Origin: Brassica napus
Lineage: Eukaryota > Streptophyta > Magnoliopsida > Brassicales > Brassicaceae
DNA: 64,000 nt
NCBI RefSeq assembly: GCF_020379485.1
Contig: NC_063452.1
Coordinates: 7,419,065 to 7,483,064 of the forward strand
Direction: 5' to 3'
Shown here: positions 1-64,000 of the stretch, piece by piece
Layout: each line of letters begins with the position of its first letter
How positions within the stretch are numbered: position 1 is the stretch's first letter
The notes under the pieces: model-generated
The model's database searches: none
What the model was told of the DNA's origin: nothing
What the model saw: the letters and a program-made list of their open reading frames with translations, nothing else
Translations under genes and position numbers: made by a program

Positions 1-771
1 ATTTTCAATCAGATGTGTTCTCAACTAATAATATGATTCATGACAAATCTTTACAGAACATGTTATAATTTGATAATTTAATATAGATAATTATATTTAT
101 TTTTATTGTAAATAAAAAATAATAAAAATAATATTATTTACACCAAAATAAAAATAATATAACATTTTAAAATTTATTTTCACAAATATTTTCATTTTTC
201 TACAAAATTAGAAATCAAAGATCAAAAATGATATATATATATATATATATATATTATAGAGAAATTCCTTAAAATAATCCGACCATTTTTTTGTCACAAA
301 TATATCACTCAGAGATTAAATGATAAAAAATGTTTCATTAAAGGTTAAATAGACATTTGAGGATTTAAATAAATAAACAAATAAATACTGAAAATTTCAA
401 ATAAAAATTTTCAAATTAAATATTGGAAAAAAACCGAAAAATAAATAATTTTTTGAATTCAAAAATGTATTATTCAAAAAAGTATGTTTTTAATCTTATA
501 TTATTTATTTAAATAATTTTCTATATTTAAATATCTATAAAGTTAAGTTAAAAGAGATTTTTACCTCTTTAATGAAAGTTTATTTTGTTCATTTTCCTCC
601 TTGCGTATTTTTTTGGTGGAAAACCTAAAAAATGTCATTTGATAAATTTGCCCTATATATTATTCTCAGAATTATCACAAAACCGAATAATCACGAAGGT
701 CTTCTGCTATAGCTGAGCTTTCAGGCAACTAGGACATGGTCTTTGATTCATTTTATTAATTCGTTTGAAAT
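1..771. other. AT-rich intergenic DNA
   Basis: No gene is recognisable. The stretch is strongly AT-rich, with a (TA)n microsatellite at about 230-253. Confidence 0.6.
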
Positions 772-978
772 AAGTTTATTTCCTATCTAAACCAAGAGCT
801 CTTGGTCTAGTGGTAATGGAACTCCAGCTGGAGTGTCCGCCCTGGGTTCGAGTCGCCTTGACCACCTTCCCGCCTATAACCGTGCGTGCCCGGATGGAAG
901 GCCTCGTGGGGATTAGTCTGGGCTTACCGCCTGGGAACCCCACGGTCATCAAAACAAAAAAAAGTTTATTTCCCATCT
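772..978 (+). mobile_element. tRNA-derived SINE with target-site duplication
   Basis: The body (789-961) has a polymerase III box A (TGGTCTAGTGG, about 803-813) and a box B (GGTTCGAGTCG, about 845-855) at tRNA-like spacing. It ends in an A-rich tail. It is bracketed by a 17-bp direct repeat (772-788 and 962-978) with one mismatch, the mark of LINE-assisted retroposition. Size and structure fit Brassicaceae tRNA-derived SINEs. It sits about 440 bp upstream of the MGD3 start codon, so it may lie in that gene's promoter region. Confidence 0.85.
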
Positions 979-1419
979 GTAAATGATCATTTTCTGAAGG
1001 AGTATCCATGTCATTACTTCTTTAAAAAAAATAATAAATAGAAAAAGTCAAGTTGTTTAAGAAACTTATGATACAACCAAAGATCCGAATCTTCATATCC
1101 GAAGATTCCAAAACGAAATGTAGATCCGACGGCTACAGGCTTGCATTATTCCCCTCTCTACCACAACATTAAACCGTACTTAACACAATAAAGACACGAA
1201 ATATAAAAAGCAGAAGCAATACTATAGGAACAAAATTAAAAGGGAATATTTCCAGCATCATTCCTCAAAATAATTTCATTATTCAAAGCAACAACTTGGT
1301 CTTCCATTTTTTTCTCTTCACTTCAAAAAATTTAAAACCCCCAAAGAAAAAGAGAATACATAAAGACCACCAACCAGCCCACACAAACTACAACCAACGT
1401 TCTTGAACATCAAATAGAG

Positions 1420-4135
1420 ATGATGAAAGTGGCTTCGCCTCGTGCACAGGATGATTCAATCACGCAGAAAGTTTTTAGGCGAGTCTACAGCAATTTTAGT
1501 TTCTCGACGGTCGACGATGACTACAACCATAATCGTCGGAGATCAAGATCGGGTGATTACGGGAAGGAGAGTTTGAGGAAGAGAGGGTTTGAAGATAAAG
1601 AACAAGTTATGGAGATGGAGCAGATGGGAGCTGAGAGGATCAAAACTGTTCTTATTCTGATGAGTGATACCGGCGGTGGCCACCGTGCATCCGCTGAGGC
1701 TATACGTGACGCCTTCAATATCGAATTCGGAGATGACTACCGGGTAAATATATTTTTATTTATTTTGTTATGACGTAATTATATTATTTTTCTTCTCTCT
1801 TCATCTTCTTTCTCTTTACCTTGACTCAAACGCATCGGTGGAGCCGATATGTTACTTCTTCAATTATATGTGCCAAAAATCTAAGCATGTTAGTAGTTTT
1901 TAAAAATGTTTTTGGTTTGGAAAAAAATATTGTGACTAAACGTTTCGGTAATCACTCTGGCGTTTGCTGTTTTAGTAGAGAATTCTCACTTTTTAGTTTC
2001 TGTTCTAATATCTATTTTGAAGAAGAACAAAATTATTTTGAACGGTTCATAAAGAAAATTTCAAATCTGGTGTATATATATATATATATCTGAATAAATT
2101 TGTATCTGATTTGATTTATAGTCTGATTTGTAAGTGAATTACCAATGAACCTCAGCCGTCAATGTTAAAACCATCGAAATGCTCACGTATATTTTGAAAA
2201 AACAAATAATATCTACTTGGAAGTTTTGTAGCCTAGTATTGGATCTTGGCGTTTGCCAGGTTGTCGGAGATACACGAGTGATGTCAACATTTCGTGTCTT
2301 AAAAACCTGTCCCACGTTCTTTACTCATTTTTTGTTGTTAATAATTGCACTACTTAAGTTTCTAGCTCTACGAAGTAATGTTTTACTATTATTTATTACA
2401 GATAATCATAAAAGACGTTTGGAAGGAATACACAGGATGGCCACTGAACGACATGGAGAGACAGTACAAGTTCATGGTGAAACATGTTGGTCTTTGGTCA
2501 GTCGCGTTTCATGGTACCTCTCCCAAATGGATTCACAGAAGTTATCTCAGTGCTCTTGCCGCCTATTATGCCAAGTATATACATGTTAACCACTATATAT
2601 TGCCATTTTTCATCTTACCCTTTACTTTCATTAAATGTATTTTTACATCATTAGATGTAGTTATATACAAATATAATTAAGTTCTTATTTTGTTTTGTGG
2701 TGTAAAGAGAAATAGAGGCTGGTTTAATGGAGTATAAACCAGACATTATTATTAGCGTACATCCTTTGATGCAACACATCCCATTGTGGGTAATGAAAAG
2801 GCAAGGACTTCAAAAGAAAGTCATTTTCGTGACGGTTATCACTGATCTTAACACTTGCCACCGTACATGGTAAGATGGTATCTAATATTTCTAAACGAAA
2901 CAAATGAAAAAAAGACTCTGCTCGGGTCCAGTTTCTTGTTTTTATTTAAAAATAATAATAAGTAAAGAGTATAACTTCAATTTTTCCAAACATTTAAATT
3001 TAACATATATAGTAGCTCAAAATGAAATATTTAATCAGGTTCCATCATGGAGTCAGCAGATGTTACTGCCCATCCAAAGAGGTTGCAAAGAGAGCATTAG
3101 TAGACGGTCTTGGAGACTCTCAGATTCGTGTCTTTGGCTTACCTGTCCGCCCATCATTCCCTCGCACTATTATCTGCAAGGTAAAATTAGTCCCGATTAT
3201 ACCACTTAGAGTTTTGGTTTTTCAAACACTAGAAGATCAACCATATGTATTACAATGTTTTGTTAGGATGATCTAAGGAAAGAGCTTGAAATAGATTCGA
3301 ATTTACCTGCGGTTCTGTTAATGGGAGGTGGTGAAGGAATGGGTCCGGTTCAGAAAACCGCTCAAGCCCTCGGAGATTCTTTATATGACTCTAAAGAAAG
3401 AAAACCAATAGGACAACTGATTGTCATATGCGGCCGGAACAAAACTCTTGCCTCTGCATTAGCATCCCATGAATGGAAGATTCCAATCAAGGTAGCTTTT
3501 AAAATATGAACTTTTATTAGTACTTGTAGTAGGTGATTAATAACTTATATTATGATGTTTATACCTTACAGATTCGTGGATTTGAGACACAAATGGAGAA
3601 ATGGATGGGAGCTTGTGACTGCATCATCACAAAGGTTAGTCATATCTTTAAATCCTCCATCCCCTACATTCACTTATGTTCTTATTTAGAAAAGACTTAA
3701 ATTTGACTAGAGTTTATGACACAAAACAGGCCGGTCCAGGTACAATTGCAGAAGCATTGATTTGCGGCCTCCCAATTATCCTGAATGACTATATCCCCGG
3801 ACAGGTACATTTACATTTTTAGCTTTACCCTTGAAATTATTTGGCCATATCATTAATCCACAAACTAACTCGTGTGAACGTAACTATCAAAGGAAAAAGG
3901 CAATGTACCGTATGTTGTGGACAATGGGGCTGGAATTTTCACTCGAAGTCCTAAAGAAACCGCGAAAACTGTGGCTGGTTGGTTCAGCAGCAAGAAAAAC
4001 GAATTATATAAAATGTCAGAGGATGCTCTTAAGTTGGCGCAGCCCGAGGCAGTGTTCGACATTGTTAAGGATATACATCATCTATCTCAACAGCAGCAAC
4101 AACGTATTCAACTTTATAATGATTATTCCTACTGA
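1420..4135 (+). CDS. MGD3: Monogalactosyldiacylglycerol synthase, type B (MGD3-like)
   Basis: Predicted 468-aa enzyme (UDP-galactose:diacylglycerol galactosyltransferase, EC 2.4.1.46) that makes MGDG at the plastid outer envelope. Exons by splice sites and frame: 1420-1743, 2402-2574, 2708-2869, 3039-3180, 3267-3491, 3572-3634, 3730-3804, 3893-4135; all introns are GT-AG and the frame closes. The N-terminal MGDG-synthase domain has the glycine-rich motif [14 protein letters not shown] (about residues 81-95). The C-terminal GT28 domain has [10 protein letters not shown] and [11 protein letters not shown]. The N terminus is short and lacks the long transit peptide of type A MGD1. The C-terminal QQQQQRI..Y..YSY tail resembles Arabidopsis MGD3 rather than MGD2. 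In Arabidopsis type B genes are induced by phosphate starvation. No lesion is seen, so the gene looks functional. Confidence 0.93.
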
Positions 4136-4312
4136 CCACTTCTACTTTAGCCTTCATTTTCCTCTTATTTAATGAATCGTTATGCTTGTATATTGTCTAG
4201 TGCACTGTCATTCTTTGATCATCTTTTGTAACATTTATATATGCATTGTCATTCTTTAATCAATCATTTGTAATATCTATCACTTTTATTTTTAGTTTGC
4301 TGAACAAAAAAA

Positions 4313-5392
4313 GGTTATTGGTAAGTGAATTCTCATGAATTTTAAATTTTTTTAGATTCTATTTTTATTGGTTCTTAGATTTCAAAAATCTTAATAGAAT
4401 ACATTGTTATTGGTTTAAAAAAATTTTAAATCCATTCAAATCCCTTGTTATTCAAAAATTTTAGTTATTATTGATTCTATAATTCTAGTAAAATCTAGTA
4501 TTATTGGGAGATAAATTCTATTCATTTTTACTCAGAAGACTTAACTTTCAAAATATCATATGTAATTTTGTGATTTTCAAAATCCATTTGATAAAAAACT
4601 AGAAAACAAAATAATTATTCTTACCAAATATCTATTGTACCTTAATTATATGTCCAAAACTATAATTCATTACATTTATATACTTTTACATTTTATAATA
4701 TATAATTATTTTTATAAATAATTATCATTTTGAATATAAATATAAATAATTACATTTATAAATATTAATAATTTTAAAATAAAAATTTTAAAATAGTTTC
4801 AAAAAAAAGTTTGAATTTAAAAAGAAAATTTGAGAGCCAAATTATAGGTTACGCGAACAAACCAGAGTTTAGAAAATATTTTTTTAAAAAAAATCCAGAA
4901 TTAAAAAATTATTAAAAAGTTCAAAATTTGAAAACATATAATTCGAAATTATAAAAAAAACTTTTTTATTCTTAATTTTTATTATTTTATTACTTTATAT
5001 ATATAAAACAAGGGGTAAAATCTTCTTTTGTCTTTTTCATGAAATTGTTTTGGTCATTTTTCTCTTTGAAGCCTTTTTTTGTGACAAAAACTTTGAAATG
5101 GCTATTTAAGGAAAATTATCCAATATTGTATATATCACTATTATTTTCTTTTTAATTTGGAAGAAAAAAACAAATAATAATGCTATATGATTTAGAAAAT
5201 AAATAAATTGTATATTTACTTTACAAAAAGAAAATAGGTAATACAAATTCAGGAAAGACTATACTAATCTAAAAAATGTTACGATCAAATTTCATAAGTC
5301 AATGTATATAAGTTTTCACAATCCAATTAACTTTTAAAATCTATGAACTCTTAAAATTCACAAATTCTACACAAATTCATCTCCCAATAACC
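4313..5392. mobile_element. Non-autonomous TIR element, family uncertain
   Basis: About 1.08 kb of AT-rich, non-coding DNA lies between inverted ends: GGTTATTGGTAAGTGAATT on the left and the complement of GGTTATTGGGAGATGAATT on the right. A third, partial copy of the same end occurs inside, at about 4503-4520. No convincing target-site duplication was found, so the superfamily is unresolved. It begins about 180 bp downstream of the MGD3 stop. Confidence 0.5.
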
Positions 5393-5738
5393 TCCATCGC
5401 AAAAATATTATTCGATCTAAATGGATTTAACTATTAAGTCCATTTATGATGGTACAAATGTATAATTTGGCCTAGCAGCAAATGGGTTAACAAAGGGGAA
5501 TAGACTTCAATGAAATTTTTCCTGATTGTTAAACTCACAAGTGTGACACTAATGTTGGGTTAACTTCTTCTAAAGGCTGCACAATGACTCAGATAGACGC
5601 TGTCTCCGCAATGAGTTTGATGATGATCTTGTTATGGATACAGAATCAATCTCATTTACTACTGCAATATTCTTCTCTTCCAAATATGGAACATTCTGTA
5701 ATTATGTTAACTCAGTGTCTCCTACCTCTTTGTATATA

Positions 5739-6771
5739 TCCCCTATATATTATTTGTGAAACATTACAACTTCTTTTTGTAGCCACATGTCATCACTAGG
5801 ATGATTCTTAGAATTACTAGAGAAATAGGTTGGTCCATCTAATTATATAATAAACTTTTTATTAAACTAACCATAAATTCATTATTAATGTCAATTATTA
5901 TTTCCTTAAATAAAGATTACGGAATTGCCTAATGTGGGTAAAGTATATATGACAATTAATGATTTTGAATAAAAAAGATCTAAAAAAAAAATGTATCTTC
6001 TATCAAATTTGTTTAATTTAAAACTATTAAAATAACTTTAAAAAAACAAAATAACCATATTATAAAAATTTAGATTTTTCTGTATATTTTATATTTTGAA
6101 TTTTAAAAATGACTATAAATTACTAAAATTGTTAAAAGTCTCACATTCAAATTTTGCGATCCATGGTTTAAAATTTTTGTTATGACAAAATACAAATGAT
6201 TACAAAATCATATAAGTAAAAGTCTAATTTAATTAATCATTAAGATTTAAAAAATATATGTATATATATATCATTCTAAATTAAACTATAAACCATATTG
6301 AATAAATAAATATTTTAGTTTCAAAATTTACTTTGAATAATTTTTTTGATAAAAGTTTTGAACTAACATTGATAAATTTTTTTAAATTATCAATTACTAA
6401 AATTATTAGTCCCACAATGAAAATTTTGTTATCAGTAATTTAAAGTTTTTGCTATTAAAGATACACATGATCAAAAAAAACATATGAGTAGAAAACACCA
6501 TTAAAAAAATAGACATTAATATTAAAAATATACTATGTATGTTAATATCATTTAAATTTAATTACATATCCTATCAAATTTTTTAAAAAAATTGTTTGTA
6601 TTAATAAAATTGATTTATACGTTCGCACCAATTTTATTATATATGTAATAGTTACTGACTTTTAATTATTTAATATATATTTATTATTTCATAATATGTA
6701 AGAACATATAATACATAAAATAATTTATATATATAATTTTTATCCCGCGCAAGGTGCGGGTCTTAATCTAG
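5739..6771 (+). mobile_element. Non-autonomous Helitron (ATREP-like)
   Basis: The 3' end is diagnostic: stem CCCGC (6744-6748) and GCGGG (6756-6760), a short AT spacer, then terminal CTAG at 6768-6771 followed by host T. The 5' end is placed at TCCCCTATATATT (5739), preceded by A, giving the expected A|T insertion site. No coding capacity. A related, more diverged copy lies near 15813-16596. The 5' boundary is less certain than the 3' boundary. Confidence 0.7.
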
Positions 6772-6959
6772 TTGTATCGTGTAAACTCAATTGAGATATA
6801 TGAAAACCATCTTCTCCTAACATGGTACAGAACCCGAACACACTTTGTTCAACTAAATCGAAATTGATTCGGCTCATCGAAAAAGGCCAGATCGATTCTA
6901 AACTGACATGATCTAAATGGTTCGGCGGTATGACAAAACTGAATCCTAGACTAGGGTAT

Positions 6960-7245
6960 TGTTGAAGGACCCAGCGTTAGTTGTCTCGCAACCACGTGAA
7001 TACTTGTGGTCTGGTTTGTCAACTCAAGAAAAGCCCATACAAGTGACAAGGATTCCAAACGAACTGATTAGAAAGAAGAGAGTTCCTATGGTCCAAGTAG
7101 TGTGAGATCATGATGGGATACATGAGACTACAAAAGAACGTGCAAGCATGATGAGGATCGAGTATCTAGAGTTGTTCGAGACTTAAGTTGATGAACAAAT
7201 TGCGGATGCGGGTTCAGTATGAATTCCTCTTAAGTAGGGAGAGTT
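6960..7245 (+). pseudogene. Relic of Ty3/gypsy polyprotein C-terminus
   Basis: A short reading frame around 7090-7185 gives VQVV*DHDGIHETTKERASM followed by MRIEYLELFE and a stop, which resembles the C-terminal tail of plant gypsy polyproteins (V-W-x(n)-E-A-T-W-E-x-E-x(n)-YP-LF). Stop codons interrupt it. It is a decayed fragment with no LTRs recognised nearby. Confidence 0.5.
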
Positions 7246-7300
7246 GTAATGATCCGTTTAGATTGTAATCAAAAATGACTTTTAAGCATTTCGATATAAG

Positions 7301-7900
7301 AAAAATTGACAAGAAAAGAAAAACTCTTTACACCACTCACATCTATAGTTTTTTCAATAAGTTTCTAGACATTAAAATAAAAACAAAAAAAAAACAAAAG
7401 TTAAGAGAGATAATAGAGAAGGTCTTTCATATGATATGAACAACAATTTGAGAGACCTAATAAGTACACTTGTCACTCTAATAATGATCCAAAAACCTGG
7501 AAAAACTCATAAAATAAATAAATAGAAATATAATATTCTACTATTTTTGATAGAAATCCACCCAAGTCTCTTATCAATGCTCTTATGTGAAGGCAGACAA
7601 CATGAGATGAACATAGTATAGTGTTAGTGGCGTTTTCCTTTTGAACATTAGCAACAATGGAAAGAAAAATGGCAACAACAAAGAAAAATGTGAATCACGG
7701 CAAATCATGTTCATAGGCAGATGCAATAACAAATAGAAGAGACCATCAACATTCTAACAGACAAGATAACTAAAATCCAAGTAGAAAAGTCGCACACAAC
7801 AACAAATAGTACACAACACGAACCATAAGTTTCCCTACACTACTTAAACCAACACATATGGCCCTCTTCAAGTCTTTAACACTCCCCTCTTTCTCATGTT
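7301..7900. other. Intergenic, A-rich, no feature recognised
   Basis: No gene, repeat or transposon end was recognised. It forms the 3' flank of the minus-strand gene at 7901-9121. Confidence 0.5.
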
Positions 7901-9121
7901 TCATTTTCTCTTCTTAGCAGGTGGCTGGCGAACATCTTCGTCATCTTCCTCATCATCCTCATCTTCATCCTCGTCATCCTCATCATCATCATCATCACTC
8001 TCATCACCGTCGTCATCATCATCATTATCATCGCTTCCTCCTCCACCATTGGTCACCGGGTCATCCTCCGGATCAGCTTCCTCTCCTTCACCCCCTGAAA
8101 AATCTTCATCATTAGCATCATCATCATCATCATCATCGTCTTCATCAGCGTTATCTTCATCATCATCGTCATCATCATCAGAGTCACCGGCATCTTTGTT
8201 TTCCTCATCTCGGCGTCCTTTTTTGTAGCCCTCCTTCACAGAAAGCCTAGAGAAAAGACAAATTCAGATCTGCTAGAATTAAATAAAAACGGAAAAATGA
8301 AAGATGTGGCCCTTATGCTCACCTCTGATCTTCAGCAATCAACCCTATCAGCAAAGATTCTGCCTGCGATATCACAGAACAAAAAGATGAATATTAGACA
8401 AGGTTTTATGAAATTTTATACAATACTGAACTATCCATAGTGTATTAATGCAAAGTTCAACGAGAACATAAGTTAAAAAGGATCATGAAAATGGAAAATG
8501 TCAATATAGCACATAACAAACAAACACTGAAATGACAAAAGGAAACCTAAAAGGTACACAAAATAAACCTAAAGTCAATCTGTAAGGGTTTAAAACTTTC
8601 TCAAAGGAACTCTCTTCTTTGTGTGTTTGCTATATCATACAAAATCCAAGAAGAACACATCCTTATATAAATAGCAATTGCAAATAGACAAGAAAAGTAA
8701 AAGTGGCAAGTTAACAGAGTGTGCATTTGACATTGTTAAACTCTGCATTCAACTTCAATTGTACAAAGACCCGTCTCGAACCAGTTAAGACAGAAACTAA
8801 AGTGCTTGTCTAAATTCAAACAACAGAATCCGTCAAAAGCCCAAATCGTATCCCCAAAGCAGAAATCTGAGTATGAAAATCTAATAAGCCTTGGATTCAG
8901 GAACACAGAGACAACTCCAGGATGGACGGTTTTTGAATAAATGACAAATCCAACAGAACACAAAAGTGAAACAAGAGTTATAAATTAAAATTAAGGAAAC
9001 TGTTGTATACCGCGAGGAGCAGACACGCCAGATTCCTTCCAACGAGGAAGAGAAGCGTCTCAGTGGCAGAACAAGTCCATTGTCTCTGCGTCTCCATTGA
9101 CCTGAGGGCAGCCACTTCCAT
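7901..9121 (-). CDS. Small acidic Asp/Glu-rich protein with C-terminal NLS
   Basis: Predicted 165 aa in three exons on the minus strand: 9121-9011, 8363-8323 and 8246-7901 (GT-AG, frame closes). Residues 1-50 are conserved-looking and partly hydrophobic (TETLLFLVGRNLACLLLAAE then SLLIGLIAEDQRLSVKEGY). About residues 65-155 are almost pure Asp/Glu with a GGGG break. The protein ends in PPAKKRK, a classic basic nuclear localisation signal. The pattern recalls prothymosin- or histone-chaperone-type acidic nuclear proteins, but no function is established. An upstream in-frame Met at 9229 would add 36 residues; the sequence there is pyrimidine-rich and UTR-like, so 9121 was chosen. The acidic tract is encoded by GAT/GAA repeats and may vary in length between accessions. 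Confidence 0.75.
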
Positions 9122-9239
9122 ATCTACTCGAAAAGGACTCACAGTAAGAGATGAGGAGACAGAAAGCCAAATAGAGAGAGATAAAAAGGGAGAGTGGAAA
9201 ACCTGAATAGCTCCTTTAGATCCGGTCAAGTACCCTAAA

Positions 9240-11460
9240 TTTTCGTCCCTGGAGGGTTTTTGTATTTAAGGAGCTTTTTCGTCTGTAGATTAAAGCCTTC
9301 AGAGTTTTTTATGAGCCATGTCCACAAATAATAATTATAAATATAATATTATTCTATTTTTAAAATTTTTAGTTTAGATTTTGACATTAGTATTTCTATG
9401 ATTTTAACTTCGTTGGTTTGGAAAAAAAAACTATAAACATAATTTTGTAGTCTTGTTTTTATATTAGTTTAATTATTTCTGTTTAATTTAATTTAAATTT
9501 TAATAAAGTTAGGATAACATTTTTATAAAAATCATTTTATTTATATCATTTCATTTAATATATAAATTCTAATGAATTTTGGATTTGTTGGTTTTAGTTA
9601 AAATACGTTAAGAATACAATGGTTGAAATCACTAGGAGACTCCGCGGATATCATGAGCAAATATATCAAGCTAACGTTGCACTTCCTGATGCGGTCATCA
9701 TTGGGACCAGAGCCGTGCTTACAACGTATTGAAAAAAGCATTTGCCTAGAGTCCCCAAATTTTGTAAAATTTTTAAGACCTCTAATTACAAAAAAAAAAA
9801 AAAATTTACATGGCAGTTAATGTATTCTTTTAGTTAGATTTTTATTATTATTTGATTCTAAATTTGACTTCTGTTTAAAATAACTAATTTTTGATCAATT
9901 TTACTATATTTTATATAAAACTATAAAGATTCTACTTCAAATTAACTGCAATTATTTGATCCACATTTGTCTTTTTTGTATATATTATGAGTTAAATTTA
10001 TTTTCTATATTTATAGAATTTGATTAAAAATTTATAATATTTTGAATATATAGTTTATTGTATTTAATTTAAACGCTAAGATTTAGTTTTGTAACAGCGA
10101 CCAACATTTCAATCCAAAATGATAAGAATATATAGTTTTGTTTTTAGTTTATAAAAATCTGGTGCATAAAATTTAGAAAATGTTTAGGTAATAAATCAAA
10201 ACGTTTTAGTGTTATATATATATATATATATATGTTTTTTCAAAAAAAAATATTTTATATAATTCATATTTAAATAGAAATATTTTCAAAAAAAAAATTT
10301 CATGTAAAATTTTTTTTAACTCGCCTCCAACATCCAAAAACCTTCGCACGGCAGATTGGGACCAAATGTATATGTTGACTGAGATGGGCGACATGAGCTT
10401 TACTTGGATGAACCGACAGCTGAGGACTGGACCAGCACGAAATGGATCGAACAAGGAAATGTGGTCACGAAATGGACATGAGAAGGACGGACGGTCGAGA
10501 GATGAACAGGACAGACGATCGGGAAATGGAATATATGACCAATGGTCGGGTGATGCGATATGGTCGGACATAGACCCAAAAAAATGGAGATGAAGACCTG
10601 GACATGGAAATTTATCAATAAGAGCATTTTGCTCGACGAAGTGAACTAAGCAGCAAAACGGTCTAGATAACTATCAGCTGGATCGAACCCAAGAAGTGGT
10701 TAGCCAAGATAAGACTTCTGCGGCACAAGATGGGATGGACAACCAAGCACATGATCCACTTGTCTGTTATATTGGACAGATGACAAAATCAGGCTAAAGC
10801 CTTGAAAGGAGTCTTTGGAGTTTTAATCAAGTTTGTCCAAGAAAAAGATGAGCTGGCCCATGGGAAGGATAGAGGGCGGGCCACTTGGTTTAAACTCCGA
10901 TTAACCAAGATTTAAAGTTTTAGAATTTCTCACTAAACCCATTAAGAGTAAGTTTAAATCCATTAGGAGTTGGTTTTGGTTTTCATACACCTGTTAGGTT
11001 TAGAGTTTTCAAGTCAGTCATGTTATATTTTGTAAAACAAGTCTATTTGAGCACTTTTTATCTCTTTGTTTATTTTTGAACAGCCTCCTTCGATCACTAG
11101 GAAGATTACTCTTTCTCTTACGTGAACCCATTCAACACCAACAAACGAGGTTACACTCGTAAGTAGTTGTAACGCACAACGTAAGGCTCTTCATTAACTT
11201 TAGGTGAAGAAATTATCGACCATTCAAAGTGCTATGAGTACTAGTAGCCTCTAGGTTCAGTCGCCCATCTTCAAGTGATCAAAGACATTACACCTATCGA
11301 ATAAAGAAGTGCTTTTGGTAAGCAATACTAGTAATAAAGAATTGAAGATTTGTCTCAGTAAGTTAATTGTCCTCCCCGACAAGAAACACAAAGATAGGGT
11401 TGTACTTCCACAAAGCAATACATCTCTAATTTCGAAGTAGTTCTCAACATATCAATTATA
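9240..11460. other. Intergenic DNA, probably transposon-derived in part
   Basis: AT-rich to about 10320, with a (TA)n run at about 10213-10232. From about 10330 to 11450 base composition rises and reading frames are broken, as in an old retrotransposon. No conserved domain, LTR pair or target duplication was recognised, so no family is assigned. Confidence 0.4.
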
Positions 11461-11582
11461 AAGAACATCAATGACAACAACCACACAACCACAGATTCCT
11501 TCCATTATTCACTACACAAAAGATCTCACCAGACATCTCACACACATAATTTACATAAAACTGGCAAAAAGTACAGAACATC

Positions 11583-13931
11583 TCACAGCGGGCCCTTGTC
11601 CCGTGGAGCTTCAGAATGCATAGCATTGTAGTCTTTGGTGTAAACACGGTGCCTCCTCTCCCGCGCGTATACAACCCAAAACACCAAAGACAGCATTACA
11701 GCAGTAGACACCAGCACAAGACCCACGTAGATCCACTGCGTGTATCTCCTCAGTCCCGGGCAATGATCCCTCTCTATATCAGTGAATGTGGACCTCACGA
11801 AGTTACACCCTCGCAGATCTGCCAGGAATGGACCATACTTGTACAGACCATAGCTTACGTTAACTGCTGCAGCCATCTGGGTGTAATGGTTTGGGGTCAG
11901 ACGTCCGGGCGTGCTACATGTTCCCGTTGTTATATATTCGCAAGTGTAGCTCTTCCACATCTGCATAAAAACACCATATCATAAGAAATATTATGAAACA
12001 AAAAAAAAAATTTACAGACATGTTCTGTTTTAAATTAGTATTTACCTCTGTTGCATTGTTGAGATGGACCTCACCGGGCTTGCACAGGTGGTCAGAGAGA
12101 TCAGCATTGAAGGGGTTACAGAGCAAAGGCATTAGGGGGCCCGACTGGTTGTAATAAAGGGGTCGGGCTTGAGGCGGGAAGTTCTTGTTGGCAATGGTGT
12201 TCATGAAATTGTCAACAATTTCGACCAACTGGTACGTCACAAGCTTGGTCTGACTCAGTGTTTCGGTCGCGGTTGCGTTATCAACGCACGGTAGAATATC
12301 GTCTAGAGCGGTGTGAGCTTTCGGGTTTTGCACCCATTGGTCCATGGCCACACACGTATCCCCAACAACGCTGACAAAGCATTAAGAAATGCTTTTATTG
12401 AGAAACCTTTTTTTAATGCATTGAGTAAGACAAATTGAACAAAAACTCACTTGTGTAGAAGCAGAAATAGACCACACAAGACGAAAGTGCCGGTTACAAG
12501 AATCCAACCAAGGATCACTAACCTGTCCATTGTTAAATCACAAAGTGATTTTTATCAGCATAGAACGGTAACACGTGGAAAATGAGAATGAGACTTCACT
12601 TACGTGTATACAAGGCACTGCAGTCCAAAGATGGAGAGTACTGTACAACAATGAAAAATAATCAATAAGTTAAGTGCTGCTGCGAGATGTAATCAATAAT
12701 AACAATCCCTAAGACGACTTACAGAATCCAATGAACGCAAGAAAAAGCATCACAGCAGCGATGATGATGAGCGCAAGTCTCCTGCAACAAAGCATAAGCA
12801 CAAAAAGGTGAAGAAAAAAAAAAAAGGATAACACTATCGTATTATATTTTTTTACATGTTATCCAAGACATCTTGAATCCTGTCTTGGTTCTCCATTGTT
12901 TGAACAGAAAGAGTGGTTGCAGAGGAGTTGATCTTTCCTTGTATGTTGTCGATGCTCGATAGAACATCCCCTGGAAGAACGATGGATTGCACATCCACCT
13001 TCTTAGCTGCATTGAGATAATCTGACACATTCCTGAGGTTTTCCGCCGTGAAATTCGCCTGTCTCACCACATAGTCCAAAGTATCTGTTGTGCTAGCATG
13101 AAATTTCCCTTGGCCCGTGTAAAGGAAAACACATCCCACACTGGAAAAATATCAAACACAAAAAGCTTATTTTAATTAAAAAAAACAAAAAAGACAAGGA
13201 TGACAAAAGAAGAGGCAGAGAAAAGACAATTTACATTGCAGCGATTGTGAATGATATGAGGAGGATAAGGGAGAGAGCATAAGCAACCCTGGAATAGCCG
13301 TAAGGCTGACGGGCGCAGCAGCAATAGCAAAGGCAAATGAGAGACAAGGATAGCCCGAAGATCACAAACCAGACTCCTGCTATCACAAAGAAAGGCGCCG
13401 CTGTATAAGCAACAGACTGCATGCACACACAAGCAAATAATGAGAAAACAAAAGCTTCAAAAAGAGAGAGAACTAATGAATGCTAATCCCTTTTGATTAA
13501 GCAAACAAACTCAACTTGCAACAGAGAAAACTTAGGACCACAGAAAATAAAAGAAAGGACTCACAGTCCAATAATGGGTATTGCTTATGTTCCATCCACC
13601 AGTGTAAATGTTGAAATTCTCAGTAGGGTCTTTCCTCTTTGTTCTGTTTGCAGCCAAAATCAGAGACGAGTTCTCTCCTTTTTCCTCTGCCATAAACCTT
13701 TCTTTTACACTTGTCCCCCATTCTTCTTCAACACTTGCTGCTTCCTTTTCTGAAAACCCAAAATTAGAAGTAAAAACATATCAACAGAGACAAAATCAAA
13801 ATACAAGAAACCAGCAGTTATTATTGAATTATTTTTTCTTTTCTTTCTTTCTTACCAGCAATAGATATTCCAGTGGCGACAAGAAGAAACGAGAAAAGTA
13901 CGAACACTGTTTTAGATCTGGAACACAACAT
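11583..13931 (-). CDS. Tweety-homologue-like plasma membrane protein
   Basis: Predicted 532-aa multi-pass membrane protein in nine exons: 13931-13856, 13749-13565, 13416-13235, 13140-12856, 12781-12723, 12640-12604, 12522-12451, 12370-12046, 11960-11583. All introns are GT-AG and phases agree. It starts with a signal peptide (MLCSRSKTVFVLFSFLLVATG). Hydrophobic segments follow in exon 3 (two, flanking a Cys cluster CYCCCARQPYGYSR), exons 5-7 (two) and near the C terminus (WIYVGLVLVSTAVMLSLVFW). Large extracellular loops hold several N-x-S/T sites and cysteines. Exon 8 carries the conserved CVAMDQWVQNP block. This matches the uncharacterised plant family recalled as At2g12400, which resembles animal tweety proteins; transport activity is not shown for plants. 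The reading frame is intact. The short basic C-terminal tail is probably cytosolic. Confidence 0.85.
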
Positions 13932-14099
13932 TCTGTCTTTGTTTTTTTCGAGATTGTTTTTATTTTTTGTATATTTTCTCGTTTCAGTGTTTCTATGTTT
14001 AATGGAATCGTGATAGAGAATCAATGGCAGACGTGTTAACAACACGATTGATTTGATATCCCGCTTGACGCGGTTTTCTTCACTTCCTCGAATCACATT

Positions 14100-14838
14100 T
14101 CCCTGATTTCTTTCTTTTTATTTATTTCCAATGTAGTTTTTAATTATGTTGGAATGATGCGCTGCCTGTTTCTTTTTATGATTATTTCTATTTATTTAAT
14201 ATATAGGCTTTGACTGGTGATATGAATTATTATTGTTTAAGGTTTGCTTTAGAGATATAATTCATAATTATTATTTTTAACTTATGTTTGAATTACAATG
14301 TATTATATATGAGTTAATTTTAAGCTATCCATTTTAAAAAAATTGTTAAACTCAAGTATTAATTCAACATCAAACAAAATTTTATGTATTAAAAGTTGAA
14401 CTAGTATTTTTAGATTTAGGTTAGTAATTCTACGGTAACTTTTAATTTTTAATTATTTTAGTTTTTTCTATTAATTGCATTCATGGTTGTCTCACATTTG
14501 CTTTGTCTCAGTTAATAAAGCATTTTCAATATTTTATAAAGTTGTTTACTAGTTAGTCAATTTATAAATTGTTATTTCCAATTAAATTAGGGATCTGAAA
14601 TTATTTCTATAATTTAAATTGTTAATTCTCTTTGGCAACTTAAAGTTTTTCATACATAAAATTATATGTAAATATATATATATATATATATATATGTACC
14701 TTTTGTTAGAATATGTATTACTATATTTCCTTAATTTTAATTTAATTAATATAATACATTTTAAATTTAATTAGTTTAATTAAATTTATAATAAATGTTA
14801 TTATATTTATATTCATTTTAAAAATAGTATATACTGCA
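14100..14838. other. AT-rich intergenic DNA with (TA)n microsatellite
   Basis: No gene seen. A (TA)n run lies at about 14671-14696. The stretch is the 5' flank of the tweety-like gene, whose start is at 13931. Confidence 0.6.
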
Positions 14839-15658
14839 ATTTGTACTAGGCATGGAATTTGGAGTTCCAATCGGGTTTTGGTTTTTTCCAATCAGATTTT
14901 GGTTTTTCGGGTTTATCAAAATCTGTCGTATTCAGGTTATATTGAAAGTTTGGTTCGGGTTCTATTGGGTTCGGTCAGGGTTAGTAAATCTTCAAGAACT
15001 GGTACAACCCGATGTACTTTCAGGCCCGAGTCCCATTTGGTTATTCAGTTTAAAGGTACCTGATTTTTGCCTACTTTATAACCAAAACATAAGTAGAATC
15101 GTTTTTCGGTTTTAAAGTACCTCATTTGTACCTATTTTGTAACCAAAACATAAGTAAAATCGATTCAAAAATAAGAAAAGAACATCAAACATGATCATTC
15201 AAAATCAAACGAAAAATAAACATAGTTATTGGTAGAAATAAAATCAAATAAATGAAAGTATAAAACAAAAACCAAGTTCTCATGAAATGATAAACATTAT
15301 TCAATGAATATAAAACCAAATCCAAAAATTTCAAGCTTCAACCGCCACCTTAAACCATCAACCTTCATGTAATAGATAATTATTTTAGATGTTCAATAAT
15401 ATCTTAGTGTATTTTGGATACATATTAGGAATTGAGATCATGTTTGGTACAAAATTTTTTTTAAGATTTTGAATGTGTTGGGGTCTATCAGATATCCATT
15501 TAGGTTCAGATTCGGTTCGGATAATAACTATAACCTGAAATACTATAAAACAAGATCCATTCGGTATTTACGTCGGGTTAAGATCGGTTCGGATTTATTT
15601 TTATCGGGTTCGGTTTTGATTTTAGGATTCGATTTATTTGTCCAATCCTAGTTTGTAC
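14839..15658. mobile_element. hAT-like non-autonomous element, copy 1
   Basis: The body is 14847-15650 (804 bp), with ends TAGGCATGG and CCAATCCTA that are imperfect inverted repeats. The 8-bp flanks ATTTGTAC (14839-14846) and GTTTGTAC (15651-15658) match at 7 of 8 positions, the duplication length of hAT elements. The interior is rich in GGTTCGG/TTCGGGTTT words, as in the element at 34820-46762. Non-coding. Confidence 0.7.
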
Positions 15659-15812
15659 CATAGTTTTTACTACAAGTTACATCAATTTATAATTTGTTAA
15701 AAAGATATTCCAAATAAATAATTTGTTTCTGTAATTTGTTTGATATTTTGTATAGAGTAAAATATACTTATTCATTGCATCAAAAATTTATATCAATATT
15801 TTATAGCCACAT

Positions 15813-16596
15813 TACTTATATATTATTTGGGAAGCTGATGTATCATCATTAGAATAAACTACTACAGTAGTTACAATTAATACATGCTATTGATGGTTTT
15901 GGTTAATCCATATATACATTATACTTCTCATTGAACTAATCATAAAATTAATTAGTAATGTACAAAAAATATTTTTTATTTCCTTAAATAAAAAGTACGA
16001 AATTATCTAATTTGATTTAATATATATTAATGATAATAAATGATGAATATTAAAACTTTAATAACAAATTGTGACTCATCTATCATTTTTATTTAATTTT
16101 ATGTTATTAAATTAAACTAAACAATCACATTAACCATATATAGAGTTATTGTTTTTTGTATATTTTATATTTTGAATTTAATAAAACGACTATAAATTAC
16201 TAAAAGTATTAAAAGTTCTATACTGAATTATTTGTGACCAATGATTTAATATTTTTGTTATAAAAAGATACAAATGATATTAAAATCATAAGTATTAAAG
16301 CCTCATTTAATAAATATCTAAATTAAAAATGTATATCTATTTTAGTATTAATTTAATTAAATATATACCATATAAAACCGTAAGTTTTTAATTCCAACAT
16401 TTTTAAATTATGTATCAAAATAAATTTATAAAAATTGAATATTTATGCAATTTTAACTTGATGAAATCATTAGAATATATTTTACATAAATTTTGTTATA
16501 ATTTTAAAAAAAAAATTAAAGAAAAACTTACTTATTCAACTTATATTTTTATAAAATATCTAGTTCCAAGCATGGTGCGAATTATAAATACCAACT
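15813..16596 (+). mobile_element. Diverged Helitron copy related to 5739-6771
   Basis: It shares long stretches with the Helitron at 5739-6771, including the TATATATTATTTGGGAAG start, a TATTTCCTTAAATAAA block and a GACTATAAATTACTAAAA block. The 3' end is decayed: a GCATGGTGCG remnant replaces the hairpin and no clean CTAG terminus is left. Boundaries are approximate. Confidence 0.5.
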
Positions 16597-16699
16597 TTTA
16601 TATTGTTAAGAGTCCTAAAACAGTTTGGCTTTTACTGTCTTGTCAACTTTGTACTGGAATATTTATCTAGGTATATTGGACTGTCTCGTCATTAATTGA

Positions 16700-17850
16700 A
16701 GGCCATTATTGGCTTCGTCTCTCCATTTGTATGTTGAGCCGATCTCAATTCAAATTACCTTAAGAAGTGAATTACTTTCTTAAATAAGAAGTTCAGTTGT
16801 AGTACTTAGGGATCGAATTCACAGGAAGATAGAAAACCTAATAAATCTAATCAGATTGATTAAGCTAGGTTGATTATGATTAAATGTAAATAACAGGTTT
16901 GTGAGCAATGTCGTTGTTTGATTGATTTGATTGGGGTTTTTGGTACTTAGATGAAATAGCTAGACTAAGGGTTTCTATTCAGGTAATCAGGATTATAATC
17001 CTACAGATGCCTAACAAATTGTATGCATGATATTACAGAGCTCAACACTTATAAACAAACCGATCGACTCTCGCTTTCTAGGTCTGTCTATTGACCAGAT
17101 ATAAGTGTCGATCGATGATTCTATAGGAATATCAATCGATACACTTGTTGTACTGTCGATCGATTATTCGATTGGAATATCGACCGACACGTTTAGTCAA
17201 GCTTTAACGTGCTGATTGATTTGTGCTCACTAGGCTTCCTAGATCATCTATCGCCTTACTCTAGCAATCCTAGCTCAATTAGGATGGATTCAGGGTGAGA
17301 TTCAAGTGATGACTTAAACCTACAACTCCTAGTTCAAGTTCTAGCTAGCTAAACTAGAAACATGTTTTAATGACAATTCTAATGACGAATATCACAACTT
17401 AGCAATCTATAGTTGGGACTAATCTCTCATAACCTATTTAAACCCTAAACCTACCAAGAGAATTACTCAGACATGGCTAAGCAATTCATATAGCAATTAT
17501 GTATAAAAACTGCATAGATAAATAGATAGATATCAATGGAGTTTCAATCACAAATCTCTTTAGATCTTCTCTCCAATCTACTAAAAATTCTAGAAAACTT
17601 TTGCTGTGAAAATACTAAAACAAGAAAGCACACTTTGCCTCTAACATATTGGCAAACTATATATAATTAAGTTAAAACTCGCCAGGGGTAATCTTGTAAA
17701 TTAGTGAAGTCTTGGGCTCTAAGTCGGCTAGAACCAAACGGGCTTCTGTCCGCTTCCTACCGTCGATCGATGTCACAGGATGTGCATCGATTGATTATTG
17801 TCTTTGAATGTCGACCATTGGTCTTGCTCGATAGTCAGCTCTAATGCTTT
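16700..17850. mobile_element. Probable LTR-retrotransposon remnant
   Basis: The stretch has the phrase GTAGTACTTAGGGATCGAAT (16799-16818) followed by TCACAGGAA, which resembles LTR/UTR sequence of plant gypsy elements. It also has several ATCGATCGA-type words (17100-17190 and 17760-17800). No open reading frame, LTR pair or target duplication was found. Confidence 0.35.
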
Positions 17851-17964
17851 CTCCAAATATCTCCAAAATGCTCTAAAATCATCATTTTCTTCCAAATCAC
17901 TCGTGATCCTATAAATATAGTAAATAGACTCTAGAATATAGTAATTAGTTATTAAAACACTTAT

Positions 17965-18840
17965 AAACAAATATATATATATCTCGATGTTTTCAAAAAT
18001 TCTCAATGAACATGTTATTTTCTTCAAAATATTATATTTGCTTTCTATTTATCTTTTAAACGAATAAAATATTAAATAGACAATTAAATATAATTATAAT
18101 AAATCAATATTACGAAAAAATATTTTAAAAATTATGTATAAATAGGTATGAAAATAATTATATAAATTAAACTGAAACCAAAAGTTTAAAACTTTAATTT
18201 TTTAATTTTTGTCTAAAATATAAGATTAAAGATTACAAGACTTTTTAAGCATATAATTTTGTGTTTGTCACTTATTATAGATAAGTTACCTTTTTCTGTA
18301 TAATATAAATAACACTCATAAATGCTTTTGCTTTAAAAACTGTTAGAAGTGTTGTACAAATGTTTACAGTGCATGTTTATATTCCATGTTTCATTATGAA
18401 ATTTGTCACATGTGTGTGTTGCTATTATATGAGAAAAAATAATATATTTCATAATAGATTGGAGCAACGATAAGAATATATACCCCTATATAAATAATTC
18501 ATAATGTATCAAGATAAGATTAATATAAAATTATTTACTTCCAATTTGAAAGTTTGAATGAAATACCAATCTGACAAAAAAAATCATAATTAAAATTTGT
18601 AAATGGTTGTTACATATCCAAAAACAAATTTATATAATATATATACATTTATAAAATAAACGTAATAAAAACAAAGTAATAAAAATAATGTAAAGATTAT
18701 TTTCAAAGTTATATGAACTAATCTTAACGAAATTAGTAAGCCTGTAGAATTAATTACAAATTATTATCATTACAGTTTGCAAAATCAGTTTGAAATCAAA
18801 TACTATATATTGATAGGCTAATTTGAAATAAAATGAAAAT
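17965..18840. repeat. Dispersed AT-rich repeat, copy 1
   Basis: It begins with ATATATCTCGATGTTTTCAA and aligns by eye over about 0.8 kb with 19306-20410, and over about 130 bp with 22743-22880. Non-coding. It lacks the Stowaway MITE present in copy 2 and so gives an empty-site comparison. Confidence 0.75.
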
Positions 18841-19305
18841 AAACAAATATGTCCATATAAAATTAGGTAATGAATCATTTTTTTATTATTTTGACTAAAA
18901 TCTAAGAAAATTAATTTAAATATTTTATACCAAAAAATCCCTTTGATTTAAGTTTGTGTATAACAAAATTTAAAGTGAAATAGAACACTCAAAATAATTT
19001 AGATTATATTCTACAAAATTGGTATCTACAAAAATAGATTGATAACATTTGTTTTCAATAGCTACAAAAATATATTGATAACATTCGTGATATCAAATGT
19101 TCATTGCATTGATATCATTCCAGGTATTAAGATACTATTTTGAAATTTACTTTTGCTTATGCTTATTTATAATCTCATGATTTTTAATGCTGTACTGCTA
19201 CTTAATTTTAAATAGATTTTGGAGTGAAAAATGAGTACAAAAAATGCTACGATCATTGTCAAAAAGGGGAAGATATGTGAGAGGTTTTGATCAATAAAAG
19301 AGTTA

Positions 19306-20410
19306 TTTAATATATATCTCGATGTTTTCAAAACATTTCAATGAACATGTTATTTTCTTCAAAAACTTATATTTGCTTTCTATTTATCTTTTATATGAAT
19401 AAAATATTAAATATACAATTAAATGTAATTACAATAAATGAATATTACAAAAAAAAATTAAAAAATTATGTATAAATGATCTTAAGTATGAAAATAATTA
19501 TATAAATTAAACTTAAACCAAAAGTTTTAATTTTTTTTTTAATTTTAGTCTTAAATACAAGATTAAAGATTACACGACTTTTTAGTCATATAATTTTTGT
19601 TTTTGTCAGTTATTATATATAAAAATCATTATTTTATTTATAATATAAATAATTATTATCAATGATTTTGCTTTAGAAACGGTTAGATGTGTGTACAAAT
19701 GTTATACTCCATGTTTCATTATGAAATTTGTAACATGTCTGTTGCTATTTTAAACGAAAATATAATATGTTTGCATAAAATATTGGAGCAACGATAGGAA
19801 TATATTACGCTATATAAATAATTTATAATGTATCAAAATACAATTAAAGTAAAATTATTTACTTCCAATTTGAAATTTTGAATGAAATACAACCCTGGCA
19901 AAAATCATAACTAAAATTTATAAGTGGTTGTTACATAGCCAAAAAAAAATAATTATACTCCATCCATTTCTAAATAAGTGTCACTTTGACATTTTTCACA
20001 GATATGAAGAAACTGAATGAAATGTAATTAAGTTTCTATTAATTACACATGTTTAGCTAATAGTATTTGAGATAAATAAAATTATTTATAAGATTAATGC
20101 ACTTTGCAATTAATTTTAGCTGAAAAGCAAATAAATTTTGCATTGAAATTCTAAAATGACAATTTTTTATGTAACAAGAAAAAATATTAGAATGACACTT
20201 AATATGAAACAGATGGAGTATAAAATATATGAAATAATAAAAATAAATGTAATAAAAACATTGTAATAAAAATAATGTAAAGATTATTTTTAAGTTATAT
20301 GAACTAATGTTAACGAAATTAGTTAGACTAGAATTAATTACAAATTATTATTATTACAGTTTGCAAAATTAGTTTTAAGCCAAATATTATTAGGGTTAAT
20401 TAGTGTAATA
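19306..20410. repeat. Dispersed AT-rich repeat, copy 2 (with MITE insertion)
   Basis: Direct repeat of 17965-18840, interrupted at 19956-20220 by a Stowaway MITE. Shared blocks continue on both sides of the MITE (GTGGTTGTTACATA before it, AATAATGTAAAGATTATTTT after it). Confidence 0.75.
19956..20220. mobile_element. Stowaway (Tc1/mariner) MITE
   Basis: The 261-bp body (19958-20218) starts CTCCATCCATTTCTAAATA and ends with the near-complement ATGAAACAGATGGAG. It is flanked by TA on both sides. The CTCC(A/C)TCC terminus plus TA duplication is the Stowaway signature. The repeat copy at 17965-18840 shows the unoccupied site. Confidence 0.88.
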
Positions 20411-20633
20411 TACATAAGAAAAAATGAAATTAAATAAATAAATATAAGGATTGGATGTGACATATATGCATTTGTGAAGATAATATTCTACTTCCCGCAA
20501 GTGAATGTGTAATACGCGGAGTTCAAAATTTTGCCAAAAATAGACTGTACAATACTATTCTATTTTTATACATAAACAGAACGGTTTATGTGAATACAAA
20601 ATACAATATATAAAACGTAGAAGGAGACAAATA

Positions 20634-20654
20634 GAGGGAGGGAGGGAGGGAGAG
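20634..20654. repeat. (GGGA)n microsatellite
   Basis: A short GAGG/GGGA tract lies in otherwise AT-rich DNA. Confidence 0.8.
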
Positions 20655-21094
20655 ATATTCTAAATTTACGTTTATATTCCATATTTATTAAATACAATAG
20701 AACATAACAAAATGATATCACATTTGAATGAGAAAATGAACTATACTATTAATTTATAATATAGTAAAGATTTAAAATTATTTTATGTAATGTAAAAAAT
20801 TATAAAAATATATATCTATTTTTAAATGTTCAAAATGTGCTATATGTAGAAAAAAAATCTTTGTTCTTACTATGTAAAATACAAAACTAAATAATTGTAT
20901 CATGCAAATCTAAAAGCTATTAAAAATTGAAAGGGAGATATGATTATCAGAAAATAAAAGAAAAAAATATATAAAAATGAAAATACCCTAGACAAACCTA
21001 GATGTAGGGATGAAATGGCAATTAATATAAAGGTATAGGTTATATTCTAACCATTCAATTGTAATGTGTATTCACTTAGTTATAATTATTTTAT

Positions 21095-22108
21095 GGTTAT
21101 TCCCCCTTTTTTTTTCACACTAAAACTTCATTATCACTACAAGAACTTATACAGGGGTGGGATGCATTTTTTTAGATACTAAGCCAGCAGGTACAACACC
21201 TCTGGAGAACAAAAGCTAGTAGAACATAGAACTATCATTCCCTAGAGACTAAACAAATAGACCATAGAGACATAAGACAACATAACACTTAGAGAACATC
21301 AAGTAACAGAGTTAAGATCACAGAATAAGACACCCTAACAGAGATTTTATCAAGATCAGAAAGAGTTGAAAGAGAAGCATAGCAACTGAAGCCGGATTAT
21401 TGAAGATGGCCACCAACAAGAACTCCTTCTACTGCTCTGGAACATACCATGAGCCACGAGTTCGAACACAATGATGAATGAACCATCCAAGGGAGACGAA
21501 GCAACAACTTTAGCATTCGAACACCCACGGCGAGAAGCTAGAAAGAGCGAAAGCTCATTTTCCTTTAGAATGAGCCGGAGACTCCGTAACCACAGGGGAA
21601 CTAGAGGAAGTTCACCGAAGGATCTATTCCGAAGCAAGCAAACCAAGGAAAAGCAAACTCTCCAAGCAAGATAAAAACACCACCAGAAGCAAGCTAACGC
21701 GAACCACCAGAATTCATCAGACGAACTAAGCCAACAATCTGAAAAAAGGAAGTACCTTGAACCAAGTTGAAGGAACCCTTTCCTCGCTGATGATGGAGAC
21801 ACTGAAGCCCGAGACCGCCACGATCCAGAAACCAACATGGCAAGGCCAAGGTGGTAGAGATCCGCGACCACTGAAAACCGATCATCACTTTGGATCTGAA
21901 AACCTAGATCTAACTCTGTTTTTTGAAGTAATCAAACCAAAATAAACACAGAACTACAAACTACACAGAAAATAAAGACTAATGAGCAGGCCGGACCGAC
22001 GCCGTGGCTTGGAGAGCCAACGTCGTCGGCCGGAAACTGTATCTTATGGTGTTTGAACTAGAGAGAAGAGAGAGCTCTTGAAAAGAGAGAAAAAGGTTAT
22101 TCCCCCTT
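21095..22108 (-). mobile_element. Retroposed ~1-kb element with poly-A tail and 14-bp target duplication
   Basis: The exact repeat GGTTATTCCCCCTT occurs at 21095-21108 and 22095-22108. A T-run just inside the left copy (to about 21115) is a poly-A tail on the minus strand, so a minus-strand RNA copy was inserted, most likely by LINE machinery. The minus-strand 5' end is CT-rich and UTR-like. The body (21109-22094) has higher GC than its surroundings and a 171-codon open frame (21871-21356) rich in Ser, Trp and Cys that resembles no known protein. It may be a non-autonomous LINE or a processed transcript. Confidence 0.7.
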
Positions 22109-22301
22109 ATTTCCCATATTATTATCAAGAGATATAAATTTAATTTATGTAGATCGTTGTTCAAGAAAGTTTTCACATATACGTAACTGTAAGGTTTGTA
22201 TGTTTTTCTAAATATACCATTTTCTCGTGCATAAATTTGTTCGTTGCTGTTAAAAGGCTATAATTATGTTGTTTTCAGTTGGTTATTGAGATAATTGTGT
22301 A

Positions 22302-22512
22302 CTCCTTCCATTTTATTTTAATTATCGTTTTAGTTTTATACACACAACTTAAGAGAACATTTAATTTTGCATATTCACGAAATAAAAACATAATACATCT
22401 ATATTTTAACCAATAGAAAATTAGACTGAAGAATATTATCAATAAATTTTGCATTAAAAATTTAAAAATTTAAAACGACACTTATTTTGAAACGAAAATT
22501 CTACTCTACAAC
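22302..22512. mobile_element. Degenerate Stowaway-like MITE
   Basis: The left end TA-CTCCTTCCATTTTATTTTA and the right-side block ACGACACTTATTTTGAAAC are the inverted halves of the family seen at 19956-20220. The right terminus has decayed and the TA duplication is unclear. Confidence 0.45.
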
Positions 22513-22742
22513 AACAACCGGAAATATTAAACAATAGAATATTTGTGGATATCATTTTCAGAAATTGTTTTCTTAATCTTCCAGTTGAATATCATCTATT
22601 TTCTCTCAGATCAATATTATCTAAAATACTTGCATAGATTAAACTCAACTGAACCAGATAGGAAAATGAAACACAATTACACAAGAAAAGGAGACAAATC
22701 CCAAGACAAGAAGAACTAGAGACTTAGCATAAAACACATTTC

Positions 22743-22880
22743 ATATATATCTCGATGTTTTCAAAAATTCTCAATGAACAGGTTATTTTCTTCAAAATTT
22801 TATATTTGATTTCTATTTATTGTTTTACAAGAAATAAATAAATAGACAAACACATGTAATTACAACAAATGAATATTACA
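22743..22880. repeat. Dispersed AT-rich repeat, copy 3 (truncated)
   Basis: The first ~130 bp of the repeat at 17965 and 19306, starting with ATATATCTCGATGTTTTCAA. It stops at about 22880, where unrelated sequence of higher GC begins. Confidence 0.7.
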
Positions 22881-23300
22881 ATGAAGAGTCGAGGTGTCTC
22901 CTCTTTTGTTTCCACTCAAAGGAACCGACAAGTTTTTCGTACGAATCTTCCTCACAGGCTGCATGACTATGGATTCGAGTCGGACTCCGGATTCGAAAAG
23001 GTATTTGTTGGATTTCGATTGATGATGATGACGATGAGGAACAATTGAGTCGTTTGGTTAAGAATAGTAAGAATGAGTATAACCCACAAAAGACTTGTTT
23101 GCTTTCAGGGATTTAAAACCCCGTCTTTTGTAGGTTAAACTCGATTTAAATGGGTTTGGATTTGGATTATCCGTTTACAGGCTGGTTGGATATGTAAATA
23201 ATAAAGTTCGGTTAAGTTTTTCTATCTTTTACTTCTTTTCTTGATTTAAATAAATATTTTAAGAAAATAGAAAAATAGACAAGCATTTAGGAATAAAGAA
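22881..23300. other. Unidentified segment, possible gene fragment
   Basis: Composition is less AT-rich than the flanks. A plus-strand frame over about 22884-23020 reads through without stops but is not recognised. It lies just beyond the truncated end of the repeat copy at 22743-22880. Confidence 0.3.
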
Positions 23301-23561
23301 TTCTGGTGAGGAGTATTTGAGCATCCGATCCTTTTCATATCGTGCAAGCAGACTCAGAAAAGAAGATCAAGCCAATTGATATCGACTTGCAGTTAACAGT
23401 CCAAGAAGACAACATCATATCACATCTTATCTATAGATAATAAGCGGATCATTAGGCAAGGTTCTGCCAGTGAATATAAGCTTTCATTGCAAGGTGGTTA
23501 ACAAGCTCACCATTTAATACTACTCCTAGCTGAATATATCTAATAAAGAGATCTCTCTGTT

Positions 23562-25744
23562 TCATTCATCAGGAGAATAATGGGTGCTGTTGGGCAATCT
23601 CCGGCCACGCACAAAGCTACTGAATATATGCAGAGCTCGTGAGGGCGCATAGGGCACCATATGAGCCGCTCCTCTCACCGTTGCAAACGTCAATATCTTT
23701 CCATACTCGGTGACCCAACCACCAACCTAGTCACATCACAACCCAAAAATCCACAAGTTTGCAATTGGCAAGAGGGAAAATTGGCTTCTGTTGATTTTAG
23801 CTACAACGGAGAAGAGAACTTACCTGGTTTTTGTGGAACCAAGGTCCATAGGGAAGTGTGGTACTGAAGTTAAGATCATGAGCAAGTTCTCGTACGAGAG
23901 TTCTAGAACCAAGAAGTGGAACTACAGAATCTTGATCTCCACTGCAATGTCGACAAGCTGGGTGTTTAGCTTGCAAAATACATTAGTATAACTCATAAAA
24001 TAAAGGGATCTTTAATAGAATTATTACCTTGAGATCCAAACATAAGTTTTGTTCTGTATAATTCTCTTAAGAATCGGAAGCATGTTAATGTTCCCGTCGA
24101 TGCCACTGTAATTTACCAGGCTATGACATGGGTAAAGTGAAAAGCCAATACCAATCAGTTATAAGAAAAAGTTCTTTTACTGTTGCGATCAATCAAACTA
24201 AAATGAAAGAGGATAAAATCGTTACGTGCTGCACATAGACCATTGGTAAGGTAGACTAGTGCGGTTCACGTGAAGAGCGTGTTGCACCGCTGGGAGATTG
24301 AAATATAACTGTCTTTCGTGTTTCATACAAACATCCACCCCCATGCTCATCTGTGTAGCCTGAAACCCCTTTTCTAAAGTTAACAGACAGATCAAAAAAA
24401 TATTTTGTTGGTAAGAAAAGGAAGAAAAAGGGGACTTGACCATTTTCTTGAGCCTCAACTCTTGCTCAACATGCGTCTAGGAGAACGTCATAGACATTGA
24501 CATACATATTCGCCAAGCTGACTTCAGTGAGAGCCTCGATGCATTCCTTGCTTATGTTTGGGAGACTGGTAAAGTCACATTGCCTGATGATTGCGTGTCT
24601 ACGTTCATCAGAAATAATCCCGTGATACCATAAGAAGTCGTAAGAAGCTGACGTGTCTGTGTCAAGCTTCAGAAGTGGATTCCCAATCTGATCAGAATTT
24701 TTTTTTTTTTAAAAAAACATGTAAGGAATTAGAAAAGAACTAAAAGAGTGTCAAGAAGAGGATTCGTTTGCTTACTGCAATTCCTTTGACATTGATTTTG
24801 AACCCACTTGACTGTCTATTATAGCTGTGTATAGCATCAGCCAGTTGAGGTATGTAATGTCCTGCAAGAGAGTGTGGTCAACAGAAGACACTAATAAAGT
24901 AATTTCTGATGAAATCAGAAATCAGCAACATGATCAAACAAACCTGCGTAGCTTTCCCCAGTGAGAAACAAGTGACGAGCTTTCAACGCTGGGAACTTGT
25001 TGAACCATCTCAACAGGAACACAAGCATATCGCTAGCTGTTGAAATGTATAAACATGTCGTCAATAAACAGAATTCTTCTAAATTCTAATATAAGCTGAA
25101 AATGGGATCTTGAATTTCACCAGTAGTTTCGTCCCCTGTGTTGTAACCAGAGCTTGTGTTGAAGTAAGATCAACCAACTCCGGCTGGAGAATCCACAAAA
25201 AGCAGGTTCGAGGCTACACATTTTAAGTTAGCATCATAGGTAGGTAGAATCAAATAGTTTCTCTTCTATTTACATGAATATTATATAAGAAAAACAACCT
25301 TTGTTCCACGACATGGAGTTAATCCGGAGGCCATGGCCATCTCCTGTTGGGTAAAATGGACCCAACTCGGTGAAAGCACCTCCACCAACAGATGAACAAC
25401 CTGGACCTGCAAGATCAACCTCAATTTCATAACTCACAACCCTTTTGATACTCAAACGTCAAAAACAAGCAAGATATGTTTAATTAAAATCTTAACCATT
25501 ATACAAAAGACCAAAAGCTACAGGACAAAACCAAAGCTAGGAGAAACATAAAAACCTCCGTTAAGCCAAAGTGTTAAGGGTTTGGTCTCCGGTTGTGAGT
25601 CTGCTTCCACAAAGTAGTAGAAGAGACTGCGGCCTGTTTCGGAGTCAACATCCACATAAACTGCATACTGTCTAAATAAGACTTTTGGTTGACCAGGAAG
25701 CCTCACCACTAGATCTTCTTCGGATACTCTTCTGCAAAGTTGCA
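23562..25744 (-). pseudogene. Serine carboxypeptidase-like gene (SCPL40-45 group), disrupted
   Basis: Nine downstream exons of a class II serine carboxypeptidase are recognisable: about 25744-25556, 25406-25299, 25213-25121, 25036-24944, 24861-24776, 24687-24441, 24359-24226, 24120-24028, 23941-23824, then the last exon 23726-23562. The catalytic triad is present: Ser in LTGESYAG, Asp in SGDQDSVVP, His in GAAHMVPYA. Substrate-site motifs (LNGGPGCSS, VDSPAGVG) remain. Three defects argue for a pseudogene. The Trp after SPAGVG is TGA (25170-25172). After VYDVLLDAC about 14 nt are missing relative to the family, which shifts the frame into TGA at 24466-24468. The secretory signal peptide is not upstream of exon 25744 but appears on the opposite strand at 26210. 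The family normally cleaves C-terminal residues in vacuole or apoplast. Closest recalled relative: At2g12480 (SCPL43). Confidence 0.85.
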
Positions 25745-26209
25745 ACCCAACCACTGCATTGTAACCATGACCACCAACATTGTCACCGCAAAGGCACCGT
25801 ACAATACCATGATCCGAAACAAAAAGTTATAAATTAAGTCCAATCTACAACGCAACAGATGATTCACGAGCCATGGAAATACAATGCAGAACATAGAAGT
25901 AGAAGACGAGCTTTACCTTGACTTTGTCTCTTTATATGCTTGTAATAGTTCTGCGAGAGACCACAAATCGATAGTGAGAAAGAAGCTGAAGGCATTGGGG
26001 GTCCTATGGGCCTTGTCGATGTATATTGTTAACGTCATTAGGTTACCATATTTGTGTAACATATATCTTTGTATATAAGGCATTGCCTTGACGAGGAATC
26101 AAAACGAGAAACCCTTTTACAACTTCTAAGGTTCTTTACAACTTCATAGGACCCCCAATAGAAGGATTCTAGAAGATTTAAAAGGTAAAGTCTCTTATTG
26201 GAGAAGAAG

Positions 26210-26281
26210 ATGAAATCATTTCTTTTTTTAACAGCTTTCGTCTTTCTCAGCTCCGGACTCGCCACTTCCTCGTTCTTTTAA
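26210..26281 (+). pseudogene. Orphan signal-peptide exon, probably the inverted 5' end of the SCPL gene
   Basis: The plus strand encodes MKSFLFLTAFVFLSSGLATS and three more residues, then TAA. It is a textbook secretory signal peptide (charged start, hydrophobic core, small residues at the cleavage site). A TATATAAGG word lies about 140 bp upstream. It faces away from the SCPL exons, which start at 25744 on the minus strand and lack a signal peptide. Inverting about 25745-26275 would place it exactly before [12 protein letters not shown]. This origin is inferred, not shown. Confidence 0.5.
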
Positions 26282-26677
26282 AGTCAGCCAATAAGCACCT
26301 TCCCTTTTGAAATGAACAATTCTTTCCTTTTCTTTTTATTTAAAGTGCTTCTTCTCATATTTCTCGAGGACCGTTTAAATGCTGGGCTTTATTAGACCAC
26401 CTCCATTGGAGGTTCTTAACTAGAGTTTTAAACCAAAAACAAATAAAAATATGTGAGAAAGGATAAAAAACGATAGAACCGCCTCTTAATGCAGGAGTTT
26501 TAGAATTGGTAAGCAACCCTTATGTGTCACTTTTGTATTGGTCATCCCTGTTGTCTCTCTCTCTTTCTCCTTCGTGTTCGTCGCGTTTTGATCCTAGATG
26601 AATTTTTTTTCTTCTTCCTCCAATCGTCGGAGGCGTGACAGAGTTTCACGGAGGTTGTGGAAGTTACGGATCCACCG

Positions 26678-26731
26678 CGAACCGGTGCCGGAGTGCTTCG
26701 CCGGCGAACCGGTGCCGGAGTGCTTCGCCGG
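26678..26731. repeat. 27-bp direct tandem duplication
   Basis: The unit CGAACCGGTGCCGGAGTGCT plus TCGCCGG occurs twice in a row in GC-rich DNA just upstream of the RS31-like start codon. Confidence 0.8.
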
Positions 26732-26830
26732 CGGATTCTGTGTTCTCTGATGGTCCGCAAGTTTCTCGAGGGTGGAGGAACAATTGATTATTCTATTGGT
26801 GTTGCAGCGATTCGATCTTCATCTGCAAGT

Positions 26831-26936
26831 ATGAGGCCGGTGTTCGTGGGGAACTTCGAGTATGAAACTCGCCAATCGGAGCTGGAACGGTTGTTCAGAA
26901 AGTACGGGAGAGTGGAGCGCGTTGACATGAAGTCTG
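26831..26936 (+). pseudogene. RS31-like SR splicing factor, first coding exon only
   Basis: Thirty-five codons beginning [20 protein letters not shown] and ending VERVDMKS match the start of the first RNA-recognition motif of the plant SR proteins RS31/RS31a; VFVGNFE is RNP2. The frame runs into a plausible donor (TCTG|GTATAC at 26936/26937). The next exon of the RRM (the YAFVYFEDERDAEDA block) and the RS domain were not found in the following 1.2 kb, which instead reads as intron-like T-rich DNA. It is therefore a truncated duplicate, probably carried by the surrounding element. Confidence 0.8.
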
Positions 26937-27660
26937 GTATACTCTTTACTTGTTACGTTTAGAGAAGAATTTGCTTCGCCGATCTATGTTCACTTTGATA
27001 CATAGGATGCTTGATTTTGAGTAACTTTGAGTAACATGGATTTTGTATTAGGAGAAATCAAAGGAACCAGTAGTATAAGAAAAAAGTGTTAAGTGTTTGT
27101 TTGGTGGCAGGAGGCTTTCTCCATAGAAGCCATTGAGTTTCCAACCTCTTCCCTGCAAATTACATTCCTACGTTTTCATGCCTACCTTTATCATCTCATC
27201 TTTGTGCCTAAAATCTTCGTTGAGTCTAGAGATACATATCTTCTATGTCACCATCATCATCATACATTGTTTTGTTTCTCTTCTTCATGCCTTTCCATGT
27301 CTGAATTCCTACTGTCAGAAATCTGAACTCCTACTGTCAGAAAGCAGTGCCTTTGCAATCATTCAGATTTCAGAATTGAAAAAGAAAATTTGGATTTTTA
27401 TTAGCCTTTGGTTGACTGCAACTACACATCTTTGTTTTCTACTACTTCATGGATCGCCTCTGCATCTTATGTACACCTGCCTTGCTTCACATTGATGCAG
27501 GTCTTGTTTTTTGTCATATTTAGTTTCATTTTCTATAGGTTCAAAACTAAAAAAAGGTGTCTTTTGAGCTGATTTATTTCCTTCATTGCAATTTCGGTGG
27601 GCTGTTGAATCAGATTGTCTACATTACTCTCCTCGACATCACACACACACACACAGGTAA

Positions 27661-27970
27661 TGTTGAGTCTGTTTTTTTTAAATGTCGAGTTTGTTTTTTT
27701 TAAATGTCGAGTCTGTTTGTTGTTGTCTTTGTTTGTCTCTCGTCTGATCACACTTTGTAATTCATCAATCGTTTGGTTAATTTATAAAACTTGAACTTGT
27801 TGTTGTCTTGGTTTGTCTCTCGTATGATCACACTTTGTAGTTCATCAAACCTTTGGTTATGTTATAAAAGTTGAACTTGTTGTTGTCTTGGTTTGTGTGA
27901 TCACACTTTGTAGTTCATCAAACATTTGGTTAAGTTATAAAACTTGAACTTGTTGTTGTCTTGGTTTGTC
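27661..27970. repeat. Tandem repeats, ~25-bp and ~80-bp units
   Basis: A ~25-bp unit (TTTTTTTTAAATGTCGAGT core) is duplicated at 27661-27715. It is followed by about 3.3 copies of an ~80-bp unit starting TTGTTGTTGTCTTGGTTTGT at about 27717, 27797, 27877 and 27949. The third copy carries an ~8-bp deletion. Confidence 0.85.
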
Positions 27971-28258
27971 TTGGTTCATTCTACTTAATTTAATCATAAG
28001 GCCACAAGTCTTAAATCATTCTACTTAAAAAAACAAATTATTTAAGAACCCCTATGAGGTTCTTCATTGGAGGAGGAAAAAATTATTTGTACTAACAAAG
28101 GTTCTTAACTTATCAAATCAACTTATTAACTATTAATTTAATCATAAGAGCTCATTAGATGTTCTAATGGATAGACTTGCTCTTAGTGCCGAATGATACA
28201 TTCATGATTTTCTATTTTTTTTGAAAAATGATAAATTGATGCTTACTAATACACTATA

Positions 28259-28508
28259 TAATCAATCTGTTTTCGAATGAGTGCCATTTTAACATTTCTT
28301 TTATTAAACACAAACTTTATTTTAGAATTTCAATACATTTTTTAATTCATTTTAATTATAAATGCATTGATTTTATAAATAATTTTATTTATCTAAAATA
28401 TTATTGGTTACATATTTATAATTAATAAGAACATTAAGATATTTCAATCATTTTTTTAATCATTGGAAAAATAACAAAGTGACACTTTTTCACGAAACGG
28501 TGAGAGTA
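28259..28508. mobile_element. Stowaway-like MITE
   Basis: The left block ATCAATCTGTTTTCGAATGA with GTGCCATTTT and the right block AAGTGACACTTTTTCACGAA with ACGGTGAGAG are inverted halves of the Stowaway family at 19956-20220. TA flanks are present. The interior is AT-rich and non-coding. Confidence 0.65.
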
Positions 28509-28841
28509 ATATATTTTCTTTATAGATATCGGTGTATCAGTTATTTCTCAATTTGAAACAAAATAATGGCTATGGTTAAAATATAAATATTTTTATTAAA
28601 ATATCATAATACATATATTTATATACAATTTCTAATTTTTTCATTAAATAGTAAAAAAGGGTTCTGATCCCCACCTATAAGTTATGTGTACAATCTTAAA
28701 CACATGAAGTAGTTATTGTCGGCATAATCGTTAAAGGCATTGGTGAATTCTCTAATTTTTAATGAGATAATAATGCAATTCAGTTATTTAATTAATTTTT
28801 ATTATCTACATAAAATTAGACCACTTATAAATAAACATAAG

Positions 28842-29110
28842 CATCCGCACATTTATCTGGAACCAAAGAATGGAAGTAAACATAGAAGAAGCTCGGTTTA
28901 GTTTGGATGCTATCAATTAGCCGAACGAATCCTATATCTTTAGAACAAAAACCAAATTGGACCAAAGTAAGAATTGAAGGGATACATAAATTTCTATAAT
29001 ATAATTTATATACTTATAAATATTAACTATATTTAGTTTTAAAATAATCAAATAATTTTAAAATACTTTTTTATAAATCAAATACCAAAAATAAATTTAC
29101 CAGAATATGT
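28842..29110. mobile_element. hAT-like element fragment, copy 3 (unoccupied site)
   Basis: It aligns by eye with the hAT-like element that the retrotransposon split: ACATTTATCTGGAA at the start, CCTATATCTTTAGAAC inside, and AACTATATTTAGTTTTAAAA across the point where the retrotransposon sits in the other copy. Ends are eroded and no target duplication is visible. Confidence 0.65.
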
Positions 29111-30025
29111 TTTATTTGATTCTTACGATAATAATTACAGGTGTACCCTTAATGAATTAAATATAGCTATATTTTGTGAAGTTTTCTTTTTGTGAATCAC
29201 ATTATATAAAAGTATACTTTCGTTTTAAATGTTCCTTATCATATAGTTATTTGGAAAATCAAAGGGAAAATAAACCTAGATAAAAAAGAACGAATATATA
29301 TTTTCTTATAAAATATAATCTTAAGCAACATAATATATATTTTAAAATAATAAGTATTTATTTAAATGAATCTATTACTCAAATTATTACAAAAAAAATA
29401 GCATAAACTATAATGAATAATTTTTTTTATCTTTTTATTTTTTATGCATCTTTCAAAATAACATATATAATAAAGAATACCTTTACAAAATGTAAAACAA
29501 AGAATATTGATTTAAATGTGATGTGATTTCCTGAAAAATAATTTTACAAAAATGATCTTGATATTAAGAGTACAAAAATAATCTCCCCTTTTAAATGTAT
29601 TGATTATGTTTTTATGCAATTTCATACCGATCATCACTTTATTTTTTTCTTATTTTATGTTGGCAAATCAACATTGTATCAAATTATTAAAAATTAAAAA
29701 TATAGTTACAGATCTAAAATGAAGAACTAAACTAATACAATGAATACAATTAATTTGATTTGACCGAATTAGATTAAATAGTTATATTTTGATCCGAATG
29801 AATATATGTAATACAAAATACCCACAAAATGAGTAATTGGACCCATCTCAATTCTTATGTCCAAAATAAAAAATTTAACTAAAATTAATAATAATAAATT
29901 ATTATTTATAATAGTATTTTATACATATAAATTGCTGAATAACTCAACATATTAATATAAACATTTAAGATTCTCAAATAATTTTATAGATATTTTAACT
30001 AAAATCTTACAATTAACTTATTTTG

Positions 30026-30070
<45 letters not shown>

Positions 30071-30940
30071 TATGCATGGAACTTATGTAACTTTGAACCG
30101 ATCAACTTTAGTTTATTTTTACTATTTGACTCTTAAAATAACATATATTAAAAAATATATGTTATTTAATATTTTGATATTAAATTATACATAATCGTAC
30201 TAAAATATATTTACAAACCTAAGATAAAATCAAATTAAATGCAAATAAAAAATAATCGGATTTTTAATCTATAGAACAAAAATATTATGCTTGAATAAGA
30301 AAAGTAGATGTTATCCAATATATTCAAATAATAACTAAACAGACAAGATATTATATATTAAAAATAATACATCTAATTAAATAAATAATATTATTTAAAA
30401 TAAATCATGCATATTAAAAATTAAAATAATTGAAAATAAAATAATTATTAATAATTGTTATAATGTTTTTACTTTGTAAATATTTATATTCGTGCATGAG
30501 CACGAAAATAATCACATAGTTTTAGTGTAAAAATGATACGTATGTAGATGTATAAGTAAAATCTTTGATTATAGTTTCATATAAATACTTATGGGTTACA
30601 GTAAGAACATATGTTAACAATAAAACATTTTCTTGTTCATTTATAGTCAGTATATGTTTTGTCTAATCATTTTAATATTTTGATATAAACTTTAAGTACA
30701 AATAAATACATAGTTTCTTTGAGAACAAATAAATGGTGTTTCAACTACAAAATTACGATCAAAATCATATGAAAATGTATTCCTTACCAGATAATATTTT
30801 ATCATTCGTGTCAAATGTTATTTCTTTTGGGAAAATATCTTGTCAATATATTGTTTGCTATTTCATACTAACTTTTCAATGTTCATTGGTTTTAAATATA
30901 GATTATTATTATTTGAAGGCATGCGCGGAGTTAATCTCTT
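29111..30940. other. AT-rich intergenic DNA with (TA)n/(CA)n microsatellite
   Basis: No gene recognised. A long (TA)n run followed by a few CA units lies at about 30029-30070. A hairpin CGTGC-ATGA-GCACG at about 30490 is noted but not assigned. Confidence 0.6.
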
Positions 30941-31740
30941 AGAGTTTTGGTCTCTTCTATCCAGAGCTTTGTGGTTCTTTGATGGCATGCACAACTTGTC
31001 TATGTTTGTTTAGTTTGTGAGGTGTTTCCTACCTCGTAGATGGTTGTTGTGCTTTCGGTGACTTAGACCATCTTCAACCCACCCCTATTTCTATCTCTAT
31101 ATTTTTCCCTAAAATAGAGAAACTCTATTATAGAGGTGGAAATACTCCAATGTATGCCTCTATATTATAGAGGTGGAAATACTCCAATGTATGCCTCTAT
31201 AATAGAGTTTCTCTATTTATAGGGGAAAATATAGAGATATGATATTTCTACCTCTAAATATAGAGGCAAAAAGTAATTTTCCTCTATATTTTCCTCTAAA
31301 ATAGAAGAACTCTATTATAGAAGCATACATTGGAGCATTTTCACCTTTATAATAGAGATCTCTATTTTAGAGGAAAATATAGAGGTGTACATTGGAGATG
31401 CTCTTAGGCATGTGTCTTGCTACTTTATTGTGACTTTGGTATTCCAGTAATTATTCCTCCTCTGGCTTCTTTCTTGATTCTTTCGTCGGTGTTTGATCGC
31501 GTTGTTTTGTGTTCAGGGATTGCTTTGTCTCAGATTTTATCTTTCTACCATTTTCTAACTTTTGTTTGTTAGGTCAAGATACTCTGTGGTAAGGTGAGGT
31601 AAATTAGTTTTGGTTCTTGATCTACTTTGAGCTCCAGACCTTTATTAAATTAGTGTTACTATGACATTTTAGTTTTCTCTTTGTGGAGGTTTTAGGTTTA
31701 AATTATGTGTTTTGCTCTAGTTTCGTCTTCTTAGTTTGGT
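30941..31740. other. T-rich transcribed-looking segment interrupted by a MITE
   Basis: On both sides of the MITE at 31066-31403 the sequence is less AT-rich than its surroundings and rich in TTTG/CTTT words, like an untranslated region or a LINE tail. There is no open frame or recognised motif. Confidence 0.3.
31063..31406. mobile_element. Tourist-like (PIF/Harbinger) MITE
   Basis: The 338-bp body (31066-31403) starts GACCATCTTCAACC and ends GGAGATGCTC, flanked by TTA at 31063-31065 and 31404-31406. The ends extend into longer inverted blocks (CCTAAAATAGAG / CTCTATTTTAGAGG), so the single strand can fold into a hairpin. A ~42-bp unit containing GGAAATACTCCAATGTATGC is tandemly duplicated at about 31133-31215. 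Confidence 0.82.
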
Positions 31741-32592
31741 TATTTTATAATTTTGATAATAAAATAAATATATAATTTGTAAATAAAATATTAGTAAATA
31801 GTAAAAAGTAATAAATTAATGAAAGTTTATGTTATAGTTTTGACTAAATTGCAGTAATATAAAAGAAGAAGGACCTAAAATGTAAAAAGAAAAATACATT
31901 TTACTTATTTTTATTCATCTTGAATTTTAGTGATTAATAAAATAGATTATTAGATTTTATGTGATGAAGGTTAGTGCAAGAAGGTTTAGATAGCTCACAA
32001 TTAAAAAATGACGGACTAAATTGCAGTAATCTAAACGAAGAATGACCTAAAATGTAAAAAAAAAAATATGAGGACACATGTCATCAAAACTCTCTTCCAC
32101 ATGTCAAAAGAAGAGAGAAAAGTGTACTTTATATATATATATAAATTAATATTTTGTTATCTTTGAACAAGGATTTTGTCAAGTTTTATCAAAGTAACTT
32201 GGGTTTCCTAATGTTTTTTGTATCTTTATTAATATTCTTGTAACTAGTTCAAAATGTATAATATCTAATAATGCCAGTTTAGCATTTTTGACATACAACA
32301 ACATATATCAGAAATACATTTGCCAACTAACTGAATGCTTATAATTCCACAAAACCTCTTACATCCTGCGACGGATCGTAGCACTTTTTGTAGTCTTGTT
32401 TTACTTCAAATCTATTTTAAATCAGATTATTGCAATATTAAATTATTAAATGATAAAGACGTGAGTATAAGTAAAGGTAAATAGTAAACTGATATTTAAG
32501 TGTCCGGGGAACAAAAACATTAAATATTATGAAGAAAATAGTGAAAACAAATTCGATCAATATGTTTTTGAATATATTCATTCTATATGAAA
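31741..32592. other. AT-rich intergenic DNA
   Basis: No gene, repeat or transposon boundary recognised. Confidence 0.5.
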
Positions 32593-32620
32593 CTAGATTA
32601 TTACCCGCGCTGCGGTCTTT
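32593..32620 (-). mobile_element. Helitron 3' terminus (minus strand)
   Basis: Read on the minus strand, the hairpin CCGC-AGC-GCGG is followed by GTAATAATCTAG, then host T (complement of 32592). This is the Helitron 3' end layout. The element would extend to the right; its 5' end was not found. Confidence 0.55.
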
Positions 32621-33255
32621 TTTATAATTTTTTATTTATAAGATTTATTTTTATTTTTATTAAATAAAATTATTTTCACATATTTTAAACATAATATTTT
32701 AAAACACACAAATTTATATTAACATCCACGTCAAATTTGGAAAAACTATTTATGATGTGAATGTTAACCTCAATTTTTTATTTTATTTTTGAAACTAACC
32801 TCAAAAGTTTTGGTTCATTTAAATTAACAAAAAGATCTGAGCTATAAAATTTTGAGTTCGGTTTTTTAGTAATTTTATGTTTCTATAATTTCAGTAAATT
32901 TTGGAAGGTTGTCGAACTTAACTTAGAAAAAGAAAGTAAAATTGTCACTTGAATATGAAATTTCAACGATTTACATGTACTCATAAAGTAAAAAGTAATA
33001 ATTTAGCATGACCGACAAGCAACCACTAAATTGACATCATGTTTCTGGTAGAGAAATGTATTCTTTAGTTATCTGAAACTCCACAGTAGAGTTCTTCTTC
33101 GTCACTGTAACATAATGAGATATACATTGATTTTTATCATATGAAAGAAGAAAGCATAGTGACGTTATCATTAATGTTGTCTAAAAACTGTATAGTAACT
33201 TAAGTATGCGTATCTTTATATGGTGGTAATGACTGGTGATCACGTTTTTGTACCT

Positions 33256-33271
33256 CCCCCCCCCCCCCCCC

Positions 33272-33305
<34 letters not shown>
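33256..33305. repeat. Cytosine homopolymer (C16-A-C33)
   Basis: Sixteen Cs (33256-33271), one A, then 33 Cs (33273-33305), ending in a short (CA)n. The complementary strand is a G-run able to form quadruplexes. Homopolymer length in an assembly is often unreliable. Confidence 0.9.
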
Positions 33306-34043
33306 ACACACACAGCAAAATTTCACTCTATTTGTTATTTCATGTCTTTCTAACTTGTTTTGTTGTGATCTCACAATCTATCTGACAAATCTTGATCTTA
33401 AAAAATTTACATATTTCAGTGTTCTTTTGAAAATCTGCCATGACGTTATCTCTAGATTGTGTTGTATTGAGATATACATGAATGAATATGGTGTGAATAG
33501 GGGAAAATGTACGTTCAGCAAGGAGGGGGCAGTTGGAAAATGTATAATTTATAATTGATAAGTGTGGAGATTTAGTGAAGTTACGCTGCCAAACCTCTGC
33601 CCCCTTTGACTCTGGTTCAAGAATTTTGTTTCTTTTTTATGAAACAAAGTCACATCTTTCACTTTTATCGCTCAACAATTATACAATTTAGTTGTCTTGC
33701 GTTCTTAACAGATAAGTAATTATCATTTATTCATGTCTCTTTCTATTTCGTTGTTATGATATTCTTTTTATATGTTTTAACATGGAAAACAATTTTCCAT
33801 TAATTTTTCTTTAATATTTTGTCTCTTCATTGATCGCATGATTTACTTGCTATTTATATATTGGGTTCATCATATTTATCGTATTTTCTTACTATATTTT
33901 TCTGTTCTTACTACTTTTGTCATTTCTTTTATTGAGTTGATGTTTTTATAATGCACTTTATTTCTCAATTAATTTTGTAATTATAACTATTTATAATGTT
34001 TTGAATATTTTTTAAGTAATATATAAATTTAATAATTAATTAT

Positions 34044-34078
<35 letters not shown>

Positions 34079-34189
34079 TATGCTCCTAGTCGAAAAAATT
34101 TCTGGATTCGCCACCGTAAAAGCTTAGACAAGTTATATTTGTGTATGTAGTATTTAGATTAATTAAATGGTCCTCACTCTGTCTTGTAG

Positions 34190-34390
34190 GCTTTAAGAAG
34201 CTCTGGGGTAGAAGGATTTCATCAGCAGGGACCCAAGCATCGAGAGGAATACCTTCTTCACATTTTCTGGGACTAAAGATTCTTCCAAGAAGGAATTGAT
34301 ATCAAACCGGCCATCTTTATTGGCAGCCATGTAAGCTACATCATTGATATGTGGATGGTCATAGACATCATGAGTCCCAACAACACACAG
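34190..34390 (-). pseudogene. Unidentified gene fragment with a frame break
   Basis: The minus strand reads THDVYDHPHINDVAYMAANK then DGRFDINSFLEESLVPENVK, followed by a switch of frame into GIPLDAWVPADEILLPQSFL. The run of plausible residues in two adjacent frames suggests a single-base indel in a once-coding piece. I do not recognise the protein. Upstream minus-strand sequence to about 34700 is not AT-rich and may belong to the same relic. Confidence 0.4.
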
Positions 34391-35024
34391 ATTCCACTAT
34401 CTCGGCCTGCAGTAAACTCAACAAAACCCCTCTTTGGTGCTACACATTCATTGCACAAGACAATCTTCACAACAAAGATGAAAATTAAAACTCACAACTT
34501 GGTAAGGTCTTTCTATCCACTCTCGTCTGAGTCAATCCGAGCTAAGGGATTCTTAAATAGAGAATAAAATAGAAATAGCACCATAGCTCCATTGCGAATC
34601 TCCTGGCCTACTATGGCAAAAGAGGATCAGAAAATATATCCTAGACCATGAGCCCTCTCAACAGCAACAAAAACTTATAGAGAACAAAGAGTCCTAGAAA
34701 CCATATCAAACTAAAACCAACTCAAAGCACAAATAAAGAAGGAAAAACGACTTGAACAATTTGAAACAAGTAAGCTACCGTGTTAATTTTGCGTGCTGTT
34801 TGATCAAATTACATGATACTAGACATGGGCACATTTATCTGGAAATGAATAGCCAAATTGAACCGGACCAAAAAACGAGGTTCGGTTCGGGTTTGAATCT
34901 TATAAATTATCCGAGCGGATCTTATATCCTTAGAACCGAAAAACTAAAACCGAACTCTAATCAAACCAAAAACTGACTAGGTACCCGAATTTCTATGATA
35001 TAGTATATGTTTATATATACTAAC

Positions 35025-35526
35025 TGTGAGAGACAAGGTTTCACTTCTTAGATTTAGGTTAGGTCAAGAGAGATGAATGAGAATCGTGGGCTGAATCCCG
35101 TAAATAAACTTGAAGAATGAATATGATTTTATTGATGAGTTGAAAGATGATGAATACAAAGGAATGTATCTTGAGATGATTACTAAAGAATACGTAATGC
35201 TTTTAATCTAGTACAAAAGTTGATATATGGAAAAGAGATGGATCGTCTTTTATCTTCTCCGTCTTTATATAGTCTAGGTTTTGTTGGCAACCCTTCAACT
35301 GTTCTCCGAGATATTCGGCTTCAATTACGGAACTCGCTTTAGGCTCCTCTTGACCGAGTCTCTTAAGGTGTTAGCTCACTTTCTGTCGTGACCTCTGCTA
35401 TGATGTCTCCCAGGTCCAGTCGTCAGCTCGGCTTTCAGCTCCCTTTGTTATGATGGGCTTATCGCAACCCACATGCTAGCTCACGCTTATCGGTACCTCA
35501 CCTGAGGGTCATATTCGGGTCCAACA
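35025..35526 (-). repeat. 3' LTR (left)
   Basis: 502 bp, plus-strand ends TGTGAGAGAC and GGTCCAACA, so TG...CA as usual. It differs from the right LTR at two sites (TTTTGTTGG vs TTTCGTTGG, and GTGTTAGC vs GTGTTGGC). A minus-strand TATA word CTATATAAAG lies at 35263-35272. Confidence 0.95.
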
Positions 35527-35543
35527 GTTGCCCCCAGCTTCCG
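35527..35543 (-). other. Polypurine tract candidate
   Basis: The minus strand reads CGGAAGCTGGGGGCAAC directly before the 3' LTR. The G-run next to GCAAC resembles Tat polypurine tracts, where plus-strand DNA synthesis is primed. Confidence 0.65.
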
Positions 35544-35731
35544 AATAAAATCCTTTGTCTCGGAAGCTAGAATCTAGCTATCGATCTTATCTTTTCGTTA
35601 AGATAATGATTAGTTCTTATCCTATTTAGATTCAGCTTACTCGATCTAACGGTCTTTATTACGTTTGGCAGAATCTACGGTTCAGATGGAGAGGGTTTGA
35701 AATGACTTTTCCGAATCTCGAGAGGTGATGG

Positions 35732-35740
35732 GATATAAAG
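35732..35740 (+). promoter_or_regulatory. TATA box of the antisense gene
   Basis: GATATAAAG lies about 175 bp upstream of the antisense ATG, outside the LTR, oriented with the antisense gene. No transcript evidence is available. Confidence 0.5.
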
Positions 35741-35913
35741 CGGTGAACATTAACTGCTAGCCTCCCACTTTCTCCACGCCTCCGTTCGGTTTTCAAGGTA
35801 ACTTCTCTCCTCTCTCTTTATTTTACTGCGATTTTTTTATCTTCCTCGTTACTTTTCTCTGCAAATTCTCTCCCAAACCTTGCAATCGATTTTCTCCTTA
35901 ACCTTCCCATACT

Positions 35914-38405
35914 ATGGATCATCCGAAAGAAGGTTCCGGGGAATCCGGGATGCCTCCCTCTGCTTCTGGAGCTAAACTACTGAAAGTTAAGCAAGAAGTC
36001 GGAGCCAAGATGAGGAAGGGGAAAAAGACAGCCAGGGAGGCAATCGCGACCAGAGTTTCTAAACGGAAGAAGAAAGACGATTCTAGTGGGAGCAGTCCTC
36101 ACTCGCCTTCGTTGCTGAAAAATCAAGACGTGGTTAACCTCATGGTTCAAGCTCTCGGCCAAAAGGAGCTTGGCCGTGCCTGTAATTCCGACGAAACCCC
36201 CGAGACCGCTCCGGAGGGTTGGTTCTGTTGCCATGAGAAGTACATCTCCAAGTCTCACTTGAGATTTCCTCTTCCGACCCTACTGCTTGATCTACTAGAT
36301 CATTATCAGTTAGCCCTTTCCCAACTCTGTCCCTCGGTTATCCGGGTGATAAACGGCTTTATCACTAGGTCCAAAGAGGAGGGGGTTAGCGTCGGTCTTA
36401 CCGAACTTATGAGCCTCTTTTCCCTGAAGGAAAGCGCCTCTAAGGAGGGTGGTACCGGGACCTACTACCTCCCTAGTCGTCCCAATCATGTTATCTTCAG
36501 ATTCTCTAGTAGTGATGATGACTGGAGGAAGAAGTATTTTTACGTTAAAGTTGATCCTTCGACGGTTCCTGTGGGTCGGAACCTTAGGGTCACTTGGACT
36601 AATCCATCTGGTTAGGAATTCTAGGGATATGCTTTTTCCGTTTTATTCATTTATGGCCGAGTAACCTTTTTGCTCTGATTTACTTGCAGAAATCGAAGAT
36701 CCTCCGAAGCTCTCTACCAAGCTCACCAGGGCTCTATACCGCAAGTTGCAGCAGAGTCCCTGTACCTGGGTAGCCTACACCACTTCTCGAATAAGTGCAG
36801 CCAGATTCCCAGATACCTACAACGCCTCTTTCCAAGATCCCATTCCTGCTGAGAACCTTGAGAGTAAGTTCTTGTTCGAACCTTTTTAATGATTTTATCG
36901 CTTTGAAGTTTTTAAACTTAAGGATTTCCATTGTTCCAGTTTCGGCAGGCGATTCAGTTGTATCGATCTCAACTGGTGCTAGTGCTTCGGGAACTGAAAA
37001 GTCTCAGCCAGGTGACATGACTCTGCGACCATCATTCCGTTCTAGGGGTAACCCCTCTAAAGCTGCCAGTGCTTCTCGTGGAAGCGACAGGAACCAAGGA
37101 GGATCGTTCCTTATCTCAATGAAGGAAGTTTTGGACGACGGAGGATCCAAACCTGTTGTCGAGACTACTCCAACTGAGGTTGTAGCTCAGGATGCTGCTC
37201 CTCTCCCTGAGGTCCAGGTGCCGGAGGCTGACTACCAGGCTCCGAAGGGTACCTCTGAGGTCGAGCCGTCGAGACACAAGAGGCCCAGGACCGATCAGGG
37301 CGGAGCTCCCACCCGTTCTTCTTCCTCGTCCTCTAGAGGAGGGACTGTTGGGTGGAGCTTTACCCATTCGAAGCCTGGGTCGATCCTGGACGACTCTTGG
37401 GGCCTAGCTGCGATAATGAGGCACCTGAAGAGCGTGGGATGTCCCCTTCCAGCGCTCAAGGACCTGACTAACCGAGATGAGTATCTCGATATTGCCCACT
37501 GTATGGGTCAGGTACGTGATCTCTATCTGTTCTTTGTTTACATTCTTTGGAGACGATGATATATATTTTTTTTGGATTTATTGCAGTTGGCTGGGGCTGT
37601 TAACAGGGCCCAGCTCAGGTTTGAGAATGCTCTGTGTGCTGCCCCCAATGCTGGTGAACTTGCTGAGGTTACCGAGATGGTTAAGGCAGCCAAAGCCGAT
37701 CTTGACCAAGCCCGGGTTCGAATTTCTGAACTCGAAGCCGAAGTGACGAGGCTAGGCTCGAAGGCCGATGCTCAGCAAGGAGAGATCGAGAGTCAAAAGC
37801 TCGATATCCAGGTGAAGAGCAGGAGGATCAATGATTTGGAGGCTGCTCGAAAGATAGCTGAGCATCAAGTACGTGAGCTCATTGCCTCATCCCAGGATAG
37901 CCAGAAGAACAAGGAAGCTGAAGTCAAGCTGGCTGTCAGGGAAGGGAAGAAAGAAGTCGCCGAAGCTTACGGCAAGATCCTGGTCTGTGTTAAGGAGAAG
38001 TTTGCTAGGAAGAAAGATGAGGTCAACGCCTTGGTGTACGCTCAGGAGCTCCAAGCTAATGCCGACCTCTTGAAGGATATGCTGAACAACAAGATCCAAA
38101 GCGTTGAAGAGGAGTACAACCAATTGGTGGCCTTATTACCAGAAGCGACAACTGCGTATGAGAAGGCTCAAGTCTCTGACTTCTCGGTCAGCAAGCTTCC
38201 TCTTCCCCAGATCTCGGAGAGTTCAGGTACTTTCGAGATTAACATGTTTAATCCATCCTTTTCTGGGGAGTATGGCTCTAATTTGGGTTTGATGGCTCCT
38301 GACTTAGCTCCAGTCGAGGCAGCAATAGGAGGTGATGGCAATGTGGTCGATGAGGGAGTTCCTGCCGGTGCTGGTGATCCGATTCAGGAAGAGAAGGAAG
38401 ATTGA
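35914..38405 (+). CDS. Antisense spliced gene of the Tat retrotransposon (753 aa)
   Basis: It lies on the strand opposite gag and pol, between pol and the 3' LTR. Four exons join in frame by GT-AG introns: 35914-36610, 36690-36863, 36940-37511, 37587-38405. The ATG is in a good context (ACTATGG). Residues about 1-75 are basic, with KRKKK-type clusters (nuclear-type). About 85-290 form a globular part containing LLDLLDHYQLALSQLCPSVI, resembling the family annotated as putative gypsy-type transposon protein (Pfam Transposase_28, from memory). The middle is low-complexity Ser/Pro with a KRPRTDQGG motif. About 490-690 is a Lys/Glu/Ala coiled coil. The C terminus is acidic. Its function is unknown; candidates are RNA or protein binding that aids the element, or silencing through convergent transcription. 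Confidence 0.8.
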
Positions 38406-39463
38406 GAGCTACGGCTCTTTTAGCTTTATGTTTTGTGTTTTTAAGACTTCGGCCTAAGGGCTTTGTTTCGTTATGCATTATGACTTAGTGCCTGAGGAGG
38501 CCTTTAAACCTTAACACTTGCTGGATTTCAATAGCCTGGGGAGGCTTTTAAACCCTTTCTTATGTTTAAATCGTGGCTATTATTTCTGTTTTAAGTTTTT
38601 GAACTTAACCTCGTTTCATTTAATCATAGTGATTGCGAATCTCAGATGAGTTGTGTGCTGTCATCGTTGAGTCGGATTAGGACCTTTAGTCTTAATTTAT
38701 GATAAGCATTTAGCTTAATGGATATTCGGTCGTGATAACCTTAAAGAGAAGTTCTTGATTTTAGCTCGGGGACCTGAGTCCGATTCGAAAGGTTCTGGGA
38801 CCTGGTTGTTCAGGTTCGTAGGAACCTGGATTTAGATTTATAGGGACCTGAGTTAATTCGAAGGACTTCGAGGCCTTTGAAGTTTAACGGATGGAATTGA
38901 GGAATTTCGGAATTTTCCTGATTCTTTAGGATTTTAAGACCTTTCGATTTTGATAAGGGTTTCAAGACCTTTTGGTTTTGATTAGGATTTTAGGACCTGG
39001 TTGATTGTTAAGGATTTTGCGGCCTTAGCAGTTGTCAAGGATTTTAGGACCTTGTTGATTGTTAAGGATTTTAAGACCTTGGTTTATGTTAAGGATTTTA
39101 AGACCTTTGGGTGTATTAAGGATTTTAAGACCTTTGGGTTCAGGTTTTTAGGGACCTGAATGTATTCGAGATTGTTGAGCTTAGGTCCCGATTTAGGGGG
39201 ACCTAAATTTTCTTGGAGGGTTTTAAGACCTTTGATGTTTATGAAACTGAATCAATCGTTTTATTAATATCAGATATCAGAGAATACATGATTCAGATTA
39301 TTTACACAGTAACTATTTTTAGGCTAAGTGTTCTTGGTAACACCTGCCCCTTTGGCTTAGGTGAGGAGGTTGGTGAGAAGAGGTTGGGGCTGCACTCATG
39401 ACGGAGTTGCCTACGTACCCAGTCAAGGGATCAAGCCAAACGTAGTTCAGGGGTTTTAGGTAC
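38406..39463. repeat. Convergent 3' region with degenerate short repeats
   Basis: This stretch separates the stops of the antisense gene and pol, so it would hold both 3' ends. From about 38930 to 39240 it is built of repeated AGGATTTTAAGACCTTTGGG-like units of ~20-30 bp. No long open frame. Confidence 0.7.
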
Positions 39464-42400
39464 CTAATGATAGTATCTTTTGAGGTTCGTGGCATTCCAC
39501 GATCGGATTTCAGGTACCCCGGTTCGTACCTTCTGGAGTTTGTAAACTCCGGGTCGTACTATGTGGATAATTCGGTAGGGTCCTTCCCAGTTGGTTCCTA
39601 ACTTTCCAGCTCCCGGTTCCTTTGTTCCTTCGAACACTTTCCTAAGCACTAGGTCCCCTACGGCGAACTGTCGGGGCCTTACTTTGGAATTGTAGTGTCG
39701 TGCCATTGCTTGCTGATAATTTTGAATGCGAAGCAAGGCTTGGTCTCGTCTTTCCTCGATCAAGTCGAGGCTATCCATCAGGAGCTGGTTATTAGCTGCG
39801 GGATTTGAGGTGCAGAGCTCCCGTCTGAGGCTACCTGCGGTGGTTTCTGCTGGGACGACAGCTTCCATCCCATAAGCTAAGGAGAAGGGAGTTTCCTCTG
39901 TAGCTTTTCGTGGGGTGGTTCGGCAGGCCCATAGTACTTCGGGTAGTTTTTCCGACCAAAGCTCCTTTTGGGCTCCTAGGCGTTTCTTGAGGTTTGCTAA
40001 AACTGATTTGTTGGCAGCCTCCGCCTGTCCGTTCCCTTGAGGTCGCCGAGGTGATGAGAAGGTGAGGCGGATGTTCCATTTATCGCAGAAACTTTTGAAG
40101 TCGTGGGATATGAACTGTCCTCCATTGTCGGTTACGATTTCGTATGGGACGCCATGCCTGCATACGATGTTTTTCCAAACAAATCCTTCGACCTCGAATC
40201 TGTTTATTTGTTGGAAAGCTTCAGCTTCAATCCATTTCGTGAAGTAGTCGGTTAGGACCAGGAGGTTTAGTAACTTCTTTCCTTTCCCTGAAGGTACTAA
40301 TGGACCTATAATGTCCATAGACCACCTCATGAATGGGTAGGGAGCTGATATGTTAGACAGCTTTTCCGCTGGTTGGTGTATGATCGGTGCATGCCTTTGG
40401 CATTTGTCGCACGATGAGGAGTAGACCTCACAATCTGCGATAATGGTAGGCCAGAAGTAGCCTTGTCTTTTTATTCGGATGGCTAAGGCTCTGCCTCCGG
40501 AATGGTTTCCACAGGAACCGTCGTGCATTTCCTTCATGAGTTTCATAGCTACTAGGCCGTGAACGCATTTTAGGTAAGGTCCGGAGACACTTCGTTTGTG
40601 GAGGGCTGACTCGATTATACAGTATCTTGCTGCTAAAGCTTTGAGTTTTCGAGCCTCCCACTTGTTGGGTGGAATTTTTCCCTCTAGGATGTAATCCATG
40701 ATCGGTATTCTCCAGTCTTCTCTCCCTACAACTTTGTTGTGAAGAGAGGAGGGAGATTCCTGTTCGGGACCTGGTGCCGTGGTGCCCCCGGAGATATTCG
40801 TTGGAGTAGGTTCTGGGTTCTGAGGAATATCTCCAATTTCCTCGTTATCCCCTGTGGTTTGTGTAGCGTTCCTAGATGCGTTTTTAAGAGCGGTGCGGCT
40901 TCTTGTTTGGACTTTATAGACAAGTGGCTCCGAGGTCTGGATGGTGCCCCCGGAGGTACTCGTAGAGTTAGGCTCTAGGGAGTCTGAACTTCGGTGAGTA
41001 CCTTCACTTTTGTCGTTGTTTTCCGGGTTCTGGGTTGCTTTCCTGGAGGTGTGCTTTCTAAAGCTGCGTGTTCTAGTTTTCGGGAACCAGAATGTCGTGA
41101 AAACTTGGGTAGCTACCGTCGGGAGGCTGTTATCCTCTATTTTTTCCTTTGGTTTGCTATCCATCTCAGCCTTGGTAGCTATGTCGATACTTGGCTTCTC
41201 GATTCCTTCCACGGGTATAATTCGTTTTACGAGAGGGTCGGATGTGGAAGCTAATGCGGCGAGCGCGTCTGCTGAGGAGTTCTCCCCTCGTGGGATCCTC
41301 GTTAGCTCGAACTTGTCAAACTGCTTTGTGAGGTTTAGGACGACCTCGAGGTATGCCCCCATTCTTTCGTCCCTTGTTTCGTATTCCCCGTGAAACTGGC
41401 TAGCTACCAGCTGCGAGTCGCTGTAGGCGTTTAGCTCCCGAATTCCGAGGCTCAGGGCGAGCTTTAATCCAGCGATTAGTGCTTCGTACTCGGCCTCGTT
41501 GTTGGAAGCGTTAAATCCAAGTCTATAGGATTGTTCGATGGTTTCTCCGGCTGAGGAGGTTAGTCTTAAACCGACACCGGAGCCTTGCCTTGACGAGGCT
41601 CCGTCCACGTATAGGCTCCATTTCGGAACCTCTGTTTCCTGGTCTAGATGTTCGGATGCTAGCTCAATAACGAAATCGGCGAGGACCTGAGCTTTTGCTG
41701 CTGCTCGGGGTCTGTACTCGATGTCGTACTCGCTGAGCTCTATAGCCCATTTTGCTAATCGTCCGGATTGGCTAGGGCTATGCAGAATCGTCCGTAATGG
41801 TTGTGAGGTCATTACGATGATCGAGTGCGATTGGAAATAAGGTCGCAGCTTCCTGGCAGCTGTCACGACTGCTAGGGCTAGTTTTTCCATGGTGGGATAT
41901 CTCGTCTCGGCGTCTATTAAGCTTTTGCTAGTATAATAGACAGGTCTCTGTTCGTTTTGTTCCTCTCGTACTAGCACTCCGCTGACTGCAGCTGCCGACA
42001 CGGCGAGGTACAGGTACAGTGGTTCTCCTACTACAGGTTTGGATAGTATCGGAGGTTCCGAGAGGTAAGCCTTCAGCTGTTTGAAGGCTTCTTCGCACTT
42101 TTCATCCCATAAGAACTTCTTATTATTTTTCAGAAGTTTATAGAATGGAAGGCATTTATCGGTGGACCTGGAGATGAATCGATTTAGTGCTGCGATCCGT
42201 CCGGTCAATCTTTGTACCTCTCTGGTCGTTTTAGGTGATGGCATTTCCAGGAATGTCGCTATTTGTTTCGGGTTGGCTTCGATGCCTCTTTCGGTTACGA
42301 GGTAACCTAGGAATTCGCCGGAAGGTACTCCGAAGGTACACTTAGCTGGGTTTAGCTTCATGTCGTATTTGTTGAGGATTTCGAAACATTCTCTTAGATG

Positions 42401-43144
42401 GGAGATGTGGTCCTCCCCCTTTGAGGATTTGACTAACATGTCGTCGATGTAGACTTCCATGGTTTTTCCGAGTTGTCCAGCGAACATTTTATTTACTAAC
42501 CTTTGATAGGTAGCTCCCGCGTTTTTCAAACCAAACGGCATGACCTTGTAACAATAGGTTCCTCGTTCAGTTATGAATGCGGTTTTCTCTTGATCCTCAG
42601 GATCCATCATAATCTGGTTATATCCTGAAAAGGCATCCATAAAGGACAAGAGCTGGTGTCCAGCCGTTGCTTCGACCAAACGATCGATATGAGGTAACGG
42701 GAAGCTGTCCTTAGGACAGGCTTTGTTTAAATCGGTGAAGTCTACACAGATTCTCCATTTCCCATTCTTCTTTTTTACTACCACTGGGTTAGCTAGCCAA
42801 TCGGGGTATTGTACCTCTCGGATGGACCCGGCCTTTGTTAGTCGATCGACCTCGTCGTTGACAGCTTGGGCTTTTTCTAGACCTAGCTTACGACGTTTCT
42901 GTTTGATCGGTTTAAAAGTAGGGTCTACATTGAGCTTATGAGTGGTGACATTTGCATCTATGCCTTTCATGTCGCTGGTGGTCCATGCAAAGGTTTTGAT
43001 ATTCTGTTTTAGGAATTCGACGAGCTCCTTTTTGGTTTCGAGAGGTAGCTCGGATCCGATGCTCACCTGTTTCTCAGGATTTGAGTCGTCGATGCTAACT
43101 TTTTCGGTGAGGTTCTTAGGGGGACCTCGGATATTTCGTTGCAT
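39464..43144 (-). CDS. Tat pol: reverse transcriptase, two RNase H domains, integrase
   Basis: A 1226-codon open frame, in the same frame as gag-protease and separated from it by one UAG and nine codons. RT (about residues 75-300) has FMDAFSGYNQI and the catalytic YIDD at 232-235. The first RNase H (about 350-480) is degenerate: the usual catalytic Asp region reads LYLAVSAAAVSG. A second, archaeal-type RNase H (about 508-640) has YVDGASSRQGSG, NNEAEYEAL and YSDSQLV, as is typical of Tat elements. Integrase has an HHCC finger (H-x(n)-H...C-DKCQRHA) and a DDE core (WSMDIIGP, TDNGGQF, GQAEAANK), ending near a GPY/F-like module (WEGPYRI). All catalytic residues of RT, second RNase H and integrase are present. 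The listed Met is only a formal start; readthrough from gag is the likely source of the protein. Confidence 0.94.
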   Translation of the reverse strand: MQRNIRGPPKNLTEKVSIDDSNPEKQVSIGSELPLETKKELVEFLKQNIKTFAWTTSDMKGIDANVTTHKLNVDPTFKPIKQKRRKLGLEKAQAVNDEVDRLTKAGSIREVQYPDWLANPVVVKKKNGKWRICVDFTDLNKACPKDSFPLPHIDRLVEATAGHQLLSFMDAFSGYNQIMMDPEDQEKTAFITERGTYCYKVMPFGLKNAGATYQRLVNKMFAGQLGKTMEVYIDDMLVKSSKGEDHISHLRECFEILNKYDMKLNPAKCTFGVPSGEFLGYLVTERGIEANPKQIATFLEMPSPKTTREVQRLTGRIAALNRFISRSTDKCLPFYKLLKNNKKFLWDEKCEEAFKQLKAYLSEPPILSKPVVGEPLYLYLAVSAAAVSGVLVREEQNEQRPVYYTSKSLIDAETRYPTMEKLALAVVTAARKLRPYFQSHSIIVMTSQPLRTILHSPSQSGRLAKWAIELSEYDIEYRPRAAAKAQVLADFVIELASEHLDQETEVPKWSLYVDGASSRQGSGVGLRLTSSAGETIEQSYRLGFNASNNEAEYEALIAGLKLALSLGIRELNAYSDSQLVASQFHGEYETRDERMGAYLEVVLNLTKQFDKFELTRIPRGENSSADALAALASTSDPLVKRIIPVEGIEKPSIDIATKAEMDSKPKEKIEDNSLPTVATQVFTTFWFPKTRTRSFRKHTSRKATQNPENNDKSEGTHRSSDSLEPNSTSTSGGTIQTSEPLVYKVQTRSRTALKNASRNATQTTGDNEEIGDIPQNPEPTPTNISGGTTAPGPEQESPSSLHNKVVGREDWRIPIMDYILEGKIPPNKWEARKLKALAARYCIIESALHKRSVSGPYLKCVHGLVAMKLMKEMHDGSCGNHSGGRALAIRIKRQGYFWPTIIADCEVYSSSCDKCQRHAPIIHQPAEKLSNISAPYPFMRWSMDIIGPLVPSGKGKKLLNLLVLTDYFTKWIEAEAFQQINRFEVEGFVWKNIVCRHGVPYEIVTDNGGQFISHDFKSFCDKWNIRLTFSSPRRPQGNGQAEAANKSVLANLKKRLGAQKELWSEKLPEVLWACRTTPRKATEETPFSLAYGMEAVVPAETTAGSLRRELCTSNPAANNQLLMDSLDLIEERRDQALLRIQNYQQAMARHYNSKVRPRQFAVGDLVLRKVFEGTKEPGAGKLGTNWEGPYRIIHIVRPGVYKLQKVRTGVPEIRSWNATNLKRYYH

Positions 43145-43165
43145 TTCGCGACTCTCCTGGATCTG

Positions 43166-43177
43166 TAATTGCTATTG
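43166..43177 (-). promoter_or_regulatory. UAG stop in tobamovirus-type readthrough context
   Basis: On the minus strand the gag-protease frame ends CAA-TAG-CAA-TTA (TAG at 43174-43172). TAG followed by CARYYA is the established type I readthrough signal, first known from the tobacco mosaic virus replicase. The frame stays open after it and enters pol, so occasional suppression would yield a Gag-Pro-Pol polyprotein. Confidence 0.8.
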
Positions 43178-45802
43178 GGGGGATTCTTTTATGATCTCGA
43201 ATCCTCCCAGGTAACAGATCCTTGAAATCTTTTGGCTACCGTGTATGGTAGCTATTCCGTTGGTTGTTGGAAATTTCACGCATTGGTGATAAGTTGAAGC
43301 TACTGCTTTCATCTTATGAATCCAAGGCCTTCCGAGGATTGCGTGGAAAGGGGATGGTTTGTCGACAACTATGAAGTTGGTCATTTTCATGACTCCGCCA
43401 GCTATAATTGGGAGCTTAATTGTTCCCAATGAGGTGGCTGTTTCACCTGAGAAACCTACGAGGTTGGATTTCTGGTCGACAATTTCGTAGTCGTCTATTT
43501 CCATTCCCTTTAGTGCGTTGTAGAAAATAAGATCGACGGAGCTTCCGGTGTCGATCATGAGCTTAGGTACCTCGTACCCTGCTATATTTAATGTTATGAC
43601 AAGGGCATCGTCATGAGGTCTATCGAGGTCTAATGTCTCACTCTCCCAGAAAGAGATCTTAGTGTTAGACTCAGGCTTGGTCGGTTTGGACTGAGTGTTT
43701 GACACAGCTTTCCGTACGTGACTTTTAATAGAGTTAACGGAGTCTTGACACACATCGGACCCTCCAAGGATGTAATCGATCCTTGAGCCAGGGCTCGATT
43801 GGGGAGGTGGTTTACTCAAGAGGGCCTCGATTTGTAGGCTTTTTCCTTGTGGAAACTTTCCAAGGATCATATCGACTCTCTTTTTGGGAGCTGGGGGTGG
43901 TGAGTCTGTTTCTTTTTCAGGTGACCTCTCGCGTTTTGGAGAGCTATCTCTGGGACCTCTCTTCTGATAAGGTTGTGGCTTTTTGAGGTCCACATCTTTT
44001 ATTTCTCCGGCTGCGAATTTAGCAGCCAGTTGTCGTTGGAGGTCCCAACATTCTTCGGTTGAATGTCCCTTTCGATCGTGGTAAGAGCAATGTTTGCTCT
44101 CGTCATAACCTTTGGACCAGGGGGCTTTAGCTGTCGCGGCGACAGGTTTTTCTTCCTTGTCTTCCTCGACTACGTAAGAATGTTCTCCCTGGGTCTGATT
44201 ATTTCGGGAGCTACCTCTTTTGTGAGGTCCCTTTCCATCGGAGGCTTCGCCTTTCGGGTGACTCTGGGGTTTTCTGTGGAGCTTATCTAATGCTGCCATT
44301 TCCTCCTCCAAGGTAATGTATCTAGAGGCCTTATGGAGGGCGTCATCGATAGTTGGAGGGGGATTTAGCGTTAGCTCCGAGAAGAAACCTGATTTATACC
44401 AGAGACCTCTCCTAAGAGCCTCAATGGCTACCTGATCGTTGGGATTCGAGAGTTTAGTTCTTACTGCTCTGAACTTTTCGATGTAGACTCGCAGTGAGTC
44501 TCCCAGTCCTTGTCTGATCTTCCAGAGGTCAGCCTCAGACGCTTGTTTCAGGATGTGAGTTGAATATTGCTTCATAAAGGCGTTAGCCAATTGATCGAAA
44601 CTGTCTATAGAGTTCGGCTCGAGGCTGGAGAACCATTCGAGAGCTGTTCCGATCAGGTTTTCGGCAAATGTTCTGCAATATCCTGCATCACACTCTTCCT
44701 TTGTGAAGTGAGCTTTAACGATAGCTAATCGGAAGGCTCTTAAATAGGCCTTTGGGTCTGCGTTCCCATCGTATTCAGGAATCTTAATTTTTCGAGTATC
44801 TCTTATGTAAGAGTTGGCAATTCTATCGGTGAACGGAGTTCCACGAGTCTCCTCAATTAAGCTCTCGATTTCGGGAGCTGAGCTCGTTACCTTGTGAACT
44901 TGAGCTCCCAATTTCTGGAGAGCTGCGTGGGTTCGCTCCATGTACCTGCGAATTGCGTCAGGTCCCTCGAAGGGAAGGACATTTGGGTCATTATCAGATA
45001 CTCGGCGAGCAGGTTCCTGGTGAGACCGAGCTCGGTCGTCTTCCCAGCTAGCTGGCGAAATAGGTCGCTCATTGGTCCTTAGGCTCCGAGCGAGGTTAGT
45101 GCGGAGAGCTGCAGGATCAGCATCCGTCCTTTGGTATTCGTCTGTGCTTGGGGTTGAAACCCTAGCTTGAAACACTGAAGCTGATGTTCTGGCCCCGGAC
45201 GGTATGTTGATCCCTGCTCCAGACCCGGAAGGAGGTGGCGGTGGAGGCAAACGGGTGCTCCCACCGGTGTTTCGATCAGGCATGGAGCTAGTTGTAGCTA
45301 CATTGCTCCCCATGGTGCTGGTGATAGGAGGGGTAAACGCAGGAGCTGTCCTAGCGCGAGGCGTTTGGAAAGCAAGTTCCTGCCCTTCTGCACCTGGGCT
45401 ATCAGGGGAGAAGTTCAGGCGCTCTCTAGGGAAGGAAGGGTCAGCTAACCGTTCATGGAAAGTGACTCCTCTTCCCTGGTGGACGGACGGTTGGGTCGTT
45501 GCGGATTGAGATCTGGTTATCTCTTCGAACTGTTGCTGCCGTTCAGCTAACTGTTGCACCGTTCGCTCGGTCTCTTGAGCTTTGTCCACTAACTGGAGCA
45601 TCATCCGACGGATCTCAGAAAGCTGATCTTCCGTTTGGTTCGGAGCGGATTGATGCGATGGGTTATTGAGGGCTGAGGACCCAGAGTTGGTCCCTCCGGA
45701 GGCTCTCGGGTTATTTGCCCCCGGAGCAGTGCAATTCGGTGAGCTATTGCTCTGGTTCGATTGATCGGGGTTAGATGGATTCGTTCCGTCTAATGGATTC
45801 AT
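43172..45802 (-). CDS. Tat gag-protease
   Basis: An 876-aa open frame starting about 36 nt after the primer-binding site. The N-terminal third is Ser/Pro/Asn-rich with a short Gln-rich coiled coil (LAERQQQFEE). A retrotransposon gag domain spans about residues 330-470 (ALEWFSSLEPNSIDSFDQLA). A zinc-finger-like motif CSYHDRKGHSTEEC follows near 575. A basic Ser/Arg/Pro linker leads to an aspartic protease with LMIDTGSSVDLIF (about 785) and ILGRPWIHKM. It ends at the UAG described at 43166-43177. Gag would form the particle and the protease would cut the polyprotein. Confidence 0.93.
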   Translation of the reverse strand: MNPLDGTNPSNPDQSNQSNSSPNCTAPGANNPRASGGTNSGSSALNNPSHQSAPNQTEDQLSEIRRMMLQLVDKAQETERTVQQLAERQQQFEEITRSQSATTQPSVHQGRGVTFHERLADPSFPRERLNFSPDSPGAEGQELAFQTPRARTAPAFTPPITSTMGSNVATTSSMPDRNTGGSTRLPPPPPPSGSGAGINIPSGARTSASVFQARVSTPSTDEYQRTDADPAALRTNLARSLRTNERPISPASWEDDRARSHQEPARRVSDNDPNVLPFEGPDAIRRYMERTHAALQKLGAQVHKVTSSAPEIESLIEETRGTPFTDRIANSYIRDTRKIKIPEYDGNADPKAYLRAFRLAIVKAHFTKEECDAGYCRTFAENLIGTALEWFSSLEPNSIDSFDQLANAFMKQYSTHILKQASEADLWKIRQGLGDSLRVYIEKFRAVRTKLSNPNDQVAIEALRRGLWYKSGFFSELTLNPPPTIDDALHKASRYITLEEEMAALDKLHRKPQSHPKGEASDGKGPHKRGSSRNNQTQGEHSYVVEEDKEEKPVAATAKAPWSKGYDESKHCSYHDRKGHSTEECWDLQRQLAAKFAAGEIKDVDLKKPQPYQKRGPRDSSPKRERSPEKETDSPPPAPKKRVDMILGKFPQGKSLQIEALLSKPPPQSSPGSRIDYILGGSDVCQDSVNSIKSHVRKAVSNTQSKPTKPESNTKISFWESETLDLDRPHDDALVITLNIAGYEVPKLMIDTGSSVDLIFYNALKGMEIDDYEIVDQKSNLVGFSGETATSLGTIKLPIIAGGVMKMTNFIVVDKPSPFHAILGRPWIHKMKAVASTYHQCVKFPTTNGIATIHGSQKISRICYLGGFEIIKESPQ

Positions 45803-45838
45803 CCTTTAAGCTTTAGAGAAAGGGATTCGATTATTTGT

Positions 45839-45855
45839 CCCCACAGACGGCGCCA
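45839..45855 (-). other. Primer-binding site, tRNA-Asp type
   Basis: The minus strand reads TGGCGCCGTCTGTGGGG two bases after the 5' LTR. TGGCGCCGT is complementary to the 3' end recalled for tRNA-Asp; the later part matches less well. Confidence 0.7.
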
Positions 45856-45857
45856 AT

Positions 45858-46359
45858 TGTGAGAGACAAGGTTTCACTTCTTAGATTTAGGTTAGGTCAA
45901 GAGAGATGAATGAGAATCGTGGGCTGAATCCCGTAAATAAACTTGAAGAATGAATATGATTTTATTGATGAGTTGAAAGATGATGAATACAAAGGAATGT
46001 ATCTTGAGATGATTACTAAAGAATACGTAATGCTTTTAATCTAGTACAAAAGTTGATATATGGAAAAGAGATGGATCGTCTTTTATCTTCTCCGTCTTTA
46101 TATAGTCTAGGTTTCGTTGGCAACCCTTCAACTGTTCTCCGAGATATTCGGCTTCAATTACGGAACTCGCTTTAGGCTCCTCTTGACCGAGTCTCTTAAG
46201 GTGTTGGCTCACTTTCTGTCGTGACCTCTGCTATGATGTCTCCCAGGTCCAGTCGTCAGCTCGGCTTTCAGCTCCCTTTGTTATGATGGGCTTATCGCAA
46301 CCCACATGCTAGCTCACGCTTATCGGTACCTCACCTGAGGGTCATATTCGGGTCCAACA
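45858..46359 (-). repeat. 5' LTR (right)
   Basis: 502 bp, the promoter copy for the minus-strand genomic RNA. The TATA word CTATATAAAG lies at 46096-46105. It is identical to the left LTR except at two positions. Confidence 0.95.
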
Positions 46360-46770
46360 CTAACTATATTTTGTTTTCAAAATAATCAAATAAATTAAAA
46401 ATATTCTTTATAAATCAAAATACCCAACAAACCAGAATTACTAAAATAGTTTTTATCCGAAATGTTTAAAATTATTGATTATCCAAATTTTTATCTGAAA
46501 ACCCAAAAATCTGACATTTATTCGAAAGTACCTAAATTTTCAGACGATTTAACCCGAATTAACCAAAAACCAGAACCGAATATAATCTAAAATTACTTTG
46601 GATATTAGCTGACTCCCAACTTTGCTACCCAAACCGAACACTAAAATAACTGAACCGAAACTGAACCAAATTTTCTAAATACTCGAACAGATCTTAAACC
46701 GTCAGATCGAAGAAGCCAATAACCGAAAGAATCAAAATGAGAACCGAATACCCAGGGATACATGATACCA

Positions 46771-48361
46771 TCTAAAATTAAGTTCCACCTTTTTTACGAT
46801 TATTTACTTATTATTTGGCAAGTATGCACAAAAATATACTCCCTAATGTATTTACCCAAATTTTAATAGAAGTCAATAAATTTTTGGAGAGTATAGAATT
46901 AAAAGCTTTAAATATTCAGATCACTGTGTCAAACTACTATTGTCAATTGTTTTATTGTTTGTGCTTATAGGAAGTATAGTTTTTGAAGAACTAACGGTTA
47001 AAATTTTAAAGTAGATCACATTCAAAATTACGAAAATAAAATTTTAAAAATATACTCCAAACGATCTTCCATATTTAACAAACACATACATAATTTAATT
47101 TAATTTTGTCACATAGTAAATATAATCACCTGCCATAACAAGAAGTACATTCAAGAGGTTAATTTTACCAGCGCCATTTTGACGTTTATGCCAATAAAAT
47201 AGAACAAGTTGGCGTAAGACAGAAGAATCTTTTTCTTGATGTTTTCTCCTTGGTTATTGAAACTATGAATAACCATATGCTCTGTACATTTCTACACCTA
47301 TTGGACTGGAATAGTTTTTTATCATACATAAAATATTTGCTTTTATACCAAACTAAAAGTTTGACGGTGCCTTCGTTTTCATGAATCTGAAATGGTTGAA
47401 CCCAAAATACATCAGATTTTGTAGATAACAGACCATAAGTAATTTACATACATATATATTAGTATATCAGTTGCTAGATTATATTTTGTAGCCATACTTG
47501 ATCGAATGAATTTATATACGTGTGTTTACTTAGAAAAAAATATTTGAGGGATTTAAAGATTGCAACGACTATTTTGTTCTGAACAAAGAGATTGCAATAC
47601 AAAGATATATTTGGTTCATTATATTTTAGTTAATTAGCCCAACTAGGTGGCATAGATTCTATTTTGAACACTACTTATTGTAATATTTTTACTAGGCAAT
47701 AATTTGACTAGTCAAACAATATTTAATATTTGTTTGATACATTATTCTTTAAATTTAAGAATCTCTAACATTATATGCATATATCAATGCCTTTCTAACT
47801 ATATGTGGAGAAACACAACATATACTCAATTCGGTATGCTTGGACCGATGATAGTTCATAGTAGTTTTGTTTGTTCGTCGATTAACTAACGATCATCAAA
47901 AATCAGTTATATAACATATAATTGGAGGGTTCATCCACTTCAATCCTCTATTTGTAAAATCTTAATTCAGAGAATTATAAGATAAGAATTGTTAATTAAA
48001 AATTGAAAGGAGAGCAGCTTCTTCAAGGAGGGTTTAACCTAATTGAGCTCTTAATCCAAGGAGAAGGTCAAATAAATATATGTTAAAGTAGGAGACACGG
48101 AAACAGCTCTCACGTTCCCCTCTTCTATCATCTTACCCGCACTAATGAACAACAAACTAAATTTATATGAAAATTAAAATGTTAAAAGAGTTATATCTTC
48201 GAGGAATAATTAAACATATAATTTTCGTGTTCGCTCCTGTGATCCTCCATAAATCCTATCATCTCTAATCACACTTACCTTTCTCTCTTCATAATATTAC
48301 TCTTTGTAGTGAGTAGTTGCCAAATTCCCATCTCTCAAAGCTTACTTGGAGTTGTGTTCTC
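46771..48361. other. AT-rich intergenic DNA upstream of RITF1
   Basis: No coding feature recognised. The last few hundred bases are the 5' flank and probable 5' UTR of the PLATZ gene, with CT-rich stretches from about 48260. Confidence 0.5.
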
Positions 48362-50339
48362 ATGGTAGGTTAACTTTTCTATTTCTTCAATTATATACCA
48401 GCTTAAGTAGTGAATCTCTCACTTTCATCTCCGTTGATTCATTATACGTTCATACCCGATTCCTTATACTTGTGGCTTGAACTCCATCTTGGCTCTTGTA
48501 CATGTTTAAAATCACTGGTTCTTTCTATAGATATTAATGATGGATGAAGGAAATAATTGAATTATGGTATGAAATTGTGTTATTTTGTTTACATCTGGGG
48601 TAATTAAATAAATTGTGTCTGTTGCGGAATTCAGAAACCGGCATGGTTGGATGCGCTTTACGCAGAGAAATTCTTCGTGGGATGTCCGTACCATGAGACG
48701 GCAAAGAAAAACGAGAAGAACGTGTGTTGTCTTGATTGTTGCATCAGTCTCTGTCCTCACTGTGTACCCTCACATAGATATCACAGACTCCTTCAGGTTC
48801 GCCGCTATGTGTATCACGAGGTTATTCGGCTTGAAGATCTTCAAAAACTCATCGACTGCTCTAACGTTCAAGTAAGCGATGTATTCGTAATCTTAGTACA
48901 TATATATATGTGTGTGTATTTTCCGCTCATATAAATTTATATCGATTATAAAATTCGATTGGGATGAACTGGACAGGCTTATACAATAAATAGTGCCAAA
49001 GTGGTGTTCATCAAGAAGAGACCACAGAATAGACAATTCAAAGGAGCTGGTAACTACTGCACTTCATGTGACCGAAGTCTTCAAGAACCTTTTATCCATT
49101 GCTCACTGGGCTGTAAGGTTACTTCATCTAACCTTTAGTTCTATTTAATATAAGACTCAATTCTGCTCATTTTATGATTCTCATCAGTTCTCAGATCACT
49201 TAGCAAAACTATTTATTTCTCATCACCTCTCACTTCGCAAAACTATTTTGTTCTGATACCTGTGTTTAAATACTTACATGTATAAGTATGTCAGTCTGAC
49301 TTTAGAGTTTAGTTTCTGATTTTTTTTTAAATGAGTTGACTCATTTCTATGTATTAAATGAAAATTGGTTCGAACTTTTCCTGAATCGAGTTTTGTTTTT
49401 CAGATTATCTAAATGTAATTAAGCAAAAGTACGGACCATCGGTTTAAGTATTTTAAATCCGCCAATTTTGTTAGTTTCCAGAGTGATGTTCTATTATTTT
49501 TAACAAAAAAGATTGTGAAAGGATTAAAAAATATATAGGACGACTAAAATAACCTAATTATAGTAAAATATTCAATTTAAATATATAAATATATTTTTGG
49601 ATTTCGAAATCTTTTCTTTGAAATATGTATTAGTTTCAAAACATCAAGAAAATAAGTAATTAGTTGGCTATTATTTATTTAAAATATTTTGATAACTTTA
49701 TAATTTGTTTACTCACACCTTACCGTTAGAACTTATGTGTGGCACAAAGATTTTAGGACACAACCACGCTTCAAATTCCTGTTATGTTCCACTTTGTAAT
49801 ATATCATGTTATAAAAAAATTACCGTGAATGCACAAGCACACACATACGTTCATACATATATATATATAATTTGATTATCGTACACATATAAGCTTTTCG
49901 AGCATACATAGAATTTAAAAGGTAGAAAAGTAAAAGATGTATTATTTATAATAAAAGGTCTTGTTTAATATACATGTAGGTGGAGTTCGTGATGAAACGT
50001 TACAGGGATATAACTCCATTCATAAAGCCATGTCACACTCTTACCCTAGGTCCTGACTACATCATCCCACAAGACTTACACGCAGATGATAATATGGCTG
50101 CCTACGAGACTCCACGATCAACGGTCGTAGACGGTGATGATTCCATGAGCTGGTCGTCGACTTCCTCCGAACTAGGAGATGCTGCGACCACCACCCATGT
50201 CGTTAGGAAAAAGCGAACTGGTTTCTGCTTCTGTGCCAAATCGGCTAATAGTTATAAAGCAGTTTCGGAGGATCCTGACGATATTTCCAATTGCATCAAT
50301 CGGCGCAAAGGCATTCCTCAACGATCTCCTCTCTGTTAA
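48362..50339 (+). CDS. RITF1: PLATZ zinc-binding transcription factor (RITF1-like)
   Basis: Predicted 246 aa. Coding exons: 48362-48364 (only the ATG), 48635-48871, 48977-49117, 49980-50339; all junctions are GT-AG in frame. The PLATZ region covers residues 2-130 with paired Cys/His zinc ligands: CPYH, CCLDCC, CPHCVPSHRYH, then CTSCDRSLQEPFIHCSLGCK. The C-terminal part has a Ser/Thr-rich acidic stretch, a basic VVRKKRTGF patch and ends RRKGIPQRSPLC. PLATZ proteins bind A/T-rich DNA. The recalled Arabidopsis ortholog At2g12646 (RITF1) mediates RGF1 peptide signalling to reactive oxygen species in the root meristem. An ATG-only exon is unusual; without splicing the frame stops after three codons. 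The third intron is long (862 nt) and AT-rich. Confidence 0.88.
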
Positions 50340-50537
50340 AGTTCTCTTTTATTTTTTTGCTTTTGTTTTCTAAATCTTCTTTTTAGTTTATTTTCACCAT
50401 ATAGTCTTGTGTTACATGTATGGATTGTTGTCTCTCAATCTAATAAAGTTTATAATCAATCATTTATTGTTACCTTGATAAGTTTGATTACGTATAGGGT
50501 ACTTTCGCACATCTTAAAAGGAAAAAGGTGAGAAATG

Positions 50538-50585
50538 AATTAATTAATTAGTTTGACAAAAAAGAATCAAACTAATTAATTAATT
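50538..50585. repeat. Perfect inverted repeat, 19-bp arms, 10-nt loop
   Basis: The arms are AATTAATTAATTAGTTTGA and its complement, about 200 bp beyond the RITF1 stop. It could form a hairpin in the transcript end or be a tiny transposon scar. Confidence 0.8.
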
Positions 50586-52996
50586 AACAGTTGGTCAGTG
50601 AATAAAGGATTCACCTTCCCAGTTACTACTATACTTGTCTTCTTGTTAATAGCCGAAAATTTAAAAGTTCATGCTTTTATGAATATTTCCTCTTTTTCAT
50701 ACCACAATAAGCAAAATGACGTCATTTGGTTCAACCATGGTTTTTAGCGACTAATTAACTCCATTTTAAGATCTGTTAATTTACTTAACAACATGTCTAA
50801 TTTGGTAAGTCAACAATAGTTTAGGATTTAAGATGAAAGTCAAAAAAACAATTTGATGTTTTAAATTGCCTACGAGAAAGTTGATGCATTAAATGGTCCA
50901 AATGTAAACGTTGAGGTTTTTATTACATTTTTCCCTGTTTAGTTTGGCTCGGTCAATATAATTTTATATATTTTTTGATTGACATAGTGTTCGGATTTCT
51001 TCAAAAAATGGTGTAAGTTCAATATGTTTCTGCTCGTTGAAAGTAGGTTCTATTCTTGATGAATGCACTTGGAATTTTCAGTTCCATGGCAATGGTACTA
51101 AGCAATAAGAAGTAGTTCCGGAATGCCATTGCAGACTGAAAGATGATGTATATTAGCCAGTTTTCTAAAAATTGGTATAGGTAGCGTTAAAGACGTCGTC
51201 GGACCTAAACAAAATAATTTTTATAAACATTTTTTTTTCAAAAAGTCGGTCTAAGTATTTAGTAAATTAGTATAGGCATCCGCAAAATCAATAATCTTCT
51301 ATAAATTGTTTAGCTACTACCTGGCGAGTTTTTGAATACTCATATTAGCTATTCAAATTTTTAACTCCAATGACGACAATCAAAACATTACGAGCATTAG
51401 TTCTTAAAAAGAATAGGAGGATTTTAGTGATATAAATAGCAAAATATTTTTTTAAATTCTCTCTACATATGCCGCCATACAAAACTCACAGATATTCTGA
51501 AACACTCCAACATGAAGTCAGCACTTATCCCTTTTAAGACACACCAATCCTACATCGGTTACTTATTCTATCGATACTAGATGCCTGTGGCTGATTCAGA
51601 AATCACCAAAACATAAGTTACAAAAAAAAAAAAGAAATCACCAAAACATAGTATTAATATCAGAACTCTAAAATAAACATTAAGTGTTTGATTGAATGGA
51701 AGGTTGTGCAATATGCTATAATATTTATGTTTGTATTCAGTTTGTGTAATTATGTGTACATAAGATACTAAATATGAGTAAATAATAAATTAACTTAACA
51801 CAATTTATAATAATACTTAAATAAATTATAATAATATGTATATAAATTTAATATTTTATTACATTTATAAATTACTAAAAATACTTTTATTATGAAAATA
51901 GTTAATAATATAACTTTTTATATAGCTTATTTTTAATTTGTATAGTATTTTGGATCATTTTTATCCATTTTCACATTCACATATATTTTTGACGGTTAGA
52001 TTTGCTTAATCCATATTTGTACCGTTAGATCTATTTGATCCATTTATCTACTTTTGTTTCACTCAATCTATTTGATCCTCAATGCTTAAACTTCTTTTTC
52101 ATCAGGAGCTTAAAAATTCTGAATTTTCTGACGGGATTAAAATGTAAAGAATATTGTGGCAGAATACAAAGGAGAAGGTGATGACATCGGATCCTCTGCG
52201 TTGCACGTGAGGCACTGATCCATTGATCTTTTCCCTCTTTCATTTTACATTGTCCTACATTTCCCTTTTTTAAAGATTCTTCTACTGAAAGGATGAAAGA
52301 TAACAAAAGAAGTACCGGGCCTAGTCCAGTGTTTTGCTTGTCATACATTTGCTGTTTTCTTTTAATTGTTTATCTCCTTTTTGGGGTTCGTAAAATTGTA
52401 TGGTTAAAGTTTGAGTCCACGTGCCATGTACTTTTACCGAATTGGTCGGTTCTGACTTATGTGAATTTACGCTGAATTAACAGATTTTTTGTCTGTTTTA
52501 AGTTGAGTGTTTTCAGTATTAAAAGAACAACGATTGTTAGGTTGAACAGTATTCTGTGGTTATAAAATTAGCGTTCATTAATTATTGTTATTATGCCAAA
52601 AAAAAAAATTATTGTTATTAAAAATTATGAACCAAACAGGCTGAACACGTTTTGGCATGAATATGAAAATAGAAGGATGTTTTCCTATTCGGACCGCATT
52701 TCCAACCTTTATAGCGGTCAAAAATATTCCTAGCCTTGATTTAAGTATTTTATGTGATTATCAAAACATTTTCAAAACATTTTCTACCAAAATATGGTTA
52801 AAATGTGGTAGGAAATTCAATGTCAATGATTATATAGTTGCCAAAAATCGAATTTATTTTGTTCAAAAATTCTATAGAAAAATAATTATTTATAGCCATA
52901 TTATATTTGCTTTAAGTTTAGTGTTTATGTATACAATAACATGTAGAACAGTAAAAAACTCACTTATTTCTAAAAATAAATATTAACATTATATAT
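50586..52996. other. Intergenic DNA, no gene recognised
   Basis: Mostly AT-rich. The parts near 51030-51240 and 52080-52330 have more even composition and may be old transposon or gene fragments, but no motif is readable. Confidence 0.45.
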
Positions 52997-53207
52997 GATT
53001 TTTATTTTTTTTTTTTTTTTGATGAAATTTGAAATTTATTGATCAACAATTTGAAATTTTTACAAACGATTAAAAGTTGTTAAATGTCTAAGGTGCATAC
53101 GAGAAACAAATCGAATACTAAAGAGTAACTTGAAACCATCTTCTTAGCAACCCTTCCAATTTGTGGCCATGAGTGTATCGCAAAGAGCAGATGCGATTTT
53201 TATTTTT
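52997..53207 (-). mobile_element. 5'-truncated LINE insertion
   Basis: The 13-bp repeat GATTTTTATTTTT (52997-53009 and 53195-53207) flanks about 185 bp. A long T-run (about 53008-53021) at the left is the minus-strand poly-A tail. The A-tail preceded by AAATTTCAAATTTCATC, the short body and the duplication fit target-primed reverse transcription with early 5' truncation. Confidence 0.72.
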
Positions 53208-53479
53208 ATTTTATTAAAACAGTGCAGAAAATATATGGTCTATGTGTAATTAATCTCTCAAATAAAACATTATCTCCTTTTATTATTGTTTTTAATTTGT
53301 TATAAAAGTTTTTCGTATTAAAAACGAAATGAGCATTACAAGGAAAAGGTTTTAATATAAAGGTAAGAAAAGAGCCACCTCGAAACAATAACATGTGAAG
53401 CAACAACGGAAGAGAAGACACAGAAGATGAAAGAAAGAAACAGAGAGCTACTACAATTAAAGACCATAACATAATCTCA

Positions 53480-54010
53480 CTAGATCTTCACCAACAGTTC
53501 TTAAGCGCCAAAGGTTTCTCCTTAAGCACCGAATGATTTTCTGAACCAAAACATCCCCCGAAATGGTAACACCATTGAGGAAACACTATTACGCTCCTTC
53601 CAAATTTCATAAACTATTGCGTTCCAATCCTGTAAAATAGCAAGAGAAGTAATGCTCTTATCATGTGAAGAGATCAGCCATTAAAACACACCATACCACG
53701 ACCTTGGGATTGCATGAGAGGCAAGCCTTTGAACCAGTAAAGACCAACATTCCAAAGAGGAAGGACCATCAAAAACAAATGATACCTGAAAAACATAGAA
53801 CGATGGTTTATGAAATATTTCAGGCAAAGGGCAATTCCACAATCGATATCCTTTATTAGAAATCTCTTGAACAATATTGCAAGGTTTGATCTGAAGTTTA
53901 TGTGACAACACACACATGTTTCACCACTGACACATTCCAAACTACTCAAGGATTTCTCACACAACAAACGTTGCGTCTCACACCAGATATCTCTCACAAA
54001 CCAATTGCTT
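53480..54010 (-). pseudogene. Decayed LINE reverse transcriptase C-terminus (zf-RVT-like)
   Basis: The minus strand shows pieces such as FDGPSSLECWSLLVQRLASH and DWNAIVYEIWKERNSVSSMV, which resemble the last (zf-RVT) region of plant LINE polyproteins (W-x(n)-YxIWxERN). Frames are broken by stops. It may belong to an older insertion than the truncated copy at 52997-53207. Confidence 0.5.
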
Positions 54011-54299
54011 CAAGGTCCAATATTTTTTAGATTACAATCTCTCTCTTTTTGTCTGAATGATACATCTCATCTCATCCTGGCACCTGCAGTCACAACACAT
54101 AACACAAATGCAAACCACAAAAAATTCTAAAAGAAAACTGGATCACATTATATAAAGTGATTTAAGGTTTTGAAACAACCAACAATCGTCTTGAAATCAA
54201 AATAAAAAATTGACCAAGACATCCGACACGACCATAAGTCCATATCTCGCATAAGTAAAATGAACATTTAGACAAAATACAACCAATCACTGATCTTTA

Positions 54300-54480
54300 C
54301 TCATTGTCATCATCTTCTTCTTCATCTTCAGCATTGATGATTTCTCCCCGTGGAACATAGTTTTCAAGAGATGTGTCTCCGCAATCTGAAAGCTTGATCA
54401 ATGATACTACATCACATGTTGAGGAGTCACCAAGCTTAACGTTCCTGAGGCAGACGCCACGTGTGTACTAGTCTCTGCAT
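54300..54480 (-). pseudogene. Unidentified C-terminal gene fragment, acidic tail
   Basis: A minus-strand frame reads CLRNVKLGDSSTCDVVSLIK then LSDCGDTSLENYVPRGEIIN and ends in an EDEEEDDDNE tail with stop. The frame is only about 55 codons and is not recognised. It may be the 3' part of a captured or retroposed gene. Confidence 0.3.
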
Positions 54481-54906
54481 TTTGATGGACAATGTACTAA
54501 AACCTTGTTTACACTAATCAATAGTGACAAGCCTTCCTTTTCATAGTGGGGCTTTCAGCTTGATCAAACTCATAGACATTTTATTTACCTCCTGAGTAAT
54601 CACCTGTCATAAGCATGCCCACGCCATATCATGACCATGGGACATATCGACGAGTATATCACACTACAAATTCTCATTCATTCTCCAGGTTATATATCTC
54701 CATTCTGGTTATGAGTCCCTTTTAGGCCACTGCCCATACACTGAAACACTACCAGCAAGTCAGTTTGACTGCACAGTCCTTGGCATCTTCTATTATAGAC
54801 GAGACGCTAAGCCGACAAGGAACATGCTGCCATGGCACAACTCAAGGAGCCCTATGAAGGAAATCGTGTTTTCCCACCGTCAAACATGAACCGAAAAATT
54901 AGGGAC

Positions 54907-55276
54907 AAACTTGTGACAACCCGCCCCGCTCACTCGGAACTCGGAACCCGGTTCACGGCCCTGCAGGACATCGACCCTAACTTCTCACATGTGAGCCTTC
55001 ACTGATTTCTCCATGTAGGTTATTGATGTGCGTGGCGTTCCTCGAACCCAAGACCTAACCCTTTAACAACACTCTCACAGGACGAGTTGTCACCAATTGA
55101 TCTGCAGATCTTGTGGGAGTATTGTTAAAGGGTGAGGTCTTGAGTTCGAGGAACGCCAATCGCATCAATAACTTACATAGGGAAGTCAGTGAGGACTACA
55201 TGTGAGGGATTAGGGTCGGTGTCGTGCAGTACTGTGAACCGGATTCCGAGTGAGCAGGACGGGTTGTCACAAAACT
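54907..55276. mobile_element. Foldback element with ~160-170-bp inverted arms
   Basis: The 360-bp body (54912-55271) starts TGTGACAACCCG and ends CGGGTTGTCACA. AAACT flanks both sides (54907-54911, 55272-55276). The arms (about 54912-55082 and 55108-55271) are inverted copies around a ~25-bp centre (GATCTGCAGATC lies there), with scattered mismatches. Each arm contains GTTCGAGGAACGCC and CTTTAACAA words. GC content is much higher than in the flanks. Non-coding; superfamily unknown. Confidence 0.78.
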
Positions 55277-55535
55277 ATTGGAATAACCTAAGAACAGTCC
55301 CACAGGTTAAGAGAAGAACGCCAACCCCCAACCTCCTGCTTCCAGGTCAAGCGATTCTTCTTGCCCAAAGATAAATAGGAATATTCCTTAAGCTAAGATA
55401 ATCAATTTAGTTAAGAAGAATCTTACTAAATCTAAGGAAAGAAGAAATATTTTAATATCTAAGGTTATTTTCATGAGAAATGAAAATATTTATTATCTAA
55501 AGATATACATGAATGTTTCTTAATTTTAATAAAGA

Positions 55536-55565
55536 CTAGAGATTGATCCGCGTATCCGCACGGGT
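55536..55565 (-). mobile_element. Helitron 3' terminus (minus strand)
   Basis: Minus strand: imperfect GC-rich hairpin (CCGTGCG-GATA-CGCGG), then ATCAATCTCTAG and host T. The element would extend right, perhaps towards 56430; its other end was not located. Confidence 0.5.
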
Positions 55566-56431
55566 ATTGGTTTTTACATTTTTATATGTTGATAATTTTT
55601 TTCATAATTAGTGTTATATATTTTAGATGAGTCGTAATATAATTAATTGTATTCAAAAGACCTGGACCGAATTGGGTAATATGGTTATTTTTGGTACAAA
55701 TATCCAAACCGTTTCAGATACATTTTTAGGTTAATATACATCAGAACTGAATTCATCCAGACCCAGAAGAATCCAACTCAAAGCTCACACATAAATTTAT
55801 AATATTCAAGCTCTTAATTTCAAAAACAAAAAAATAACAATGCCTGAAAAAAAAACAATCTGTACCTAAATGGATAGTCAATGTTCATGTCTAATTGATG
55901 TTATAAACTAAATAAAATGATTATTTCTATGTGTTTAACTAAATTAATTGAAATAGAAAGAGTTTTTTTTATTTAGTAAAATAATTATATAGATTAAAAA
56001 ATTAAGTGATAATAAATGTAATACATTTTTATTATTTTGATTTAAGTTATTATTTTATTCACTAAAACATGTTTTGAATTATATTTTCGGTTACGTAATT
56101 TTCCACCGATTGAAACTAACATATAAAAAAGAGTTTTAGTAAAACAAACTAAACCGAATGTTTAACCATATGTAAAACCCAGTTATTTTTTATTTTATTA
56201 TTGGCACAAAGTTAATGATGATTAACTAATAAATAAAAACCTGCATTATTATTATCATGAAAATATAATTAATAATGCTATGTAATGTTAAGGTAATATA
56301 ATTAATGAAATTGTTAAACTGAGTTAAATATGAAAATACAATTAATGTAGTTCTATTCATGAAACTACTAAAAGGACACTATAATTCATTTTTTTCTACT
56401 GTTATTTATCTTTCCAAACAATTTTCATCAA

Positions 56432-57783
56432 TATTTCCAAGGAAAATTGTCAAAAATACAATTTTCAAAGCACCATTTTTCAAGTTTACACTAACCACTT
56501 TTACACTAATCTTTAATGAATGATAAAAGACATTTATAATCTTTTAATTAACTTTGACAAAAAAAAACATATGGTTAACTAATCTAAACTTAAAACATCA
56601 ACTATAAACTCTAAATCATCAACTCTAAACCTTAAACCATCGAATATCAACTCTCAACCCTAAATCATCAAACATCAACTCTAAACCTTAAACCCCGAAA
56701 CATCAACTCTAAACCCTAAACCCTAAACCCTAAAACATCAACTCTAAACCCTAAACATAAACCCTAAACCCTAAATCTAAACTTAAAACATCAACTTTAA
56801 AACCTAAATCATCAACTCTAAACCCTAAACCATGAAACATCAACTCTAAACCCTAAACCCCGAAACATCAACTCTAAACCCTAAACCCCGAAACATCAAC
56901 TCTAAACCCTAAACCCTAAACCTTCAAATCTAAACTCTAAAACTTCAACTCTAAACCCTAAACGTAAACCCTAAACCCTATATATTTTGAAATTCGAACC
57001 CTAAACCCTAAAACCCTAAACCTTCGAATCTAAACCCTAAAACATCAACTCTAAACCCTAAACGTAAACCCTAAACCCTAAAACCCTAAACCTTCAAATC
57101 TAAACCCTAAAACATCAACTCTAGGGTTTTAGGTTTTAGGGTTTAGGGTTTAGGGTTTAGGGTTTAGAGTTTAGGGTTTAGAGTTGAAGGTTTAGGGTTT
57201 AGGGTTTAGAGCTGATGTTTTAGGGTTTAGGATAAGTTTTTTAGGGTTTATAGTTTAGAGTTTACTTTTTAGAGTTTAGGGTTTAGTGTTAATAGTTTAG
57301 GGTTTAGTGTTGTTGGTTTAGGGTTTAGGGTTTAGAGTTGATGTTTTAGGGTTTAGAGTTGAAGGTTTAGGGTTTAGGATTTTGAGTTGATGTTTCGGGG
57401 TTTAGGGTTTAGAGTTGATGTTTCATGGTTTAGGGTTTGTATTTCAAAAAAAAATAGGGTTTAGAATTGATGGTTTCGGGTTTAGGGTTCGTATTTAAAA
57501 ATAATAGGTTTAGGATTGATGGTTTAGGGTTTAGAGTTGAGTTTTAGGGTTTAGAGTTTGAATTTCGAAATAGTATAATTTCAAAAAAAATAAAAAAATT
57601 ATTTTTATTTTGTTAGATTTTTATTTATTTAAATATTTATTTATTATATATATAAAGAACAAGAGCATAAAAGTTTTTTTTCACTTAATAAAGAAGGTAT
57701 TTTTGAAAATATATTTTTAGTAGTGGTAAAAATAAAAAGTAGTACCATGATAGTGATAAACATGTAATTTTCCCTATTTCCAA
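56432..57783. mobile_element. Mutator-like foldback element built of telomere-like repeats
   Basis: An exact 9-bp repeat TATTTCCAA (56432-56440, 57775-57783) flanks a 1,334-bp body that starts GGAAAATT and ends AATTTTCCC. Nine bases is the Mutator duplication length. The left half (about 56590-57120) is made of CCCTAAA-type repeats mixed with ACATCAACTCTAAACC units; the right half (about 57121-57560) is the same in reverse, TTTAGGG and AGAGTTGATG. The whole can fold back on itself. No transposase frame. Confidence 0.72.
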
Positions 57784-57859
57784 ACATTAGCACAAGCTAC
57801 TTCGGTTTTAATAATACAAATGTACGACTTCTATTATAAATATAAGGTTGAAAACCCTA

Positions 57860-58560
57860 AAGAAAGAATGAAAATCGTTTAACTAAAGAGACCATTTATT
57901 CGATCCTAGGTAGGAAGATGGACCCGAAAGATCATCTTCATTGACACATCAACAATTGGCTGATCTCTGTGATTACTACGACCCAACCAAGGTCTCTACT
58001 CATGATATCACTCCATCGGTCTACCTACTAACGCAGGCCATGATCTCTTCTTCATAAGCAGGATGACATCATGGTCATGAAGCACATCGATGAGTCTTCC
58101 ATTAGATCCGGCCATTTGCCCTATAGACAGGATGACTCCTATCAACTGCATGACCATGTGCCCATAAGACCACATGGCCATAAGTCAATATGACCATAAG
58201 GCTATGCACCCATCCAAGCCATTCACCCACAATGATATTAACTATGGATGGCTCGATCTAAAGTGGAATTACCAGCAAGGATACATAAGAAACTTCCACG
58301 TAGAGTGTAGCTATAAATCCAAACATCTTTCGGTACCCAGACGACACTATTGGTAGCAGGAGCCAACAGCTGGAGCATAAAGACCACTTGATCGTCATAA
58401 AAGGCAGCCATGAGCCACACACAATCCATCTCTCATGTTGTTATCAAGACAACTAATGATGCATAGATGCACATGTTCATATGCCAGTACACTAAAGACA
58501 AGACTTCATGTTTTATCAACAACTAGAACAGGAGAGAGTAATATGACATGTTGTCTCCTT
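57860..58560. other. Probable transposon-derived DNA, unassigned
   Basis: Composition is more balanced than the flanks. Repeated words such as GACCATAAG, CATGACCATG and GGATGACTCC recur. Similar phrases occur at 54590-54660 (CATGACCATGG), hinting that both belong to one degraded retrotransposon family. No LTR pair or conserved domain. Confidence 0.35.
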
Positions 58561-59246
58561 TTTTTCTTATAATTCCCTAGAGCTAGACTATGAATCATTT
58601 GTATAACTTAAAACAAAACAAATAAATCATTTCTATTTCTATTAAATTTTTGTATTTAGGTATTGAAATTATTATACTCTTAATTAAGTTAATTCAGTCA
58701 CTTCACTTGCAAATAAGTGTAGTTTTTTTTTAAAAAAATGGTATAGTTTTCAAAATATAATCTCATTTGATGACATTTTTCCAAATTATCCCAAAAGTAT
58801 AGCGATAAACTTAAATTTGGTAAAAAGTGGATCATCATAATGGATATATGAACAATTAAGCAAATACACAAACATTTCGTACAGTATGAACCAATTTACT
58901 TTGGATAAGTTTCCAAGTTATAATGAGTAATGTTGCCTTTTAACAATGGTGAGTGCAACCTTCATTGTTTCATCGTATTTTGAGTGTTATATAAGCTATG
59001 CGGCTTACCTCTTCAAAATTCTAAGTCTCTCTTATTATAAGGTGATTGCTTTAAATTCAGTTTTGCTTGTCCCTAAGTCGAAATAAATTGGTACAAGAGT
59101 GGGACTGATGATGGTGGTGCCGAGAAATAGTTTGATGTCGTCGACCCGGTAAACATGAATGGAAACACATTAACATGATGTAATAACGATATATTTTTTA
59201 ACAAAAAACCATTGCTTCTCTATCTGTACTAAGATCCTCACTTTAG

Positions 59247-60329
59247 CTAAGGCTCTCTGAGACAGCCTCCTGGTAGGAGAAACCGAAAGCGGGCAGCATT
59301 CTGAATCAAAAACGCAGGCAGATGTACAGCGGATGCAGAAGGCGGGATGGGTCCGATTTTGCTAATCAAATCTTTGAAGCTGTATTCCTCAGGAAGCATG
59401 TCAAAGAGATCATATCCTTTACATATGTGTTTCTGTATCCTGGAGTAGTCCAAAAACTCCTTGCGCTTCACTCTATCCGCGTGGCTATACCCTTTCATCT
59501 TGAAAACGAACTCGCCGAGACGTCTGAAACAGAAGCTGCAATGCCACCCGGCGTCGGACAGTATCAAGTCCGTCTGTCGTGAGTGACGGTAGTGAGTCCA
59601 TTTCCGGCTGTATATATGCACAGACGCTCTCCAGCTGCTGTAATCGACCGGGAACTCAAAGGAATACATGTAATCCCTCATCTCCAGATGCATCACATCG
59701 GGTATCCCGTCGCACCACTGTAAGAACTTCACGGTGTGAGGACTCGGGATCTCATCTGCATCCGACATTATCACCGCGTCTCCATCGGATACATTAGCTT
59801 CTCTGAGGAGCCAGTTCATAGCCACGCGTTGTCGGCCTTCGAGCAAGAAAGGGTCTTGTTGTTGTTGGTCGTGGTGCAAACGCTTCTTCCCGGGGAAGAC
59901 TCCGTGCACTATCTTACCCTCGGCGAAGGCGAACCGCTCCCTGTTGGAGTCGAAAAAGAGAGGCTTTGGGATGCCTGTGAAGGTGGTATTGGATTCAAGA
60001 ATTACGAACTTGGAGACGTATGGTCCCAGTTCCTGCCACCTGAGCTCTAGGAGGTCGAGCTCGTTGCTGAAGATGATGGCGTCGAAGACTCGCCTTGGTT
60101 CTGTCCGCGGAGTCCATCCGTGGAGATTGCAGAGGTGCGCCATGGAGACGTTCTCGGCGTAGTAATGCGGGATTCGTCTGAAAGGTGGTGGCGGTTTGTC
60201 CCAGAGAGGACGGAAAAGATATGATAAGGTTTGGAGGTTTGTGAGGATACCAAACAAACATGTTGAGGAAAGGATAACAAGAGTTGGCAATAGAACAAGT
60301 TTACGTGGCGGTTTACGCAACGATTTCAT
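59247..60329 (-). CDS. Family-17 glycosyltransferase (beta-1,4-N-acetylglucosaminyltransferase-like)
   Basis: Predicted 360-aa type II membrane protein in one coding exon. After a short basic start ([13 protein letters not shown]) comes a signal-anchor ([18 protein letters not shown]), as in Golgi enzymes. The lumenal domain carries GT17 hallmarks: [33 protein letters not shown], the DxD-type MSDADEIPS, and [20 protein letters not shown]. The family is related to animal MGAT3, which adds the bisecting GlcNAc; the plant substrate is not established. The ATG at 60329 was preferred over an in-frame Met at 60404 because TTTCTATGCAG, a good acceptor, ends two bases before it; a 5' UTR exon probably ends at 60612 (AATAAG|GTATTT). 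Recalled relative: At2g13290. Intact. Confidence 0.92.
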
Positions 60330-60331
60330 TC

Positions 60332-60611
60332 CTGCATAGAAACAAGACAAATAGCTAAAAAACTCTTTATCGACTCTCAACAGACAAGGTTCGGTCCAAA
60401 ACAAGATACATCAAGTTTAAGCACACAATCAATGTTCAAATTTGGGAAAGTAAATTCAGAATCTGCATACCCTTAAGGAAGATTCCTTTTTCTTCAGATC
60501 AAACAGAAACTAATTTGATCAAATTGAAAAAAAAAAATAGAATTCTTTAAATGAAACAAGAAACTCGACAGAATCTTGAAATCCACTACATAAGAACAGA
60601 AAGGAAAATAC
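60332..60611 (-). other. 5' UTR intron of the GT17 gene
   Basis: Inferred from a donor at 60611 (GTATTT on the minus strand) and an acceptor at 60332. The upstream UTR exon would cover roughly 60720-60612. Confidence 0.6.
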
Positions 60612-60729
60612 CTTATTCCAGATTTATCGAGGTTTCAGATTTCCCTCACAACAAAATTAGCTACGAGATTGAAGTAATTTAGAGGAGAGATGAGAACCCC
60701 AAGAAGCGGTGATCTTTTTAACCTCAATG

Positions 60730-61559
60730 GATATTTTGGCTGTAAAACGACAACTCAACACTCCCAACCTGCGCCACAGATAATATGGTAAATATAATAT
60801 ATTATTCAAATTGAGCAACTAATAATAGGACAACTCTAATACCGGTCTGCTTTTTTCTTCTTCTTTTTATGAAACTTCTCAGAATACCAATTAGTTTAAC
60901 ATTTTCCAAGATAATAGTATTTTGGTTAAAACAATAATTAAACGTAAAATTTAAAAGGAAAAAATAAAAGAAAAAAAAGAATATTTAAATGTAAATTTCA
61001 ATGCGGCCAGAAAGGTCAATTCCAAATCAACTTCATTTATTCTTTAATTTTATTATTAACTACTTTGGATTTAAAAATATTTCGAAAATCTATACTATTA
61101 TTTGCAAATTTACTTTTGTGAATTATAATCTCGCATGTTAAAATTTACAGTGCTTAATATGGTTTATACACTGGCCAAAAATTAAAGACATGTTTAAAAT
61201 TAATATTAACTCATATATATATTATATTGTTAACCATATTTTTTAATAATATAAATTAAAATTAAGAAATAGAAAAATGTATAAACACTAATTAAGTAAA
61301 ATAATCAAATTTTGTAATTTTTTATAATGAATTAATAGTAGATATAGTAATAAATATCTGTAACATGATTATATCTGCATGCGCGGCGAAACACATAGTA
61401 TTAATTTAAAGAATTCAATATTTTCTTCCAATTTCGACATTAAATGTTTTAATCTTTTTGATAGTTAAATTTAATTTTTTTATGACACTGCTCCAAAATT
61501 AAATATAAAAAAAGAGTCAGAAAATAGATCCACAATTTTTGTGTTCATATACAGATACT
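60730..61559. other. AT-rich intergenic DNA
   Basis: The promoter side of the GT17 gene, then AT-rich sequence without recognisable features up to the CACTA terminus. Confidence 0.5.
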
Positions 61560-62833
61560 CACTACAAGAAAACATCGGTATTCTGACGGACATTCCGACG
61601 GAAAATGAAATCTTCAGAATTTCCCGGGGAATTTCCGAGGAAGCCCAAATTTTGGGTTTCCTCGGAATTTTCTCGGAATATACCGACGGAATTCCGAGGA
61701 AACATTAATCCGTCGGTATATTCCGAGGAAATTCCGAGGAGAAATGTGTTCCTCACAAAATTCCGAGGAAATTCCGACGAACAAGTGATCGATCGATGCG
61801 TTTTTGGACATATACCCATCGATCGATCACATTGTTACGCTTTGATCCATCTTAGTGATCGATCGATGCGTTTTTGGACATAAATCCATCGATCGATGCG
61901 TTTATAAAAAAACATTCGAGATTTTGAAACCCAAAACAGTAGTTCCTCGGAATTTCCTCGGAATATTCCGAGGAAATTCCGAGGAACACTTGATATCCTA
62001 GATCGATCGATGGGATAATCTCATCGATCGATCACATTGTTACGCTTTGGTCCATCTTAGTGATCGATCGATGCGTTTTTGGACATATATCCATCGATCG
62101 ATCCGTTTTAAAAAAAAATTGACGTTTTGAAACTCCAAACACTAGTTCCTCGGAATTTCCTCGGAATATTCCGACGGAATTCCGAGGAAGAAAAGGGTTT
62201 CCTCGGAATTCCGTCGGAATATTCCGAGGAAATTCCGAGGAAATAGGGTTTTTAAACCGAAAACAATGTTTTACGGTTTGAATAACACCTATATAACCCT
62301 TATTAAGTGTCTTACGTTCATTATGAAGTCAAAAATTTGTTCCTTACCCTATAATAAACACTTTTCCGATTGTATGAACGAAATCCCCACAACATAAGAG
62401 AAACACTTATACACTTTAATGAACGGTAAATGGAATACTTACAATTCGTTTTGAAATTTGTTATTTCATGGTTTATGCTCATCTATACAAAGAATCCTCA
62501 ATGGTATGCATTACAATTGTATAAGAAATGAAGTACGGCAAAAAAAATTGATGTTTTGAAACCCCAAACACTAGTTCCTCGGTATTTCCTCGGAATATTC
62601 CGAGAAAATTCCGAGGAACAATATAAATTAATAGAAATATATGCACAGGATATTCTTTTTCCTCGAATTAATGAAAATATTCTGAGGAAATTCCGACGGA
62701 TATTTAAGTGGCCGTCGGAATTTCCTCGGAATATTTTCATTTAACCGGGCAAACAAGCCGCCAAATATTTCGCGAAAATTGAAATTGAAAATACTGAGGG
62801 AATTCCGACGGAAAATATCCGTCAGACCGAAGG

Positions 62834-62970
62834 TTTTATAAACTCGAACTGCATCTTCTTCCCCATTTCTCTATTCTTCCTCTCCGGCGATCTCTCTCTC
62901 CTTCCGGCGTTCTCCACCTTCTCTCGTGACGATCTCTCCGGCGAATCCTTTCCATTCCCTTACAAATCAT
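62834..62970 (+). promoter_or_regulatory. Putative CACTA promoter and 5' UTR exon
   Basis: TTTTATAAA (62834-62842) is followed by a CT-rich leader and a strong donor CAT|GTAAGG at 62970/62971. In En/Spm elements the transposase transcript starts inside the left end and its first exon is non-coding, which fits. The exon's only ATG is followed directly by TAA. Confidence 0.5.
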
Positions 62971-63159
62971 GTAAGGACCCTATCCCACTCTCTTAGGTCC
63001 TATTTGTTAGGTTTTTAAGTAGATTTGATGATTTTAGAAGTTTTTTGATAGATTTTTGTTAGGGTGATTGGGTAGGATTGTGATTTGTTGTGTAATAGGT
63101 TTAGAATTGTGATTTGGTTGTGTTGAATTGATTTAGAACTTGTTTTACAAATTGTTTAT

Positions 63160-63890
63160 TATTTTTGTATTTACAAAAAGTTTTTTCTATATAAATTCGA
63201 TTTTACAAAACGTTTTTGTATATAAATTCGATTTTTGGATTTATAAAAGATGATTTCATATTTATAAAAATATTTATATTTATTAAAACTAATTTTGTAT
63301 TTATAAAACATTTTTTTTATTTATAAACACTATTTTTTTTATTTTTGTATTTATAAAAACTATTTTTAAATATACAAAACATTCTTTGTATATAAATTTG
63401 ATTTTTGGATTTATAAAAGATGATTTCATATTTTAAAATTAATTTTGTATTTATAAAACATTTTTTGATTTATTAACACTATTTTATTATTTTTTGTATT
63501 TATAAAAACTATTTTGTATTTATAAAAAGATGATTTCATATCTATAAAAATATTTATATTTATTAAAACTAATTTTGTATTTATAAAACATTTTTTTGAT
63601 TTATAAACACTATTTTATTATTTTTTGTATTTATAAAAAGATGATTTCATATTTATAAAAATATTTATATTTATTAAAACTAATTTTGTATTTATAAAAC
63701 ATTTTTTTATTTATAAACACTATTTTATTATTTTTTGTATTTATAAAAACTATTTTGTATTTATAAAAAGATGATTTCATATTTATAAAAATATTTTTAT
63801 TTATTAAAACTAATTTTGTATTTATAAAACATTTTTTTATTTATAAAAACTATTTTATTATTTTTTGTATTTTAAATATGTTTTCTATTT
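63160..63890. repeat. AT-rich tandem array inside the CACTA element
   Basis: Degenerate 110-170-bp units marked by GATGATTTCATAT at 63249, 63419, 63529, 63640 and 63770, separated by TTTGTATTTATAAAA-type blocks. It lies in the presumed first intron of the transposon transcript. Confidence 0.8.
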
Positions 63891-64000
63891 CAATTTTAAT
63901 TTTATATTTTCGAATTTCAATTTAAAAAAATAAATTTATAATTTTTTTTTTAATTTTGGAAATATTCCGAGGAAGTGTATCCCTCGGAATATTCCGACGA

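Follow-up and report, generated by a model that had tools for sequence, protein, structure and literature searches.

Type I readthrough signals, in which a UAG codon is followed at once by CARYYA, form a class defined in the available text of PMC3542737 and PMC5382211, and the initial annotation of the locus described here was right to call UAG-CARYYA an established leaky context. The UAG is followed directly by CARYYA in tobamoviruses (in the TMV replicase), benyviruses and pomoviruses (PMC3542737). The form listed for Benyvirus is UAG-CAA-UUA together with a compact stem-loop; in tobamoviruses adenosines stand before the stop (PMC3542737), as CAA does in the present element. The TMV UAG context gives 32% readthrough in transient leaf assays and 6–10% in stable Arabidopsis (PMC2754532). 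The viral type I stops lie in replicase or coat genes of RNA viruses, whereas the present one separates gag-protease from pol in an LTR retrotransposon of a plant genome.

Among retroelements, the gammaretrovirus MuLV likewise has gag and pol in one frame with a single UAG between them (PMC2194720), but its signal is of type III with a pseudoknot (PMC3542737), unlike the type I signal here. The soybean Ty1/copia element SIRE1 is a plant retroelement that also carries a suppressed stop between two frames (PMC2829016, PMC2194720), which bears out the comparison made in the initial annotation, although the stop of SIRE1 separates pol from an env-like frame and the present one separates gag from pol. 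RIRE2 of rice is a nearer precedent, since it too is placed in the Retand clade by a table in PMC6317226 and is cited as a rice gypsy candidate for readthrough (PMC2754532). Ogre, from the sister Tat clade, likewise has gag-protease and pol as separate ORFs but uses a partly spliced intron (PMC6317226). A review of December 2025 describes ribosomal frameshifting and the use of two transcripts as the two main Gag/Pol strategies (PMC12786077). The available portions of PMC5009743 and PMC1142308 contain nothing on this junction, and a literature search that covered few subscription papers found no plant element reported to carry UAG-CARYYA at its gag-pol junction. What appears to be new is that two Retand families far apart from each other have retained a type I signal and that other plant orders show signs of the same site.

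Structure and classification of the element

The window, a stretch of 64,000 nucleotides of the Brassica napus genome (contig NC_063452.1), contains a Retand element (Tat lineage, Ty3/Gypsy), which runs on the minus strand from 46359 to 35025 over about 11.3 kb. Its two LTRs differ by 2 mismatches in 502 bp (3 over the untrimmed 505 bp). The features are as follows.

35025 to 46359, minus strand: Retand (Tat) LTR retrotransposon, from the LTR pair found by blastn, with the ends trimmed to TG..CA and the 5-bp duplication
46360 to 46364, minus strand: target-site duplication GTTAG, 5' side, from the flanking sequence
35020 to 35024, minus strand: target-site duplication GTTAG, 3' side, from the flanking sequence
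45858 to 46359, minus strand: 5' LTR, 502 bp, from blastn and trimming
35025 to 35526, minus strand: 3' LTR, 502 bp, from blastn and trimming
43172 to 45802, minus strand: gag-protease frame from the first ATG to the TAG (open frame 45805–43172, 877 aa)
43538 to 43552, minus strand: DTGSS within the gag frame, read in translation, which we take to be the aspartic protease motif
43163 to 43177, minus strand: putative type I leaky-stop signal, CAA-TAG-CAA-TTA-CAG, with the TAG at 43174–43172, from the sequence, the copies and a second family
43072 to 43161, minus strand: predicted extended RNA stem-loop starting 10 nt past the stop, from folding
39464 to 43171, minus strand: pol frame with RT, RNase H, second RNase H and integrase, 1235 aa, from the ORF and Pfam
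38919 to 39134, minus strand: short tandem repeats in the interval from pol to the 3' LTR, from self-comparison by blastn
37560 to 38405, plus strand: antisense ORF matching DUF1633 (Pfam)
36795 to 37559, plus strand: antisense ORF without a Pfam match
35902 to 36615, plus strand: antisense ORF with a Transposase_28 domain, typical of Retand (Pfam)

A Pfam search of the gag-protease frame matched the gag domain and listed no protease domain. The protease of MuLV lies after the stop, whereas that of the present element lies before it. In pol, the second RNase H (RVT_3, residues 523–640) is located between RT_RNaseH (383–482) and the integrase domains (877–1044), as matched by Pfam, and the antisense Transposase_28 domain (PF04195) has an E value of 3.1e-6 and a score of 27.8 bits against a cut-off of 26.2. 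A second RNase H before the integrase is a feature of Tat elements that is present in Ogre too (PMC6317226), and an antisense Transposase_28 ORF between pol and the 3' LTR is a trait of Retand (PMC11963269). Because the element has both, its domain order and antisense ORF fit the Retand clade, so that the Tat assignment first proposed for it is consistent with the structure and can be narrowed. Elsewhere in the window, self-comparison shows a dense cluster of repeats, direct as well as inverted and a few hundred bases long, at 56581–57570.

The stop codon between gag-protease and pol

The ORFs and the sequence confirm the junction as it was first annotated: the gag-protease frame (45805–43172) and the pol frame (43171–39464) are one frame with a single TAG between them, and the minus strand at 43177–43166 reads CAA TAG CAA TTA, followed by CAG ATC. 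The UAG with CARYYA directly after it agrees exactly with the type I context, and the downstream frame is open, in phase and carries the pol domains. As a measure of chance, CARYYA follows 13 of the 8179 stop triplets that the window contains in its six frames, and the gag-protease/pol stop is one of these 13.

The bare 12-mer was rejected as a genome-wide marker because it occurs at 230 sites, about 70 of them family copies, against 186 for the reversed control. One hundred of the 230 sites were listed, and 72 loci with listed sites were read (8, then 4 covering paired sites, and 60), the family copies already known and a few more of the listed sites being left out; tblastn identified Retand junctions at five of these 72 loci, all five belonging to the family of the window element. 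Searches for related loci in virus and bacterial contig collections confirmed none, and the matches of a 17-mer around the stop to 43 viral contigs were taken as chance.

Copies of the same family in Brassica napus

A search with a 425-nt junction query gave 40 scored matches among 166 candidates, all 40 at 100% identity. Because such a query favours the best matches, a pattern was used in which the 12 junction bases are free and up to 3 mismatches are allowed, with anchors that restrict the search to close copies. This pattern has 72 matches in the genome and none in the reversed control; one of the 72, with 3 mismatches and an unrelated middle, was rejected as chance, leaving 71 family copies. 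TAG is present in 71 of 71, CAATAGCAATTA (CAATTA) in 70 and CAATAGAAATTA in one. A sense codon, a different stop or a frameshift in most copies, the outcome named in the initial annotation as speaking against a functional stop, was looked for in these 71 and was absent. The open gag-protease frame is 877 aa long in 46 and 879 aa in 3 of the 62 family copies listed (49/62). Since TAG is found in all 71 copies and 49 of 62 keep the full gag-protease frame, the element that spread evidently carried the stop already.

Thirty loci were read with 1.5 kb on each side. In 26 of them neither side departs from the window at more than one base, and in the other four one side is 39 to 442 bases off. The family is therefore nearly clonal and its burst too young for the copies to be independent, and they say little on selection; the family-wide comparison suggested at the outset thus upholds the TAG and the hexamer within the family but not their maintenance by selection. 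Nine large contigs (C243 to C485, the last holding the window) and some small ones carry the 71 copies, and the ten large contigs C1–C234 carry none. Such a spread would fit the C and A subgenomes, suggesting that the family of the window element may be a very young burst limited to one subgenome.

A distant second family with the same signal

A query with a Camelina gag-protease (P0296) gave 166 genome matches (83 of 10224 candidates scored). Forty junctions of this second family were read, namely the 36 best-scoring listed matches, all of which reach the end of the query, and four from the first ten large contigs. The homologous codon is TAG in 37 of them, TAA in one, frame-shifted in one and TAT with unrelated sequence after it in one. 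CARYYA follows the stop in 36 of the 38 stop-bearing junctions (35 CAATTA and one CAATCA), and the two exceptions have AAATTA and TAATTA.

When sorted by motif, 12 of these 38 copies keep a peptide resembling the start of pol in frame past the stop and 26 are without it. In one copy, L219, pol follows the stop in the same frame with 61% identity to the window pol over 308 residues, and in another, L246, pol begins in the gag frame after the stop and then shifts. Three of the 26 copies without the peptide were read about 1.4 kb further on, and no RT was found there, only junction matches and one weak match in L216 (30% over 56 residues). Four gag-protease copies (L216, L217, L218 and L245) showed no RT over the 0.7–1.4 kb that follow and are probably non-autonomous; L216–L218, which are of the P0296 type, keep UAG-CAATTA.

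In ungapped alignment with the window, the 12 in-frame copies agree at 11.7 of the 12 positions made up of the TAG and nine bases, against 10.9 of the 45 bases that precede them and 6.4 of the 45 that follow; for L219 at its best in-frame shift the flanking values are 16 of 45 and 13 of 45, respectively. At the level of sequence comparison, this signal, intact between near-chance flanks in two families, is the strongest evidence that points to a retained signal. Over all 38 junctions the majority base has a share of 0.99 in the stop and hexamer; in the preceding 36 nt it has 0.92 and in the following 36 nt 0.74, the last value mixing two groups aligned without gaps. Among the 12 in-frame copies it is 1.000 in the stop and 0.972 in the hexamer against 0.951 before and 0.913 after, a weak within-family contrast. 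Since this contrast is small and the 26 copies without the pol-start frame keep the signal, part of its conservation may be due to descent.

Relatives in other plants

Three protein searches, of which the best 120 of 160, of 6662 and of 556 matches were taken, gave 335 proteins altogether. The end of the protease core can be placed in 237 of these 335 listed relatives; 108 end at most 20 aa beyond it and 129 continue, a split that is not a fair frequency because the length limits of the searches favour separate gag-protease proteins and many matches come from one genus (Silene, Arabidopsis). Less affected by this is the narrow position of the ends: 100 of the 108 end 10–17 aa past the core. 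Such ends are seen in Brassicaceae, Silene, Beta, Chenopodium, Cannabis, Humulus and Salvia, and also in Centaurea, Helianthus, Tagetes, Deinandra and Acer. A close relative, P0001 (52 members), ends at the stop of the window element, as seen from the protein end only, and the first residue of P0122 (54 members) and of Raphanus P0123 (11 members) is the first Met past the stop, as seen from protein starts only.

Some of the relatives that continue are true single ORFs, and others are gene models that skip the junction. Arabidopsis models of about 1811 aa (P0130, P0133, P0142 and similar ones) omit the stop junction, apparently by an inferred intron, and are possibly annotation errors. Three run-through proteins picked by eye, Silene P0309 and Microthlaspi P0334 and P0211, have Tyr-Gln-Leu at the place of the stop. 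CAR-YYA can encode Gln-Leu, and tyrosine is the residue inserted at leaky UAG in plants (PMC2754532). Gln followed by Leu, Ser or Pro 9–19 aa past the core, which occurs in 28 of the 129 continuing relatives, was set aside as uninformative, most of these being families with another linker.

Retand families lacking the signal

Counter-example families in the B. napus genome were found with the query P0059. In a single-ORF Retand family, whose copies have a 1964-aa frame, there is no stop at the homologous place in 3 of 3 junctions. In a family with an 887-aa frame there is none in 14 of 17 junctions, the other three having TAA without CARYYA. One copy of the latter family gave no pol match over a further 691 nt, and so this family may consist of gag-protease alone, which would make it a poor test. 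Five further copies were read: in a degraded one the TAG precedes CCGAGC, in two a TAA without CARYYA stands farther downstream, in one the stretch closes with TGA, and the fifth is without a stop. Because the 1964-aa and 887-aa families count against universality, the signal is not universal; judging from these junctions, it is common to some Retand families and not to all.

RNA structure after the stop

The 100 nt past the stop have a predicted folding energy of -29.7 kcal/mol with a z score of -5.2 to -5.7 by script, the second lowest among 313 gag-pol windows; a folding tool applied to slightly different stretches gave -4.9 and -3.8, and so z lies between -3.8 and -5.7 depending on the method. 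For the 34 codons past the stop, none of 1000 synonymous resamplings and 4 of 1000 permutations are as stable, and of 78 other pol stretches one comes near in z (-4.1 against -4.2) but none goes below it. Elsewhere in gag-pol, 42165–42066 has a lower z than the stretch past the stop (-6.5), and 44045–43946 and 44105–44006 come near it (-5.6 and -5.1). The stem-loop is inconsistent in the second family, whose 12 in-frame copies have z values from -3.4 to +1.0. Being strong in the window and mixed in the second family, the stem-loop was rejected as a shared feature and is therefore kept just as a possible helper.

Proposed mechanism and alternative explanations

The UAG is very probably a programmed leaky stop that would yield Gag-protease and a Gag-protease-Pol fusion at a set ratio. 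Most ribosomes would terminate at the UAG to produce Gag-protease as the main product. A minority would decode the UAG, probably as tyrosine, owing to the next six bases CAAUUA, with the CAA before the stop and the stem-loop 10 nt after it as possible helpers. These ribosomes would enter the RT, RNase H and integrase region to produce the minor fusion at a set ratio. Readthrough as such is inferred here, as are its frequency, the residue inserted, any part played by the stem-loop and the effect on the Gag to Pol ratio. Since a distant sister family kept the signal while the surrounding bases became unrecognisable, the signal probably sets the amount of enzyme relative to shell protein.

The possibility that the signal is a relic, functional in an ancestor, with the present family being moved by the Pol of other elements, is unlikely: numerous relatives without an in-frame pol start keep the signal, three of them without RT in about 1.4 kb, but the pol of the window element is open over 1235 codons with the expected domains.

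Quite improbable is the production of Pol from a partly spliced transcript from which an intron spanning the stop is removed. Ogre, of the sister clade, splices in this way (PMC6317226), and several Arabidopsis gene models of related elements omit the junction; however, these models resume at differing places from copy to copy, as guesses by a gene finder would. Moreover, pol starts directly after the stop, and the intron-bearing spacer of the Ogre type is absent. There are 287 in-frame GT-AG pairs within 500 nt on each side, but the best scores 7 of 13 on a crude consensus, and the nine best have only 10–20% T before the acceptor. Splicing also leaves the retention of CAATTACAG after the stop unexplained.

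There is very little probability that Pol is started anew at the first ATG past the stop (pol codon 10) by reinitiation or at an internal entry site. The Met is kept in Raphanus P0123 and is the start of both predicted pol proteins, P0122 and P0123, but a gene finder would be expected to give such starts after a stop, and this explanation does not predict the CARYYA context. An upstream frame of 2.6 kb also disfavours reinitiation.

A random nonsense mutation in a dead copy with a chance match to CARYYA is extremely improbable and close to refuted, for although random stops are frequent in plant elements (PMC6317226), TAG stands in 71 of 71 copies with the full gag-protease frame in 49 of the 62 listed, the LTRs differ at just 2 of 502 bases, and the 12 bases recur in a distant family with flanks of unrelated sequence. 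The view of the initial annotation that the stop is functional and not a random mutation is thus supported by the 71 copies, by the second family and by the recurring position of the stop in eudicots. Readthrough is the simplest account of the junction, and splicing, reinitiation and chance mutation fit it less well.

Implications for plant LTR retrotransposons

The evidence leans somewhat towards the UAG-CAR-YYA signal, identical to that of tobamoviruses and benyviruses, being an old route to Pol shared by eudicot Retand elements and lost repeatedly, either through a single substitution that turned the stop into a tyrosine codon or through fusion of the ORFs. How plant LTR elements produce an excess of Gag over Pol is poorly settled, and readthrough, if true, would give plant elements one more way of setting the Gag to Pol ratio, the third after splicing and frameshifting. 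A type I leaky stop that has persisted in different Retand families would extend the list of known strategies by readthrough. It would also warn annotators that gene models skipping the stop may be wrong. Finally, it would link an abundant lineage of plant elements to a signal already measured in Arabidopsis, and would therefore be testable with published reporters.
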